Shown here in pieces: positions 1 to 64,000 of a DNA stretch of 64,000 nt; position 1 is the first letter of the stretch, and each line of letters starts with the position of its first letter. The notes beneath the pieces are model-generated. The model saw only the letters and a list, made by a program, of their open reading frames with translations, was not told the DNA's origin and searched no databases. The translations under genes were made by a program, and so were the position numbers. Origin of the DNA: Tessaracoccus oleiagri (GTDB lineage: Bacteria; Actinomycetota; Actinomycetes; Propionibacteriales; Propionibacteriaceae); contig NZ_FNGP01000005.1 in assembly GCF_900103275.1 (NCBI RefSeq), forward strand, positions 1 through 64,000, given 5' to 3'.

Positions 1-77
1 GCCGCGCGGCGGTGTTCGTGTGCGTGCGCGACTGCGGCGAACGCGTCTGCGCTGGTCATCGGCACCATCTCGAACAT
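1..77 (-). CDS. possible 5' end of a gene running off the left edge
   Basis: An open minus-strand frame starts at an ATG (77) and continues without a stop to the window edge, giving 25 residues beginning MFEMVPMTSADAF. There are further in-frame ATGs at residues 4 and 7. No clear ribosome-binding site precedes the first ATG. The N terminus vaguely resembles those of DUF222/HNH (13E12-type) proteins, common in actinobacteria, but 25 residues cannot support a family call. It would be divergent from the YdhR-like gene. It may equally be a chance open frame. Confidence 0.25.
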   Translation of the reverse strand, partial: MFEMVPMTSADAFAAVAHAHEHRRA

Positions 78-232
78 GTGAACAATTCTACGGGCTACCA
101 CTGACAACCCGAAGGCCTTTATGTCGTCTGTGGATAACTGCTTCTCTGATGCCGCGTACTGCACAGCAGCCGTCTTGTGCGTCCTCGATCACTCGGCGTA
201 GCGTGACCTCCACCACGACGAGGAGGACGGTC

Positions 233-544
233 ATGGCTGTACTGGTACAGGTGAACTTTCCCATGCAGGGTCCGTGGGGCACCGAGATGGCGGAGGCGTT
301 CCGTGGCCTTGCTGAATCGATCAACGCTGAGCCCGGCTTCATCTGGAAGGTGTGGATCGAGGACCAGGCTGCAGGCCTCTCCGGGGGCATCTACCTCTTC
401 GAGACCCGGGAACAAGCGGAGGCATACGTCGCGATGCATACCGAGCGGCTCGCCGGCTTTGGAATCACCGACGTGACGGTCGTGTACTCCGACGTCAACG
501 AAACGCTGAGCCGGCTCAATCGCGCGAGCCTGAAGGCGGCCTGA
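233..544 (+). CDS. YdhR-like putative monooxygenase
   Basis: A 103-residue protein resembling the YdhR family, small dimeric ferredoxin-like-fold proteins annotated as putative monooxygenases; the substrate is unknown. Supporting residues are the N-terminal GPWGTEMAEAF segment, then PGFIWKVWIED and IYLFETREQAEAY. The ATG at 233 was chosen because AGGAGG lies at 221-226, six bases upstream, although the frame stays open to about 20. The Imm-5-like/Arr fusion gene follows after 33 bases on the same strand, so the two are probably co-transcribed. Catalysis has not been shown for most of the family, so the enzymatic role is inference. Confidence 0.75.
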   Translation: MAVLVQVNFPMQGPWGTEMAEAFRGLAESINAEPGFIWKVWIEDQAAGLSGGIYLFETREQAEAYVAMHTERLAGFGITDVTVVYSDVNETLSRLNRASLKAA

Positions 545-577
545 GCCGCGCGACGGCCGCCGCGGGGAAGGTACCCC

Positions 578-1516
578 TTGGACTTCGAGCTGACCATCGA
601 CGAGCTTCGAGCGGTGACGGCGTACGCCACGGCCTGCGCTGAGCCGACGATGACGATCGTCGAGGAGACCCTGTCTCATGACCAGCGCCCTGCCGAGGCG
701 CTGGCGGCAGCGAGGGCGTTCACTGAGGGGGCCGCGCGCTCGAACCGGCTGCGCGACGCCGCGGCAGCGGCACACAGTGCGGGACGGGAGGCGCCCACCG
801 AGGCAGCCGCAAGCGCCGCCACCGCTGCGGGTGACGCGGCCGCGTCCGCCTTCCTGCACCCCCTCGCGCAGGCAAGTCAGGTCCGCCACATCCTCGGTTC
901 GGCGGTGCATGCCGCACGAGCCGCCGAGGCGTGGCGCGGAGAGGATCCTGTGGTCGCCGAGTACATGCTCGATGCGGCCGCCCGACGAATGACAGCGACG
1001 GTCCGGTTGGTGCTCGATCGGTACCCCCGGGTCCCGCCGGCGACGGACAGGATCGGTGTGCTGATGCACCGGCTGGACGGACTCATCCGCGATCCTCGGC
1101 CGACGCCGCAACCGGCGGACGACCCCGGACCCTTCTTCCACGGCACGAAAGCCGACCTGCGACCCGGCGACCTGCTCACCCCAGGGTGGGACACCAACTA
1201 CGGATCGGGCAAGCGCTCGAACCACATCTACCTCACGGCCTCTCAGTTCGGCGCGCCGCTCGCTGCCGCACTGGCGCAGGGTGACGGGCGACCCCGGGTC
1301 TATCGCGTCGAGCCGCTCGGACCGATCTACGACGATCCCAACGTCACCGACAAGAAGTTCCCCGGCAACCCGACGAGGTCGTACCGGACGCGCGAGCCGT
1401 TGCGCGTCGTCGGCGAAGTCACCGGTTTTGCGCTGCCGGACCCCGCCATGATCGAACAGATACGCAGGAACGCAGCAGAGTTGAAGGCGCTGGGAATCGA
1501 GGCCATGGACGACTGA
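578..1516 (+). CDS. arr: Imm-5-like domain fused to rifamycin ADP-ribosyltransferase (Arr)
   Basis: A 312-residue two-domain protein. Residues about 183-312 match Arr, which inactivates rifamycins by ADP-ribosylation using NAD+: FFHGTKADL (186-194), NHIYLT (215-220), and DDPNVTDKK followed by PGNPTRSYRTREP (252-274) are hallmark stretches. Stand-alone Arr is about 140 residues. The first 150 or so residues form an alanine-rich helical domain resembling the putative immunity (Imm-5-like) family, including ELTIDELRAV at the start and AAGDAAASAFLHPLAQA in the middle. A proline-rich linker (about 170-182) joins them. The start is TTG at 578, preceded by GGGAAGG (564-570); no better start retains the N-terminal domain. 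The Arr call is firm, the N-terminal domain call less so, and drug resistance is inferred. Confidence 0.85.
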   Translation: MDFELTIDELRAVTAYATACAEPTMTIVEETLSHDQRPAEALAAARAFTEGAARSNRLRDAAAAAHSAGREAPTEAAASAATAAGDAAASAFLHPLAQASQVRHILGSAVHAARAAEAWRGEDPVVAEYMLDAAARRMTATVRLVLDRYPRVPPATDRIGVLMHRLDGLIRDPRPTPQPADDPGPFFHGTKADLRPGDLLTPGWDTNYGSGKRSNHIYLTASQFGAPLAAALAQGDGRPRVYRVEPLGPIYDDPNVTDKKFPGNPTRSYRTREPLRVVGEVTGFALPDPAMIEQIRRNAAELKALGIEAMDD

Positions 1517-1533
1517 ACGCGTCAAAGGCCTGC

Positions 1534-1824
1534 CTACGCCGTCCAGTCCAAGAGCGCCCCGCCGACCGAAACGCCACCCACGAGCAGGGCCAACGCCACC
1601 ACGGGCACCAGGAGCACCAGGAGCGGGCGGGGACGGAACAACCGGATGGCCACTACCAGCAGGGCCACCCAGACCAGGAGGAAGACCACGAGCCACGCCC
1701 CGGGCACCACCAGACCCGCCGTCAGGTAGAAGTAGCCGACCACGAGGTGGAGCAGGATCCCCACGATGCCGAGGGCGCGCTTCCAGCCGGGCTGTGCCGG
1801 CGTCGCGTCGGGTTCTTGCGTCAT
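1534..1824 (-). CDS. small membrane protein
   Basis: A 96-residue protein beginning MTQEPDATPAQPGW, with three predicted hydrophobic segments (about 16-40, 42-58 and 64-86) and basic residues between the second and third. No family was recognised. The open frame extends upstream to 2016, but that part overlaps the end of the G6PD gene and has biased composition, so the ATG at 1824 is used. It converges on the Arr-fusion gene with 17 bases between stops. Its function is unknown. Confidence 0.6.
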   Translation of the reverse strand: MTQEPDATPAQPGWKRALGIVGILLHLVVGYFYLTAGLVVPGAWLVVFLLVWVALLVVAIRLFRPRPLLVLLVPVVALALLVGGVSVGGALLDWTA

Positions 1825-1891
1825 CTCGTCACGGTAGCGCCGTGAGTCCCGATCGACCGGCGCCACGCCCGCAGAGCCGCGACGGAGATGG

Positions 1892-3253
1892 CTACGCCTT
1901 CCAGTTCGACGGGCCGGCGCCGCCCGCGATGTACTCGTCCATCGGGACGAGTCCGTGCTGCCAGGCTTTGAGCACCGGTTCCACGATCCGCCAGCATTCC
2001 TCGGCCACGTCGCCACGGACGGTCAGGAGCGGATCGCCACGGAAGATGGAGTCGAGGATTTCGCCGTAAGGCTTGAGCGGGCTCTCCGCGAGGTCGGTCG
2101 CGAGCACCGACTGGTTCAGTTCGAACCGGTTCGATTCGGCGTTGGTCGAGAGGCCCAGCTTGATGTTGGCCGGCTTCATGCCGATGCTGAGCACGTTCGG
2201 CGGAGCCTGCGTGAAGCCCTCGGGCACGTGGTCGACGGGCCGGAAGGCGACGGTGATGCCGTTCCTCGCGTCGCCCAGCGCCTTGCCGCTGCGCAAGCGG
2301 AAGGGAACCCCGAACCACCGGTCGGTGTTGATCCGGACGGTGACCTCGGCGAGCGTCTCGGTGTTCCTCGACGGGTTCACGCCGGGCTCGTCCACGTAGT
2401 TCGGGATCTGCTCTCCCTGGAGGCTCCCCGCGGTGTACCGGGCGCGACGCGAGGAAGCCGCCGGGTCGTCATCCCACAGGTGCGTGTGGCGGAGCATGAG
2501 TGCGATCAGGTCGCGGACGTCGCGCTCGTTCAGCGACGGCGGCTCCTCCATGGCGAACAGCGCCAGCACCAGGAGCAGGTGGCTCTGGATCATGTCGCGC
2601 ATCGCGCCGGCGCGGTCGTAGTAGCCGGCACGCCCTTCGAGGGCGAGGGCCTCGTCGACGGTGATCTCGACGCGTTCGATGTTCTGGTTGTTCCAGGCGT
2701 GCTCGAAGACGCGGTTGGTGAAACGCAGGCCCAGGAGGTTCAGCACCACCGACTTCCCCAGGAAGTGGTCGATGCGGAAGATCTGGTTCTCGGGCACGAG
2801 ACGGGCGAGGATCTTGTTGAGCTCGCGGGCCGTCGCAAGGTCGGAGCCGAACGGCTTCTCGAGGCCCAGGCGAAGGCCCTTGGGGAGCTCGATCGTCGTG
2901 AGTGCCTCGCAAAGCTGGAAGGTGACGGCGGGCGGTAGTGCGAGATACAGCACCGGGGCGTCGCCCAGGCCGTCCAGCAGCTTGCGCAGCGCCTCGGCAT
3001 TGGTGAGGTCCAGCTGCTCGTAGCGCGTGGTGGCGATGACCTGCTCGATGCTCGCCCGCGGGCACTTACCACCGAGCGCGCCGCGAACGCGCTCCTGCCA
3101 CTCCTCCTGCGACAGGTCGTCCACCGCGCAACCCACGAGGGTCACCTCGTACTCGGGATTGGTGTTGAGCAGCGTGCCGAGACCGGGCAACAGCAGTCGG
3201 TGGGCGAGGTCGCCGGAGGCGCCGAGGATGGCAAGCGTTACGGGAACGGTCAT
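1892..3253 (-). CDS. zwf: glucose-6-phosphate dehydrogenase family protein
   Basis: A 453-residue enzyme predicted to oxidise glucose 6-phosphate to 6-phosphogluconolactone with NAD(P)+, the entry step of the oxidative pentose phosphate pathway. The nucleotide-binding loop GASGDLA is at 11-17, EKPFG at 132-136, and the active-site motif at 160-167 reads RIDHFLGK. It is about 40-60 residues shorter than classical Zwf. The loop continues as AHRLLLPGL rather than the usual TKRKLLPAL type, and Ser follows the active-site Lys where Glu is usual. No opcA, transaldolase, transketolase or 6-phosphogluconate dehydrogenase gene lies nearby. This suggests a secondary, isolated G6PD paralogue whose cofactor preference may differ. 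The family call is firm and the exact substrate is not. Confidence 0.8.
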
Positions 3254-3319
3254 GCGCCAACTCTATTCATGCGCCAGCGGCCGCCCGGTTTGTTGCACTC
3301 CGGTTCCCGCCGATTCCGC

Positions 3320-4837
3320 TCAGAGCAGGGCGACGGCGACCCCGGCGAACAGCAGCATGCCGACGTTGCAGTGCAGGAACGTCGGGATCACGGTGTCCCG
3401 GATGTGGTCGTGCCTGCCGTCGGCCGCCAGGCCCGACGTGGCGCCGAGCGAGATCGTCGAGGCGGGGGAGCCGGCATCGCCCAGGGCGGCGGCCGCGCCG
3501 AGGAGCGCCATGACGGCGAGCGGGCCGAGCCCGAGCTCGACGGCCAAGGGGATGTAGATCGGCGCAAGGATCGGGACGCTGGCGAAGGAGTCCCCGAAGC
3601 CGATGGTGATGAACAGCCCGACGAATAGCATCAGGAACACGCCGAACGTCCGGTTGTCCCCGATGAAGTCGGCCGACGCCTGGATCAGTGGATCGATCTG
3701 GCCCGTCGCCGTCAGGACACCGGCGAACCCCGAGGCGACCGTGATGATCGCCGCGATCTGCGCCATCATCAGCAGACCCGTCGTGAACACGTCGTCCTGC
3801 TCCCGCCACCGGAAGACCCCTGAGACCGTCAGGAGCAGGAAACCGACCATGGCGCCGACGAGCAGCGAGTCGAACGCGATCTGGAAGAACAGCGCGACTG
3901 CGAGCGCGAGGAGCGTCATGACCAACTGGAAGGGGCGCGGTGAGACGGGCGCCGAGGACTCCTCGACCTCCACGGCGCTTCCGGCCACCGGCTCGGGGTA
4001 CTCCCGCGGACGGCGATACGAGACGAACACCGCGAAGAACATGCCCGCGACGAGGCCCATGACCGGCCAGAACATCGCCCTGGGGGCCATGTCCGCGGTT
4101 CCGCTGAGCCCGTAGGCCGTGCCCACGTCGTTGAAGTTCGCCAGCAGGATCTCGTTGAGGTAGATCGCGCCGAAACCGGTGGGCAACAGCAGATAGCTGG
4201 CGCTCATGGAGCAGGCGAGAATGCAAGCCACCGCCCTGCGGTCCACCTTCAGCCGGTTCAGCACGCCGAGGAGCGGCGGGATCAGGATGGGGATGAAGGC
4301 GATGTGGACGGGCACGAGGTTCTGGGAGAGCAGCGACGCGACCACGAACAGCCCGAACAGGGCCCACTTCACCCCACGTCCGGTGGCCGCCTCGTCGGTG
4401 CCGGCCTTCCGGCTCACCCACCGGGCGAACACCTCGAGCAGGCCGCTGCGGGCGAGCGCGACCGCGAGTGCGCCCACCATCACGTACGTGAGGCCCACCT
4501 GTGCGCCGATGAGGAGGTTGTCGTTGAACGCGCCGAGCGCGCCGTCGATCCCAAGGCCGGCCTGCAGGCCGCCGAGCAGCGCCGACGCGATGAGGGCGAT
4601 CATCACCGGCACCCTGATCAGGCACAGCGCGATCATGACGACGATCGCCAGCACCACCGCGTTGACCGGGTTCCCGGTCCACTCGGCCACGAGATACACG
4701 GCGAGCAGCCCGAGCAGCGTCAACGCCGCCGGCACCGGCAGGATCTCGCGTGCGGAGATACGCGCGGGCGGCGACGTGAGGGTCCCCGTGTCCGGGGCAC
4801 AATCCTGCGTCCGCTCGTCCTCGATCGTCCCTGTCAC
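3320..4837 (-). CDS. Na+/H+ antiporter family membrane transporter (YuiF/NhaC-like)
   Basis: A 505-residue polytopic membrane protein with about a dozen hydrophobic segments. The C-terminal stretch with GDSFASVPILAPIYIP, then GDAGSPASTISLG, DGRHDH and PTFLHCN is characteristic of the YuiF-type Na+/H+ antiporter family, some members of which move histidine or other amino acids. The open frame begins at an ATG at 4864, but AAGGAGG lies inside that frame (about 4846-4852), seven bases before a GTG at 4837, so the GTG is preferred. It is upstream of the G6PD gene on the same strand (66 bases apart) and divergent from the HIT gene. Transported ions or solutes are not determinable from sequence. 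Confidence 0.75.
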   Translation of the reverse strand: MTGTIEDERTQDCAPDTGTLTSPPARISAREILPVPAALTLLGLLAVYLVAEWTGNPVNAVVLAIVVMIALCLIRVPVMIALIASALLGGLQAGLGIDGALGAFNDNLLIGAQVGLTYVMVGALAVALARSGLLEVFARWVSRKAGTDEAATGRGVKWALFGLFVVASLLSQNLVPVHIAFIPILIPPLLGVLNRLKVDRRAVACILACSMSASYLLLPTGFGAIYLNEILLANFNDVGTAYGLSGTADMAPRAMFWPVMGLVAGMFFAVFVSYRRPREYPEPVAGSAVEVEESSAPVSPRPFQLVMTLLALAVALFFQIAFDSLLVGAMVGFLLLTVSGVFRWREQDDVFTTGLLMMAQIAAIITVASGFAGVLTATGQIDPLIQASADFIGDNRTFGVFLMLFVGLFITIGFGDSFASVPILAPIYIPLAVELGLGPLAVMALLGAAAALGDAGSPASTISLGATSGLAADGRHDHIRDTVIPTFLHCNVGMLLFAGVAVALL

Positions 4838-4965
4838 CGCTACATCCTCCTTGGTGGCGCCCATGCGCCCTTGTCAGTCAGGAATCCTAGCCACGCCCGT
4901 CCCGCAGTGATGCGCGGGTCTCATCGGGTATTGCGCCCGGCCCGGCACGCTGGGACGATTCATGC

Positions 4966-5427
4966 ATGACACGGGAGTCGAAGACGGCGGAATGCCTCTT
5001 CTGCGACATCGCCGCCGGACGAGCCGAGGCCAGCCTCGTGTACTCGGACGACGCCGTGGTCGCGTTCATGGATCGTTACCCGGTGACGCCGGGGCACCTA
5101 CTCGTCGTCCCGCGCGGGCACATGGTCGGGCTGGAGGACCTCGACCCGGGCACCGGGGCGCGGATCTGGGGAGTCGGCCACGCGCTGGCCAGGGCGCTGC
5201 GTCGCTCGCAGTTCCGCCCGGACGGCATCAACGTGCTGCTGTGCGATGGTGAGCTCGCCTTCCAGAGCGTCTTCCACTTCCACCTGCACGTGATTCCCCG
5301 CTACCCGGGCGACGGATGGGAGATCGAGCCGAACACCCACGAACGCGCCCGTGACCTCCTCGATGGGGACGCGCGTGTGATCAGGAATGCCATCAACGGC
5401 GCGACACCCGATCGCCTGACGCCATGA
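4966..5427 (+). CDS. HIT family protein (nucleotide hydrolase/transferase)
   Basis: A 153-residue histidine-triad protein. The signature HFHLHVIPR occupies 104-112, with the histidines spaced as in catalytic HIT proteins that act on dinucleoside polyphosphates or nucleoside phosphoramidates. An N-terminal CLFC pair (10 and 13) resembles the zinc site of many bacterial HIT proteins, and YPVTPGHLLVVPR (38-50) is the usual first strand-loop. The ATG at 4966 was chosen over an overlapping out-of-frame ATG at 4962. The gene overlaps the next membrane-protein gene by four bases (ATGA), suggesting translational coupling. The physiological substrate is unknown. Confidence 0.88.
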   Translation: MTRESKTAECLFCDIAAGRAEASLVYSDDAVVAFMDRYPVTPGHLLVVPRGHMVGLEDLDPGTGARIWGVGHALARALRRSQFRPDGINVLLCDGELAFQSVFHFHLHVIPRYPGDGWEIEPNTHERARDLLDGDARVIRNAINGATPDRLTP

Positions 5428-5819
5428 CCCGGTCTCCCGAGGGCGCAGGCCACCCGTCGGTGCCCATGTGGTGGGCCCTCGGCTTCAGCGTCCTGACGGT
5501 CATCGGGCTGGGGGTCCTCGTCTGGGGCCTCGTGGTGTCGCACGCGATGCTGTACGGCTTCGGTTCCGTGTTCGCGGAGGGTGCGATCGACCCAGTGGAT
5601 CCCGGCCGTTACCGTCTCGCCTTCTTCGTCGGGGTCGTCGTCGCTCTCGTCAGCGCCGCCGTCCTCGCCTGGTCGTCGTCGCGCACGGGAACCCGGAACT
5701 GGCCCACGCCCCTGCGCGGCTTCGTCGCCGCGCTGCTGGCCGCGGTCCTCGGGGCGAGCGGGCTGCTGCTCAGCCTCGGGATCAATCCAATCACCTTCTT
5801 CCTCAGCCCATGGGGTTGA
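5424..5819 (+). CDS. hypothetical membrane protein coupled to HIT gene
   Basis: A 131-residue protein with three likely membrane segments (about 15-38, 66-86 and 101-122) separated by short polar loops. No family was recognised. Its ATG overlaps the stop of the HIT gene by four bases, so the two are probably translated together. Its stop lies 14 bases from the stop of the convergent methyltransferase gene. Function unknown. Confidence 0.6.
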   Translation: MTRSPEGAGHPSVPMWWALGFSVLTVIGLGVLVWGLVVSHAMLYGFGSVFAEGAIDPVDPGRYRLAFFVGVVVALVSAAVLAWSSSRTGTRNWPTPLRGFVAALLAAVLGASGLLLSLGINPITFFLSPWG

Positions 5820-5833
5820 GGAACCGCCGGCCG

Positions 5834-6529
5834 TCAGGCCGTGGCGCCCTCCCTCTCGAGTACGAGGAACAGGAAGCTGATGAATCGCCGGACGCCGGAA
5901 GGGGGCAGCAGTTCCTCCGGTGTGTCGTCGGCCACCGGTGGCTCGTGGAGCGAGACGATGCGCAGGTTCGCGGCGTTCACCGCCGACGAGATGTCGTGGA
6001 GGGTCCGGTGCCACATGAAGAGGCTGGCTTCACGGCCCGCGAACGAGTGCCGGAGCTCGTGCTGCACGATCCCGAAGTACTTCTGCTCCGTCATCGCGTA
6101 GGCCAGCGGGTGGTTGACCGCGGCCACGAGCCGGCCACCCGGGCGGAGCACCCGCCGGATTTCGGCCAGCGGCCCCTCCCAGTCGCGCAGGTAGTGGAGC
6201 ACCAGGGCAGCGCAGGCCACGTCGAAGCTCTCGTCGTCGTAGGGGAGCGGCTCACCGAGATCCGCGACCCGCAGGTCAGCTCGGTCCCCGAGCCTTCGGC
6301 GGGCTATCTCCAGCATCGCCGGGCTGCTGTCGAAGCCGGAGACACGCGCGCCCCGCTCGACGAGATCAGCAGCGAGCGGGCCGGCCCCGCAGCCGATGTC
6401 CAGGACGTGCCTGCCCCGGACATCGCCCACGAGATCGAGCATCGCCGGCCGTGTGTACCAGGCGTTGAGGAGGCTGGTCTCGTTCTCCCTGTTGTAGTCC
6501 TCGGCGAAGCTGTCGTAGTCGGTCCTCAT
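5834..6529 (-). CDS. class I SAM-dependent methyltransferase
   Basis: A 231-residue cytosolic protein with the class I methyltransferase fold. Motif I VLDIGCGAG is at 42-50, an acidic residue follows the next strand (GFDSSPAML), and later motifs include FDVACAALVLHYL and LRPGGRLV. The C-terminal part, with ALVLHYLRDW and HPLAYAM, resembles UbiE/Methyltransf_11-type enzymes of undetermined substrate. It is transcribed away from the DUF2249 gene, with 109 bases between the two starts that contain the palindrome at 6610. The small-molecule substrate cannot be predicted. Confidence 0.8.
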   Translation of the reverse strand: MRTDYDSFAEDYNRENETSLLNAWYTRPAMLDLVGDVRGRHVLDIGCGAGPLAADLVERGARVSGFDSSPAMLEIARRRLGDRADLRVADLGEPLPYDDESFDVACAALVLHYLRDWEGPLAEIRRVLRPGGRLVAAVNHPLAYAMTEQKYFGIVQHELRHSFAGREASLFMWHRTLHDISSAVNAANLRIVSLHEPPVADDTPEELLPPSGVRRFISFLFLVLEREGATA

Positions 6530-6609
6530 GGGTACTCCGTCCAGGTGTGCGGCCCGCCGAGCGTAGCGTCAAGTCGGCTCCTGACATGCTCCTGACGATG
6601 GATATTAAT

Positions 6610-6624
6610 TACAAATACTTTGTA
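6610..6624. promoter_or_regulatory. perfect AT-rich palindrome, candidate operator
   Basis: TACAAATACTTTGTA is a perfect 6-3-6 inverted repeat (TACAAA / TTTGTA) in an AT-rich island of an otherwise very GC-rich sequence. It sits 14 bases before the ATG of the DUF2249 gene and beside a TATTAAT stretch (6603-6609) that could serve as a -10 element. Such placement fits a repressor site. The binding protein is unknown; DUF2249 genes elsewhere are sometimes in nitrosative-stress or redox regulons, so an Rrf2- or Crp/Fnr-type regulator is a guess. Confidence 0.5.
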
Positions 6625-6638
6625 GTAATGTGCTCCGC

Positions 6639-6869
6639 ATGACCGAAACGCAGGAACTCGACGTCCGCCGGCTCGCCCCGGCCCAGCGCCACTCGACCAT
6701 CTTCAACACCTTCTTCGGGTTGGAGAAGGACGGGGCGTTCGTACTGGTGAACGACCACGATCCGAAGCCGCTGTACTACCAGTTCGCGGCCGAGCACGCG
6801 GACGAGTTCACCTGGGACTACCTCGAGAACGGCCCCGAGGTGTGGAAGGTGCGTATCGGTCGACGGTGA
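6639..6869 (+). CDS. DUF2249 domain protein
   Basis: A 76-residue single-domain protein. LDVRRLAPAQRHSTIFNTF near the start, VNDHDPKPLYYQF (37-49) and the ending with FTWDYLENGPEVWKVRI match the DUF2249 pattern. This small, mostly uncharacterised domain is often found with hemerythrin-like or nitrogen-oxide metabolism genes. The ATG at 6639 is preferred over an in-frame GTG at 6630, which lies only five bases from the palindrome. Neither has a strong ribosome-binding site, so the transcript may be leaderless or nearly so. It is followed by a hairpin shared with the convergent GH2 gene. The biochemical role is unknown. Confidence 0.8.
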   Translation: MTETQELDVRRLAPAQRHSTIFNTFFGLEKDGAFVLVNDHDPKPLYYQFAAEHADEFTWDYLENGPEVWKVRIGRR

Positions 6870-6874
6870 ACCGC

Positions 6875-6901
6875 GGCAGCGCTCGCTACCTTCGCGCTGC
6901 C
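6875..6901. terminator. bidirectional hairpin terminator
   Basis: GGCAGCGC (6875-6882) and GCGCTGCC (6894-6901) form a perfect 8-bp stem with an 11-base loop, sited between the stop of the DUF2249 gene and the stop of the convergent GH2 gene. There is no strong U-tract, which is common in actinobacteria. Position and symmetry suggest it serves both transcripts. Confidence 0.55.
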
Positions 6902-6902
6902 A

Positions 6903-9716
6903 TCACCACCGGTTGTGGACGTCCTCGGCCCAGCCCGTGAGCCCCTCCAACCTCACGGCTCGGCCGGCGACGTGCACGCTGCCGCTCCACTCACCGAAGC
7001 ACTGGTGGGTCTCGGACTTCAACACCCGGAGGTTCGTCACCGAGTCACGGACGTGGAACGGTGCGAACTCCAGGTCGACACCGTCGCCGACCACCCGCCA
7101 CGGCCTCAGCCACTCGCCGGGCGTGTACTCCCAACGCAGCTCCTGGCTGATCTTGTGCAGCCGGCCGTCGACGAACAGCGCGTTCTCCACCACGCCCGTG
7201 CCGTCGGTCCACCTGCCGCCGACCTGCAGTCCCATCCGTCGGACGCCGTCGAACCCCGATCCTGCGCCCCAGTTCCAGCGGGCGTCGTAGGGCCACCGCC
7301 CGCGCCCGTGGTCCATGGTGGCGAAGGAGTGCGGCTTCGGCAGGTCGTGCGCGACGCCGTCGATCCAGATCGCACCGGTGGCGGGCCGCGCCACGTCCTT
7401 CACGGTGTACTGGAACAGCGACTCGCTCCACGGCACGACGACGCCGAGCGCCTCGCTGCCCTCGGGCCGGTGGGCGACGATGTCGAACACCACCCTGTCG
7501 CTCGACGCCCGCAGCCGTGAGCCCGACGGCACCTCGTCGACGCGCAGCTGCAGCTTCTTGCTGCGGCCGAACGCACGGCCGTCGCCGAGCGTGGGCGGCA
7601 GTTCGATGCCGCCGGCGAAGGGAAGCGTGGCCTCGCTCGTGATCTCCTCGCCCGTCGCCCGGTCCAGCAACCACAGGCTCAGGATGCCGAGGTAGTCGAG
7701 GTCGGCGATGGTGAGCGCGACCACGTGGTTGGGCGTCGTGACGCCCCAGTACTCCCAGCGCTTGTTGCGCCCGAGCCCGCGGAGTCCCTCGCCGATCCCG
7801 TCGGTGACGATGAGCGGTTTGCGCATCCAGCCCACCGCCTCCGGGTTGAGGCGTCCGTCGGGGCGCGTCAGGGGCGTGACCGCGGTGATCTCGCGCTCGA
7901 CGACGTGCACGGTCTGCGGCCCCGCGCCGAGCGAGCGCCGGAACGCCGCCTCGAGGGCGGCATTGGTGGCCCGGAACTGCTCGGGGTCGGCCTTGACGAC
8001 GCGTCGGTCGTACGTGACGAGCCCGTTGGTCTCGTCCTCGACGTCGCTCAGCTGCGTGTACACGAAGGCGGACAGCCCCCGCTCGATGGCAGGCTCGACC
8101 TCCGTGCGCTGCAGCTTGTGCCAGGCGAGTTCGAAGTGGCCGCGGTTGACGAATTTCTTGTACCCGTACTCCCGGTCCCCCCAGGTGTGGTTCGGGACCC
8201 GGTGCGAGTAACCGCCGTACTCGGTGAGCGCCGCGGCGCGCTCACCGGCGAAGACCTTGTCGTCGGGCCGGAAGCGGCGGTGGTAGGAGTGCAGGCTCGT
8301 CACGTCGCCGCCGCCCTGGTCGTGCCAGCCGCTCGCGTGGTCGACGAGGCGCGTCGGGTCCAGGCCCTTCACCCGGTCGGCGACCGCGTTGGCGTCGAAC
8401 TGGCCCCAGCCCTCGTTGAAGGGGACCCAGGTCACGATCGACGGGTGGTTGCGCAGGTGCTCGACCGTCCCGTCGAGCTCGCGCAGGAAGGCGGCCCGCC
8501 CTTCCTCGTCGGCCCGGCCGAACACGGCGTGTCGCGCGTCGTCGATGCGGAGCGGGACGGCGACGGGGACATGCGTCACGCCCTTGGACTGCCGCTCGCC
8601 GCCCGAGACCATGTCCTGCCACACCAGCATCCCCAAGCGGTCGGCGTGGTAGTACCAGCGCGCCGGCTCGACCTTCACGTGCTTGCGCAGCATGTTGAAA
8701 CCGAGGTCCTTCGCCAGCTGGATGTCGTTGACCATCGCCTCGTCCGACGGGGCGGTGAGCAACCCGTCGGGCCAGTACCCCTGGTCCAGCAGGCCCCTGT
8801 GCAGGTACGGCTCCCCGTTGAGGAGCAGCCGCGTCCTGCCGTGCCGGTCCTTCCCCAGCCCCACCGACCGCATGCCGAAGTAACTGGTCACGAGGTCGTC
8901 GCCCAGCTCCACCCGCACGTCGTGGAGGAAGGGGTTCTCCGGGGACCAGAGGCGCGCGCCGGGCAGCGGGATCCGTGTGCGCGCGCCCGTGGGGACGTCG
9001 GCGACAGCCAGTTCGTCGCCCGCGGCGCTGACCCGGACGAGCGCGTGCCCGGGCGCCGATGCGCCGACGGTGACCTCCACGGCCTGCTCTTGCGGCAGCG
9101 GGACGATGTCGAGCGCGGTCACGTGCTGGTCCGGCACGGACTCGAGCCACACGGTCTGCCAGATCCCTGAGGACGGGGTGTACCACATGCCCCCGCGCCG
9201 GAGCGACTGCTTCCCCCGGCTGCGGTGGCTGGTGTCCGTGACGTCACGCACCCGCACGACCAGCTCGTGCTCGTCGCGGAAGAGTGCCTCGGTGACGTCG
9301 ATCGTGAACGGGAGGTGACCGCCCTGGTGACCGCCCACCGGGGTGCCGTCCACCCACACCTCGCAGTCCTGGTCGACGGCCCCGAAGTGCAGGAGGACCC
9401 GACCGCTCCCCAAGCCCCGGGGCAGCGTGAACAACCGCCGGTACCACGCGTACTCGTCCGGCTGGAGCACCCGCCCGACCCCGGAGAGGGGGGCCTCGGG
9501 CGCGAACGGCACCAGGATGCTGCCGGCGAACGCAGGCCGCTCGGGCCGGTCCGCGGGGGTGATCTCGAAGTCCCAACGGCCGTTCAGGTTGAGCCAGGCG
9601 TCCCGCGCGAGACGGGGCCTCGGGTACTCGGGGAGGGGGTGCTCCTCGTCGAGCAACTCGCCCCAGGGGGTCAACATCGGCGTCGGCCGCACCGGTACGA
9701 TCTCGCCACCCAACAT
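6903..9716 (-). CDS. glycoside hydrolase family 2 protein with C-terminal DUF2804 module
   Basis: A 937-residue protein without a signal peptide. Residues about 35-590 form a GH2 beta-glycosidase: a jelly-roll sugar-binding domain (LNLNGRWDF 42-50, AWYRRLF 90-96, SGIWQTVWLE 183-192), an immunoglobulin-like domain and a TIM barrel. In the barrel, NEGWGQFD (434-441) should carry the acid/base Glu435 and TEYGG (498-502) the nucleophile Glu499. Residues about 605-937 match DUF2804, normally a stand-alone protein of about 340 residues, with RNKRWEYWGVTTP (650-662), ADLDYLG (671-677) and RWNWGAGSG (813-821). The two units share one uninterrupted frame. The gene is divergent from dnaE, with a weak AGGA before the ATG. 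Substrate could be a beta-galactoside, -glucuronide or -mannoside; the DUF2804 role is unknown. Confidence 0.82.
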   Translation of the reverse strand: MLGGEIVPVRPTPMLTPWGELLDEEHPLPEYPRPRLARDAWLNLNGRWDFEITPADRPERPAFAGSILVPFAPEAPLSGVGRVLQPDEYAWYRRLFTLPRGLGSGRVLLHFGAVDQDCEVWVDGTPVGGHQGGHLPFTIDVTEALFRDEHELVVRVRDVTDTSHRSRGKQSLRRGGMWYTPSSGIWQTVWLESVPDQHVTALDIVPLPQEQAVEVTVGASAPGHALVRVSAAGDELAVADVPTGARTRIPLPGARLWSPENPFLHDVRVELGDDLVTSYFGMRSVGLGKDRHGRTRLLLNGEPYLHRGLLDQGYWPDGLLTAPSDEAMVNDIQLAKDLGFNMLRKHVKVEPARWYYHADRLGMLVWQDMVSGGERQSKGVTHVPVAVPLRIDDARHAVFGRADEEGRAAFLRELDGTVEHLRNHPSIVTWVPFNEGWGQFDANAVADRVKGLDPTRLVDHASGWHDQGGGDVTSLHSYHRRFRPDDKVFAGERAAALTEYGGYSHRVPNHTWGDREYGYKKFVNRGHFELAWHKLQRTEVEPAIERGLSAFVYTQLSDVEDETNGLVTYDRRVVKADPEQFRATNAALEAAFRRSLGAGPQTVHVVEREITAVTPLTRPDGRLNPEAVGWMRKPLIVTDGIGEGLRGLGRNKRWEYWGVTTPNHVVALTIADLDYLGILSLWLLDRATGEEITSEATLPFAGGIELPPTLGDGRAFGRSKKLQLRVDEVPSGSRLRASSDRVVFDIVAHRPEGSEALGVVVPWSESLFQYTVKDVARPATGAIWIDGVAHDLPKPHSFATMDHGRGRWPYDARWNWGAGSGFDGVRRMGLQVGGRWTDGTGVVENALFVDGRLHKISQELRWEYTPGEWLRPWRVVGDGVDLEFAPFHVRDSVTNLRVLKSETHQCFGEWSGSVHVAGRAVRLEGLTGWAEDVHNRW

Positions 9717-9793
9717 GTGGCAATCCTAGACCGGCGACCCCGGATCGGGCGCGGTAAGGTGGGGTGTCGTCCACGGGCTAGGAGGAAATTCGG

Positions 9794-12700
9794 GTGTCGG
9801 ACTCGTTCGTTCATCTGCATACTCACACCGAGTTCTCGATGCTGGATGGCGCCGCCCGGATCGACGACCTGTTCAAGGGGGCCGAGAGCCTGGGCATGCC
9901 CGCGCTGGCGATGACCGACCACGGCAACCTCTACGGCGCGTACGAGTTCTACAAGGCCTCCAAGAACTATGGCGTGAAGCCCATCATCGGTCTCGAGGCC
10001 TACCTGACCCCGCGCACCCACCGCTCGGAGCGCAAGCGCGTCCAGTTCGGCGACGGCACGGGCGACGACGTGGCCAGCAAGGGCGCCTACACCCACATGA
10101 CGATGTGGGCGGCAAACCCGGCCGGCATGCACAACCTCTTCCGGCTCTCGACCCGCAGCTCCCTGGAGGGCTTCTTCTACAAGCCCCGCGCGGACCGCGA
10201 ACTCCTCAACGAGTACGGCAAGGGTCTCATCGCCACGACGGGGTGCCCCTCCGGCGAGGTGCAGACGTTCCTGCGCCTCGGGCAGTACAAGAACGCCGTC
10301 GAGGCGGCCGCCGAGTTCCGCGACATCTTCGGCGCCGGCAACTTCTACGTCGAGCTCATGGACCACGGCCTCTCGATCGAGACGAAGGTCCGCCACGACC
10401 TCCTCAAGCTCGCGAAGGAACTCGGGCTGCCCCTCGTGGCGACGAACGACCTCCACTACGTCCACGCCGATGACGCCGACGCGCACGACACGCTGCTCTG
10501 TGTCTCCGCCGGTGCCCGGAAGGCGCAGACCGACCGCTTCAAGTTCGACGGCTCCGGCTACTACCTCAAGTCCGCGCAGGAGATGCGCGAACTGTTCCGC
10601 GAACTGCCCGAGGCGTGCGACAACACGCTGCGCATCGCCGAGCAGATCGAGACGAGCTTCGAGGAGGGCATGGGTCTGTACATGCCCCGGTTCGACGTCC
10701 CCGAGGGGGAGACGGAGGAGTCCTGGTTCCACAAGGAGGTCCAGCGCGGCCTCCACGAGCGGTACCCGGACGGCATCCCGGCCGAGGTGCAGCAGCGGGC
10801 CGACTTCGAGTCGAGCGTCATCACGCAGATGGGGTTCAACGGCTACTTCCTCGTCGTCGCGGACTTCATCAACTGGGCGAAGCGCAACGGCATCTGGGTC
10901 GGCCCCGGCCGCGGCTCGGGCGCGGGTTCGATGTGCGCCTACGCGCTGCGCATCACCGACCTGGACCCCATCGAGCACGGCCTGTTCTTCGAGCGCTTCC
11001 TGAACCCCGAGCGGGTCTCGATGCCGGACTTCGACATCGACTTCGACGACCGCCGCCGCTCGGAGGTGATCGACTACGTCACCCGCAAGTACGGCCAGGA
11101 GAACGTCGCCCAGATCATCACGTACGGCACCATCAAGGCGAAGGCTGCCGTGAAGGACGCGGCCCGCGTCCTCGACATGCCCTTCGCCGTCGGCGAGCAG
11201 ATCACGAAGGCCATGCCCGCCGACGTGATGGGCAAGGGCGTGCCGCTGCCCAAGCTGTTCGACGCCGAGCACCCGCGCTACGCGGAGGGCACGGAGTTCC
11301 GGGAGCTCTACGAGAAGGTCCCCGACGTGCGCACGGTGGTCGACACCGCGATGGGCATCGAGGGGCTGAAGCGCCAGTGGGGCGTCCACGCCGCCGGCGT
11401 CATCATGTCCCGCTCGCCGCTCATCGACGTCATCCCGTTGATGAAGCGCGAGTCCGACGGGGCAATCATCACGCAGTTCGACTACCCGGGCTGCGAGGCC
11501 CTGGGCCTCATCAAGATGGACTTCCTCGGGCTGCGCAACCTGACCGTCATCGCCGACGCGGTGGCGAACATCAAGCGCAACAAGGACATCGACGTCGACC
11601 TCGAGCAGCTGCCGCTCGACGACGCCGAGACGTACAAGCTGCTCGCCGCCGGCGACACCCTCGGCGTGTTCCAGCTCGACGGCGGGCCCATGCGCACGCT
11701 CCTGCGATCGATGCAGCCCGACTCGTTCGCCGACATCTCCGCCGTCGTCGCGCTGTACCGGCCCGGCCCCATGGGCGCCGACTCGCACAACAAGTACGCC
11801 CGCCGCAAGACCGGGCGCGAGCCCGTCGAGCCGATCCACCCCGAGCTCGCCGAGCCGCTGGCCGACATCCTCGACGAGACCTACGGCCTCATCGTGTACC
11901 AGGAGCAGGTGATGGCCATCGCCCAGCGAGTGGCCGGCTACACGCTCGGCGGCGCAGACATGCTCCGTCGCGCCATGGGCAAGAAGAAGAAGTCCGAGCT
12001 GGACAAGCAGTTCGTCACCTTCGAGTCCGGGATGCTCGAGCGCGGCTACTCGCCGTCTGCGGTCAAGACGCTGTGGGACATCCTGCTCCCGTTCTCCGAC
12101 TACGCCTTCAACAAGTCCCACTCCGCCGCCTACGGCGTCATCTCCTACTGGACCGCATGGCTGAAGACCCACCACCCGGTGGAGTACATGGCCGCCCTGC
12201 TGCAGTCCGTGCGCGACGACAAGGACAAGCTCTCCATCTACCTCTCCGAGTGTCGGCACATGGGCATCCAGGTGCTGCTGCCCGACGTGAACTCGTCGGA
12301 GATCGCGTTCACGCCCGTGGGCAAGGACATCCGCTTCGGGCTCGGCGCCATCCGCAACGTCGGCGACAAGGTGGTCGACGCGTGGATCAAGGAGCGCGAC
12401 AAGCTCGGCCCGGCCAAGGACTTCAACGACTTCCTCGACAAGGCGCCCCTGCAGATGTGCTCGAAGCGCGTCGTCGAGTCGCTGATCCGGGCTGGCGCCT
12501 TCGACGAACTGGGCCACACCCGTCGCTCGCTCATCTCGATCTACGAGGCGGCGGTCGACTCCATCATCGACATCAAGCGCAACTCCGCCAATGGCCAGGA
12601 CGACCTGTTCGGCTTCGGCATGGAGACGGACTCGGAGCCGGTGGAGCACGTCGCGATCCCGCCCGTGGAGGAGTGGGACCGCAAGACCAAGCTCGGGTTC

Positions 12701-13315
12701 GAGCGCGAGATGCTCGGTCTGTACGTGTCCGACCACCCGCTGAACGGGCTCGAGCACGTCCTCGCCGAGCACAGCGAACGCCCCATTGCCGCGACCGTCG
12801 GCGAGGAGGGGTTCCGCGGCAACACGACCCTCTGCGGCCTCATCACGAGCGTCAACCGGCGCGTCAACAAGACGGGCGCGATCTACGCGCAGATCGTGCT
12901 GGAGGACCTCACCACCTCCATCGAGGTCACGGTCTTCCCGAGGGTCTACGAGCGGGTCTCGGCGATGCTGGAACCGGACACCATCGTCGCTGTGGAGGGC
13001 GTCGTCGAGGCGGGGGAGGACCGCGGGCGGATGCGCGCGCAGAACGTGACCGCGCCGCACTTCAACGCCGACGGCGCCTCCGGCCCCGTGCTGCTCACCA
13101 TGGCCGCGACGCGCTGCACCCCGCGGCTGGTCGCCGAGCTCAAGCGGGTGCTCTCCGCGCATCCTGGCGCCGCCGAGGTGCACCTCGAGGTTCGCGAGCC
13201 CTCGCGCCGGACCCGCTTCCGGCTGGGCGACGGGTACACGGTGCAGCTCAGCTCCCCGCTGTTCGCGGACCTCAAGGCGCTGCTGGGGCCCACGTCGGTG
13301 AGGATGGTCCACTGA
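9794..13315 (+). CDS. dnaE: DNA polymerase III subunit alpha (DnaE1 type)
   Basis: A 1173-residue replicative polymerase catalytic subunit. The N-terminal PHP domain has [13 protein letters not shown] (7-19) and [13 protein letters not shown], keeping the metal-binding histidines expected of actinobacterial DnaE1 enzymes, whose PHP domain can proofread. The polymerase core includes PGRGSGAGS and the catalytic aspartate triad in PDFDIDFDD (near 412-420). A helix-hairpin-helix region and a C-terminal OB fold (about 1010-1090) follow. The GTG start at 9794 has AGGAGG at 9780-9785. The stop overlaps the ATG of the next membrane-protein gene by one base. It is transcribed divergently from the GH2-DUF2804 gene. 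Confidence 0.97.
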
Positions 13316-13857
13316 TGGCCCGGATCGCCTCCGCCACGATCTGGGAGCGCGCGCGCTGGCGCGCACTCGCCCAGCTGATCACCTGCACCGCCGCCGGCGT
13401 GCTCGCGGGCGTCGTGTGGGCCGCGCTGTCTCCCCGCGCCCACTACCGCATCGACGACGACCTCCGCGCGGTCCTCTCGGAGCGCGACCACGCGGAGGTC
13501 ATCGGCGGCGACGCCGCGTTCACGATCATCGTCGTGGTCTTCGGTCTCGGCATCGGCGTCCTGACGTGGCTGTGGTTCCACCAGCGGGGCTGGCTCCTCG
13601 TCGCCCTGAGCCTCGTGGGCTCCATCGTGCTGTCCCTGGTGGCCTGGCAGGTGGGGGAGATGATCGGCGGCTCCGGACTCACCGAGCGCCTCGCCGCGAG
13701 CCGCCCGGGCGACCTCGTCCAGATGGACCTGGTGCTCCATTCCCTGTCCGCGCTGGCCGCGGCGCCGTTCGCGGCGGTGACCCCCATCATGTTGCTGGCC
13801 GCGTTCCTGCCCGAGCGTTCCGTGGACGGCGACGAGGCACTCGACGCGGCCCGGTAA
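13315..13857 (+). CDS. DUF2567-like integral membrane protein
   Basis: A 180-residue protein beginning [15 protein letters not shown], with four predicted membrane segments (about 20-40, 62-84, 88-108 and 133-155). It sits at the C-terminal end of a much longer spurious open frame that runs out of phase through dnaE, so it is easily missed. Its ATG overlaps the dnaE stop by one base, and its stop lies 11 bases before the hisD start. Size, topology and position between conserved actinobacterial genes resemble the DUF2567 family. No function is known. Confidence 0.65.
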
Positions 13858-13868
13858 ACTGCACAACT

Positions 13869-15170
13869 GTGCTTCGGGTAGTCGACTTCACCTCAATCTC
13901 CGGCCGGTACCGGGACCTGCTCCCGCGCGCCGAATTCAACGTCGAGCGCGCCGTCGAGGTGGTCACACCGATCCTCCATGACGTCGCCGAGCGCGGTGCC
14001 GAGGCCCTGCGCGAGCTGTCGCAGCGCTTCGACGGCGTCGCGCCGGAGCACCTGCGCGTCCCCGCGGAGGCCATCGCCCGCGCCGAGGCCGAGCTGGACC
14101 CCGACCTGCGCAGCGCCTTCGAGACCTCCATCGCCCGCCGCCGCGCCGTGGCGGAGCAGCTCGAGCTCGAGACCGACGGGCCCTCCGCCCGCCTCGCCGA
14201 GGGAGCGGTCGTCGGACTGCGCAACATCCCCGTCTCGCGCGTGGGCCTCTACGTGCCGGGCGGCCTCGCGCCGCTGGCCTCGAGCGTCATCATGAACGTG
14301 GTGCCCGCGCAGGTGGCCGGGGTGGCATCCATCGCGGTCGCCTCCCCGCCGCAGAAGGAGTTCGGGGGGCTGCCGCACCCGAACATCCTGGCCCTGTGCG
14401 CCATCTTGGGCGTCGACGAGGTGTACGCGGTCGGTGGCGCGCAGGCCATCGGCATGTTCGCCCACGGCGTCGAGGGCCTCTGCGACCCCGTCAACCTCAT
14501 CACCGGGCCCGGCAACATCTACGTCGTCGCGGCCAAGCGGGCGGTGCGCGGCCTCGTCGGCATCGACTCCGAGGCCGGGCCCACCGAGATCGCCATCGTG
14601 GCCGACGACGCCGCCAACCCGGCGTTCGTCGCCGCGGACCTCATCTCCCAGGCCGAGCACGACCCCATGGCGGCCTCCCTGCTCATCACCGACTCCGAGT
14701 CGCTCGCCCACGCGGTGCAGGCCGAGCTGGCCCGGCAGGTGAGCGGCCAGGCCCACGAGGAGCGGATCCGCACCTCGCTGACCGGTGAGCAGTCGGCGAT
14801 CGTGATGGTGCGCGACGTCGCCCAAGCAGTGGCCGTCGCGGACGCCTACGGCGCCGAGCACCTCGAGATCCAGACCCGGGACGCCCGTGCCGTCGCGGCA
14901 CGGGTCCGCAACGCCGGCGCGATCTTCGTCGGCGACTACGCACCAGTCTCCCTCGGCGACTACTCCGCGGGCTCCACACACGTGCTGCCCACGGCCGGCT
15001 GCGCCTGCCACTCCTCGGGCCTGACCGTGCGCAGCTTCATGAAGACCGTCCACGTCATCGACTACTCGGCCGACGCGCTCGCCGCGATCGCCGACGGCGT
15101 CGCCCGGTTCGCCCGGGCGGAGAACCTGCCCGGCCACGCCCGCGCCATCGAGATCAGGGGGGAGGCGTGA
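13869..15170 (+). CDS. hisD: histidinol dehydrogenase
   Basis: A 433-residue zinc enzyme catalysing the last two oxidations of histidine synthesis, histidinol to histidine with two NAD+. [30 protein letters not shown] and [12 protein letters not shown] followed by HSSGLTV are family landmarks, and the length matches the usual 430-440 residues. A GTG at 13869 is the start that gives a normal N terminus; the open frame extends far upstream in an irrelevant phase of the preceding gene. It heads hisD-hisC-hisB-hisH-priA, in which hisC and hisB starts overlap the preceding stop by one base and hisH by four. Confidence 0.95.
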
Positions 15171-16249
15171 TGGACATCGAATCCCTGCCGCTGCGCGACG
15201 ACCTCGTCGGCGAGGAGCCCTACGGGGCCCCGCAGATCGTGGTGCCCACCGTCCTGAACGTGAACGAGAACCCGTACCCGCCGTCCGAGGCCGTCGCCCG
15301 CGAGATGGCCGAGGCCGTGGTGGCGGCCGCTACGACGCTGAACCGCTACCCGGACCGGGAGGCCACCGCCCTCCGGCAGGACCTCGCCGCCTACCTCGGG
15401 CACGGGCTCTCCGTCGACAACATCTGGGTGGCCAACGGGTCCAACGAGATCATGCTGCACCTGCTCACCGCCTTCGGTGGCCCGGGTCGCACGGTCCTCA
15501 CGTTCGCGCCCACCTACTCCATGTACCCCGAGTACGCCCGCAACACCCTCACGAAGTTCGTCGCCTACCCGCGGCGGGAGGACTTCTCGGTCGACGCGGG
15601 CCTCGTGCTCGGCGCGATCGACATCCACGAGCCCACCGTGATCCTCCTCGCGCGGCCCAACAACCCCACCGGCACCGGCATCCCGCTCGAGGCCATCGAC
15701 CAGATCTGCCGCCAGACCGAGGCCATCGTGGTGGTCGACGAGGCCTACCAGGAGTTCTCCGCCGAGCCGTCGGCGATCAGCCTGCTCGACCAGCACCCCC
15801 GCCTCGTCGTCAGCCGGACCATGAGCAAGGCGTTCGCACTCGCCGGCGGGCGGGTCGGCTACATGGCCGCGGACCCGGCCATCGTGGACGCCTGCCGGAT
15901 CGTGCGGCTCCCGTACCACCTGAGCGCGCAGACCCAGGCGGTGGCGCGGGTCGCGCTCCGCCACGCCGACGAGCTGCTCGCCAAGGTGGCGGAACTCGCC
16001 GCCGAGGCGCGCGCGTTCGAGGACTGGGCGCGCGGCCGCGGCTACGACGTCGTCCCCTCCCAGGCCAACTTCAGCCTCTTCGGCCGGTTCCGCGACCGGC
16101 ACGCCGTGTGGCAGGGGCTGCTGGACCGCGGCGTCCTCATCAGGGAGACGGGCCCCGACGGCTACCTGCGCGCTTCCGCCGGCACCCCTGAGGAGATGCA
16201 GGCGCTGAAGGACGCGCTCGACGACATGAACCCCGAGAAGGAGTCCTGA
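15170..16249 (+). CDS. hisC: histidinol-phosphate aminotransferase
   Basis: A 359-residue PLP-dependent class I/II aminotransferase converting imidazole-acetol phosphate and glutamate to histidinol phosphate. [10 protein letters not shown] near the start, [28 protein letters not shown] and the PLP-lysine motif [17 protein letters not shown] are all present. Either GTG 15167 or ATG 15170 could initiate; the ATG is preferred because the GGGGGGAGG run (about 15156-15164) is then well spaced. It overlaps the hisD stop by one base and the hisB start by one. Confidence 0.95.
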
Positions 16250-16857
16250 TGGCACGCACCGCCACCCACAGCCGGTCCACCAGCGAGTCACGCATCACCG
16301 TGACCCTCGAGCTCGACGGCACCGGCCAGTCCACCATCAGCACCGGTGTGGGCTTCTACGACCACATGCTCACCGCGCTCTCGAAGCACTCGCTCATCGA
16401 CCTCGAGGTGCAGGCGGAGGGCGACCTCCACATCGACGGCCACCACACCGTCGAGGACGTCGCAATCGTCATCGGCCAGGCGCTCAAGGAGGCGCTCGGC
16501 GACAAGGCGGGCATCCGCCGCTACGGACACGCCGTCGTCCCGCTCGACGAGGCGGTCGCGGAGGTCGTCGTCGACGTCGCGGGACGGCCCTACGTGACGT
16601 GCCAGGGCGAGCCGGACGGCCAGCCGTACGCGCTGATCGGCGGGAGCGGGGTGCCGTACGCCGGCTCCATGACCTACCACGTGTTCGAGGCGCTGGCGCT
16701 GAACGCCGGCCTCTGCCTCCACCTCACCCTCCGCTCCGGGCGCGACCCGCACCACATCGTCGAGGCGGAATTCAAGGCGCTCGCGCGTGCACTGCGCGAG
16801 GCCGTAGAGATCGACCCCCGCCAGCAGGGGATCCCCAGCACCAAGGGAGCACTGTGA
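16249..16857 (+). CDS. hisB: imidazoleglycerol-phosphate dehydratase
   Basis: A 202-residue monofunctional IGP dehydratase, lacking the HisB-N phosphatase domain found in enterobacteria. Metal-binding histidine motifs are visible as [24 protein letters not shown] and [14 protein letters not shown]. It dehydrates imidazole glycerol phosphate to imidazole-acetol phosphate. A separate histidinol-phosphate phosphatase is therefore expected elsewhere, since none is in this run. It overlaps hisC by one base and hisH by four. Confidence 0.95.
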
Positions 16858-17459
16858 TCAAGACCGTCGGGATCCTCGACTACGGGTCCGGCAACCTGCA
16901 CTCCGCCGCGAAGGCGCTGCGCAACGTCGGCGCCGACGTGCGCGTCACCTCCCGGCTCGAGGAGCTCGGGTCCTGCGACGGCCTCGTCGTGCCGGGCGTC
17001 GGCGCCTTCGCCGACTGCATGCAGAACCTCGCGGAGCTCGGCGGGGTGGACTACATCCGCGGCTGGGTGAGCATGGAGCGCCCGCTGCTCGGCATCTGCG
17101 TGGGCCACCAGATCCTCTTCGACTCCGGCACCGAGGGCGGCGCCGCCACGGAGGGCATCGGCATCTACACCGGCGTGGTCAGCCGGCTGATGGCCCGACG
17201 CCTGCCGCACATGGGCTGGAACACCGTCGACGCCCAGCAGTCCTCGCGGCTGTTCCGGGGGATCGGGCAGGAACGGTTCTACTTCGTGCACTCCTTCGCG
17301 GTCCAGCAGGCCGTGCGGGGCGCCACCTACTCGACCCATGAGGACGTACGCTTCGTCGCCGCGGTCGAGCAGGACAACGTCGTGTCCACCCAGTTCCACC
17401 CCGAGAAGAGCGGGGACGCGGGCTTGAAGTTGCTGGAGAACTGGCTGTCGTCCAACTAG
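16854..17459 (+). CDS. hisH: imidazole glycerol phosphate synthase, glutamine amidotransferase subunit
   Basis: A 201-residue class I glutamine amidotransferase supplying ammonia to HisF. The nucleophile Cys82 lies in [26 protein letters not shown] gives the oxyanion region, and the catalytic His-Glu pair is in TQFHPEKSG near 180. The GTG at 16854 overlaps the hisB stop by four bases; the rest of the upstream frame runs through hisB out of phase. Its partner hisF, usually close by, is not in the window. Confidence 0.95.
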
Positions 17460-17473
17460 TAGTGTTGGGCCCC

Positions 17474-18211
17474 GTGAACATCTTGGAGTTGCTGCCTGCC
17501 GTTGACGTGCAGGGCGGCCGCGCGGTGCAGCTGGTGCAGGGCGTGGCGGGTACGGAGAAGGAATTCGGTGATCCGCTGGAGGCCGCGAGGCGCTGGCAGG
17601 ACGCCGGCTCGCGCTGGATCCACCTCGTGGACCTCGACGCGGCGTTCGGCCGCGGCGACAACGCGGCCCTCCTCGCGGGCATCATCGAGCAGCTCGACGT
17701 GAACGTCGAGCTCTCCGGCGGCATCCGCGACGACGCCTCCCTCGAGCGCGCGCTCGCCACCGGCTGCCGGCGCGTGAACATCGGCACCGCGGCACTCGAG
17801 CGGCCGGAGTGGTGCGAGGAGATCCTGGCCGAGTTCGGCGACCGGATCGCCATCGGCCTCGACGTCCGCGGCGAGAACCTCGCCGCGCGCGGCTGGACCA
17901 CCGAGGGCGGCCCCTGGATGGAGACCGTCGACCGCCTCGCCTCCGCGGGCTGCGAGCGCTTCGTCGTCACCGACGTGCAGGCCGACGGCATGCTCACCGG
18001 GCCCAACATCGACCTGCTCGGCGCGGTGGCCGAGCGGTCGGGCAAGAAGGTCATCGCCTCCGGCGGGATCGCCTCCCTCGACCACCTCCGGCAGCTGCGC
18101 GAACTCGTGCCCACCGGCGTCGAGGGCGCGATCGTCGGCACCGCGCTCTACGTCGGGCGCTTCACCATCGAGGAAGCGCTGGCGGTCGCGGAAGGGCCCG
18201 GGCATGCCTAG
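17474..18211 (+). CDS. priA: PriA/HisA phosphoribosyl isomerase
   Basis: A protein of about 245 residues with a (beta/alpha)8 fold isomerising ProFAR to PRFAR in histidine synthesis. In actinobacteria lacking trpF this enzyme, PriA, also isomerises PRA in tryptophan synthesis. [18 protein letters not shown] at the N terminus holds the first catalytic Asp (11), and [19 protein letters not shown] holds the second. Similarity to the mycobacterial PriA sequence is strong throughout ([29 protein letters not shown]). GTG 17474 gives a standard N terminus; GTG 17462 is an alternative two bases after the hisH stop. The stop overlaps the next gene by eight bases. Dual activity is inferred. Confidence 0.9.
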
Positions 18212-20549
18212 GCCCCCGGCGTCCACGTTCGGCGTAGCCGAACGCGTCCACGTCCCGCCGCTGCTGGACGGCCGCCTCCGCGACCTGCTCGCGGGGAAGA
18301 AGATCGCCATGACCGGCGTGACCGGCTTCATCGGCGAGCAGATGCTCTGGGCATTCCTCAACGACTGCCCGGAGACGCGGACGGCGGTCCTCGTACGGCC
18401 CAAGGGCTCGGTCACGGCCGCCCAGCGGGTCGCCCAACTGCTGGGCAAGAAGATCTTCAAGGACCTCGTCGCGGCCGCAGGCTCGGTGGAGGCGCTGATG
18501 GCGGAGCGCGTCGAGGTCATCTCGGGCGACCTCCCCAACGTGCCCGAGCTGCCCCGCGACATCGACGTGCTCGTCCACTGCGCCGGCGACGTGTCCTTCG
18601 ACCCGCCGATCGACCAGGCCTTCATGACCAACGTCATCGGCACCAAGGCACTGCTGCAGCGTTTCCTGGAGTCCGCGTCGGACGCCGACGGCAACCTGGA
18701 GCGGATCCCGCACTACGTACACGTCTCCACCGCCTACACCGCAGGCCGACGCCGGGGGGCCATCCCGGAGGCGCCGCACGTGCACGAGGTCGACTACGAC
18801 GCGGAGGCCGCCGCGGCGCTGCGGATGGCCGAGCACGTCGAGGCCCGGTCCCGTTCCTCGGAGCAGCTCACGAAGCTGCGCAAGCAGGCGGAGGCCCTGC
18901 ACCGGCAGGCCGGCTACCTCACCACCTCGGAGGACACCGAGCGCCGCCGCCAGGAGTGGGTCAAGCAGGAGCTCGTCGCCGCCGGCACCGAGCGCGCCCG
19001 CTCGCTCGGCTGGACCGACGTGTACACCTTCGCCAAGGCGATGGGGGAGCGCGTCGTCGCCGACATGGGCAAGGACATCCGCGTCTCGGTGGTCCGCCCC
19101 GCCATCGTCGAGTCGTCGCTGCGGTACCCGCACGCCGGCTGGATCGAGGGCTTCAAGATGGCCGACCCGATCATCCTCGCCTACGGCCGCGGCCAGCTGC
19201 CGGAGTTCCCCGCGTCCCCGGACGCGGTCATCGACATCATCCCGTGCGACTTCGTGGTCAACGCGATCGTCGCGGTCTGCGCCACCGAGCCCGAGGTCGG
19301 CAGCCCCGAGTACTACCACTGCAGCTCCGGCGCCCGGAACCCGCTCACCTTCCGCGGGATCTACGAGCACGTGCGCGCGTACTTCGAGGCGCACCCCTAC
19401 ACGGAGGGCCAGGGCTCCACCGAGCTCGCCACCTGGAACTTCCCCGGCGTCGAACCCGTCGCCCGCCGCATGTGGCTCGGCGAGAAGGCCACCCAGGCGG
19501 CCGACAAGGTGCTGAGCTTCGCGCCCCGCGGCAAGCGCGTGCGCGCGATGGCGGCCGCCGTCGACCGCACCAAGAAGCAGCTCTCGTTCCTCGGCAAGTA
19601 CCTGACGCTCTACGGCGAGTACCTGCAGTCGGAGCTCCACTTCGTCGACGACAGCACGCTGGCCCTGCACAACTCGCTCCACCCGGACGACCGTGAGCGC
19701 TTCGGCTTCGACTCGGCGTCCTTCGACTGGCGGCACTACCTCGAGGAGGTGCACATCCCGGCGATCACCGACCCGGTGCGCCGCCTGGAGGCCGCGCGGA
19801 AGCGCCGCAAGAACCGCTCGGCCACGTTCCGCCCGCTGAAGCCGGCGTCCGGCAACGTGCTGGCCGCGTTCGACCTGGACGGCACCGTGATGGCCACGAA
19901 CGTCGTCGAGACGTACCTGTGGACGAAGATGCCCGAACTCTCGCCGCTCAGCCGGGTGGGGGAGATGGGGAAGCTCCTCGCCGCACTGCCCGCGTACCTG
20001 GGTGCCGAGCGTCGCGACCGCGGTGTGTTCCTCCGCTCGATCTACCGCCGCTACGCGGGCGCGGACCTGGGGGAGCTGGAGCGCTACGTCGACGAGCGCC
20101 TCGCGCCGCTCATCCTGGACCGGATGTCGCCCGACGCCATCCGCCGGATCCGCGAGCACCGCGACGCCGGGCACACGACCATCCTGATCACCGGCGTCAT
20201 CCGGCCGCTCACCCGGCCGTTCGAGGGCCTGTTCGACACCATCGTGGCGGCGGACCTCGCCGTCGACGCGGACGGCCGCTGCACGGGCTTCCTCAGCGGG
20301 CCGCCGATGGTCGGCGAGTCCCGCTCGTCGTGGCTCAAGCACTACGCGTCGCTCCACGACATCGACCTCGACCAGTCCTACGCTTACGCCGACAGCCACG
20401 TGGACCTGCCGATGCTCGGCTCCGTCGGCTACCCCGTCGCCGTGAGCCCCGACATCGGACTGATGCGCGCCGCCAAGCAACGCGGGTGGTCGATCATCGA
20501 CTGGCCCTCGATGAGCCCCATCCCTCGCTGGAAAATGCCGAAGGCGTAG
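18204..20549 (+). CDS. fatty acyl-CoA reductase (male-sterility type) fused to HAD-IB phosphatase
   Basis: A 781-residue fusion. Residues about 30-520 are an NAD(P)-binding fatty-acyl reductase of the extended-SDR, plant/animal FAR type: TGVTGFIG (37-44) binds the dinucleotide, and [10 protein letters not shown] (273-282) carries the YxxxK active site. A charged helical insert (about 205-260) and a FAR C-terminal region follow. Residues about 550-775 are an HAD-IB phosphatase: FDLDGT (556-561), LITG (661-664) and [11 protein letters not shown] (728-738). The first half should reduce fatty acyl thioesters to aldehyde or alcohol; the second should hydrolyse a phosphate ester. The ATG overlaps priA by eight bases, and a LarA-like and a PlsC-like gene follow tightly. 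Lipid synthesis is inferred; substrate and product are unknown. Confidence 0.82.
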
Positions 20550-20560
20550 AAAGGACCAAC

Positions 20561-22078
20561 ATGTCTCGTCCAGGTTTCGTGCTCGAGGTCGACGACCGCA
20601 CCCCCGCACTCCTGACGTTCTCCGGCGACCAGCTTCGCCTCAGCCGCTTCGGTCTCGGTACCAAGGTCGTCTACCCCGCGGACGCGGACGTCTCGACCAA
20701 CCCGATCCGGCTCATCGACTCCGCGCTCGAGGCGCCCGCCGGTACGGAGCCGCTCGAGCAGCGGCTGACCCCGTCGACCAAGCTCACGCTCGTCGTCCTC
20801 GACACCGATCGCCCCCGCCCACGGATGCGCTTCGACGTCCGGCGCAGCATCGTCGAGCGGGTCCTCGAACTGGCGGCCCGGGCGGGTGTGGACGACGTCG
20901 CCATCGTGGTGGGCGGCGGCCTCAACAAGCGCTGGAACCCCGTCGACATCACCCGCGTCCTGGGCGACCGCGTGGCCACGAGCTTCCAGCCCGACGGCCG
21001 GATCGAGAGCCACGACGTCACCTCCGAGGACGCCGTCGCGATCGGGGAGGTCGACGGGCACGCGATCTGCGTCAACAGGCGCGTCGCCGAGTCCGACCTC
21101 GTGGTCGCCATCGGCGCCCAGTTCGGCCACGGTGAGCCCTGCCCGCTGAGCGCCGGGATCGCCGACGTCGCGACCCTGCGCCGGCTCGGCAGCCCGGACT
21201 CCGACCGGGGATTCGCGAAGCGGGTCCACGAGACGATCCACTCGAGCCTGAACGTCTTCGCCGTGCAGGCCGTGCTGGGACAGCCCCACCTGTCGGGTGC
21301 CCTGCGTTTCGCGCACAAGCGCGAGTGGGAGTGGAAGCTCGCCGACCAGTTGGCGTTCGCCGCCGCCCGGCAGCTCGCCGCCGCCCTGCCCAGGACCGGC
21401 AGCCAGAGCCTCTACTCGACCCCCTCCGCGGACTACGCGGTGGTCGACGTCGTGGGTGGCGCCCCCGCGCAGGTCTACGACGAGGCGGCCTCCGTGTGGC
21501 AGGCGGCGAACGGCGTGGAGGTCGTCGGCCGGGCCGACGTCGTCGTCACCGGCGCCTGGGGCGGGGCCTTCGACGACGGCGACCCGGTCGGTTCGCCCAT
21601 CAACGCCGCGCACCACGCGCTGGCCCGTCGCCTGGGCAGCCACACCGGCACCCCCTTCGTCCGCGACGGCGGCGTCGCCATCGCGTTCCATCCGCTGGCG
21701 CCCAGGTTCTCCAACCGCCGCCAGTCGTCCGCCGCCGACTTCTTCGCGAAGATCCTCCCCGAGACCGTGGACCCGGCCGGGATGGCCGACTTCGAGGAGC
21801 GTGCCTGCTCCGACGAGTGGTACGTCGACCTCTACCGCAAGCAGTTCGCCGACCATCCGCTGCGGACGTTCCAGACGTGGTACCGCGTCGCCGAGGCCAC
21901 CCGTTCGCTCAGCGACGTGATCTGGGTGGGCGGCAACCGCCGGACGGCGGACCTGTTCGGGCACCGATCGGCCAGCACCTACGCCGACGCGCTCGAGATC
22001 GCGTCGAACACCGTGGGCCGCGAGCCGTCGATCACGTACCTGCATGGCCCCGGCCTGCCGCTGGGTGACGTGCGATGA
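20561..22078 (+). CDS. LarA-like (DUF2088) domain protein
   Basis: A 505-residue protein whose N-terminal half resembles nickel-pincer lactate racemase (LarA/DUF2088): DTDRPRPRMR (81-90), a glycine-rich GGGLNKRW (118-125), SHDV (150-153) and DLVVAIGAQFGHG (179-191). Where LarA has the lysine tethering the nickel-pincer nucleotide, just before a Pro-Gly-Ile, this protein reads GEPCPLSAGI (191-200), with Cys194 at the equivalent place and no lysine between 177 and 215. Canonical lactate racemase activity is therefore doubtful. The ATG at 20561 has AAAGGA six bases upstream. It lies 11 bases after the reductase gene and overlaps the PlsC-like gene by four. It may be a structural or divergent enzyme of the same lipid pathway. 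Confidence 0.68.
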   Translation: MSRPGFVLEVDDRTPALLTFSGDQLRLSRFGLGTKVVYPADADVSTNPIRLIDSALEAPAGTEPLEQRLTPSTKLTLVVLDTDRPRPRMRFDVRRSIVERVLELAARAGVDDVAIVVGGGLNKRWNPVDITRVLGDRVATSFQPDGRIESHDVTSEDAVAIGEVDGHAICVNRRVAESDLVVAIGAQFGHGEPCPLSAGIADVATLRRLGSPDSDRGFAKRVHETIHSSLNVFAVQAVLGQPHLSGALRFAHKREWEWKLADQLAFAAARQLAAALPRTGSQSLYSTPSADYAVVDVVGGAPAQVYDEAASVWQAANGVEVVGRADVVVTGAWGGAFDDGDPVGSPINAAHHALARRLGSHTGTPFVRDGGVAIAFHPLAPRFSNRRQSSAADFFAKILPETVDPAGMADFEERACSDEWYVDLYRKQFADHPLRTFQTWYRVAEATRSLSDVIWVGGNRRTADLFGHRSASTYADALEIASNTVGREPSITYLHGPGLPLGDVR

Positions 22079-22860
22079 GCAGGTCACTCAAGAGCTGGGC
22101 GCAGGACGACCGTCGCCGCCCACGGCCCCGCTTCACGCTGGCCGCGGACCTGCTCGCCCTCTGGACCGCGCCCCGGGTGCGCCCGGCCGGGGCACCGCCC
22201 AAGGTGGAGCGCCCGTCGCGCCGGCTCGGCTGGCAGCAGCTCGGCGCGCTGAACCTCTCCGGCCTGTTCGCCCCCAGGGTGGAACTCGAGGTCGTCGGGC
22301 GCGACGCGCTCATCGGCCTCGAGACGCCGTTCATCTTCGCCGTGAACGAGGCCGGTCGGCTCGACCACCAGCTGCTCCACATGGCGCTGCCGAGGCGGCT
22401 GCGGCCGAACTCGCTGTCGCTCAGCAAGTCGCTGGCCAAGGGGCGCAACGTGGTGACCTTCGCCGACGAGCCTCGCGGCGGCCGGCTGGTGGGGGAGTTC
22501 ACGACGGTGGCCGCCGAGCTCGCCGCCCAGCACTCCGTGGCGATCGTGCCCGTCGGCATCGTCGGCGGTTACCGCCTGACCGACACCCTGAAGCTGCGGC
22601 TGAACCGCAGGCCCAAGGTGTCCGTGCGGTTCGGCGCGCCGATCTACGTCCGCACCCTCGGCATCGACGAGGTGACCCAGGAGATCCAGGCCCGCGTCGA
22701 GTTCCTCGTCGGCGAGGGCGAGCTGTCGTGGTGGGAGGTCGAGCGGCGACGCCTCGGGGCGCCCGACGTCGTGCCGGCCTCCATGCCGCGCTGGCGCAGG
22801 CTCTGGGAGCAGGCCGCGCCGCGCCCCGCCGCGGGCGGGCGGCGCCGCATCTGGCGTTGA
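22075..22860 (+). CDS. PlsC-like acyltransferase with altered HX4D motif
   Basis: A 261-residue protein with the PlsC/AGPAT fold: a basic N terminus, a hydrophobic strand FIFAVNEAGRLDHQ (86-99), VVTFADEPRGG (126-136) at the FPEGTR position, and IVPVGIVGGYR (157-167) at motif IV. In acyl-glycerol-phosphate acyltransferases motif I is HX4D. Here the histidine position is Glu92 (E-AGRL-D97), so standard catalysis is questionable. It overlaps the LarA-like gene by four bases and ends 69 bases before yebC. It may be an inactive partner, use another base, or act on an unusual acceptor. The fold call is moderate. Confidence 0.68.
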   Translation: MSRSLKSWAQDDRRRPRPRFTLAADLLALWTAPRVRPAGAPPKVERPSRRLGWQQLGALNLSGLFAPRVELEVVGRDALIGLETPFIFAVNEAGRLDHQLLHMALPRRLRPNSLSLSKSLAKGRNVVTFADEPRGGRLVGEFTTVAAELAAQHSVAIVPVGIVGGYRLTDTLKLRLNRRPKVSVRFGAPIYVRTLGIDEVTQEIQARVEFLVGEGELSWWEVERRRLGAPDVVPASMPRWRRLWEQAAPRPAAGGRRRIWR

Positions 22861-22929
22861 TGCCGGGGAATCCCGCGCGGCAGGGGTAGGCTTTGTGCGT
22901 TCGTACCAAGCACAGATCGAAAGGTCGCC

Positions 22930-23700
22930 ATGTCGGGGCACTCCAAATGGGCAACCACCAAGCACAAGAAGGCCGCACTCGATGCGAAGCGGGGCAAGCT
23001 GTTCGCCAAGCTCGTGAAGAACATCGAGGTCGCGGCCCGCATTGGCGGCGGTGACCCCGGCGGGAACCCGACGCTGTACGACGCGATCCAGAAGGCCAAG
23101 AAGTCCTCGGTCCCGAACGACAACATCGATCGTGCCGTCAAGCGCGGCTCGGGGGCTGAGGGCGGCGGCGCCGACTACGAGACCATCATGTACGAGGCGT
23201 ACGGCCCGGCCGGCGTGGCCATGCTCATCGAGTGCCTCACCGACAACCGCAACCGTTCCGCCTCCGAGGTGCGCGTGGCCGTCACCCGCAACGGCGGCAC
23301 CATGGCCGACGTCGGCTCGGTGCAGCGCATGTTCTCCCGCAAGGGCGTCGTCGCGCTGCCCAAGCAGCAGGGCGGCCGCACCCTCTCCGAGGACGACGTG
23401 ATGGAAGCCGCGCTGGAGGCCGGCCTCGAGGAGGTCGCCGACGCGGGTGATCAGTGGGAGGCCATCAGCGACCCCAACGACGTCGTGGAGGTCCGCAAGG
23501 CCGTCGAGGCGGCCGGGTTCGAGTACGACTCCGCCGAGGTCCAGTTCGTGTCCTCCTTCGACTCTCCCGTGGACAGCGCCGAGACCGCGCGCAAGGTGTT
23601 CAACATCATCGACGCGCTGGAGGACTCGGACGACGTGCAGAACGTCTACACGAACCTCGATCTGACCCCCGAGGTCGAGGCCGCGCTGGCCGAGGACTGA
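22930..23700 (+). CDS. yebC: YebC/PmpR family protein
   Basis: A 256-residue member of the YebC/TACO1 family, associated with translation of difficult (for example proline-rich) sequences and, in some bacteria, transcriptional control. The family opening [20 protein letters not shown], then [36 protein letters not shown] and a C-terminal acidic tail are typical. It precedes ruvC by 11 bases, as in many actinobacteria. The 69 bases upstream probably hold the promoter for yebC-ruvCAB. Confidence 0.93.
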
Positions 23701-23711
23701 CGGGCGCGCGG

Positions 23712-24227
23712 GTGCGTGTCATAGGCATCGACCCGGGCCTCACGCGCTGTGGGGTCGGTGTCGTGGACGCCAGGATCGGCCGGGCGAGCCTCGTCGCCGT
23801 CGGCGTCATCCGAACACCGGCCTCGCGCTCCACGCCCGATCGCCTGGTCACGATCGAGGCCGAGCTCCTGCGCTGGATCGAGGAGTACCGGCCCGAGGCG
23901 ATGGCGATCGAGCGGGTCTTCGCGCAGCAGAATCTGCACTCGGTGGCCGACACCATGCAGGCCGCCGGTGTCGCGTCGCTCGTCGGGGCGAGGGCCGGCC
24001 TGGAGGTGGCCTACCACACGCCAAGCGAGGTGAAGGCCGCGGTGACGGGCTCGGGGACCGCCGACAAGGCGCAGGTCACCCTCATGGTGACCAGGATCCT
24101 CAGGTTGGCGGGCCCTCCGAAGCCGGCGGACGCGGCCGACGCGCTCGCGATCGCCGTGACGCACGCCTGGCGGGGCCCGAGGACCAACAGATATGCGGCC
24201 GCCGTGGCCGCGCTGAAAGGGAAGTGA
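23712..24227 (+). CDS. ruvC: crossover junction endodeoxyribonuclease RuvC
   Basis: A 171-residue Holliday-junction resolvase that nicks junctions processed by RuvAB. The RNase H-like core starts VRVIGIDPGLTRCGVGVVD with the first catalytic Asp7, followed by AIERVFAQQNLHSV (acidic catalytic Glu) and PADAADALAIAVTHAW (C-terminal Asp pair). GTG 23712 was chosen because it places the family N terminus exactly at the start; the frame stays open far upstream only by chance. It overlaps ruvA by one base (TGATG). Confidence 0.94.
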   Translation: MRVIGIDPGLTRCGVGVVDARIGRASLVAVGVIRTPASRSTPDRLVTIEAELLRWIEEYRPEAMAIERVFAQQNLHSVADTMQAAGVASLVGARAGLEVAYHTPSEVKAAVTGSGTADKAQVTLMVTRILRLAGPPKPADAADALAIAVTHAWRGPRTNRYAAAVAALKGK

Positions 24228-24841
24228 TGATCGCACAGTTGACGGGCACCGTCGTCGCGGCCGGCGCGACGTGGTTCGTCATCGACGTCGCCGGCGTCGG
24301 GTACCGGGCCAACACCATCGCCGGCACGGCAGCCACCCTCCGCATCGGCGACCGGATGACGGTGCACACCAGCCTTGTGGTGCGCGAGGACTCCCTCACG
24401 ATGTGGGGCTTCGGCACGCCCGAGGAACGAGATGCGTTCGAGCTCATGCAGACGGCCTCGGGGGTGGGGCCGAAGGTCGCCGCGGCGATGCTCAGCGTGT
24501 TCAGCCCCGGCGAACTGCGCCGGGTCATCAGCGCGGAGGACGTCCGACGGCTCACCACCGTGCCGGGCATCGGCCCCAAGGGTGCGCAGAAGATCATCCT
24601 CGAACTGAAGGACAAGGTCCTCCTCCTTGCCGACGCCGGCTCCGACGGCGACGCGCCGCAGCCGGCGACCGCCGAGCAGTTGTGGCGCGGCCAACTCGTC
24701 GAGGGGTTGGAGGGCCTCGGCTGGTCCACCAAGGAGGCGGAGAAGGCCTGTGACGCCGTGGCTCCGCTGGCCGAGGAGGATCCCGGCATCGGCATCGGCA
24801 AGCTCATGCGCGCCGCCCTGTCTGCGCTGGCGAAGCGATGA
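24227..24841 (+). CDS. ruvA: Holliday junction branch migration protein RuvA
   Basis: A 204-residue tetrameric DNA-binding subunit that cradles Holliday junctions and loads RuvB. An N-terminal OB fold ([13 protein letters not shown] through [11 protein letters not shown]) is followed by two helix-hairpin-helix motifs ([14 protein letters not shown] and [15 protein letters not shown]) and a C-terminal three-helix domain that contacts RuvB. ATG 24227 is preferred over GTG 24224. It overlaps ruvC by one base and ruvB by four. Confidence 0.94.
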
Positions 24842-25902
24842 CGGACCAGTCGCCGGTGGACCCGGACGCCACGATCGAGGAGCGCGACTTCGAGTCGGCG
24901 CTCCGTCCCAGGGCCCTCGCCGAGTTCGAGGGGCAGCCCCGAGTCCGGGAGCAGCTGGCGCTCGTGCTGGACGCCGCCCGGCACCGCGGCACGGCTCCCG
25001 ACCACGTGCTGCTCTCCGGGCCGCCCGGGCTGGGCAAGACGACGTTGGCGATGATCATCGCCAACGAGCTGCAGGTCAACCTGCGGATCACCTCCGGGCC
25101 GGCCATCCAGCACGCCGGCGACCTCGCGGCGATCCTCTCCGGACTCGACGAGCACGAGGTGCTGTTCATCGACGAGATCCACCGGCTCTCCAAGCCGGCG
25201 GAGGAGATGCTCTACCTCGCCATGGAGGACTTCCGCGTCGACGTGGTCGTCGGCAAGGGCCCGGGTGCGACCGCGATCCCCATCGACCTGCCCCAGTTCA
25301 CGCTGGTCGGCGCCACCACGCGGGCCGGGCTGCTGCCCGGACCGCTGCGGGACCGGTTCGGCTTCACCGCCCAGCTCGACTTCTACGCCGAAGCCGACCT
25401 GGCGGGCATCGTGACGTCGTCGGCGGGCAAGCTCGGCGTCGACCTCGCCACCAACGCCGCCCATGAGATCGCCTCGCGGAGCCGCGGCACCCCGCGCATC
25501 GCCAACCGGCTGCTGCGGCGCGTGCGCGACTTCGGCCAGGTCAAGGGCCACCCCAGGCTGAGCAGGGGAGTGGCGAGGGCGGCCCTGGAGCTCTACGAGG
25601 TCGACGAGCGCGGGCTCGACCGACTCGACCGCTCGGTCCTCGACTCGCTGATCAGGAAGTTCGGCGGCGGCCCCGTCGGCCTCTCCACCCTGGCGCTGAG
25701 CGTCGGTGAGGAGATCGACACCATCGCCGAGGTGGCCGAGCCCTTCCTGATCCGCGAGGGCCTCATGATGCGCACCCCCCGCGGGCGCGTCGCGACGGCC
25801 GCCGGCTACGCCCACCTGGGGCTGACCGCCCCGGCGGGCACCGAGACGTCGCTGTTCGACGCCGGCGAGTCCCAACGAACCGACCGGAGTCGGCTATTCT
25901 GA
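24838..25902 (+). CDS. ruvB: Holliday junction DNA helicase RuvB
   Basis: A 354-residue AAA+ motor driving branch migration. Walker [10 protein letters not shown], Walker [11 protein letters not shown], sensor/arginine-finger region [21 protein letters not shown] and a C-terminal winged helix with PRGRVAT are intact. The N-terminal [11 protein letters not shown] resembles the usual RPxxLxEFxGQ opening. It completes yebC-ruvC-ruvA-ruvB and is followed by 55 bases before yajC. Confidence 0.96.
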
Positions 25903-25957
25903 GCGGTGGCTTGCGCCCCAAGCCGACAAATCTGTAAGCCACGGAAAGTAAGTTCCA

Positions 25958-26413
25958 ATGGATATCATTCTGATGATCGTCGTCTTCGGCGCGATCATGT
26001 ACTTCCTCATGATCCGTCCGCAGCAGAAGCGGATGAAGGAACACCAGCAGATGGTGGACAGCCTCGCCCCGGGATCCCGTGTGCTGCTGACCTCGGGCGT
26101 CTTCGCGACGATCGTCCACGCCGGTGAGCGGCAGTTCATCGTCGAACTCGCACCCGGTGTCGAGGTCACGGTGCTGAAGGGCCACGTCTCCCGTGCGGTA
26201 ACCGCCGACGAGGAGGAGTTCGAGTTCGACGACGCCCCCGTGGTCACCGACGCCGACGCCGACGTCCAGGACGCCCCGGTCGCGACCGACGAGGAGCTCC
26301 GCGCGATGTTCGACGAGCCCGCGCGCGACGACGTCGTCAGCGACGAGCCCCGCACGGACGGGCCCGTCATCGACGACCCGAATCGGCCCGACACCGACAC
26401 CGACAAGCGCTGA
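25958..26413 (+). CDS. yajC: Sec translocase accessory subunit YajC
   Basis: A 151-residue single-pass membrane protein: MDIILMIVVFGAIMYFLMIRPQ is the membrane anchor, and PQQKRMKEHQQMVDSLAPG with LTSGVFATIV forms the conserved small domain. A long acidic, Asp-rich tail (about 85-151) extends beyond the usual length and is probably disordered. YajC associates with SecDF, whose genes follow after 20 bases. Confidence 0.92.
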   Translation: MDIILMIVVFGAIMYFLMIRPQQKRMKEHQQMVDSLAPGSRVLLTSGVFATIVHAGERQFIVELAPGVEVTVLKGHVSRAVTADEEEFEFDDAPVVTDADADVQDAPVATDEELRAMFDEPARDDVVSDEPRTDGPVIDDPNRPDTDTDKR

Positions 26414-26433
26414 GGGCCGCAGGTAACTCTGCT

Positions 26434-27978
26434 GTGGCCACCAGATCTTCCAACCGCTCGCGTCCGGGTCTCGTACTCCTGGCGCTAGCCGTGCTCATCG
26501 CCCTCATGTTCACGCTGATGGCGACCGCGCGGACCTGGGCCCCCAAGCTGGGCCTCGACCTCCAGGGCGGCATGACCATCACGCTCACCGCCACCAACCC
26601 CACGGTCGACGCGGAGTCGCTGGCGCTCGCGGTGAGCATCATCCAGCAACGCGTCGACGGGCTCGGCGTCGGCGAGGCGTCGGTCACCACCATGGGCGAC
26701 CGCAACATCATCGTCTCCGCCCCGAACATCGGCCGCGACGATCTCGTGGAACTCGTCGGCGCCACCGCGCAACTCGAGTTCCGGCCCGTGCTGCAGGTCG
26801 TCGGCGCCACTCCGCCGGTCGACGAGGGCACGGCCGACGTGCCGCCGCTGCCCCGGCCCGAGGGCGGCAAGGGCGTGCTGCTCGACGTCGACGAGGTGCT
26901 GGCCTACCAGCCCACGCAGGAGGACTACCAGCTCCTGCAGGAGTACCAGTGCGACGAGCCCCCGGCCCAGGCCATGGACCAGGCGCAGGTCGTGTGCGAC
27001 GAGGCGGGCGTCTACAAGTACCTGCTGGGCCCGGTCGGCGTGCAGGGGCAGTCGGTGGAGGACTCCACGGCAGGCATCCCGCAGGGCGAGCTGAGCTGGG
27101 CGGTCACGCTCGACTTCGACAGCACCGGCGCCCAGCGCTTCGGCGCGCTCACCGGGGCGCTCGTGTCCAAGCCGGAGCCCACGAACATGTTCGCGATCGT
27201 CCTGGACGGGAAGGTGCGCTCCGCTGCCACCGTGCAGGCGGCGATCCCCACCGGCCAGGCGCAGATCACGGGCCAGTTCACGCCCGATGAGGCGGAGGGC
27301 CTGGCCAATGTGCTGCGGTTCGGCTCGCTCCCGCTGGACTTCGAGCCCTCACAGGTGGAGAGCGTCTCCCCGACGCTGGGCGGCGAGCAGCTGCGAGTGG
27401 GCGTGATCGCCGGCCTCCTCGGGCTCGCGATCGTCGCGGTCTACGCGCTGATCTACTACCGCGGCCTGGGCCTCGTGGTGCTCGGCTCGCTCGTCGTGGC
27501 GGCGGGCATGACGTACGCGTCGATGGTCCTGCTCGGCTCCGGGGTGGGGTTCACGCTCAGCTTGCCCGCGATCGCGGGCGCGATCGTCGGCATCGCCGTC
27601 ACGGCGGACTCGTTCATCATCTACTTCGAGCGCATCCGCGACGAGATCCGCGAGGGGCGCAGCCTGCGGTCGTCCGTGGAGAGCGGCTGGAGGAAGGCGC
27701 GCGGCACCATCCTGATCGCCGACGCGGTGTCCCTGCTCTCGGCGTTCGTCCTGTACGTGCTCGCGGTGGGCGGTGTGCAGGGCTTCGCGTTCGCGCTGGG
27801 CCTCACCACCCTGATCGACCTCGCCGTGGTGTTCTGGTTCACGAAGCCGATGGTCTCGCTGCTCGCCCGGACGAAGTTCTTCGGCGAGGGTCACAAGCTC
27901 TCCGGCCTCAGCGCCGATCACATGGGTGTGTCGCGGCAGCAGCTGCTCGGCCGTCGCGTCCGCCGGAAGGAGGCATGA
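26434..27978 (+). CDS. secD: protein translocase subunit SecD
   Basis: A 514-residue RND-type membrane subunit that uses the proton gradient to help pull exported proteins across the membrane with SecF. TM1 lies at about 10-32, followed by LGLDLQGGMTITLTA, a large periplasmic-type domain, and five C-terminal membrane segments with VGIAVTADSFIIYFERIRDE and a long ESGWRKARGTILIADAVSLL stretch. It starts at GTG 26434 and overlaps secF by four bases. The length is typical of actinobacterial SecD. Confidence 0.95.
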   Translation: MATRSSNRSRPGLVLLALAVLIALMFTLMATARTWAPKLGLDLQGGMTITLTATNPTVDAESLALAVSIIQQRVDGLGVGEASVTTMGDRNIIVSAPNIGRDDLVELVGATAQLEFRPVLQVVGATPPVDEGTADVPPLPRPEGGKGVLLDVDEVLAYQPTQEDYQLLQEYQCDEPPAQAMDQAQVVCDEAGVYKYLLGPVGVQGQSVEDSTAGIPQGELSWAVTLDFDSTGAQRFGALTGALVSKPEPTNMFAIVLDGKVRSAATVQAAIPTGQAQITGQFTPDEAEGLANVLRFGSLPLDFEPSQVESVSPTLGGEQLRVGVIAGLLGLAIVAVYALIYYRGLGLVVLGSLVVAAGMTYASMVLLGSGVGFTLSLPAIAGAIVGIAVTADSFIIYFERIRDEIREGRSLRSSVESGWRKARGTILIADAVSLLSAFVLYVLAVGGVQGFAFALGLTTLIDLAVVFWFTKPMVSLLARTKFFGEGHKLSGLSADHMGVSRQQLLGRRVRRKEA

Positions 27979-29096
27979 TGACCCAGACGGAGGAACGCGA
28001 AGGCATCGCGCACCGCCTGTACACGGGCAAGCTCAGCTACGACTTCATGGCCAACCGCAAGCTGTGGTTCGCCATCACGGGCGGCCTGGTGGTCCTCTCG
28101 CTGCTGGTCCTGATGGTCAGGCAACTCTCGCTGGGCATCGAGTTCCTCGGGGGCACGGACTTCCAGGCGCCCGTCGCCGTGCAGGCGGGGACCGTGGAGG
28201 AGATCCGGAGCGCCACCGACGAGTTCACAGTGCCGGAGCTGGACGCGCAGGTGTTCTCCATCGGCGACTCCGCGGTGCGCATCCAGACGCGCTCGCTGAC
28301 CCCGCAGGAGATCACCCAGACGCGTACGGACATTGCGGAGCTCGTCGGGACATCCACCGACGAGGTCACCTACAACACCATCGGCGGCTCCTGGGGGGCC
28401 AAGATCTCCCGCGACGCCGCGGTCGCCGTGGCCGTGTTCATCGTCCTCGTGATGGGCCTGATCGCCGTCTACTTCCGCGACTGGCGCATGTCCGTCGCGG
28501 CGATCATCGCCCTCGCCCACGACATGGTCGTCACCCTCGGCGTCTACGCGATCGTGGGCTTCACGGTCACACCGTCGACGTTGATCGGCATCCTGACCGT
28601 GCTCGGCTACTCGCTGTACGACACCGTGGTGGTGTTCGACAAGGTGCGCGAGAACACGAAGGACCTCGCGGAGACGAACAAGACCTACTCGCAGCAGGCC
28701 AACCTGGCGATCAACCAGGTCCTGGTGCGGTCGGTGAACACGACCGTCATCGGCGTCCTGCCGGTGCTGGCCATGTTCATCGCCGGTGTCGTGGGCAACA
28801 GCAACCCGCTCAAGGACCTCGGCCTCGCGCTGCTCGTCGGCATGATCGCCGGCGCCGTGTCGTCCATCGTGATCGCCACGCCGCTGCTCGCCTGGTTCAA
28901 GGAGCGCACGCCCGAGATGGTGGCCCACCGGGCCGAGATGGAGAAGCGTCGCGCGCGGGCCGAGTACCGCGCCCAGGGTCACCACGCGGCCGGCACCACC
29001 ACGACCACCGCCGTGGCTGACGTGCCCGTCGCCCCGCTGCCCCGGCAGCAGCGCCGGACCCACACCAGCCGGGCCGATCGCAAGGGCGGGCGATGA
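27975..29096 (+). CDS. secF: protein translocase subunit SecF
   Basis: A 373-residue partner of SecD with six membrane segments. LGIEFLGGTDFQ after TM1 and LGYSLYDTVVVFDKVREN in the C-terminal half are SecF signatures. The last 60 or so residues are basic and Thr/Pro/Arg-rich and probably a cytosolic tail. ATG 27975 overlaps the secD stop, and the secF stop overlaps the apt start by four bases, extending the translational coupling chain to purine salvage. Confidence 0.95.
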   Translation: MMTQTEEREGIAHRLYTGKLSYDFMANRKLWFAITGGLVVLSLLVLMVRQLSLGIEFLGGTDFQAPVAVQAGTVEEIRSATDEFTVPELDAQVFSIGDSAVRIQTRSLTPQEITQTRTDIAELVGTSTDEVTYNTIGGSWGAKISRDAAVAVAVFIVLVMGLIAVYFRDWRMSVAAIIALAHDMVVTLGVYAIVGFTVTPSTLIGILTVLGYSLYDTVVVFDKVRENTKDLAETNKTYSQQANLAINQVLVRSVNTTVIGVLPVLAMFIAGVVGNSNPLKDLGLALLVGMIAGAVSSIVIATPLLAWFKERTPEMVAHRAEMEKRRARAEYRAQGHHAAGTTTTTAVADVPVAPLPRQQRRTHTSRADRKGGR

Positions 29097-29617
29097 ACCA
29101 GTCCCTCGCCGACATGATCGTCGACGTCCCCGACTTCCCGAAGCCGGGGGTGGTGTTCAAGGACATCACGCCGTTGCTCGCGTCGGCGTCGCACTTCCGG
29201 ATGGCCGTGGACCTGCTGGCAGCCGCGGCCCCGGAGGGTATCGACGTCGTCGTCGGGATGGAGGCGCGCGGCTTCATGTTCGCCGCTCCCGTCGCGCTCG
29301 AACTCGGCGCGGGCTTCGTCCCGGTCCGCAAGCCGGGGAAGCTCCCCGGAGATGTCTACTCGCAGGCCTTCGACCTCGAGTACGGCTCCGAGACCCTGAC
29401 GGTGCACCGCAACGCCATCGACCCGGGGGCGCGAGTGCTCGTGATCGACGACGTGCTCGCCACCGGCGGCACGGTCGGCGCCACGGCCGGGCTGCTGTCG
29501 CAGATGGGCGCCGAGTTGGTGCACGTCGCGGTCGTCCTCGAGCTGGAGTTCCTGAAGGGGCGCGAGCTCCTCGCGGCGCGCGGCATCCACCGGGTGACGT
29601 CGCTGGTACGGTCCTGA
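29093..29617 (+). CDS. apt: adenine phosphoribosyltransferase
   Basis: A 174-residue purine-salvage enzyme forming AMP from adenine and PRPP. The PRPP-binding motif VLVIDDVLATGGT is at 115-127, and FPKPGVVFKDITPLL near the start with GMEARGFMFAAPVA contacts adenine and pyrophosphate. It overlaps secF by four bases and is followed one base later by the K+ channel gene. In M. tuberculosis, apt and rel are direct neighbours; here a channel gene separates them. Confidence 0.95.
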   Translation: MNQSLADMIVDVPDFPKPGVVFKDITPLLASASHFRMAVDLLAAAAPEGIDVVVGMEARGFMFAAPVALELGAGFVPVRKPGKLPGDVYSQAFDLEYGSETLTVHRNAIDPGARVLVIDDVLATGGTVGATAGLLSQMGAELVHVAVVLELEFLKGRELLAARGIHRVTSLVRS

Positions 29618-29618
29618 C

Positions 29619-30677
29619 ATGGCCAAGCTCCGGGAGAACACCCTGACGCTGGTGAGCCTGCCGCGGATCGTGGAGTCGCCGTTCCGGGAGCTCACCCGCA
29701 GGGCAGTGCTCGCCATGCTGATCCTGCTGGCGAGCACGCTGATCGTCTACCTCGACGGCGACGCCTACTCGGACAACGTGGGCGACGGGGTCAGCTTCAT
29801 CGACGCCCTGTACTACTCGACGGTCACGGTCACCACCACCGGCTACGGCGACATCACGCCGGTAGCCCCGCACGCCAGGCTGCTGAACGCCATCCTGATC
29901 ACGCCCTTGCGCATCGGCTTCCTGGTGCTGCTCGTCGGTACCACCATCGAAGTGCTCGCCAACGAGGGCAGCCGGTCCATCCGCGACTCCCGCTGGAGGA
30001 AGAAAATGCGCAACCACATCGTCGTCATCGGCTACGGCACCAAGGGCCGGTCGGCGGTCAACACGCTGCGGCGCCAGGGCGAGGCCCCCGAGTCGATCGT
30101 CGTCATCGACAGCAAGGAGAGCGCGATCGCCGACGCGAACTTCGACGGCCTCGCCGCCTTCCTCGGGGACGCGACGCGCCGCGACCTGCTCAGGCGCGCC
30201 GAGGTGCCGAAGGCGCGCGAGATCGTCATCAGCCTCGACCGCGACGACGCCGCGATCCTCACCACGCTCACCGTGCGTCAGCTGAACCCGAACGCCAACG
30301 TGGTGGTCGCGGTGCGGGAGCACCAGAACGTCCCGTTGGTCAAGCAGTCGGGCGCCACCAGCGTCGTGACCAGTTCCGAGACCGTCGGCCGGCTCCTGGG
30401 CCTCACGGCCATCGGACCGGACCTGGGCGCCATCATCCAGGACATGCTCACAGGCGGCGAGGGGCTGGAGGTGCACCAGCGGCAGGCGCTCCCGACCGAG
30501 GTCGGCCAGTCACCGTCGGCCGTCGTGGGGGAGCGCGTCATCGGCGTGATCCGCAACGACACGCTGCGGCGCTTCTACGACTCGACTGTGGCCCGGATCG
30601 AGACCGGCGACCAGCTGATCGTCGTCCGGCGGGCGGCGCCCGCGGATCCGCAGACGATGCAGCCGCTCGTCGACTGA
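29619..30677 (+). CDS. potassium channel with RCK (TrkA-N) domain
   Basis: A 352-residue protein: one membrane segment (about 29-46), a pore helix with selectivity filter TTTGYGD (72-78), a second segment (about 90-112), then a Rossmann RCK domain (IVVIGYGTKG 134-143) and a C-terminal TrkA-C-like region ending near IETGDQLIVVRR. The layout is that of two-TM ligand-gated bacterial K+ channels such as MthK, which open or close on binding of ions or nucleotides to the RCK ring. It starts one base after apt and ends 38 bases before rel. The gating ligand is unknown. Confidence 0.88.
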   Translation: MAKLRENTLTLVSLPRIVESPFRELTRRAVLAMLILLASTLIVYLDGDAYSDNVGDGVSFIDALYYSTVTVTTTGYGDITPVAPHARLLNAILITPLRIGFLVLLVGTTIEVLANEGSRSIRDSRWRKKMRNHIVVIGYGTKGRSAVNTLRRQGEAPESIVVIDSKESAIADANFDGLAAFLGDATRRDLLRRAEVPKAREIVISLDRDDAAILTTLTVRQLNPNANVVVAVREHQNVPLVKQSGATSVVTSSETVGRLLGLTAIGPDLGAIIQDMLTGGEGLEVHQRQALPTEVGQSPSAVVGERVIGVIRNDTLRRFYDSTVARIETGDQLIVVRRAAPADPQTMQPLVD

Positions 30678-30715
30678 GCGTAGACTTGGGCGCCAGATGA
30701 GGAAGGGAGGTGCCC

Positions 30716-32965
30716 ATGGACACCCGTGAGGTAGTCGAACAGCAGCAACCGTGGCAGCGGATGCGCCAGAGGCTCGCCCGCCTCGGTTCGGTCCGGCCGA
30801 AGTCGGCCGTGCTGGATCCCCTCTTCTCCATCGTCAGGGCCAACCACCCGAAGGCCGACCTCGAGGTCATCGAGCGCGCCTACCGCACGGCCGAGCAGTA
30901 CCACGGCGACCAGACCCGCAAGTCGGGCGACCCGTACATCACGCACCCGCTCGCGGTCGCCACCATCCTCGCCGAACTCGGCATGACGGAGCCGGTGATC
31001 GTCGCGGCGCTGCTGCACGACACCGTCGAGGACACCGCCTACACGCTCGAGCAGGTGCGGCAGGAGTTCAGTGACGAGGTCGCCCGCATGGTCGACGGCG
31101 TCACCAAGCTGGACAAGTTGACCTACGGCGAGACGGCGAAGGCCGAGACCATCCGCAAGATGATCATGGCCACCTCGGAAGAGGTGCGGGTGCTCGTGAT
31201 CAAGCTCGCGGACCGGCTGCACAACATGCGCACGCTCGGGTCGCTGCGCCCCGACAAGCAGATCCGCATCGCTACCGAGACGCTGAACATCTTCGCACCG
31301 CTGGCGCACCGCCTCGGCATGAACACCATCAAGTGGGAGCTCGAGGACCTGAGCTTCCAGGTGATCGAGCCCAAGTTCTACGACGAGATCGCCCAGATGG
31401 TGCAGGAGGCGGCCCCCGAACGCGAAGCGACGCTCCGCGAGCTCATCGCCCAGTTCCAGAAGCTGCTGGCTGAGGCGAAGATCACCGCGACGGTGTACGG
31501 GCGGCCGAAGCACTACTACTCGATCTACCAGAAGATGATGGTGCGCGGCCGCGACTTCCGCGACATCTACGACCTCATCGGCCTGCGCGTGCTCGTCGAC
31601 GACGTCCGCGACTGCTACGCGGTGCTCGGCGTCGCCCATGCGGCCTGGAAGCCGATCCCGGGACGGTTCAAGGACTACATCGCCAACCCGAAGTTCAACC
31701 TGTACCAGTCGCTGCACACCACGGTCCTCGGGGCCAACAAGGAGCCCGTGGAACTGCAGATCCGCACCCACGAGATGCACCGCAAGGCCGAGTACGGCGT
31801 CGCGGCGCACTGGAAGTACAAGCAGAACCTCCGGGAGGGGATCACCCCCGAGGAGGCCGGCCTGCGGGCGATGCACCAGCTCGGCGTGATGAGCAAGGAG
31901 GCCGACGACCCGTCGGAGTTCCTCGACTCGGTGCTGTTCGAGATCAACTCCGACGAGATCTTCGTGTTCACGCCCAAAGGCGAGGTCACTGCGCTGCCGG
32001 TGGGCGCCACCCCGGTGGACTTCGCGTTCTCGGTCCACACCGAGGTCGGCTACCGCTGCATCGGGGCCCGCGTCAACGGGCGCCTCGTCTCGCTCAGCAC
32101 GAAGCTCCAGCAGGGCGACAAGGTGGAGATCCTGACCGCGAAGACCGACGAGGGGGGCCCCAGCCGCGACTGGCTGAGCTTCGTCGTCACCTCGCGCGCC
32201 AAGCAGAAGATCCGCCAGTACTTCTCGCGCGAGCGTCGCGACGAGGCGATCGAGCAGGGCAAGGAGATCCTCGCCAAGGAGCTTCGACGCCACGGCGTCC
32301 CGCTGCAGCGACTGCTCAACCTCGAGAACCTGACGGCGGTCGCCCACGAGCTCAGCCAGAAGGACGTGCCCACCCTCTACTCGTCGATCGGCGAGGGGCA
32401 CCTGGGCGCCCAGCACGTGGTCAACAAGCTCGTCTCCCTGCACGGCGGTGAGGACGAGACGATCGACACGGTCACCGAGGACATCGCTTTCTCGCGCAAG
32501 GGCCCGAAGACGTCCGCCACGTCGCAGGTCCTGGTGAGCGGCGACGACTCCGTGGTCGCCAAGTTCGCGAAGTGCTGCAACCCGTTGCCGGGCGACGACA
32601 TCGTGGGCTTCGTGACCAAGGGTGACGGCGTCAGCGTCCACCTCCGCACCTGCAGCAACGTCCCGGCCCTGCTGGAGCAGCCCGAGCGGATCGTCGACGT
32701 GGCCTGGGATGCGGACCCGAACGCGAGGTTCTCGGTGACGCTGCAGATCACGGGCATGGATCGCGCAGCCCTGCTGTCCGACATCTCGACGATCCTGTCG
32801 CAGCAGCACATCGACATCGTCTCGGCCGCGATCAACACCAACCGGGACAAGGAGTTCAACGGCAAGATCTCGTTCGAGGCCGCCGATCCGACGCACCTGC
32901 AGCACGTGATCAACCAGGTCCGGCGCGTCCCCGGCGTGTTCGACGTCTACAGGGCCCAGGGCTAG
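30716..32965 (+). CDS. rel: bifunctional (p)ppGpp synthetase/hydrolase
   Basis: A 749-residue stringent-response enzyme. The HD hydrolase domain (about 70-230) keeps HPLAVA and LLHDTVEDT; the synthetase domain (about 255-375) contains YGRPKHYYSIYQKM, DIYDLIGLRVLV and NLYQSLHTTV. TGS (about 415-475; VFTPKGEVTALP), a Cys-containing linker (AKCCNPLPGDDI) and a C-terminal ACT domain follow. Both catalytic halves appear intact, so this is a Rel/SpoT-type enzyme. ATG 30716 is preferred over an in-frame GTG at 30710, because the GGAAGGGAGG ribosome-binding site (30701-30710) reaches into that GTG. A hairpin follows the stop. Confidence 0.96.
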   Translation: MDTREVVEQQQPWQRMRQRLARLGSVRPKSAVLDPLFSIVRANHPKADLEVIERAYRTAEQYHGDQTRKSGDPYITHPLAVATILAELGMTEPVIVAALLHDTVEDTAYTLEQVRQEFSDEVARMVDGVTKLDKLTYGETAKAETIRKMIMATSEEVRVLVIKLADRLHNMRTLGSLRPDKQIRIATETLNIFAPLAHRLGMNTIKWELEDLSFQVIEPKFYDEIAQMVQEAAPEREATLRELIAQFQKLLAEAKITATVYGRPKHYYSIYQKMMVRGRDFRDIYDLIGLRVLVDDVRDCYAVLGVAHAAWKPIPGRFKDYIANPKFNLYQSLHTTVLGANKEPVELQIRTHEMHRKAEYGVAAHWKYKQNLREGITPEEAGLRAMHQLGVMSKEADDPSEFLDSVLFEINSDEIFVFTPKGEVTALPVGATPVDFAFSVHTEVGYRCIGARVNGRLVSLSTKLQQGDKVEILTAKTDEGGPSRDWLSFVVTSRAKQKIRQYFSRERRDEAIEQGKEILAKELRRHGVPLQRLLNLENLTAVAHELSQKDVPTLYSSIGEGHLGAQHVVNKLVSLHGGEDETIDTVTEDIAFSRKGPKTSATSQVLVSGDDSVVAKFAKCCNPLPGDDIVGFVTKGDGVSVHLRTCSNVPALLEQPERIVDVAWDADPNARFSVTLQITGMDRAALLSDISTILSQQHIDIVSAAINTNRDKEFNGKISFEAADPTHLQHVINQVRRVPGVFDVYRAQG

Positions 32966-32972
32966 CGCGCGA

Positions 32973-32995
32973 CGCGGCCGGGGGAGCCGGCCGCG
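32973..32995. terminator. bidirectional hairpin terminator
   Basis: CGCGGCCG (32973-32980) pairs with CGGCCGCG (32988-32995) around the seven-base loop GGGGAGC, a perfect 8-bp GC stem directly after the rel stop and 14 bases before the stop of the convergent DUF349 gene. There is no U-tract. Its position suggests it ends both transcripts. Confidence 0.6.
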
Positions 32996-33008
32996 CGCCA
33001 GCGGGTCG

Positions 33009-34253
33009 TCAGGCCCGGAACTCCGCCAGGGTCTCGCGCGCCTGCGCGAGCCACGACTCGTAGGTCTCGAGCGACTTCTTGGCGTCCTTCACCTTGCGGG
33101 CGTCGCCCTTCTCCTCGGCGGCGGCGAGTTCGTCGCGCAGCTTGGAGACCTGCCCCTCGAACAGCGCGACGGTGTCCTCGGCCCGCTTGCGCGCCTCGGG
33201 GTCCGTGCGACGCCACTCCTCGGCCTCCAGCGCGGCGACCTTCTCGGCGAGCCGGCGGACGCGGGCGTCCATGTCGCGCATCGCGCCGCGAGGGACGTGG
33301 CCGATCTCGGAGAACTTGGCCAGGAAGTCGCGGTGGATGGCCTTGGCCTGCTCGACGTCGGTGACGCCCTGCAGGTCGGACTCCGCCTGGGCCACCAGTT
33401 CGTTCTTCCTGGTGAGGTTCTCGCCCTGCTCGCCCTCGACCGCGTTCTGCGCCTCGGAGCGGGCGTTGAAGAACTGGTCCTGGATCGCGCGGAAGCGGGC
33501 CCACAGCGCGTCGTCCTCCGCACGGCGCGCGGATCCGGCGGCCTTCCACCGGGCCATCAGGTCCCGGAAGGCCCCCGAGGTGGCGCCCCAGTCGGTGGAC
33601 GTCGCCAGCGGTTCCGCCTCGGCGATGATCTGTTCCTTGATGGCCTTCGCCTCGTCACGCTGGGTGTTGAGCTGCGCGAAGTGCGCCTTGCGACGGCGGG
33701 TGTACGTGGTACGGGCGGAGCTGAACCGGTGCCAGAGCTCGTTGTCGGTCGCGCGGTCGACGCGCGGCAGCTGCTTCCACTCCTCGAGAAGCTGCCGGAA
33801 CCGGTCGACCCCGCCACGCCAGTCCTCACCGGCGGCGAGCGTCTCGGCCTCCTGGACCATCGCCTCCTTGGCGGCGACGGCGGCCGCGTTCGCCTCCGCG
33901 CGGGCGGCCTTGCGAGCCTCGATCTGCGCGGGCAGCTCGCCCTCCAGCGCTTCGAGGCGCTCGGTCAGTGCGGGGAGGTTGCCGACGGCGTTCGCCTCGG
34001 CCACATTCGTCTTGGCGGTCCGGATGGCCTGCTTGGCCTCTTCGGGGCTCATGGCCTGGGCCTTGACACGCGACTCCAGCAGTTGGACCTCGGCGGCGAG
34101 GTTCTCGTACCGGCGCACGTAGAAGGCGAGGGCTTCTTCGGGGGTGGAGTCGGGGATCTGGCCGACGCTTCGTTCGGTGTCACCAACGCGGACGTAGACG
34201 GTGCCGTCGTCGTCGACACGTCCGAAGTCCGCGGGCGCTTGTGCTTCGCTCAT
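33009..34253 (-). CDS. DUF349 coiled-coil protein
   Basis: A 414-residue soluble, strongly charged helical protein. Repeating tryptophan-containing helical units (EEWKQLPRVD with ELWHRFSSAR, and ARWKAAGSAR with ALWARFRAIQDQFF) are the DUF349 pattern, and the C-terminal 80 residues are a continuous coiled coil (EDTVALFEGQVSKLRDEL). ATG 34253 is used rather than an in-frame GTG at 34259. DUF349 proteins occur beside rel/hisS in many actinobacteria; the function is not established. It is divergent from the metallo-hydrolase gene, with only about 30 bases between. Confidence 0.82.
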   Translation of the reverse strand: MSEAQAPADFGRVDDDGTVYVRVGDTERSVGQIPDSTPEEALAFYVRRYENLAAEVQLLESRVKAQAMSPEEAKQAIRTAKTNVAEANAVGNLPALTERLEALEGELPAQIEARKAARAEANAAAVAAKEAMVQEAETLAAGEDWRGGVDRFRQLLEEWKQLPRVDRATDNELWHRFSSARTTYTRRRKAHFAQLNTQRDEAKAIKEQIIAEAEPLATSTDWGATSGAFRDLMARWKAAGSARRAEDDALWARFRAIQDQFFNARSEAQNAVEGEQGENLTRKNELVAQAESDLQGVTDVEQAKAIHRDFLAKFSEIGHVPRGAMRDMDARVRRLAEKVAALEAEEWRRTDPEARKRAEDTVALFEGQVSKLRDELAAAEEKGDARKVKDAKKSLETYESWLAQARETLAEFRA

Positions 34254-34283
34254 GCGCACAATCTATATGGATAGGGTGCTGTT

Positions 34284-34967
34284 GTGCTCATTCACCGACT
34301 GACCGTCTCACCGTGGCAAGCGAATTGTTACCTGGTGCGCCAGCACGATCGCGCGACGGACTGCATCGTCGTCGACCCCGGCCTGCTGGGCGAGGAATCG
34401 GTGGTCGCGGAGATCGATCGCCTGGGTCTGACGCCGGTGGCGCTCGTCGGCACCCACGGCCACATCGACCACGTCGGCGACGCCCACAAGCTCGCCGAAC
34501 GCTACGAGGTGCCGCTGTGGCTGTCGGAGCCGGACCAGCCGCTGCTCACCCGCCCGGGCCTGGCCCTCAGCCCCAACTCGGCGAAGTTCCTGCCGCAGAT
34601 GCTCGGCGGCACCGACGAACTGCCGCCGGTCCGCGACCTCGTCACTTTGGCGGAGGAACAGGAGATCGGCGGCTTCCGGGTGCGCACGATGCTCGCCCCG
34701 GGGCACACGAAGGGCTCCACCGTCCTGGACGTGACCGCGGGCGACCAGCGCGTGGTGTTCACGGGCGACGTGCTCTTCGCCGGCACCATTGGGCGCACCG
34801 ACTTCCCCGGCGGTAGCATGACCGAGATGCGCGAGTCCCTTCGCCGCATCAAGGCCGGCTTCGACGGCGCACTCACCCTCCTGCCGGGCCACGGCGCGGA
34901 GACCACGCTCGACGCCGAACTCGCCGGCAACCCCTACCTGCAAGACAGCTTCCTCGAGGTGGACTGA
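34284..34967 (+). CDS. MBL-fold metallo-hydrolase (glyoxalase II-like)
   Basis: A 227-residue metallo-beta-lactamase-fold hydrolase. THGHIDH (57-63) is the metal-binding THxHxDH motif, and APGHTKGS, FTGDVLF and LLPGHG supply the further ligands. The fold and neighbourhood match the mycobacterial glyoxalase II-like gene immediately before hisS. Hydrolysis of S-acyl thiols is the usual guess, but the substrate is not shown. The start is GTG 34284. It overlaps the hisS start by one base. Confidence 0.85.
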   Translation: MLIHRLTVSPWQANCYLVRQHDRATDCIVVDPGLLGEESVVAEIDRLGLTPVALVGTHGHIDHVGDAHKLAERYEVPLWLSEPDQPLLTRPGLALSPNSAKFLPQMLGGTDELPPVRDLVTLAEEQEIGGFRVRTMLAPGHTKGSTVLDVTAGDQRVVFTGDVLFAGTIGRTDFPGGSMTEMRESLRRIKAGFDGALTLLPGHGAETTLDAELAGNPYLQDSFLEVD

Positions 34968-36283
34968 TGGCGCGCCCCAAACCCCTGTCCGGGTTCCCGG
35001 AATTCCTGCCCGCCGGGCGGATCGTCGAACAGCGTGTGCTGGACATCGTCCGCGAGACGTTCGAGCTCCACGGCTTCGCGTCGATCGAGACCCGTGCGGT
35101 GGAGCCGCTCGAGCAACTCGCGCGCAAGGGCGAGATCGAGAAGGAGATCTACGTCGTCCAGCGGCTGCACGCCGCGGACGACGACACCGCCGAGCTGGGG
35201 CTCCACTTCGACCTGACCGTCCCGTTCGCGCGCTACGTGCTCGAGCACGCCGGCCATCTCGCCTTCCCGTTCCGCCGCTACCAGGTGCAGAAGGTGTGGC
35301 GCGGGGAGCGGCCGCAGGAGGGTCGGTATCGCGAGTTCCTGCAGGCCGACATCGACATCGTCGGACAGGACGCCCTCGCCGCGCACCACGATGTGGAGAT
35401 CCCGCTCGTCGCACTCGACGTGTTCTCCCGGCTGCACGACGAGCTCGGCCTGCCGACCGCGACCATCCACGTCAACAACCGCAAGCTCTCCGAGGGCTTC
35501 TACCGCGGCCTCGGCATCGACGAGCCGTCCGCCGTCCTGCAGCGCGTCGACAAGTACGACAAGATCGGGCCCGACGCGGTCCGCGACCTCCTCACGGATG
35601 AGCTGGGGCTGGAGGCGTCGGTCGCGCAGCGGTGCGTCGCGCTGGCCGGGATCTCGGGCAGCGACGAGTCCTTCGTCGACGAGGTCCGCGCCCTCGGCGT
35701 GGAGCACGACCTGCTGGAGCAGGGACTGGCCGAGCTTGCGCAACTGGTGCGTGTCGCGGGCTCGGAGCACGTCGTCGCGGACCTGAAGATCGCGCGCGGC
35801 CTCGACTACTACACCGGCACGGTCTACGAGACCTTCCTGGACGGTTCGGAGAGGCTGGGCTCGGTGGCGTCGGGCGGTCGCTACGACTCGCTCGCCTCGG
35901 ACGGCAAGGTGACCTTCCCCGGCGTCGGTTACTCGTTCGGCATCACCCGCATCCTGGCGCCGCTGATCGCCAAGGGCCGGATCACGGCGACGCGCAGCGT
36001 CCCGTCCGCGGTGCTGGTCGCGGTGGACAGCGAGGATCGCCGGGAGGCGGCCATCGCCGTCGCCGCCCGACTGCGGTCCCGCGGCATCGCCGTCGAGGTG
36101 GCGCCCAAGGCGGACAAGTTCGGCAAGCAGATCCGGTTCGCCGAGCGACGCGGCATCCCGTACGTGTGGTTCGGTGAGGACTCCGTCAAGGACATCCGCT
36201 CGGGGGAGCAGGTCCACGCGGACGCCTCGTCGTGGTTGCCGCCGGAAGCCGATCGCCTACCACAGGTCGTCGCCGGCCAGTGA
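34967..36283 (+). CDS. hisS: histidine--tRNA ligase
   Basis: A 438-residue class II aminoacyl-tRNA synthetase. The N-terminal SGFPEFLPAGRIVEQRVLD, motif 2 with FRRYQVQKVWRGERPQEGR followed by REFLQADIDIVG, the histidine-specific ARGLDYYTGTVYE, and GGRYDSL with GVGYSFGITR are all present, as is the C-terminal anticodon-binding domain. It overlaps the metallo-hydrolase stop by one base. It pairs naturally with the his biosynthesis run elsewhere in the window, but there is no sign of shared regulation. Confidence 0.95.
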   Translation: MARPKPLSGFPEFLPAGRIVEQRVLDIVRETFELHGFASIETRAVEPLEQLARKGEIEKEIYVVQRLHAADDDTAELGLHFDLTVPFARYVLEHAGHLAFPFRRYQVQKVWRGERPQEGRYREFLQADIDIVGQDALAAHHDVEIPLVALDVFSRLHDELGLPTATIHVNNRKLSEGFYRGLGIDEPSAVLQRVDKYDKIGPDAVRDLLTDELGLEASVAQRCVALAGISGSDESFVDEVRALGVEHDLLEQGLAELAQLVRVAGSEHVVADLKIARGLDYYTGTVYETFLDGSERLGSVASGGRYDSLASDGKVTFPGVGYSFGITRILAPLIAKGRITATRSVPSAVLVAVDSEDRREAAIAVAARLRSRGIAVEVAPKADKFGKQIRFAERRGIPYVWFGEDSVKDIRSGEQVHADASSWLPPEADRLPQVVAGQ

Positions 36284-36382
36284 CGCCCCGCCCGTAGCGT
36301 TCATCTTCCGGGGGCGACGCTCCGGCGTGCGTCGGCTCCCGCTATCGTGACGCCGATCGCACCAACCAGCAACGGAGTTCGC

Positions 36383-37711
36383 ATGCCCATCTGGACCCTG
36401 CACGGCAACGGCCGCACCGTAGAACCCGGGAGGGTGGTGGCCCCCGACGAGCGCCTCGGCTGGGGCGCCACGGTGGCGATCGGCGTCCAGCACGTCGTCG
36501 CGATGTTCGGCGCCACCTTCCTCGTACCGGTGCTGACCGGATTCCCCGTCGCCACGACGCTGCTCTTCTCGGGGCTCGGAACGCTGCTGTTCCTCGTGGT
36601 CACACGCAACAAGCTGCCCAGCTACCTCGGCTCATCGTTCGCCTTCATCGCCCCGGTCACCGCGGCCACCGCCTCCGGCGGGATGGGTTCGGCGCTGGCT
36701 GGCATTGTCGCGGTGGGCCTCCTCCTGGCCGCGGTCGGCTTCGTGGTGCAGTTCGTGGGCGTCGAATGGGTGGACCGGTTCATGCCGCCGGTGGTGGCCG
36801 GCGCCATCGTCGCGCTGATCGGGTTCAACCTCGCGCCGGTCGCGTGGAGCAGCTACGAGGTGGCGCCCTTCACCGCCACGGTGACGCTCGTGTCCGTCAT
36901 CCTCTTCAGCGTCTGGTTCCGCGGCTTCCTCGGCCGCATCGCGATCTTCCTGGCCGTCGTTGTCGGTTACCTCGTGGCCGTGGTGCGGGGCGAGGTCGAC
37001 TACACCGCGGTGCGCAACGCCGCCTGGGTCGGGCTGCCCGAGTTCCACGTCGCCGACTTCGCGTCCCCCGGCACCTGGAGCGTCATCGCGATGTTCCTCC
37101 CGGTGGTGTTGGTCCTGATCGCGGAGAACGTCGGCCACGTCCGCGCCGTCGCCACCATGACCGACGCGTCGGTCAACCGCCAGACCGGGCGGGCCCTCAT
37201 CGCCGACGGCGCCGCCACCACGCTGGCGGGCTTCTTCGGCGGCTCCGGCACCACCACCTACGGCGAGAACATCGGCGTGATGGCGGCAACGCGCGTGTAC
37301 TCGACCGCCGCCTACTGGGTGGCCGGGCTGACGGCGATCCTGCTCGCGATGTCGCCGAAGGTGGGTGCCCTCTTCAACTCCATCCCGGCGGGCGTCCTCG
37401 GCGGAGTCACCACGGCGCTCTACGGGCTGATCGGCATCATCGGCATCAAGATCTGGGTGGACAACCGGGTCGACTTCTCCCGGCCGGTGAACCAGTACAC
37501 CGGCGCAGTCTCCCTGGTGATCGCGATCGCCGGCTTCAACGTGGCGTGGGGCGACTTCCAGCTCGGCGCCATCGTGCTGGGCGCCGCGGCTGCGCTCCTG
37601 ATCTACCACCTCGGCAACCTGATCGCCCGCTGGCGACGCACGGGCGCCGACGACGGCGGCCCCATTCCGGCTGTCGGACCGCTCGGCGGCGACCCGGTCG
37701 ACGGCCGCTAG
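36383..37711 (+). CDS. uracil/xanthine permease (NCS2 family)
   Basis: A 442-residue polytopic transporter with about 12-14 membrane segments. AENVGHVRAVATM, GGSGTTTYGENIGVMAATRVYS and PAGVLGGVTTALYGLI are conserved stretches of the uracil (UraA/PyrP) branch of the NCS2 nucleobase-cation symporters. ATG 36383 is preferred over GTG 36347 because CGGAG lies five bases upstream. Its stop overlaps the stop of the convergent small membrane protein by four bases. Uracil is the likely substrate, by similarity. Confidence 0.87.
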   Translation: MPIWTLHGNGRTVEPGRVVAPDERLGWGATVAIGVQHVVAMFGATFLVPVLTGFPVATTLLFSGLGTLLFLVVTRNKLPSYLGSSFAFIAPVTAATASGGMGSALAGIVAVGLLLAAVGFVVQFVGVEWVDRFMPPVVAGAIVALIGFNLAPVAWSSYEVAPFTATVTLVSVILFSVWFRGFLGRIAIFLAVVVGYLVAVVRGEVDYTAVRNAAWVGLPEFHVADFASPGTWSVIAMFLPVVLVLIAENVGHVRAVATMTDASVNRQTGRALIADGAATTLAGFFGGSGTTTYGENIGVMAATRVYSTAAYWVAGLTAILLAMSPKVGALFNSIPAGVLGGVTTALYGLIGIIGIKIWVDNRVDFSRPVNQYTGAVSLVIAIAGFNVAWGDFQLGAIVLGAAAALLIYHLGNLIARWRRTGADDGGPIPAVGPLGGDPVDGR

Positions 37712-38097
37712 GGGGAATCGACCGGCATCCGGTGCCGGTAGGTCCACGACGTCAACGCGGTGCCCGTCATCGCCAGCAGGATCCCCAGGAAGATGTGGAC
37801 CGCGACGGCGGAGGCCTCCCCGAGCGCGTACTGGACGCCCGCCAGCACCGCGACGAGCACCGCGAGGACGACGTTGACCGGCCCGGCCGAGCGCCGGAGC
37901 AGGAGGTACACCAGCGCAGAGGCGACGCAGACCGCGAGTGTCACCAGCGCGCCCACCTGGTGGTGGCGCAGGTAGCGCGGCTCTCCGCCGAGGAAGGCGG
38001 ACGCCCAGCCGGCCTGCGCGATGAGTGCGCTGAGGACGATCGTCGCGGTGCTGCGGAGCACGATCAGGTGTGGGTGGGGCATCGCGGGCAGGGCCAT
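37708..38097 (-). CDS. small four-TM membrane protein
   Basis: A 129-residue protein starting MALPAMPHPHLIVLRS, with four predicted membrane segments and little else. No family was recognised. The frame stays open upstream to 38295 but that part overlaps the alpha/beta hydrolase gene and is arginine-rich, so the ATG at 38097 is used (a second ATG lies five codons on). The gene follows the hydrolase gene by 28 bases on the same strand and converges on the uracil permease. Function unknown. Confidence 0.6.
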   Translation of the reverse strand: MALPAMPHPHLIVLRSTATIVLSALIAQAGWASAFLGGEPRYLRHHQVGALVTLAVCVASALVYLLLRRSAGPVNVVLAVLVAVLAGVQYALGEASAVAVHIFLGILLAMTGTALTSWTYRHRMPVDSP

Positions 38098-38125
38098 GGG
38101 GCCACAGTAGATGACCCGCCGCGCG

Positions 38126-39193
38126 TCAGCGGGAGATGTGACCCAGCAGCGCCCGACGGAAGTCCTCCGGCCGCTCGAGGTGGGGCGAGTGGCCGACGCC
38201 CTCGAACGCGATCTCGACGACCTCCCCGCCCGAGGCGCGGTAGGCGTCGAGCACGTCCCGGGTCTGCGACACCATCTCCTGCGCCGGCGCGGCATCGGCG
38301 CCGGGCCAACCGGGGATGATGCCGAGGGCCCCGAGGTGGAAGATGTCGAAGAATGAGGTGTCGGACACGATGGCGTCCGCCGTCCCTCGGACCCAGAGGA
38401 TCGGCGGCTTGCTCTCCAGGCCGACGATCCCGGAGGCGTTGAAGTGTTTCGGCGCCATGGTGTTCAGGACGCCCGTGTCCCCGGCGGCGAAGCCCGGCCA
38501 GTGGTCGCTGGGGCGCGAGTCGCCGGGGTAGTTTCCCTCCTCGGTCGACGTGGTGAGCATCGACGTGACCCACACGTCTTCATGCGGGGAGAGGTACCCG
38601 GGCGCGACGTAGCTCGAGCGGAACACCGAGCGGGGCGAGGTCTGCTCGTCGGCGCTTCGGTCACCGGCGCGCAGCCGGGCGACGAAGTCCGGATTGGTGC
38701 CGCCCGCACCGACGCCCGCGTCGTCGTCGGTGATCCTCGAGCCGTCGCGGCGCGTGCCTCCGAAGCCGTACGGGGAGACGGGGGCCTGCAGCGTCAGGGA
38801 CAGCACCGGATGGTCGAGGGCGTACTGCATGACCACGCCGCCACCCATGGACCAGCCGACCAGGTGCACCGCCCCGAGACCGAGCGCGACCAGCGCGGCG
38901 TGCAGGTCGTCGCTGAAGTCACGCAGGCCCCTCGTGGCGTCGACCGGCAGGACCTCGCTCGCGCCGAAACCGCGCAGGTCGATGGCGATGACGCGCAGGT
39001 GGGTGGGCAGGTCAAGCATCGTCTCCTGCCAGAACAGCGCGGAGGAGACGTTCCCGTGCACGAACACCACCGTGTCCTCGGGTGCCGCCGCCGCGTCGTC
39101 TCCCTCGCGCTCCAGGACCCCGGTCCTGAGCCGCTCGGTCTCGATCACGCGCGCGACGATGCCGTCGAGCAGTTCGGTGGTGGTGGGCGTCAT
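38126..39193 (-). CDS. alpha/beta hydrolase
   Basis: A 355-residue alpha/beta-hydrolase-fold enzyme without a signal peptide. The oxyanion motif HGN is at 46-48, the nucleophile Ser115 lies in GWSMGG (113-118), and the catalytic His is probably His335 in VGHSPHLERPEDF. Residues about 140-260 form a long cap. GGAGGA precedes the ATG by eight bases. It is downstream of the siderophore-uptake operon on the same strand after a 101-base gap, so co-transcription is uncertain; a role as a siderophore esterase cannot be excluded, but sequence gives no direct support. Confidence 0.8.
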   Translation of the reverse strand: MTPTTTELLDGIVARVIETERLRTGVLEREGDDAAAAPEDTVVFVHGNVSSALFWQETMLDLPTHLRVIAIDLRGFGASEVLPVDATRGLRDFSDDLHAALVALGLGAVHLVGWSMGGGVVMQYALDHPVLSLTLQAPVSPYGFGGTRRDGSRITDDDAGVGAGGTNPDFVARLRAGDRSADEQTSPRSVFRSSYVAPGYLSPHEDVWVTSMLTTSTEEGNYPGDSRPSDHWPGFAAGDTGVLNTMAPKHFNASGIVGLESKPPILWVRGTADAIVSDTSFFDIFHLGALGIIPGWPGADAAPAQEMVSQTRDVLDAYRASGGEVVEIAFEGVGHSPHLERPEDFRRALLGHISR

Positions 39194-39294
39194 TGCTTGG
39201 TCCTCCGGTGCAGGGCCGAGGCCCCTTCGCCCCGGCGGGGACGACTATGCCAGAGCGGGCCCGACGAGGTGGCCGATTCGGCGCAGAAGCGGCC

Positions 39295-40266
39295 TCAGCC
39301 TGCCATTCCCTCGCGCCAGTAGCCCATGATCGCCACCTGGTCGCGGGTGTACCCGGCCGGGCCGAGCAGCCATCGGCGCAGAGGTTTCAGGCTTCCCGCC
39401 TCGCCCGCGACCCAGGCGTATCGTTCGGCGGCCCTGCCCGAGCCGGTCTCCCAGAGGATGGTCCGATCCAGGTCCACGTCCTCCACTGCGACCTGGAGGC
39501 GGCGGGCGGGCGGCGCCGCGTCTGCCAGGGCGGCGGGCAGCAGGCTGCCCCGGGGCGCACCGTCGCGGGGCAGCCAGGCGACCTCCAGGCCCGGCGGCGC
39601 GGCGATGGGCAGCGCGTCGGCCCGGGTGGGCACTTCGAGGAGGGCTCGTCCGCGCCAGGTCCGGTGGTCGTCCTGCCGTGCCAGCTCGGCGCAGATGGCC
39701 GCCACGGCCGGGACCGCGGTCTCGTCGCCGACGAGCAGCACCTCCCGCGCCCTGCCCGGGCGCCATTCGATGCCGCCGTAGTCGGCCCCGCAGACCGCCC
39801 GGTTGGGGCCGACGACGGCGACGGGGTCACCGACGGTCGCGCGAGCCGCCCACAGCGTCGCGGGACCACCGACGAGTTCGCCGTCGACCTCGTCGAGGTG
39901 GAGGACGAAGTCGACCACCAGCTCGGTCCCGGACGCGGTGTGCCGAAGCTCCCGCGCCGTGTAGGTGCGCATGGCGCCACGCCGGTGCTCCGGCTGCGCC
40001 AGCCACCGCCGGTACCAGCCCGCGTCGTCGCCGCCGGGCGCGTCGGGCCGGACCTCGGCCAGGCACTCGAGGACAGAGGCGAAGTCCGCGCCGGCGTCGG
40101 GGACGACGAGCTTGAGGCGCAGGTCGAGCGTCGGGCCGGCCACCCCCAGGTGCGCGAGCTCCGGGCCGCCCAGTGTCACCCGGCGGAGGGTGGGGCAGAG
40201 GTCCTCCACCCCCGTCACCGTTCCCGCCAGGGCGAGGGTGGGGCTGGTGCGGCTTCTCGAGGTCAT
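39295..40266 (-). CDS. siderophore-interacting protein (FAD ferric-siderophore reductase)
   Basis: A 323-residue SIP-family flavoprotein predicted to reduce ferric siderophores in the cytosol. The FAD-binding RTYTAREL is at 100-107, AVVGPNRAV and REVLLVGDETAVPAVAAI belong to the FAD/NAD(P)H-binding regions, and the C-terminal part carries AGEAGSLKPLRRWLL. It is the last gene of the iron operon and its ATG overlaps the ATPase stop by four bases. The frame continues upstream through the ATPase gene out of phase; ATG 40266 is the coupled start. Confidence 0.88.
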   Translation of the reverse strand: MTSRSRTSPTLALAGTVTGVEDLCPTLRRVTLGGPELAHLGVAGPTLDLRLKLVVPDAGADFASVLECLAEVRPDAPGGDDAGWYRRWLAQPEHRRGAMRTYTARELRHTASGTELVVDFVLHLDEVDGELVGGPATLWAARATVGDPVAVVGPNRAVCGADYGGIEWRPGRAREVLLVGDETAVPAVAAICAELARQDDHRTWRGRALLEVPTRADALPIAAPPGLEVAWLPRDGAPRGSLLPAALADAAPPARRLQVAVEDVDLDRTILWETGSGRAAERYAWVAGEAGSLKPLRRWLLGPAGYTRDQVAIMGYWREGMAG

Positions 40267-41066
40267 GTCATCTCCGTGTGGACGGGGGTGGGTTCGATGG
40301 GCACCACCATGGGGGTGGCGGTCACGGGGTCGGCCACGACACGGGCGCGGAGCCCGAACGAGGACGCGAGGTGCGCTTCGGTGAGTACGTCGGCGGCGCC
40401 GCCGGCCGAGGTGACCGAGCCGTCGGCCATCAGGACGAGGTGCTGGGCGTAGCGGGCGGCGAGGTTGAGGTCGTGCAGCACCATGACCACGGTGACGCCC
40501 TTCTCCCGGTTCAGGTGCCGGATGACCTCGAGCACCTCGAGCGCGTGGGCGAGGTCCAGGAACGTGGTGGGTTCGTCCAGCAGTAGGACGCCCGTGTCCT
40601 GGGCCAACGCCATCGCGATCCAGACGCGTTGCCGCTGGCCGCCCGAGAGCTCGTCGACGAGCCGTTCCCGCAGCGCCGACGTGCCGGTGGCCTCCAGCGC
40701 CGCCTCCACCGCCCGGCGGTCCTCGGTGCTGGAACGAGAGAACCAGCCCTGGTGCGGGGCCCGGCCCAGCGCGACGAGTTCCCCGACCGTGATCCCCCCG
40801 GGGGTGATGGGCGCCTGGGGGAGGAGGCCAAGGCGGCGCGCCAGCTCGCGGGCGCTGAAGTCCTGCAGGTCCCGTCCCCCGAGCAGCACCTGCCCACCGG
40901 CGGGTCGCAGCAGCCTGCTCAGGCCGCGCAGCAACGTCGACTTCCCGCAGCCGTTGGGTCCGATGAGCGCGGTGACCGCGCCGGCCGGCAGCTCGAGGGA
41001 CAGGTCCGTGACGATGGGCGCGCCACCGTAGCCGAGGGTGAGTTCCCGGGCCTCGAGGGTGTGCAT
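40263..41066 (-). CDS. iron-siderophore ABC transporter ATP-binding protein
   Basis: A 267-residue ABC ATPase of the FepC/FhuC type. Walker A GPNGCGKST (36-44), Q-loop LPQAPITPGG, signature DELSGGQRQRVWIAMALAQD and Walker B VLLLDEPTTFLDL are all intact. With the two permeases and the lipoprotein it forms a siderophore importer. Its ATG (41066) overlaps the stop of permease 2 by one base, and its stop overlaps the SIP gene by four. Confidence 0.93.
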   Translation of the reverse strand: MHTLEARELTLGYGGAPIVTDLSLELPAGAVTALIGPNGCGKSTLLRGLSRLLRPAGGQVLLGGRDLQDFSARELARRLGLLPQAPITPGGITVGELVALGRAPHQGWFSRSSTEDRRAVEAALEATGTSALRERLVDELSGGQRQRVWIAMALAQDTGVLLLDEPTTFLDLAHALEVLEVIRHLNREKGVTVVMVLHDLNLAARYAQHLVLMADGSVTSAGGAADVLTEAHLASSFGLRARVVADPVTATPMVVPIEPTPVHTEMT

Positions 41067-42043
41067 CAGAGCCTCCGCGATCTCGTGAGCAGCCAGAGGA
41101 GGAAGGGCGCGCCAAGGGCTCCCGTGATGACGCCGACGGGCAGGTTGGTGCCGCCGAAGGCGGAGTGGCTGAGGGTCTCGGCGGCGGTGACCAGCAGCGC
41201 TCCCCAGAGCGCGGCCAGCGGCAACGACGTACGTCCCCGGTTCGTGATCCGCGCCAGCGGTCCTGCCATGAGCGACACGAAGGCGATGGGCCCCGTCGCC
41301 GCGACGGTGAATCCGGTGAGCGCGGCGCCGAGACCGACGAGGAGCGCCCGCGCCACGCCCACCGGGACGCCCAGCGACGACGCCGCGTCGTCGCCGAGTT
41401 CGAGGAGACGCAGCCAGCGGCCGGCCGCGAGCAGGAGGGGGAGCGCCACCGCCAGGCCGAGGCCCAGCGCCCCGATCTCCGCCCACGTGGTGGAGTTCAG
41501 CGACCCGGTGAGCCACCGGTAGACGTCTCCGACCTGACGGGCGTCTGCCCTCGTCAGCAGGTGTACGACCACGGCTCCGAGCAGGGCGCCCGCGGCGACG
41601 CCGTGCAGGATCAGGGCGCCGCCGACGTCGCGCGCCCCGTGGGACAGCCCGTAGATCCCGAAGGCCACGACCGCCGCCCCGGCCAGCGCCAGGAACGACA
41701 CCGCCCAGCCGTCGAGCCCGCCCAGCACCATGCCGGCCACCGCGGCGGCCGACGCCCCGAGTTGGACGCCGATCACGTCGGGGCTGGCCAGCGGGTTGTG
41801 GAGGAGGGACTGGAACAGCGCCCCGGCCAGGCCCAGCGCGACGCCCGCCAGCAGGCCCGCGACGGCCACTGGCAGCCGGCTCTGCCAGAGGATGAATTCC
41901 AGCCCGCCGCCCGCCTCACCGGAGGCGAGCGCGAGCAGCTCGGCGATCCCGATCAGTCGCTGGCCCAGGACCACGGAGGCCACGAGCGCGGTGAGGAGCC
42001 CGGCGCCCAGCCAGGTCGCCGTCCACACGGTCGGGCGCGTCAC
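41066..42043 (-). CDS. iron-siderophore ABC transporter permease 2 (FecCD family)
   Basis: A 325-residue membrane protein with about ten hydrophobic segments. SRLPVAVAGLLAGVALGLAG, LHNPLASPDVIGVQLGAS and SLMAGPLARI are FecCD/BtuC-family hallmarks. The start is GTG 42043, overlapping the stop of permease 1 by four bases (GTGA); the longer open frame upstream runs in another phase of permease 1. It pairs with permease 1 to form the transmembrane channel. Confidence 0.9.
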   Translation of the reverse strand: MTRPTVWTATWLGAGLLTALVASVVLGQRLIGIAELLALASGEAGGGLEFILWQSRLPVAVAGLLAGVALGLAGALFQSLLHNPLASPDVIGVQLGASAAAVAGMVLGGLDGWAVSFLALAGAAVVAFGIYGLSHGARDVGGALILHGVAAGALLGAVVVHLLTRADARQVGDVYRWLTGSLNSTTWAEIGALGLGLAVALPLLLAAGRWLRLLELGDDAASSLGVPVGVARALLVGLGAALTGFTVAATGPIAFVSLMAGPLARITNRGRTSLPLAALWGALLVTAAETLSHSAFGGTNLPVGVITGALGAPFLLWLLTRSRRL

Positions 42044-43038
42044 AGCCGGACCCTCACGCGTCGGTGGACGAGGACGACCATCACCGGGGCGCCCAGCAGC
42101 GCGGTCATGATGCCGACGGCGATCTCGCCCGGGGGAGCCGCTGTCCGTCCGACGATGTCGGCGCCGAGCAGGAGGGCCGCGCCCGCCAGCATCGACAGCG
42201 GCAGCAGGAAGCGGTGGTCGGGACCGCAGGTCAACCGTACGAGGTGCGGCACCACCAACCCGACGAAGCCGATGGGACCGACGAGCGCGGTGGCGGTCCC
42301 GGCGAGCATCACCGCACCGAGGGCCGCGAGGACGCGGACTGCCGCGACGTGGCTGCCGAGGGAGCGGGCGACGTCGTCGCCGAGCGCCAACTGGTTCAGG
42401 GTCCGGGCCGTGGCGAGGCAGAGGACCGCGCCCACGACGAGGAACACCGCGACCCCCGGCACCGACTCCACCCCGCGCGTGCCCAGGACACCGGCCTGCC
42501 AGAAACGGAACCGCTCCAGCGCGGCCGGCCTCAGCAGCGCGATGGCCGCGACCACGCTGGTGAGCCCAGCCCCTACCGCCGCGCCGCCGATCGCCAGGGT
42601 GATCGGCTGGGGGCCGCCGGGGGACAGCGCGGCGATGGCGTACACGACGACGAACGCCACGAGCGCCCCCACCGTGGCCGCGAGGGCGATGCCCGGGAGG
42701 CTGCCGACCCCGAGCGCCAGCGCGAGGATCACCGCCACCGAGGCACCCGCGTTGACCCCGAGGATGCCGGGGTCCGCGAGCGGGTTGCGGGTGATGGCCT
42801 GCATGGTTGCCCCCGCGAGCCCGAGTGACGCGCCCACCACGAGCCCGTCCACCGTCCGGGCCAGGCGGGCGAGCACGACGAGGTGGTCGCCGTCCGCGGT
42901 GCCGGGCGTCGTCAGGGCCGACCACACCACGTCGGGGCCGGTGCTCCGGGCCCCGACCGCCAGCGACCCGAATGCCAGCAGCACGACCACTCCCACCAGG
43001 ACCGGGGCGGCGACTGCGTAGCGGCGGCGGTTGGACAA
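42040..43038 (-). CDS. iron-siderophore ABC transporter permease 1 (FecCD family)
   Basis: A 332-residue FecCD-type permease with about ten membrane segments; LAGATMQAITRNPLADPGIL, GVNAGASVAV and LVGPIGFVGLVVPHLVR are conserved. The start is an unusual TTG at 43038 with GAGGC seven bases upstream and no better alternative. It lies 10 bases after the lipoprotein gene and overlaps permease 2 by four. Confidence 0.9.
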   Translation of the reverse strand: MSNRRRYAVAAPVLVGVVVLLAFGSLAVGARSTGPDVVWSALTTPGTADGDHLVVLARLARTVDGLVVGASLGLAGATMQAITRNPLADPGILGVNAGASVAVILALALGVGSLPGIALAATVGALVAFVVVYAIAALSPGGPQPITLAIGGAAVGAGLTSVVAAIALLRPAALERFRFWQAGVLGTRGVESVPGVAVFLVVGAVLCLATARTLNQLALGDDVARSLGSHVAAVRVLAALGAVMLAGTATALVGPIGFVGLVVPHLVRLTCGPDHRFLLPLSMLAGAALLLGADIVGRTAAPPGEIAVGIMTALLGAPVMVVLVHRRVRVRL

Positions 43039-43048
43039 GGGCGTCGCC

Positions 43049-44128
43049 TCAGGACGCGAGGACGCGGGCCGTGGCGTCCGCGAACGCCGGCATCACCTTG
43101 TCCAGCACCCAGGGAAGGCTCAGGGGGCTGGCCGCGGAAATGGCAAGCACTTCGGCGTCGCTGCCCAGGACCACGAGGCCACCGCCGCGCACCGCGGGGA
43201 TCTGGCCGAACAGCGGATGCGCCGCGATGGCGCCGGCGTCCGTGCCCTCGGGCAGCCAGGTGAAGAAGAGGTCGGAGGCCAATTCGTCCGCCCGCTCCGT
43301 GGACCACTCGAAGTAGAAGTTGTCCGAGCCGCCGTTCGCGCCGACGAACTCGGCGACGGGGATCCCCGCCATCTCGAGGAAGCGGCTCCGGTTGTCGCCG
43401 AGCCCGTAGATGCTGATCACGTTCTGGGCGGGATCGAGGTTGCCGGCGATGGCGGTCACCCTGCCGAAGTCGGGATGGGCACCGACCCCCGCCTCGCGCA
43501 CCGCCTCCTCGGTCTCCGCCACCATGGCCGCGGCCTCCGTTGAGAGCCCCAGCGCGGCGCCGATCATCTCCGTCGACTGCTGCCAGGGGGTCTGGTAGGC
43601 GGCCACGCCGGGGCCGATGACCGGGGCGATCTCGCTGAGCCGCTGGTACTCCTCCTCTGTCATGCCGGAGTAGGCGCCGATGATGAGGTCCGGGGTGACG
43701 GAGGCGATCCCCTCGAAGTCGATGCCGCTGGCGACGTCGAACTGCGCCGGCGCGGCATCGCTGTCCCAGCCGGCCCCCAACTCCTCGAGCTTGGCGTCCT
43801 TCCAGTCCGTGGAGTTGTTGGCATTCATTCCCCAAGTGTCGGTGTCCATCCCGACGGGCACGACGCCGAGGGCGAGGACCACGTCGGCGTTCACCCATGA
43901 GACCGTGGCGACGCGTTGCGGCTTCCGCTCGATGGTGGTGGTCCCGTAGATGTGCTCGACGGTGACCGGCCAGGCGGAGTCGGAGGAGGCGGCGTCGTCG
44001 CCCGCCCCGCCCCCGGACGTGCCGGGCGCGCCCGCGGGAGTGGCGGCGTCATCGCCGGCGCAGGCCGCCAGGGCGATCGTGGCGAGGCCGGCCAGTCCGG
44101 ACACCAGCGTTCGGCGTGAGATGTTCAT
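43049..44128 (-). CDS. iron-siderophore substrate-binding lipoprotein
   Basis: A 359-residue periplasmic-binding-protein-type lipoprotein (FepB/FecB class III fold). The signal peptide has a twin-arginine SRRTLVSG and a lipobox LAAC with Cys23, so it may be exported by Tat and lipid-anchored. A Gly/Ala/Ser/Asp-rich linker follows, then IERKPQRVATVSW and TPDLIIGAYSGM of the binding domain. It heads the iron operon, and its 5' region carries an IdeR/DtxR-like box 12 bases before the ATG, with AAGGAG between. Confidence 0.9.
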   Translation of the reverse strand: MNISRRTLVSGLAGLATIALAACAGDDAATPAGAPGTSGGGAGDDAASSDSAWPVTVEHIYGTTTIERKPQRVATVSWVNADVVLALGVVPVGMDTDTWGMNANNSTDWKDAKLEELGAGWDSDAAPAQFDVASGIDFEGIASVTPDLIIGAYSGMTEEEYQRLSEIAPVIGPGVAAYQTPWQQSTEMIGAALGLSTEAAAMVAETEEAVREAGVGAHPDFGRVTAIAGNLDPAQNVISIYGLGDNRSRFLEMAGIPVAEFVGANGGSDNFYFEWSTERADELASDLFFTWLPEGTDAGAIAAHPLFGQIPAVRGGGLVVLGSDAEVLAISAASPLSLPWVLDKVMPAFADATARVLAS

Positions 44129-44140
44129 GCGTCTCCTTCG

Positions 44141-44159
44141 TTAGGCGAGCCTAACCTAA
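44141..44159. promoter_or_regulatory. IdeR/DtxR-type iron box
   Basis: TTAGGCGAGCCTAACCTAA matches 16 of 19 positions of the actinobacterial IdeR/DtxR consensus TTAGGTTAGGCTAACCTAA (from memory). It lies immediately upstream of the siderophore-binding lipoprotein gene, where bound Fe-IdeR would repress transcription. A weaker half-like AGCCTACCCAAA follows at about 44185-44196, nearer aspS. Confidence 0.88.
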
Positions 44160-44287
44160 GCATGCCGAGAATACGCAACGCAAGCCTACCCAAAATGGCT
44201 GGGTCCGCGGGAGCGGGCACGGGGCGCGTTTAGTACACTCGTCGGCGGAGCTGCACCGTCTATGCAGCCTGATCGAAAGGAATACTC

Positions 44288-46075
44288 GTGATTCGCACGC
44301 ACCAGGCCGGAACGCTGCGCAAGGAACACGTCGGCCAGGAAGTCGTCCTCACCGGATGGGTGGCCAAGCGCAGGGACCATGGCGGAGTCGCCTTCATCGA
44401 CCTGCGGGACGCCTCGGGTAGGGCCCAAGTGGTCATCCGCGACGAGTTGCTCGAGGCCACCGGCGCGCACGACCTGCGGAACGAGTACTGCATCAAGGTG
44501 ACGGGCATCGTCGAGGAGCGGCCCGCGGGCAACGAGAACCCCGACCTGGCCACCGGCGAGATCGAGGTTGCCATCTCAGCGCTCGAGGTGCTCAACACCT
44601 CCGCGCCACTCCCGTTCCAGATCGACGAGCGTGTCACCGTGGGCGAGGAGGCGCGGCTGAAGTACCGCTACCTGGACCTCCGCCGCCCCAAGCCCGGCGC
44701 CAACATCCGGCTGCGGTCCAAGGTCAACCAAGCGGCCCGACGCGTGCTGGACGCCCACGACTTCGTCGAGATCGAGACCCCCACGCTCACCCGGTCCACC
44801 CCCGAGGGTGCCCGCGACTTCCTCGTCCCCGCCCGGCTCTCGCCCGGCTCCTGGTACGCCCTGCCCCAGTCGCCCCAGCTGTTCAAGCAGCTGCTGATGG
44901 TGGCCGGCATGGAGCGCTACTACCAGATCGCCCGCTGCTACCGCGATGAGGACTTCCGTGCGGACCGCCAGCCCGAGTTCACCCAGTTGGACATCGAGAT
45001 GAGCTTCGTCGACCAGGAGGACGTCATCGCGCTGGCCGAGGAGGTCATCGTCGAGATCTGGAAGCTGATCGGCGTGGAGCTCACGACGCCCTTCCCGCGG
45101 CTCACGTACCGCGACTCGATGGACCGCTACGGCTCCGACAAGCCCGACCTGCGCTTCGACCTCGAGATCACCGAGCTCACCGAGTACTTCAAGGACACGA
45201 GCTTCCGCGTGTTCCAGGCGCCCTACGTCGGCGGCATCGTCATGCCCGGCGGCGGCTCGCAGCCCCGCCGCACCTTCGACGCCTGGCAGGAGTGGGCGAA
45301 GCAGCGCGGCGCCAAGGGTCTCGCCTACGTGACGCTCGACGAGAACGGCGAACTGGGCGGCCCCGTGGCGAAGAACCTCTCCGACGAGGAGCGCGCGGGC
45401 CTCGCCGAGCGCACCGGTGCCAAGCCGGGCGACTGCATCTTCTTCGCCGCCGGGGGCCGAGCCGCTTCCCAGGGGCTGCTCGGCGCCGCGCGGAACGAGA
45501 TCGCCGACCGCGTCGGCCTGCGCGACGAGGGAGCCTGGAGCTTCGTCTGGGTCGTCGACGCGCCGCTGTTCAAGCCCACCTCCGAGGCCCAGGCCGAAGG
45601 GGACGTCGCCGTCGGCGAGGGCGCTTGGACCGCCGTGCACCACGCCTTCACCTCCCCGAAGCCCGAGAACCTCGACGACTTCGACACCGACCCGGGGAAC
45701 GCGCTGGCGTACGCCTACGACATCGTCTGCAACGGCAACGAGATCGGCGGGGGCTCGATCCGTATCCACCGCCGCGACATCCAGGAGCGGGTCTTCAAGG
45801 TCATGGGCATCGGCGAGGAGGAGGCGCAGGAGAAGTTCGGCTTCCTGCTGGACGCCTTCGCCTACGGCGCCCCTCCCCACGGCGGCATCGCGTTCGGCTG
45901 GGACCGTATCGTCGCGCTCCTGAGCGACTCCGACTCCATCCGCGACGTCATCGCGTTCCCGAAGTCGGGCGGCGGCTACGACCCGCTGACCCAGGCGCCG
46001 GCACCGATCACGCCCCAGCAGCGCAAGGAGGCCGGGGTGGACTTCAAGCCGGAACCCAAGGAGGCCAAGGCCTGA
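44288..46075 (+). CDS. aspS: aspartate--tRNA ligase (bacterial type)
   Basis: A 595-residue class IIb synthetase. An N-terminal OB anticodon-binding domain ([20 protein letters not shown]) precedes motif 1/2 stretches [36 protein letters not shown], a bacterial insertion domain (about 280-420) and motif 3 FGWDRIV. Length fits bacterial AspRS. In many actinobacteria this enzyme also charges tRNA-Asn for later amidation; that cannot be decided here. The start is GTG 44288 after GAAAGGAA. A TAGTACACT element at about 44232 could serve as -10. Confidence 0.95.
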
Positions 46076-46202
46076 CGGGAGCACCCAACGGGAGGCCCGA
46101 AACGTTGAATCTTCCCATGGTTCCCTTCCCGGTGCGCGCTGCATAGTGTGTTGCGCGCGCCGGGGCGCACCGCCGCGGCGTCAGCTGATTTGGGGAGGGA
46201 TC

Positions 46203-47312
46203 ATGCTACGACGAACCGCGTCCGCAGCCATCGCATCGATGGCCCTGCTGGGGACCGCCGCACTTGCGGCACCGGCCGCCGCCGACAGCCACGGGGCGGA
46301 CCCGTCGGTCGAGGTGGTGGCCACGGGGCTGAACAGCCCGAGGAAACTGTCCTTCGCGCCGAACGGCGACCTGTACATCGCCGAGTCCGGCGTCGCGGCG
46401 GGCGAGTCCGGCGCCTGCGGCGACCACCCGGAGTTCGGGGAGACCTGCGTCTACGACACGGGCTCGATCACGCTGCTCTCCCGCCACGGCGAGCAGAGCC
46501 GGATCGTGGAGGGGCTGCCGTCGGCGGTGAGCGCGTCGGATGCCATCGGACCCTTCGACGTGCTCGTGCACGGCCGGACGCTGACCGTCGCGATGGGCAT
46601 GGGCGGCTCCCTGGAGTTCCGGGACTCGCTCGGTGAGGACGGAGCCCTGTTCGGCACCGTCGTCGACGTGAAGCTCATGGGCCGGAGCTACGACGTGAGC
46701 GTCCGCGCCGACCTGCTCGCCTTCGAGGCCGCGAACGACCCGTTCGGCGGCGGCATCGACTCCAACCCCGTGGACCTTTCCGAGGACGGCCGCAACCTCG
46801 TGGTGACCGACGCCGGCGCCAACGACGTCCTGGCCGTCGCCAAGAAGGGCGGCGTGACCGACGTCCTGGCCGTGCTGGACCCAGTCCTCACTGATCCTCC
46901 GTTCCCCGGCGCTCCGGACCCGTTCCCGGCACAGCCCGTACCCACGGCGACCGTGCAGGGCCCCGACGGCCACTGGTACATCGGGCAGCTCACCGGCTTC
47001 CCATTCCCGCAGGGCGGTTCCACCGTCTACCGACTGAGCGACGGAGAGCTCGAGCCCTACGCGACCGGACTCACCAATGTGACCGACCTCGCCTGGGACG
47101 GCGACACCCTGTACGCGGTGCAGATCTCCGACACCGGCCTGCTCGGCGGCGTCATGGGCTCGCTCGTCCGGATCGAGTCCGACGGCAGCGTGTCCACCGT
47201 GGTCGACGGTCTCTTCGCGCCTTACGGGGTGGCCATCCGCGACGGCTACGCCTACGTGACCACCGGCTCGGTGGCCCCGGGCGGCACGGTCATCAAGGTC
47301 GCGCTGGGCTGA
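46203..47312 (+). CDS. secreted ScyD/ScyE-like beta-propeller protein
   Basis: A 369-residue protein with a Sec signal peptide (hydrophobic core about 8-22; cleavage expected near AAADS, about 27). Repeated blades such as GLNSPRKLSFAPNGDLYIAE, GPDGHWYIGQLTG and GLTNVTDLAWDGDTLYAVQ match the ScyD/ScyE NHL-like family. ATG 46203 follows GGGGAGGGA. It is 127 bases downstream of aspS and its last 61 bases overlap the convergent flavoprotein pseudogene. An extracellular or envelope role is inferred; the ligand is unknown. Confidence 0.82.
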   Translation: MLRRTASAAIASMALLGTAALAAPAAADSHGADPSVEVVATGLNSPRKLSFAPNGDLYIAESGVAAGESGACGDHPEFGETCVYDTGSITLLSRHGEQSRIVEGLPSAVSASDAIGPFDVLVHGRTLTVAMGMGGSLEFRDSLGEDGALFGTVVDVKLMGRSYDVSVRADLLAFEAANDPFGGGIDSNPVDLSEDGRNLVVTDAGANDVLAVAKKGGVTDVLAVLDPVLTDPPFPGAPDPFPAQPVPTATVQGPDGHWYIGQLTGFPFPQGGSTVYRLSDGELEPYATGLTNVTDLAWDGDTLYAVQISDTGLLGGVMGSLVRIESDGSVSTVVDGLFAPYGVAIRDGYAYVTTGSVAPGGTVIKVALG

Positions 47313-48466
47313 TCCCCGCACCGCTCCGCGACGAGGCGACCCGCCAGCCTGCCTGCGCGGGTCGCCCCGACCGTGGACGCCGTGGACCCGTAGCCGACGA
47401 GGTACACGCGGTCGTCGTCGGCGACCGTGACCTCGTCGGCCATCCGCACGCCGCCGCCCGCGGCCCGCAACCGCAGTGGCGCCAGGTGCCGCATCGCCGG
47501 GCGGAACCCCGTGTTCCAGAAGATGACGTCCACAGGCTCCTCGTGGCCGGGCGGGAAGGGCCGCCAGCTCGCGGGCAGCACGAGCCGGTCCGTCGCGGCC
47601 GGGCCGAGGCCCTCCGCGCGGTCGCCGGCCGGCGCCCCCAAGCGGACACGGTCGGGCAGGATGCGGTCGATCATGCCCCTGCTCACGAGCAGCCCGCGCT
47701 CCACCCCGTCGACGTAGGGCGGCCAGAGGGGGATGCCGGTGGTGCGCACCACGGAGGCGGTGGGCTGCCCGGCGAAGGTGCGCTCGCGCACGGCGTGCTC
47801 GACGGCCAGGCCCCAGCCGGCGTCGAAGCCGCGGTCGGTGAAGTTCGGGGGCCGGCGCGTCGCCCAGAGCGTCTCGGTGTGCGGCTCGAGCTCCAGCAGG
47901 AACTGGACGGCGCTGAGACCGCCACCGACGACGAGCGTCCGCTGCCCGGCGAAGTCCTCGGCCCGGGTGTAGCCGACGGTGTGGAGCTGCCTCCCGCGGA
48001 AGCCTTCGATGCCCGGTATGTGGGGGACGAACGGGTTGTCCTAGGTGCCGGTGGCGTTGAGGAGGACGTCGGTGGTGAGCACCCGGGCGCCCTCGTGCTC
48101 GTACTCGACGCGCAGGGGGCCGCGGCGAGGACCGTCGGGCGAGGTGACCCTGGTGACCGGCGCGGGTCGGACCACGGGCAGTCCGAACTTGCGCTCGTAG
48201 TCGCCGTAGTAGTCGGCGACGACCACGGACGCGGGCACCGTCTCGTCGGCCTTACCGAACGGCAGCCCCGGGAGGCTCGCGATCCCGTGGGCCTTGCCGA
48301 GGGTCAGCGAGTCCCAGCGGTGCCGCCAGGCCCCGCCCGGGGCGTCGTTGGCGTCGAGGACCACGAAGTCGTGCCATGGGCGCAGTCCGCGCGTGAGCAG
48401 CTCGTGCGAGGCGGCGAGCCCCGCCTGGCCGGCGCCGATCACGACGGCGCGGTAGTGGGTGGTCAT
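47252..48466 (-). pseudogene. flavin-dependent monooxygenase-like gene interrupted by an amber codon
   Basis: A 405-codon frame encoding an FAD/NADPH flavoprotein. The first Rossmann motif GAGQAGLA is at 11-18, a second GGGLSAVQ lies downstream, and the last third has FWNTGFRPAM and YLVGYGSTAS. Codon 142 is TAG (48041-48043), in frame, in the stretch NATGT-stop-DNPFVP. Related proteins commonly have Trp here (ATGTW-type motif), so a single G-to-A change (TGG to TAG) is the simplest explanation. The 5' fragment ends at the stop; the remaining 262 codons stay open with sensible sequence, which suggests a recent lesion or a sequencing error. It overlaps the luciferase-like gene by four bases. 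Confidence 0.82.
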
Positions 48467-49452
48467 CCCAGCCCGCAGGCTTCTGCGACGAGCTCCAGCG
48501 AGCGCAACCGGACGGCGGGGTCGTGGGCGTAGGTGACGGTGACGAGCTCGTCGGCGCCCGTCGCCTCGGCGATCTCGCGCAGGCGCGTCGCCACCACGTC
48601 GGGCGTCCCGACCGCCCGGTAGCGCAGCATGTGCTCCATCATCTGGATCTCGACGTCGGTGATCTCCTCGTCGAAGGCGCCCGGCCGCTGGAGGGGGAGC
48701 CGGCCCCCGGTGCGGCGCAGCGCGAGGAACATCTTCTGCGTGGTAGTGAACTGGTGCTCCGCCGCTCCGGGTTCCTCGTGGGCGAGCACGTTCACCCCGA
48801 TCGAGACGTAGGGCTGCTCGATCTGGGCGGTGGGCGCCCCGGGGTTGAAGTGGTCCCGGTAGGTGGCGACGGCCTGCTCGAGCATGTCGGGGGCGAAGTG
48901 GGACGCGAAGGAGTAGGGCAGCCCGAGCATGGCGGCCATCGTGGCCCCCGCGGTGGAGGAGCCGAGCAGCCACATCGGGACGCGCGTACCTCTGGCCACG
49001 CCGACGGTGATGCCGCCGACCTGGCCGGAGTCGAACCAGGTCTGCATCAGCCGGACGTTGTCCATGAAGTCCTGCGGCTCGGCGCTGGAACGGGCCAACG
49101 CCCTGGCCGTGACGGGGTCCGTGCCGGGTGCCCGGCCGAGGCCGAGCTCGATGCGGCCGGGGAACATGCTGGCGAGGGTGCCGAAGTCCTCGGCGACGAC
49201 GAGCGGCGAGTGGTTCGGCAGCATGATGCCGCCCGAGCCGACGGTGATCCGGCCGGTCCGCGCCGCCGCCTGCCCGATCAGGAGGGCCGTCGACGACGAG
49301 GCCACCGCGGCCGTGTTGTGGTGCTCGGCGAACCAGAGCCGCCGGTACCCGAGTCGGTCCGCGACCTCGGCTGCCCGCATCGACGCCTCGATCGCGGCGC
49401 TCACGGACTGTTCTGAGGACACGGACACGAGGTCGAGGATCGAGAGCTGCAT
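48463..49452 (-). CDS. LLM-class (luciferase-like) flavin-dependent oxidoreductase
   Basis: A 329-residue bacterial-luciferase-fold (beta/alpha)8 protein of the LLM class: [14 protein letters not shown] at the start, [51 protein letters not shown] and [13 protein letters not shown] are typical. Such enzymes use FMNH2 or F420. The open frame extends upstream to 49929 through rarA; ATG 49452 gives the standard N terminus. It is coupled by a 4-base overlap to the flavoprotein pseudogene downstream and diverges from rarA. The substrate is unknown. Confidence 0.86.
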
Positions 49453-49548
49453 GTCCTCCACCGTAGTCGGTCGTCCCCGATGGCCACGCTCACCGATCGG
49501 CGGATCACCGAGCCGGGCGGCGGGGTGGGCCCGGCTACGCTGGAGGGC

Positions 49549-50934
49549 GTGACGTACGACCTCTTCGGCAACCTCGACACCGACCAGCCGGTCGGCTCGC
49601 TGTCCGCTGCGCGCGACGAGGGCGCCCCGCTGGCCGTCCGGATGCGGCCGCGCACCTTGGACGAGATCGTCGGCCAGCAGCACCTGCTGGCACCCGGCTC
49701 GCCGCTGCGCCGCCTCGTCGAGGGCCAGTCCATGAGCGTGTTCCTCTGGGGCCCGCCAGGGGTCGGCAAGACGACGCTGGCGTCGATCGTCTCCCGCGAG
49801 TCGGGTGCGCGGTTCGTCGAGGTCTCGGCGGTCTCCGCCGGGGTCAAGGAGATCCGCGCGGAGTTGGACGCGGCACGTCGTGCGCTGCACAAGGGCACCC
49901 CCACAGTGCTGTTCATCGACGAGGTGCACCGCTTCTCGAAGACCCAGCAGGACGCACTCCTGCCGGCCGTGGAGAACCGGATCGTCACGCTCATCGCGGC
50001 CACCACGGAGAACCCGTCATTCTCGGTCATCTCCCCGTTGCTCTCCAGGTCCCTCCTGCTGCGGCTCAAGCCGCTCACCGATGACGACATCCACGCGCTC
50101 GTGGCGCGGGCCCTCGTCGACGAGCGGGGTCTCGGCGGGCGCGTCGAGCTCGACGACGCCGCCCGGGAGGAACTGGTGCGCATGGCCGGGGGCGACGCCC
50201 GACGGGCGCTCACCTACCTCGAGGAGTCGTCGGCGTCCGCCGTCGCCCTCGGCGAGCAGGTGGTGACGCCGGCGATCCTCTCCAGCGCGGTGGACCGCGC
50301 CACGCTGCGCTACGACCCCGACGGCGACCAGCACTACGACGTGATCAGCGCGTTCATCAAGTCGATCCGCGGCTCCGACGTCGACGCCGCCCTGCACTAC
50401 CTCGCCCGCATGCTCGAGGCGGGGGAGGACCCCCGGTTCATCGCGCGCCGCTTGATGATCTCCGCGTCGGAGGACATCGGACTCGCGGCGAACAACGTGC
50501 TGCCCACCTGCGTCGCCGCCGCCCAGGCCGTCCAGCTCCTGGGCATGCCCGAGGCGAGAATCACGCTGGCGCACGCCACCGTCGTCGCCGCGACCGCCCC
50601 GAAGTCGAACGCCGCCTACACCGCGATCGACGCTGCCATCGCCGACGTGCGGGCGGGCAAGGGGGGACCCGTTCCCGCGCACCTGCGCGACGCCCACTAC
50701 TCCGGGGCCAAGAAGCTCGGGCACGGCGAGGGCTACAAGTACCCGCACAGCTATCCGCACAACATCGTGGCCCAGACCTACCTGCCGGAGGACCTCGTGG
50801 GGACTGTGTACTACGAGCCCACCAGCAACGGCGTGGAGCAGCACATCGCCGAACGCGTCCGTTCGATCCGTGAAGTGCTCTCGGATAGAGTTACGCCGTC
50901 GAGGACCCGAGGAGATGACGATGAGCGTCGCTGA
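49549..50934 (+). CDS. rarA: replication-associated recombination protein A (AAA+ ATPase)
   Basis: A 461-residue AAA+ protein of the RarA/MgsA/WRNIP1 family acting at stalled replication forks. [22 protein letters not shown], Walker [10 protein letters not shown], Walker [17 protein letters not shown], sensor [11 protein letters not shown] and the C-terminal [11 protein letters not shown] and [15 protein letters not shown] are conserved. GTG 49549 gives a typical N terminus but its GGAGGG is very close; ATG 49480 in the same frame has no ribosome-binding site, so the start is uncertain. It precedes the DUF948-like gene, as in other actinobacteria. Confidence 0.92.
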
Positions 50935-51292
50935 ACTGGCCGCCATGGTGGCCGCGATCGCGTTGTGCGTCCTCGTCGCGCTCGTCGCGGTGCCGTTGAT
51001 CAAGCTCAACAAGACCCTCGACGAGGCGCGCGAGCTGCTGGGGCGGGTCGGTGACCGCGCCGTGCCGCTGCTCGACGACCTCCGGGTGACAGTGGCCAGC
51101 GCGAACGCCGAACTGGACCGGATCGGCACCGTCACGGAGGACGCGGGGAAGGTCGCCGCCCACGCGGCCGACGTGTCCGAGGACGCCGCCCAGTTCTCGA
51201 ACCTGATGGGCGCAGTGTTCCGCAAGCCGCTCGTCAAGACCGCCGCCTTCAGCTACGGCGTGCGCAAGGCCATCCAGGGGACCCGGCAGTGA
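50921..51292 (+). CDS. DUF948-like membrane-anchored protein
   Basis: A 123-residue protein: one membrane segment (about 5-27) followed by a long helical region ([32 protein letters not shown]) resembling DUF948 proteins. ATG 50921 was chosen over ATG 50915 and an in-frame 50870 start because GAGGAG (50909-50914) then has normal spacing. Together with the next small gene it forms the pair usually found between rarA and alaS in actinobacteria. It overlaps that gene by four bases. Confidence 0.75.
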
Positions 51293-51516
51293 AGGGCTTC
51301 TTCTGGTTCAGCGCCGGCGCCGCGGCCGCCTCGTACGTCATCTTCCGCGGCAGGAGGATCTACCGGGAGTACGTCCCGGAGCCCCTGCGCAGGCAGATCG
51401 CCGCCCACGGCGACGACGCGGCCCTCGACCTGGGCCGCTTCACCGCCACCTTCCGCACCGCAATGGCCGAACGTGAAGCCGAGTTGCGTAGAGAACTGAA
51501 CCTCCCGGAGAACTAG
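51289..51516 (+). CDS. small actinobacterial protein (DUF6167-like)
   Basis: A 75-residue protein with an N-terminal hydrophobic stretch (FFWFSAGAAAASYVIF) and a charged C-terminal helix with AMAEREAELRRELN. Position between the DUF948-like gene and alaS, size and layout resemble the DUF6167 family, a tentative call from memory. It starts with GTG 51289, overlapping the previous stop by four bases, and ends four bases before alaS. Confidence 0.6.
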   Translation: MKGFFWFSAGAAAASYVIFRGRRIYREYVPEPLRRQIAAHGDDAALDLGRFTATFRTAMAEREAELRRELNLPEN

Positions 51517-51520
51517 GACC

Positions 51521-54172
51521 ATGAAGACAGCGGACATCCGCAACCGTTTCATCGAGCACTTCGAGCGCCACTCCCACACGGTGGTGCCGAGCGCCTCGTT
51601 GCTCTACAACGACCCGACGCTGCTGTTCGTCAACGCCGGCATGGTGCCGTTCAAGTCGTACTTCCTCGGCGACGAGCCCGCGCCGTTCAAGCGCGCCGTC
51701 TCGGCGCAGAAGTGCGTCCGCACGCTCGACATCGACGAGGTCGGCAAGACCACCCGGCACGGCACGTTCTTCCAGATGCTCGGCAACTTCGCCTTCGGCG
51801 ACTACTTCAAGGCCGGCGCCATCGAGTACGCCTGGGAGCTGGTGACCAACCCCGAGTCCGAGGGCGGGCTCGGCTTCGACCCCGAGAAGATCTGGGTTAC
51901 CGCACTGCACGGCGACCAGGAGACCATCGACCTGTGGCAGCAGGTCGGCGTGCCGCGCGAGCGCATCCAGGAGCGGGGCCTCAAGGACAACTACTGGCAC
52001 ATGGGCGTCCCCGGCCCGGGCGGCCCCTGCTCGGAGATCTACGTCGACCGGGGCCCGGAGTACGGGCCCGACGGGGGACCGGACGCGGACGAGGACCGTT
52101 TCCTGGAGATCTGGAACCTGGTGTTCCAGCAGGAGGAGCTCTCCCAGGTCCGCGCCAAGGACGACTTCGACGTGCTGCGCCCGCTGCCGCACCGCAACAT
52201 CGACACCGGCGCCGGGCTCGAGCGCATCGCCTACCTCAAGCAGGGCGTGGCGAACATGTACGAGATCGACCAGGTGTTCCCCGTCATCCAGAAGGCCTCC
52301 GAGATGTCCGGGCGCCGCTATGGCGCCAACGAGGCGGACGACGTGCGCTTCCGTGTTGTGGCCGACCACGTCCGCAGCTCCCTCATGCTCATGACCGACG
52401 GTGTCACGCCCGGCAACGAGGCGCGCGGCTACGTCCTGCGACGCCTGCTGCGCCGAGCCATCCGCGCCATGCGACTGCTGGGCGTGCAGGACCCGGTCCT
52501 CGGCGAGCTGCTGCCCGTATCGAAGGCCCTCATGGAGGAGTCCTACCCCGAGATCAGCCAGGCGTGGGACCGCGTCTCGCAGGCGGCCGCGGCCGAGGAG
52601 GAGTCGTTCCGCCGCACGCTGCAGGCGGGAACGGTCCTGTTCGACACCGCGGTGTCCCGGGCGAAGGACGCCCACGCCACCACGCTCGGCGGCCAGGAGG
52701 CGTTCCAGCTCCACGACACGTACGGCTTCCCGATCGACCTGACCATCGAGATGGCCCAGGAACAGGGCCTCAAGGTGGACCGTGGGGCGTTCGACGCGCT
52801 GATGCGCGAGCAGAAGGAGCGCGCCCGCGCGGATGCCAAGGCCAAGAAGGGCGGCGCCGCCAACCAGGAGGCCTACCGCAAGCTCCGTGAGCAGGGCGAG
52901 ACGCCGTTCACCGGCTACGACGACCTGAAGCTGGCCACCAGGGTCCGCGGCATCATCGTCGACGGCCAGGTCACCGACCGCGCCGCGGACGGCTCCACCG
53001 TCGAGCTCGTCCTGGAGGCCACCCCCTTCTACGCGGAGGCGGGCGGCCAGGACGCGGACCAGGGCCAGATCCTCGGTCCGGACTTCAGCCTCGAGGTCCT
53101 CGACGTGCAGCGTCCCGTCCCCGGGCTCGTGGTGCACAAGGTGAACGTCTCCGGCGAGCTGTCGCACGGTGCGCTGGCCGACGCGCTCGTCGACCCGGTC
53201 GCGCGCCACGGCGCCGCGCAGGCACACACCGCCACGCACATCGTGCACGCCGCGCTCCGTGAGCTCATCGGCAGCGGAGCCACCCAGGCCGGTTCCTACA
53301 ACAAGCCCGGCTACCTGCGCTTCGACTACTCCGCGGCGCAGGGGATGAGCGACGAGCTGCGGCGCGAGGTGGAGGAGCGGGCCAACCGCGCGATCCTGGA
53401 CAACTTCGCGGTCAGCGAGCACGTCATGCCGCTCGAGGAGGCCAAGAACCTCGGGGCCATGGCCATGTTCGGGGAGAAGTACCCGCCGCTCGTGCGCATG
53501 ATCGAACTCGCCGGCCCCTGGTCGCGGGAGTTGTGCGGCGGCACCCACGTCGCCTCCACCGCCCAGATCGGCGTGCTGAACCTGCTCTCGGAGCAGTCCA
53601 TCGGCTCCGGGGTGCGGCGTGTCGAGGCGCTCGTCTCTGCCGACGCCTTCCGCCAGTTCGCCGCGGAGCGCGCACTGGTCCGTGAGCTCACCGACACGCT
53701 CCGGGTGCAGCCCGAGCAGCTGCCCGACCGCATCGCCAAGCTCGTGGCGCAGCTCAAGGAGGCCGAGCGGAACATCGCCCAACTGCAGTCGGAGAAGCTG
53801 CTCGCCGGCGCCGACGCACTGCTGGCCAATCTGGAGCACGTCGGCGCGACGAACCTGCTCGCCGCCGAGCTGCCCGGGGTGGGCGGCGGCGACCTGCGGA
53901 CGCTCGCCACGGACCTCCGGGCCCGGCTCGACAGCGGCACCCCCGGTGTCGTCGCGCTCGTCGGCGGCGACGCCAAGCCGGCGGTGGTCGTCGCGACCAA
54001 CGAGGCGGCCCGCGCCCGTGGCCTGAAGGCCGGCGAGCTGATCCGCCTGGCCTCCGGTGCGCTGGGCGGCAAGGGCGGAGGCAAGGACGACCTGGCGCAG
54101 GGCGGCGGCGCCGACGCGTCGAAGGCCCCCGAGGCGCTCGCCGCCATCCGCGCCGCCGTGGTCGATGCCTGA
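51521..54172 (+). CDS. alaS: alanine--tRNA ligase
   Basis: An 883-residue synthetase. The class II catalytic core (about 1-460; FFQMLGNFAFGDYFK and PGPGGPCSEIYVDRGPEYG) is followed by an editing domain with HTATH (near 568) and CGGTH (near 672) metal-binding motifs that clears mischarged Ser and Gly, and a C-terminal DHHA1/oligomerisation region. Length and all motifs are normal. The stop overlaps the ruvX start by eight bases. Confidence 0.96.
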   Translation: MKTADIRNRFIEHFERHSHTVVPSASLLYNDPTLLFVNAGMVPFKSYFLGDEPAPFKRAVSAQKCVRTLDIDEVGKTTRHGTFFQMLGNFAFGDYFKAGAIEYAWELVTNPESEGGLGFDPEKIWVTALHGDQETIDLWQQVGVPRERIQERGLKDNYWHMGVPGPGGPCSEIYVDRGPEYGPDGGPDADEDRFLEIWNLVFQQEELSQVRAKDDFDVLRPLPHRNIDTGAGLERIAYLKQGVANMYEIDQVFPVIQKASEMSGRRYGANEADDVRFRVVADHVRSSLMLMTDGVTPGNEARGYVLRRLLRRAIRAMRLLGVQDPVLGELLPVSKALMEESYPEISQAWDRVSQAAAAEEESFRRTLQAGTVLFDTAVSRAKDAHATTLGGQEAFQLHDTYGFPIDLTIEMAQEQGLKVDRGAFDALMREQKERARADAKAKKGGAANQEAYRKLREQGETPFTGYDDLKLATRVRGIIVDGQVTDRAADGSTVELVLEATPFYAEAGGQDADQGQILGPDFSLEVLDVQRPVPGLVVHKVNVSGELSHGALADALVDPVARHGAAQAHTATHIVHAALRELIGSGATQAGSYNKPGYLRFDYSAAQGMSDELRREVEERANRAILDNFAVSEHVMPLEEAKNLGAMAMFGEKYPPLVRMIELAGPWSRELCGGTHVASTAQIGVLNLLSEQSIGSGVRRVEALVSADAFRQFAAERALVRELTDTLRVQPEQLPDRIAKLVAQLKEAERNIAQLQSEKLLAGADALLANLEHVGATNLLAAELPGVGGGDLRTLATDLRARLDSGTPGVVALVGGDAKPAVVVATNEAARARGLKAGELIRLASGALGGKGGGKDDLAQGGGADASKAPEALAAIRAAVVDA

Positions 54173-54623
54173 TTCCGCGAGGCTCGGCGTCGACTGGGGG
54201 AAGGCCCGGATCGGCATCGCCGCGGCCGGCGCGCGCACCTCGTTCGCGTACCCGGTCCAGACTGTGACGGCCGGCCCGGCCGAGCTGGGCGCCCTGCGCG
54301 CGGTCGTCGAGGAGTACGAGCCGGGCATCGTCTACGTCGGGCTGCCGATCAACCTCCGTGGGGAGTACGGCCCGGCCGCCGAGTTCGTCATCGCCAGGGC
54401 GCGCGCGCTCGCGGACTCGATCGCCCCGACCGAGGTCCGCCTCGTCGACGAGCGCATGTCCACTGCGGCTGCCTCACGTAGTCTTGGCAGCGCCGGTCGC
54501 AGCACGCGTTCCCAACGCGGCATCATCGACCAGGCCGCGGCCGTGGAGATCCTGCAGGCCGCGCTCGACGCGGAAGCCCGCACGGGACTGCCCGCGGGCG
54601 AAGTCGTGGAACGGGAGGTTTGA
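54165..54623 (+). CDS. ruvX: putative pre-16S rRNA nuclease / Holliday junction resolvase RuvX
   Basis: A 152-residue YqgF/RuvX-family RNase H-fold protein: RLGVDWGKARIGIA (first catalytic Asp), YVGLPINLRG, EVRLVDERMSTAAA and IIDQAAAVEILQAAL. The family has been linked to 16S rRNA 5'-end processing. ATG 54165 overlaps the alaS stop by eight bases; the frame continues upstream only as a phase of alaS. It overlaps mltG by one base. Confidence 0.92.
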   Translation: MPDSARLGVDWGKARIGIAAAGARTSFAYPVQTVTAGPAELGALRAVVEEYEPGIVYVGLPINLRGEYGPAAEFVIARARALADSIAPTEVRLVDERMSTAAASRSLGSAGRSTRSQRGIIDQAAAVEILQAALDAEARTGLPAGEVVEREV

Positions 54624-55735
54624 TGGCTGGGCTGGACGAGAAGAAGCCGCTGGACTGGCACCAGGTGGCCTACTACGGGCGCGGCGTCTTCGCCGTCGTG
54701 CTGTCGCTGGCCGTGCTGATCGGCGGCGGCTGGTACGCCTACTCCAAGGCCTCGGAGCTGTACACCAGCCTCGTCACCCCGGACGACGACTACGTCGGCG
54801 AGGGCGGCGCGGAGGTCGAGGTGGTGATCCCGCGGGGCGCGGGGATCACCCAGATCGGCGACATCCTCTACGAGGCCGGCGTCGTGAAGTCCGTCCGGAA
54901 GTTCCGCACCGTGGCCCAGCGCTCCGGCCAGTCGAACGAGTTGCAGTACGGCCGATTCAAGCTCCGCAAGGAGCTTCCTGCCGAGACGGCCATGGCGATG
55001 CTCCTGGACCCGGCCAACATCCAGCGCATCTGGATCACGTTCCCCGAGGGGCTCACGCTCGCCGAGCAACAGCAGCGCATCCACGACGAGCTGGGGGTCC
55101 CGCTGGAGGAGATCCAGGCAGCAGCGGGACGTGCGGGCGAGTTGGGGCTGCCCGAGTGGGCCGGCGGGAAGCTGGAGGGCTTCCTGTTCCCCGCCCGCTA
55201 CGTGGTGGCCGAGCCGGTCGACCCGTTCGCGATCCTCCAGACCCAGGTGGGCCAGTTCAACACCGTCGCCAACCGGGTGGACCTGGTGGAGCGGGCCGAG
55301 GCAATGGGCTCGGACCCCATGACCGTGCTGACCGTCGCCTCGATCATCGAGGGCGAGGTGCACAACTCCGACTACCAGCCACTCGTCGCCGCAGTGATCT
55401 ACAACCGCCTCGAGGCCGGCATGAAGCTCGAGATGGACTCCACGGTGCACTACTTCGCGGGGAGCGACGGCGGGGTCACGACGACCGCCGAGCAGCGCGC
55501 CACCGACAATCCGTACAACACGTACTTCTACGAGGGGCTCCCGCCAGGGCCCATCAACAACCCCGGCGAGACGGCCATCAACGCCGCGTTGAGCCCCGCG
55601 GACTCCGACGCGCTGTTCTTCGTGACGGTGGATCTGGACAGCGGCGAGACGCTGTTCGCCAACACCTACGAGGAGCACCAGGCCAACGTGGTGAAGTTCC
55701 AGCAGTGGTGCCAGGCCAACACCGGACGCTGCTGA
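54623..55735 (+). CDS. mltG: endolytic peptidoglycan transglycosylase MltG
   Basis: A 370-residue membrane-anchored lytic transglycosylase (YceG family) that cleaves nascent glycan strands near the membrane. One N-terminal TM (about 22-42) is followed by a LysM-like region and the YceG domain with LTVASIIEGEVHN (catalytic Glu in the IIEGE stretch), VIYNRLEAGMKLEMDSTVHY and PYNTYFYEGLPPGPINNPG. ATG 54623 was chosen over TTG 54620 on GGGAGG spacing. It is followed after three bases by aroE. Confidence 0.93.
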   Translation: MAGLDEKKPLDWHQVAYYGRGVFAVVLSLAVLIGGGWYAYSKASELYTSLVTPDDDYVGEGGAEVEVVIPRGAGITQIGDILYEAGVVKSVRKFRTVAQRSGQSNELQYGRFKLRKELPAETAMAMLLDPANIQRIWITFPEGLTLAEQQQRIHDELGVPLEEIQAAAGRAGELGLPEWAGGKLEGFLFPARYVVAEPVDPFAILQTQVGQFNTVANRVDLVERAEAMGSDPMTVLTVASIIEGEVHNSDYQPLVAAVIYNRLEAGMKLEMDSTVHYFAGSDGGVTTTAEQRATDNPYNTYFYEGLPPGPINNPGETAINAALSPADSDALFFVTVDLDSGETLFANTYEEHQANVVKFQQWCQANTGRC

Positions 55736-55738
55736 ACC

Positions 55739-56548
55739 ATGCGCTGCGCCGTCATCGGTGACCCCGCCGAGCACTCCCTGTCGCCCGCCATCCACCGCGC
55801 CGGCTACGAGGCGAACCATCTCGACTGGACGTACGAGGCTGTCGACGTGACCGCGGGCGAGCTCGACGGGTTCGTGCGGGAGCGCCTGGCCGACTCGCAG
55901 TGGGCGGGGCTGAGCGTGACCGCCCCGCACAAGGAGGCCATCCTCGCCTACGGTGAGGTCGACGAGCCGAGCCAACTCGTGGGGGGCGGCAACACCCTGG
56001 TGATGGGCGACCATCCCCGCGTCCACAACACCGACGTCCCCGGCTTCGCGCTGGCGTGGCGCCTCCACACCGATCTGGTGCCGCGCCGCGCGGCCATCGT
56101 CGGCGCCGGTGCGACGGCCCGCTCCATCCTCCTCGCGCTCGCCGGGCTCGGCACCCGCGAACTGACGGTGCTGGTGCGCGACCCGGATCGGGCCGCGTCG
56201 CTGGTCGACCTCGCCCGTGCCCTCGATGTCGCCACCCACGTGCAGGTCCTCGCGGACGACCTCGAGCGCGTCGACCTCCTCGCCAGCACGGTGCCCGCGG
56301 CCGCCACGACGGGCCACGCGCGGCGCTGGGTGGCGAACGCAGGGGCAGTCTTCGACGTCGTGTACGACCCGTGGCCCACGCCGCTCGGTACCGCCGCGCA
56401 GGACGCCGGCCTGCTGGACCTCAACGGGCTCGACCTGCTCGCCGGGCAGGCGGTCGACCAGTTCTTCCTGCTCACCGGGCGCCGCGTCACCTTCGAGGCC
56501 TGCCGTTCAGCAGCCGGGCGGGAGCTGGGCCGCCGGCAGGGTCTCTGA
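55739..56548 (+). CDS. aroE: shikimate dehydrogenase
   Basis: A 269-residue NADPH enzyme reducing 3-dehydroshikimate to shikimate. [13 protein letters not shown] binds shikimate, VTAPHKEA carries the catalytic Lys, and VHNTDVPGF supplies Asn and Asp. [10 protein letters not shown] is the dinucleotide loop. It heads the aroE-aroC-aroK-aroB run. Confidence 0.94.
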
Positions 56549-56561
56549 AAGAATGGCCGAC

Positions 56562-57746
56562 ATGCTTCGTTACCTGACCGCCGGCGAGTCCCACGGCCGT
56601 TCCCTGATCGCGACGATGGAGGGCATCCCGGCCCATGTCCGGGTCGGGGAGAAGGAGATCGCGAGGAACCTGGCCCGGCGACGTCTCGGAGCGGGCCGGG
56701 GGGCCCGGATGAAGTTCGAGGCCGACGAGCTGCGCCTCCTCGGCGGGTTCCGCCACGGCGAGACGCTGGGCTCCCCGATCGCCATCGAGATCGGCAACAC
56801 GGAATGGCCCAAGTGGGAGCAGGTGATGGCCCCCGGAGAGGTCGACGCCGACGAGCTGGCCAAGCAGGCCCGCAACGCGCCGCTGACGCGGCCCCGGCCC
56901 GGGCACGCCGACCTCGTCGGCATGCAGAAGTACGACTTCGACGAGGCGCGACCCATCCTCGAGCGGGCCTCCGCCCGCGAGACCGCGGCCCGCGTCGCCC
57001 TCGGCACAGTGGCCGCAGCGTTTCTCGAGCAGGCGCTTGGCATCACGATCCTCAGCCACGTCGTCGAGCTCGGCGGCATCGGCACGTCGAAGGACCATCT
57101 GCCCACGATCGAGGACCTGGACGCCATCGACGCCGACCCGGTCCGCTGCTTCGACCCCGACGCGTCCGCCGCCATGCAGGCCGAGATCGACGCCTGCCAC
57201 AAGGAGGGCGACACGCTCGGCGGCGTGGTCGAGGTCCTCGCCTACCGGGTTCCGCCGGGCCTCGGCTCCCACGTCCAGGGCGACCGGCGCCTCGACGCCC
57301 GCCTCGCCGGCGCCTTGATGGGCATCCAGGCGATCAAGGGTGTCGAGGTCGGCGACGGCTTCGAGCTCGCCCGCCGCCGCGGCTCCCTGGCGCACGACGA
57401 GATCCTGCCCGGCATCTCCCGCGCGAGCGGCCGGTCCGGCGGCACCGAGGGCGGCATGTCCACGGGTGAGGTCCTGCGGGTCCGGGCCGCCATGAAGCCG
57501 ATCGCCACCGTGCCCCGCGCGCTCCGGACCATCGACGTCGCCACCGGCGAGGAGGCACGGGCGCACCACCAGCGCAGCGACGTGTGCGCGGTGCCGGCCG
57601 CGGGCGTCGTCGCCGAGGCGATGGTCGCACTCGTGCTGGCGGAGGCCGCGCTCGAGAAGTTCGGCGGCGACTCCGTCGCCGAGACCAGGCGCAACGCCGA
57701 GGCGTACCTCGCCGACGTCGCCGCCCGAGGATTGGAGATCCGATGA
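56562..57746 (+). CDS. aroC: chorismate synthase
   Basis: A 394-residue reduced-FMN-dependent enzyme making chorismate from EPSP. It opens [15 protein letters not shown] and contains [35 protein letters not shown] and [16 protein letters not shown], closely like mycobacterial AroF. ATG 56562 gives the standard opening; ATG 56553 (three codons earlier) is possible. It overlaps aroK by four bases. Confidence 0.96.
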
Positions 57747-58237
57747 GCATCGTGCTGGTGGGCGCCCCGGGCGCCGGCAAGACCTCCGTCGGCCGGAGGC
57801 TCGCGAAGAAGCTCGGGATGGCGTTCGTCGACGTGGACGAGCGGATCGAGCAGGTGCTCGGGAAGACCATCCCCGAGATCTTCGCCGACGAGGGCGAGAC
57901 CTACTTCCGGCAGGCCGAGGAGGAGGCGACGCTCGAACTGCTGGAGAGCACCGAGGTGCTCTCGCTGGGTGGAGGCGCGGTCATGAACCCCCGCATCCGC
58001 GAGGCGCTCAAGGACCACGAGGTGATCTGGCTCAAGGTGTCAGCGGGACAGGCGTCCCGCCGCGTCGGCATGAACACCGTCCGCCCCCTGCTGCTCGGCA
58101 ACGTGCGGGGGAAACTCATCGAGCTCATGCGCGAACGCACCCCGCTCTACGAGGAGGTGGCCACCAAGGTCGTGGAGACCGATGGCCGCGGCTCTGCCGA
58201 GGTCGCCGACGAGCTCGCCGCGGAGCGCATGGCGTGA
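57743..58237 (+). CDS. aroK: shikimate kinase
   Basis: A 164-residue P-loop kinase phosphorylating shikimate. Walker [21 protein letters not shown] (shikimate contact), [23 protein letters not shown] and a RPLL lid motif are all present. It overlaps aroC and aroB by four bases each. The frame extends upstream only through aroC. Confidence 0.95.
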
Positions 58238-59304
58238 CCACCGTCCACGTGCCCTCCCAGCTCGGGCCCTACGACGTGCACCTCGGCCACGGGGCGCTCG
58301 AGCGCCTGCCCGCGCTCGTCGGGGACGCCGGCCGCGTGGCGGTGATCCATCCCGAGTCGCTGCCCCGCCTCGCCGACGAGGTGGCCGCTCTGGTGGACGC
58401 ACCCGTCCTGCGCGTTGCCGTCCCGGACGCCGAAGCCGCGAAGACCGCGGACGTCCTGGCGACGTGCTGGAGCCGCCTCGCCGAGGCGGGCTTCACGCGC
58501 AACGACCTGGTCGTGGGCATCGGAGGCGGCACGACGACCGACCTCGCCGGCTTCGTCGCTGCCACCTGGCTGCGCGGCGTGCGCTACGTCTCCGTCCCGA
58601 CGACCGTGCTCGCGATGGTGGACGCTGCGGTCGGGGGCAAGACCGGAATCAACCTGCCGGCGGGCAAGAACCTCGTCGGCGCCTTCTACGAGCCCGCCGG
58701 AGTGATCTGCGACTTCCGGCTGCTCGAGTCACTGCCCGGCGCGGACCTGCGAGCCGGGTTCGCCGAGATCATCAAGTGTGGCTTCATCGCCGACCCCGCG
58801 ATCCTGGACCTCGCCGACCGCGACGACCGCCTCGAGCCCGGCTCACTCACCTTCGCCGAGCTGGTGCGCCGCGCGGTCGCAGTGAAGGCTGCGGTCGTGG
58901 CGGCGGATCTCCGCGAGGCCACGTCCTCCGGCGACCGGGTGGGCAGGGAGGCACTCAACTACGGCCACACGCTGGGCCACGCGATCGAGGCGCACGCCGG
59001 CTACACGTGGCGCCACGGCGAGGCGATCTCGGTGGGCATGGCCTGGATCGCGCGGGTCTCCCGCAGCCTCCTCGGCCTCGCCGACGAGGTGGTGGCCCAA
59101 CACGACGAGTTGCTGTCGGACCTGGGGCTGCCGCTGCGCTACCCGGGCGCGGACTACGCGTCGCTGCGGGCGATCATGAGCCTCGACAAGAAGGCGCGTG
59201 GCAACACGCTCCGGCTGGTGGGCCTGCGCGCCGTCGGCCGGCCGACGATCATCGCCGGGGCCGACGAGCGCGTGCTCGAGTCCGCCTACCGCGAGCTCGG
59301 CTGA
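58234..59304 (+). CDS. aroB: 3-dehydroquinate synthase
   Basis: A 356-residue NAD+- and metal-dependent enzyme converting DAHP to 3-dehydroquinate. VVGIGGGTTTDLAGFVAATW, GGKTGINLPAGKNLVGAFY, EIIKCGFI and NYGHTLGHAIEAH (zinc ligands) are intact. The GTG start (58234) overlaps the aroK stop by four bases. Its last 19 bases overlap the convergent lutC. Together aroEBCK cover most of the shikimate pathway. Confidence 0.96.
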   Translation: MTTVHVPSQLGPYDVHLGHGALERLPALVGDAGRVAVIHPESLPRLADEVAALVDAPVLRVAVPDAEAAKTADVLATCWSRLAEAGFTRNDLVVGIGGGTTTDLAGFVAATWLRGVRYVSVPTTVLAMVDAAVGGKTGINLPAGKNLVGAFYEPAGVICDFRLLESLPGADLRAGFAEIIKCGFIADPAILDLADRDDRLEPGSLTFAELVRRAVAVKAAVVAADLREATSSGDRVGREALNYGHTLGHAIEAHAGYTWRHGEAISVGMAWIARVSRSLLGLADEVVAQHDELLSDLGLPLRYPGADYASLRAIMSLDKKARGNTLRLVGLRAVGRPTIIAGADERVLESAYRELG

Positions 59305-59951
59305 GCCTCCAACACGACGAACAGGTTGCGGGGGCCATGGACGCCCTCCACGCGGGCGAGCTCGATGTCGCTCGTCGCGGAACCGCCGCTGATCCACGTG
59401 ATGGGCCGCCGGGCCTCGACCGCCGGCCGCAGCCGCGCCACCGCCTCCGGGATGTCGGAGACCACCTGGTCCTCGCGCACGACGCAGACGTGCCGGTCGG
59501 GCACCAGCGTGAGCGCGCGGCGACCCTGGTCGTCGTCGTGGTCGAGGCAGATGGTCCCGGTCTCCGCAGCGGCCACCCGGGCGCCCGTGAGGACCGCGTC
59601 GACCTCGTTCAGTTCGGCGTGGCTCAGCACGGGCTCGTCCCGGACGACGGTGAAGCCCCCGGCCTCCAGAGCCGCCACCCAGGTGTCCTGGACACCGGAC
59701 GGCACGAGCACGGACTTCGCGCCGAGCTCGGTGAGGGCCTCGACGATCGCCCGACCGGTGCCGTCGGCGCCGGTGCGGACGATGCGCGCCTTGTAGTCCT
59801 CGATGTTCTCGACGAACGTGTCGAGCACGTCGCCCACGGGCGTGGGGCGACCATAGGCCCAGTCGACCGGGACATCCCTCACCGGGTCCTTCTCGCGTAT
59901 GTCGGCCGTGGCCCGGCGGATCCGCTCCAGGATCTCCTCGCGCGCGCTCAT
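59286..59951 (-). CDS. lutC: lactate utilization protein C (LUD domain)
   Basis: A 221-residue LUD-domain protein, the third component of the LutABC L-lactate-oxidising system. An N-terminal helix (SAREEILERIRRA) precedes the LUD fold with VENIEDYKARIV, SVLVPSGVQ, AAAETGTICLD and PITWISGGSATSDIELARVEGVHG. ATG 59951 overlaps the lutB stop by four bases; the longer frame upstream is a phase of lutB. It ends 19 bases inside convergent aroB. Confidence 0.9.
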   Translation of the reverse strand: MSAREEILERIRRATADIREKDPVRDVPVDWAYGRPTPVGDVLDTFVENIEDYKARIVRTGADGTGRAIVEALTELGAKSVLVPSGVQDTWVAALEAGGFTVVRDEPVLSHAELNEVDAVLTGARVAAAETGTICLDHDDDQGRRALTLVPDRHVCVVREDQVVSDIPEAVARLRPAVEARRPITWISGGSATSDIELARVEGVHGPRNLFVVLEAQPSSR

Positions 59952-61465
59952 CTCTGTTCCTCTCTTGCGTCCCACCACTCGCGGAAGGTCTGCGCCGGCG
60001 GCATGGGGAGGTCGCGGGCGTTGGTCCAGGCCGACGGGTAGCCCGGGATCGGCAGCGGCCCGATGTACTTGCGGCGCTTCATCAGCCGGGCGGCCGCCTG
60101 CGTGGCCACCTGGGCGCCGGCCAGCCGCTGGCCCTTGCCCATCATCCAGCCGATGCCCTTGAACAGGAGGCTCTCGCCCGTGGGCAGCTTGTGCGTCTTG
60201 CGCTTGTATTCGACGACCTTGTGGCGCATGTGGACGAGGATGTCCGAGATCGGGATCCGCACCGGGCAGACGTCGTTGCACGCGCCGCAGAGCGACGAGG
60301 CGAACGGTAGCGACTGGTCGATCGGGCTCGCGACGCCGCGCAGCTGCGGGGTGAGGATCGAGCCGATCGGGCCGGGATAGACCGAGCCGTAGGCGTGCCC
60401 GCCGACCCGTTCGTAGACGGGGCAGACGTTCATGCAGGCGGAGCAGCGGATGCACCGCAGCGCCTCGCGGCCCACCGGGTCGGCGAGCACGTTCGTACGG
60501 CCGTTGTCGAGAAGCACGACGTGCAGGTCCTGCGGTCCGTCGCCCTCGGTCACGCCCGTCCAGATTGACGTGTAGGGGTTCATCCGCTCGCCCGTGGAGG
60601 ACCGGGGGAGCAGCCGGAGGAACACCTCGAGGTCCTCGAACGTGGGAAGGAGCTTCTCGATGCCGACCACCGAGATGAGCGTCTCCGGGAGCGTGAGGCA
60701 CATGCGCCCGTTGCCCTCGGACTCCACGATGACCACCGAACCGGTCTCGGCGACGATGAAGTTGCCGCCCGAGATCGCCACCTTCGCGCGGAGGAACTTC
60801 TCCCGCAGGTGGGTGCGCGCGGCGGCTGCCAACTCCGGCGGGTCGTCGCTGATGTCCGGCGGCGCCGGGGTGCCCCAGTTGCCCATCTCCTCGAGGAAGA
60901 TCTCCCGGACCTCGGAGCGGTTGCGGTGGATGGCAGGCACGAGGATGTGGCTGGGGCGGTCGTGCCCGAGCTGGACGATCAGCTCGGCGAGGTCCGTCTC
61001 CCACGCGGCGATGCCGGCCTCCTCGAGCGCCTCGTTGAGCTCCGTCTCCTGGGTCACCATCGACTTGATCTTCACGACCTCGTCGGTGCCCTTGGACTTG
61101 GCGATCTCCACGACGATGCGGTTGGCCTCCTCGGCGTCGCGGGCCCAGTGGACCGTTATCCCGGCGCGGGTCATGGCCTCCTCGGCCTGCACCAGGTAGT
61201 GGTCCAGGTGGCGGCCGACGCGGTTCTTGATCTGCTCGCCGGCGACCCGCAGCTCCTCCCAGTCGTGCACCTCGGCCGCGCGCAGCGCACGCTTGCCGCG
61301 GATCGTCGTCGTGGCGTGGCGCAGGTTGCGCCGCAGTTGCTGGTTCTCGAGCTCCTTCTTCACCCCCTTCGGGAAGGCGGGCATGCCCAGGTAGCTGCCC
61401 GTCGGCGGTGCGGGGGTGAGTCGCGGCTTCGCGACGCTCCCCTCGGTCCTGTGGTCGATGCTCAT
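59948..61465 (-). CDS. lutB: lactate utilization iron-sulfur protein B
   Basis: A 505-residue protein with an N-terminal LUD domain (IKSMVTQETELNEALEEAG, VAISGGNFIVAETGSVVIV) and two ferredoxin-type [4Fe-4S] motifs: CIRCSACMNVCPVY and CGACNDVCPVRIP. It is the large subunit of the LutABC lactate dehydrogenase system, passing electrons from LutA or LutC. ATG 61465 overlaps lutA by four bases. Confidence 0.93.
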   Translation of the reverse strand: MSIDHRTEGSVAKPRLTPAPPTGSYLGMPAFPKGVKKELENQQLRRNLRHATTTIRGKRALRAAEVHDWEELRVAGEQIKNRVGRHLDHYLVQAEEAMTRAGITVHWARDAEEANRIVVEIAKSKGTDEVVKIKSMVTQETELNEALEEAGIAAWETDLAELIVQLGHDRPSHILVPAIHRNRSEVREIFLEEMGNWGTPAPPDISDDPPELAAAARTHLREKFLRAKVAISGGNFIVAETGSVVIVESEGNGRMCLTLPETLISVVGIEKLLPTFEDLEVFLRLLPRSSTGERMNPYTSIWTGVTEGDGPQDLHVVLLDNGRTNVLADPVGREALRCIRCSACMNVCPVYERVGGHAYGSVYPGPIGSILTPQLRGVASPIDQSLPFASSLCGACNDVCPVRIPISDILVHMRHKVVEYKRKTHKLPTGESLLFKGIGWMMGKGQRLAGAQVATQAAARLMKRRKYIGPLPIPGYPSAWTNARDLPMPPAQTFREWWDAREEQR

Positions 61466-62223
61466 GCGATCGCTGCCTCCTCGGTCTGGGCCAGGATCTC
61501 GGCCAGGTGGATCGGCTTCACGCCGGTGTTGCCCCGGTGCAGGACGCCGCCGATGTTCATCAGGCAGGCGTTGTCCCCGGCCACGACGTACTCGGCGCCC
61601 GTGGACACGGCATTGCGGGCCTTGTCCGTCGCCATGGCCACGGAGACCTCCGAGTTCTTCACGGAGAACGTGCCGCCGAAGCCGCAGCACTGCTCGGCGT
61701 CGGGCAGGTCGAGGATCGTGATCCCCTTGACCGCCCGGAGCAGTTGCATGGGCCGGTCGCCCACCTTGGCCACGCGGAGCGAGTGGCAGGTGGGGTGGAA
61801 CGTCACCCGGTGCGGGAAGTAGGCACCGACGTCGGTGACGTCCAGGACGTCGACGAGGAACTCGCTGAAGTCGTACGTCCGCTTCACGACCTCCTCCGAC
61901 ACCGACTTGAGCGCCTTGTCACCCGCGTGCTCGGCCAGCATCGGGTGCTGGTGGCGGACCGCCCCGATGCACGACCCCGATGGCCCGACGATGTAGTCGT
62001 AGTCCTCGAAGGTCCTCACGTAGTTGCGGACACTCGGCACGGCCTCGTCGTAGTAGCCCGTGTTGGTGAGCATCTGCCCGCAGCACGTCTGCGACTTCGG
62101 GAACACCACCTTGCAGCCGAGCCGCTCCAGCACCGTCACCACGGCCTGGGGCGTCGTGGGGAACATCGTGTCGTTGATGCAGGTGGCGAACAGCGCCACC
62201 GTCTTTCCGTCTCCGGGTTTCAT
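61462..62223 (-). CDS. lutA: lactate utilization protein A (CCG-domain Fe-S)
   Basis: A 253-residue protein with two CCG cysteine-rich repeats (SQTCCGQM and AEQCCGFGG), the type that binds [4Fe-4S] clusters or thiol redox centres in LutA/GlpC-like subunits. AAGGAGAACG precedes the ATG. It lies 24 bases after the lactate permease gene and is coupled to lutB by four bases. Confidence 0.93.
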   Translation of the reverse strand: MKPGDGKTVALFATCINDTMFPTTPQAVVTVLERLGCKVVFPKSQTCCGQMLTNTGYYDEAVPSVRNYVRTFEDYDYIVGPSGSCIGAVRHQHPMLAEHAGDKALKSVSEEVVKRTYDFSEFLVDVLDVTDVGAYFPHRVTFHPTCHSLRVAKVGDRPMQLLRAVKGITILDLPDAEQCCGFGGTFSVKNSEVSVAMATDKARNAVSTGAEYVVAGDNACLMNIGGVLHRGNTGVKPIHLAEILAQTEEAAIA

Positions 62224-62247
62224 CGTTCTCCTTCGCTGGGCGGCGGA

Positions 62248-63909
62248 TCAGAAGTTCGGGAGCATCCAGCCGAGGACCGGCGTGGACTGGAGCCCGATCA
62301 GCAGGCACATGGCGACGAGCATGCCGAGGCTCCACCAGATCATGCGGCGGAACAGGATGGACTCGCCGCCCAGCAGCCCCACGGACGTCGCCGCGATGGC
62401 CAGGTTCTGCGGGCTGATCATCTTGCCGAGCACGCCACCGGAGGTGTTGGCGGACACCAGCAGGATGGGGTCCAGACCGGTGTTCTCGGCGGTGGTCTGC
62501 TGGAGGGTGGCGAAGAGGGCGTTGGCCGACGTGTCCGAGCCGGTCACGGCGGTGCCGATCCAGCCGAGGACCGGGCTGAAGAACGCGAAGGCGGTGCCCA
62601 CGCCCGCGATCCAGGTGCCGATCGTGACCGTCTGCCCGGAAAAGTTCATGACGTAGGCGAGCGAGAGCACCGAGCCGATGGTGAGGAACGTCCAACGCAG
62701 CTTGTACACGGTGGCCCACAGTTCACCGAACAGCGCCTTGGGACCCACGCGGTACACGGCCGCGGTGATCAGTGTCGTGATGACGAGCAGGCTGCCCGGC
62801 CCGGAGAGCCACTGGAAGTTGTAGATGGCGGAGGCTGACGGCTCGCCGGCGGAGTTGAGGAGGTTGCCGTACAGGCCGGGCCACTGGATCTTGACGTCGG
62901 TCGAGGCGAGCCAGGCGGTGATCGCAGGGACGAGCTTCGCAAGGGAGAAGATCACGATGACGAGCAGGTAGGGGAACAGCGCCATGAAGATGCGACCGGC
63001 GCCGATGTTGCCGCCCGCGGGGGCCTCGGCGGCCACGGCCGCGGTGTTCTCGGTGCGACGCTCGGCGAGCATCCGCTCGGACGCCGCTTCACCGCCCTTC
63101 GGCTTCCAGAAGCGCAGCAGGAGCACGCCGACGGCCAGGCCGGTCAGCGAGGCGATGACGTCGGCCAGTTCCACCGACAGGTAGGTGGCGGAGACCCACT
63201 GGGCGATGGCGAAGCCGGTGCCGATGGCCAGGGTCGCCGGCCACGTCTGCTTGAGTCCGCGCCAGCCGTCGGCCACGAGCACGAGGAGGGCGGGGACGAA
63301 GAAGGCGAGCACGGGGGTCTGGTGACCGACGTAGGCGCCGATCTGGTGGTAGTCGATGCCGGTCAGGTTGCCCGCGGTGATGATCGGGATGGCGATGGCG
63401 CCGAAGGCGACGGGTGCGGTGTTCGCGAGGAGGACGACCATGGCGGCGCGGAGCGCGGAGAAGCCCACGGCCATCAGCATGACGGCGGTGATGGCGACGG
63501 GTGCGCCGAAGCCGGCCAGCGCCTCGAGGAGGCCGCCGAAGCAGAAGGCGATGAGGATCGCCAGCACGCGCGGATCGTCGGAGATGAGGTGGAACGTGGC
63601 ACGGAGGTCCTCGAACCGGCCGCTCACGACCGTGGTCTGGTAGAGCCAGATGGCCGTGAGCACGATCCAGGTGATCGGGAAGAGGCCGAAGACCGCTCCC
63701 TGCGTCGCCGAGAGGAGGGTCAGGTCCCAGGGCATCTGGAAGGCGAAGATCGCCACCAGTATGGCCGTGCCGAGGGAGGCGAGGCCGGCCCAGTGCGCCT
63801 TCCACCTCAGGCCACCCAGGGTGATGAACATCACCAGCAGCGGGAGCATGGCTACCAGGGCTGACCAGAGCAGGCTTCCGCCCACCGGGTCGATTTGCGG
63901 TTGGAACAT
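62248..63909 (-). CDS. lldP: L-lactate permease
   Basis: A 553-residue LctP/LldP-family transporter with about 12-14 membrane segments. GGLLEALAGFGAPVAITAVML, NTAPVAFGAIAIPIITAGNL and LLVSANTSGGVLGKMISPQNLAIA are conserved family stretches. An in-frame start at 63957 is possible, but ATG 63909 with GGAG eight bases upstream and the usual FQPQIDPVGGSLL opening is preferred. It leads the operon lldP-lutA-lutB-lutC. Confidence 0.92.
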   Translation of the reverse strand: MFQPQIDPVGGSLLWSALVAMLPLLVMFITLGGLRWKAHWAGLASLGTAILVAIFAFQMPWDLTLLSATQGAVFGLFPITWIVLTAIWLYQTTVVSGRFEDLRATFHLISDDPRVLAILIAFCFGGLLEALAGFGAPVAITAVMLMAVGFSALRAAMVVLLANTAPVAFGAIAIPIITAGNLTGIDYHQIGAYVGHQTPVLAFFVPALLVLVADGWRGLKQTWPATLAIGTGFAIAQWVSATYLSVELADVIASLTGLAVGVLLLRFWKPKGGEAASERMLAERRTENTAAVAAEAPAGGNIGAGRIFMALFPYLLVIVIFSLAKLVPAITAWLASTDVKIQWPGLYGNLLNSAGEPSASAIYNFQWLSGPGSLLVITTLITAAVYRVGPKALFGELWATVYKLRWTFLTIGSVLSLAYVMNFSGQTVTIGTWIAGVGTAFAFFSPVLGWIGTAVTGSDTSANALFATLQQTTAENTGLDPILLVSANTSGGVLGKMISPQNLAIAATSVGLLGGESILFRRMIWWSLGMLVAMCLLIGLQSTPVLGWMLPNF

Positions 63910-63967
63910 CGCAAGAACTCCATCGTTCGGTCCGGAAGACGGGTGTCCCGAGGGCACCTGTTCCGGA

Positions 63968-63978
63968 TGGTACTACCT
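63968..63978. promoter_or_regulatory. possible GntR/FadR-type (LldR-like) operator
   Basis: TGGTACTACCT contains GGTA-C-TACC (63969-63977), a perfect 9-base palindrome of the TGGTnnnACCA type bound by FadR/GntR-family regulators such as LldR. It lies about 59 bases before the lldP ATG. The final base differs from the consensus; the regulator gene is not in the window. Confidence 0.4.
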
Positions 63979-64000
63979 AATAGGGCGAACCTACGGCATT

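Follow-up and report, generated by a model that had tools for sequence, protein, structure and literature searches.

What does a fatty acyl reductase fused to a phosphatase do beside a LarA-like protein and a PlsC-like protein, immediately downstream of a histidine gene? In Tessaracoccus oleiagri, of the family Propionibacteriaceae, these three genes follow hisA/priA in close succession (Table 1). An earlier note on the window (the whole stretch of DNA analysed, 64,000 nucleotides) had delimited this trio and linked it to the his genes, and its open reading frames, overlaps and spacing all hold exactly: FAR-HAD and the LarA-like gene are separated by 11 bases, and the LarA-like and PlsC-like genes share a 4-base ATGA overlap. 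In many relatives PlsC and yebC are separated by a GNAT gene, which is absent from the window. No Rfam element reached gathering level anywhere in the window, and a promoter and terminator scan returned 0 promoter-like and 2 terminator-like sites, with 0.2 and 1.8 expected from shuffles.

Table 1. Features of the locus, in window coordinates.
Feature	Position	Strand	Product	Remarks
hisA/priA	17462..18211	+		upstream neighbour; 8-base overlap with FAR
FAR-HAD fusion	18204..20549	+	781 aa	ORF call
FAR-HAD domains				FAR fold, residues ~26-525; HAD-IB phosphatase, residues ~553-750
LarA-like protein	20561..22078	+	505 aa	ORF call
PlsC-derived protein	22075..22860	+	261 aa	ORF call
yebC	22930..23700	+		downstream neighbour

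Chance adjacency can be dismissed, as the gene order is conserved in dozens of loci. The expectation that the genes co-occur is borne out: FAR accompanies the LarA-like gene in 24/24 genomes of the family sample (some FAR partial at contig ends) and 25/25 of the class sample (one partial, G140), the window's genome belonging to both samples. In neither sample was the LarA-like gene found without FAR, whereas seven family genomes have an orthologous FAR without it. Among 50 Propionibacteriaceae-type named loci, hisA is the first gene recognised on the upstream side of FAR in 49; the contig of the remaining one (L308) begins inside FAR.

Judged by gene order and sequence, the trio descends by reduction from an older unit of four genes: FAR-HAD, a zinc alcohol dehydrogenase (ADH), a LarA-type protein and PlsC. 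This order occurs in 19/19 class loci and also in Kribbella, Actinopolymorpha and Nocardioides, and the unit lies downstream of hisA in 20/20 Kribbella and 3/3 Actinopolymorpha loci. Some units in the survey are cut by contig ends, and several metagenome-assembled genomes (MAGs) are incomplete. Five f15 units have an aldehyde dehydrogenase family gene nearby, and three Nocardioides units an acyl-CoA-ligase family gene; Pfam was applied to one member of each. ADH is present in 8/8 intact-unit genomes, and 20/20 family genomes searched lacked any match to it at E<=1e-20, which also rules out its relocation elsewhere in those genomes. One family MAG outside those 20 (L261) retains ADH and is nested among members without it, indicating several losses or one regain; parsimony counts three changes, one probably at L310, outside the family.

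The FAR-HAD protein of the window has kept its active-site motifs. Its reductase portion matches PF07993 at 156.5 bits and, weakly, the FAR C-terminal domain PF03015 (34.5 bits, just under the cut-off of 35.4), and its top PDB match is the fatty acyl-CoA reductase 7eoz, which covers 500 residues (26-525) and is consistent with the lipid role first proposed. The HAD portion (PF12710/TIGR01490) carries the DxDGT and DSxxD motifs and scores 101.1 bits against TIGR01490, above the cut-off of 98.3, which places it with the HAD-IB phosphatases, here fused to FAR. The Rossmann, YxxxK and DxDGT motifs are all intact in the window, the last reading DLDGT. Across the FAR tree, TGxxGFxG and YxxxK occur in 56/56 sequences, and DxDG[TA] in 55/56 surveyed FAR-HAD proteins, two outgroup rows having Ala at the last position; only one family member (L254) departs from it, reading DLNGT.

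The LarA-like protein is a different matter. It is a homologue of the LarA fold, with a Lar_N match (PF09861) of 58.8 bits against a cut-off of 23.3 and a full-length match (residues 6-505) to NF052592, LarAH_14_15_16; this second match reaches 338.5 bits, below the cut-off of 740, whereas the three intact-unit members tested score 912-934 bits. By alignment, the Lys that binds the nickel-pincer nucleotide (NPN) covalently (Lys184 of L. plantarum LarA) is replaced by Cys194, the catalytic His (His108) by Asn122, and the Ni-ligand His (His200; position 216 of the intact unit) by Gly210, this last column being set by the Lys-His spacing of LarA_Sp (Lys+16). Part of the active-site segment is also missing. 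Across distinct sequences, the NPN Lys is present in 44/44 intact-unit and 0/52 altered proteins, but because this Lys defines the two groups, independent evidence comes only from the two His residues: 44/44 against 3/52 for the catalytic His and 44/44 against 6/52 for the Ni ligand. His remains at one or both columns in 8/52 altered proteins, and 50 of the 52 are of Propionibacteriaceae type. In other words, the LarA-like protein of the window's lineage has, as far as its sequence indicates, lost its NPN-binding and catalytic residues.

The loss is concentrated in one region. Altered proteins retain, in >=80% of their number, 102 of 251 columns that are invariant in the intact group, but only 1/25 at columns 201-250 against 101/226 elsewhere (Fisher p 2.3e-5); those kept include the RPGF motif (residues 3-6) and 12/13 at columns 476-500. 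The old active-site columns have not been re-conserved, the Lys column holding 13 different residues in 52 sequences. Some residues are uniform across the altered group: at position 120 it has Gly where the intact group has Ala, and His151 stands in 65/65 altered rows against 16/45 intact rows. The shared operon, gene order and sequence point to descent of the altered LarA from the intact type. What had been called an unexplained extra component is an original one, now without its cofactor site.

The third protein has followed a similar course. No Pfam or NCBIfam model, PF01553 included, matches it at E<=1, but when its close group was compared, profile against profile, with motif-bearing PlsC (probability 99.9, E 1e-31), the earlier assignment to the PlsC fold was upheld. 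The motif-bearing PlsC proteins of the unit, with which it shares a tryptophan-rich C-terminal tail, thus link it by homology to PlsC/AGPAT acyltransferases (PF01553; PDB 5kym). Unlike these enzymes, it reads NEAGRLD where motif I (NHxxxxD) is expected and FADEPRGG where motif III (FPEGTRS) is expected, and lacks ~35-40 residues between the two. With the His-Asp and Glu-Gly-Thr-Arg motifs gone, the proposed acylation is not supported. PF01553 matches 22/37 aligned homologues at E<=0.01, and motifs I and III are both present in 6/40 Propionibacteriaceae-type sequences against 27/27 other named sequences (>225 aa).

The NPN-making gene larC is present in 27/28 genomes with an intact LarA but in 19/49 with an altered one and was not found in the other 30; these counts omit class genomes G098, G109, G122, G130 and G140 and ten named loci, some of which are the same genomes under other handles. 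Among the 30, 25 have a single Lar_N match and five more than one, whereas 18 of the 19 with larC carry at least one further Lar_N match. The window's genome has the NPN genes, beside a different LarA. Two other actinobacterial genomes, which keep ADH and the PlsC motifs, seem to have lost the LarA active site in parallel, and larC was not found in either.

Among known systems, the analogy first offered was ElbD of Myxococcus xanthus, which PMC9131029 describes as FAR-like, ACS, ACP and AGPAT-like domains in one chain, with HAD as a separate gene. The elb operon does resemble the trio in bringing FAR-like and AGPAT-like domains together with a HAD protein, but no LarA is among the elb genes described there, and the AGPAT homologue of the window is degenerate. 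As an architecture the analogy fails: the window has FAR-HAD and separate genes, none of the three proteins carries an ACS or ACP domain (Pfam, NCBIfam), and measured against that description membership of the ElbD type is ruled out. The actinobacterial HAD fusions treated in PMC10351704 are AGPAT-HAD, unlike FAR-HAD. The single-histidine LarA_Bw and LarA_Sp (PDB 9q2u, 9q3k, 9q3j) are the top PDB sequence matches of both an intact protein and the window protein, but LarA_Sp keeps Lys195 and His211, the window protein neither, and both are linked to carbohydrate genes, not FAR/PlsC (PMC12611868). The altered LarA recalls groups 12, 13 and 16, which Desguin et al. 2020 (PMC7583248) set aside for want of conserved NPN and catalytic residues. 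Literature searches on the FAR-HAD fusion and on LarA pseudoenzymes returned no paper on the unit; a link between LarAH14 and such genes may be tabulated in the Desguin 2020 supplement.

We propose, with a probability of roughly 0.6, that the trio derives from a four-gene lipid unit in which FAR-HAD remains active and the LarA-like and PlsC-like proteins have become its pseudoenzyme partners. The unit, with an NPN-dependent LarA of groups 14-16, would have stood beside hisA before the Propionibacteriaceae arose. The sequences show that, in the lineage of the window, LarA has lost its NPN-binding and catalytic residues, ADH has disappeared, PlsC has shed its acyltransferase motifs, and the motifs of FAR and HAD remain intact. 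FAR-HAD would still reduce an acyl thioester and remove phosphate from a lipid-like substrate, and the altered proteins may hold, stabilise, regulate or feed it, without racemisation or acylation. Counted against this explanation are the NPN genes of the window's genome, the FAR-only genomes, the DLNGT of L254, the residual His in 8/52 proteins, two high PlsC-like dN/dS pairs and the five larC-less genomes with several Lar_N matches. The wider claim, held tentatively and at somewhat less than even odds, is that the family has an NPN-free LarA pseudoenzyme, joined in many sampled members by an acyltransferase pseudoenzyme, as FAR-HAD partners, reached by stepwise conversion with linkage kept and paralleled by the losses in the two other actinobacterial genomes.

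It is unlikely, in our estimate, that both altered genes are instead decaying remnants under relaxed selection, with FAR-HAD the sole functional part. In most of 11 chosen pairs FAR is indeed the slower to evolve: dN/dS, estimated by simple counting although the genome has 70% GC, is 0.12-0.41 for LarA-like, 0.14-0.88 for PlsC-like and 0.08-0.24 for FAR. Neither gene occurs in the seven family genomes with an orthologous FAR, nor at named loci L249, L255 (the same genome as G189) and L279, and Raineyella-type genomes (G169; G191, which is L278) keep LarA-like with no PlsC seen. The seven genomes show that FAR can be kept alone. PlsC-like values of 0.78 and 0.88 in two pairs suggest that PlsC-like evolution may be partly relaxed. 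However, dN/dS for both altered genes is mostly well under 1, no internal stop interrupts any of the 25 LarA-like matches in the family genomes sampled (three of them short fragments from contig ends), the window retains its 4-base stop-start overlap, and 102 intact-invariant columns, RPGF included, persist.

Such long-term retention, together with uniform residues such as Gly120 and His151, could be expected had the altered proteins gained a new catalysis, independent of NPN and of acyltransfer, with a product different from the ancestral one. We consider this decidedly improbable: the old active-site columns have not been re-conserved, and His151 is not new, since both aligned relatives of solved structure carry it. 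Slightly less credible still is the trio as first proposed, in which reduction, dephosphorylation and acylation yield a fatty-alcohol or ether-type lipid. The FAR and HAD motifs are intact, and the aldehyde dehydrogenase and acyl-CoA-ligase family neighbours hint that the ancestral unit dealt with fatty acids, but the PlsC motifs are absent in the window, ADH was not found, and the window's genome has no match to the wax-ester synthase WS/DGAT. That absence rules out a WS/DGAT wax-ester route in this organism; it does not hold for the family, since 14/19 other family genomes searched have a match. That the product is an ether lipid or a fatty alcohol is a guess.

Descent of the pseudoenzyme partners from a four-gene unit would provide LarA groups 14-16 with a consistent setting among lipid genes. 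It also suggests that true NPN proteins gave rise to the homologues excluded for missing NPN residues. The loci form a natural series, from the intact unit through an altered LarA with ADH and PlsC motifs, loss of ADH with PlsC motifs kept, and both proteins altered, to FAR alone, which could be used to test how enzymes turn into non-catalytic partners. A further lesson is that the LarA-like gene should not be annotated as a nickel-dependent isomerase, nor the PlsC-like gene as an acyltransferase.

All three ORFs lie in the window exactly where the earlier note had placed them, overlaps included. The first encodes a fatty-acyl-CoA reductase (FAR, PF07993) and an HAD-IB phosphatase in one chain, as Pfam and NCBIfam searches found. 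The second matches Lar_N; its match to NF052592 (LarAH_14_15_16) spans the full length but stays below threshold. No Pfam or NCBIfam model matched the third at E<=1. The window's genome comprises 11 contigs (3.16 Mb). Comparison with named relatives puts it in the Propionibacteriaceae: its FAR is nearest to that of Propionibacterium sp. MAG L235 (89%), then to those of Propionibacteriaceae bacterium P6A17 and Tessaracoccus caeni.

Coordinates of the unit and of related features
Feature	Location	Strand	Basis
FAR-HAD	window 18204-20549	+	
LarA-like	window 20561-22078	+	
RPGF motif, LarA-like residues 3-6	window 20567-20578	+	
PlsC-like	window 22075-22860	+	
Second LarA with larB, larC, larE	same genome (G000), contig C1, about 904-915 kb (locus L232 6241-16868)		larC by family match, other names from ORF reading
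FAR-HAD of an Arachnia propionica MAG	L254 10001-12262		

In the Propionibacteriaceae the order is hisA-FAR-LarA-PlsC, often with a GNAT gene, then yebC-ruvC; class loci outside the family instead carry FAR-ADH-LarA-PlsC (19/19), ADH being a zinc alcohol dehydrogenase (PF08240 and PF00107 in the one member tested). The GNAT gene lies between PlsC-like and yebC in many relatives; none was seen in the window (22861-22929), L235, L236 or L277. The twentieth class locus, in G019, has another FAR type and neither ADH nor LarA. ADH is present in 29 of 30 named loci outside the family and in a single one of the 50 family-type named loci (L261), between FAR and LarA. No his genes occur within the 11-15 kb fetched around the 19 non-family class loci. 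In 20/20 Kribbella and 3/3 Actinopolymorpha loci hisA precedes the four-gene unit (separated from it in A. alba by >2 kb of other sequence), and the his linkage therefore probably predates the Propionibacteriaceae. Another hisA-like protein (PF00977 in the one tested) comes next in 19 of the Kribbella loci, and we infer that it is HisF. Five f15 units (L142-L146) have a gene of the aldehyde dehydrogenase family nearby, and three Nocardioides units (L311, L313, L314) have one of the acyl-CoA-ligase family; these neighbours hint at fatty-acid or aldehyde chemistry for the intact unit.

The LarA-like protein co-occurs with FAR in both samples: all 25 LarA-like-bearing genomes among the 148 of the class sample have FAR (24 full length, G140 partial), as do all 24 among the 57 of the family sample, where FAR was found in 34 at E<=1e-50. 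Three of those 34 FARs (G158, G171, G181) are a separate type (42-45%). In seven family genomes (G151, G165, G167, G175, G184, G189, G202) hisA and yebC flank an orthologous FAR, and neither LarA-like nor PlsC-like gave a match at E<=1e-4. L158 (G019) and L229-L231 carry another type of FAR-HAD, of about 40-45% identity, with no LarA match and no adjoining his genes within the fetched stretches.

The 110 aligned LarA rows from fetched units, partial pieces left out, represent 96 distinct sequences. The lysine equivalent to Lys195 of LarA_Sp is present in 44, all of which also have a histidine at +16 and one equivalent to His108. It is absent from the other 52, namely 50 Propionibacteriaceae-type proteins, the window's included, and those of G038 and G088. 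Among these altered proteins a histidine remains at the His108 column in three and at the nickel column in six, and 44 have neither the lysine nor either histidine. NF052592 scores are 912-934 bits for three intact proteins and 266-625 bits for six altered ones. Loss of conservation is regional in the alignment: of the 251 columns invariant in intact LarA, 102 are retained by 80% or more of the altered proteins, against a single one of the 25 that fall at positions 201-250. Despite their lost active site, the altered proteins share with the intact ones of the unit an invariant RPGF motif near the N-terminus, a possible interaction site. LarAH14 of Frankia sp., purified and supplied with the nickel-pincer-nucleotide (NPN) cofactor, tested negative for each of the seven activities that PMC7583248 tabulates. 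On the FAR tree G038 and G088 group with G100 (intact LarA), far from the family, so their loss was independent; their loci (L150, L153) keep ADH and the PlsC motifs, and larC was not found in either genome.

With genomes common to two surveys (13) counted once, larC (PF01969) was found in 27 of 28 examined genomes with intact LarA, the exception being a 2.5 Mb MAG (L309), and in 19 of 49 with altered LarA (Fisher p 1.8e-7, ignoring kinship). Just one Lar_N match exists in 25 of the 30 altered-LarA genomes without larC; the other five (G153, G177, G193, G204, G218) have more than one, and some may be incomplete. Further Lar_N matches occur in 18 of the 19 altered-LarA genomes with larC, all except a 2.3 Mb MAG (G223). 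In the window's genome, a second LarA outside the window has GGNK at the expected lysine site, with larB, larC and larE some 6-8 kb away and sugar-acid-like genes around them by ORF reading; NPN thus has another customer there.

PlsC motifs I (NHxxxxD) and III (EGTR) were counted in named sequences over 225 aa (L295, L302 and L310 lacked a usable ORF). Both are present in 27/27 non-family proteins and 6/40 family-type ones, the remainder having a motif-I-like match only (4) or neither motif (30). Among the sampled genomes, motif I is present in 19/19 class sequences outside the family; of 15 family sequences other than the window's, one (G188) has both motifs. Proteins of the window's clade have lost about 35-40 residues between the motifs and retain a C-terminal tail with invariant tryptophans.

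On the FAR tree the family is a single clade (100/100, 42 rows), and the lysine is absent from every LarA-like protein in it. The PlsC motifs persist in one subgroup (L261, L266, L268, L270, L272), with ADH only in L261, whose LarA had already lost its lysine. The simplest order of loss is the LarA site, then ADH, then the PlsC motifs, although it requires several losses or one regain of ADH. By simple counting over 11 hand-chosen pairs, dN/dS was 0.08-0.24 for FAR, 0.12-0.41 for LarA-like and 0.14-0.88 for PlsC-like (one PlsC pair having 66 codons only), and 0.14, 0.26 and 0.38, respectively, for the window versus L235. From these values the altered proteins look constrained, less strongly than FAR, with PlsC-like the weakest.

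All 56 sequences surveyed have intact FAR motifs, and 55 of them have the HAD DxDG motif; the Arachnia propionica MAG protein (L254), the sole exception, has DLNGT at the nucleophile motif. By homology, FAR-HAD would reduce an acyl thioester and dephosphorylate; bacterial HAD domains fused to AGPAT are suggested to be lipid phosphatases in the relevant passage of PMC10351704. In our literature search, no paper was recognised as describing the FAR-HAD/LarA/PlsC unit. Given their retention, their dN/dS, their dependence on FAR and their lost active sites, we propose that the altered LarA-like and PlsC-like proteins most likely act as non-catalytic partners.
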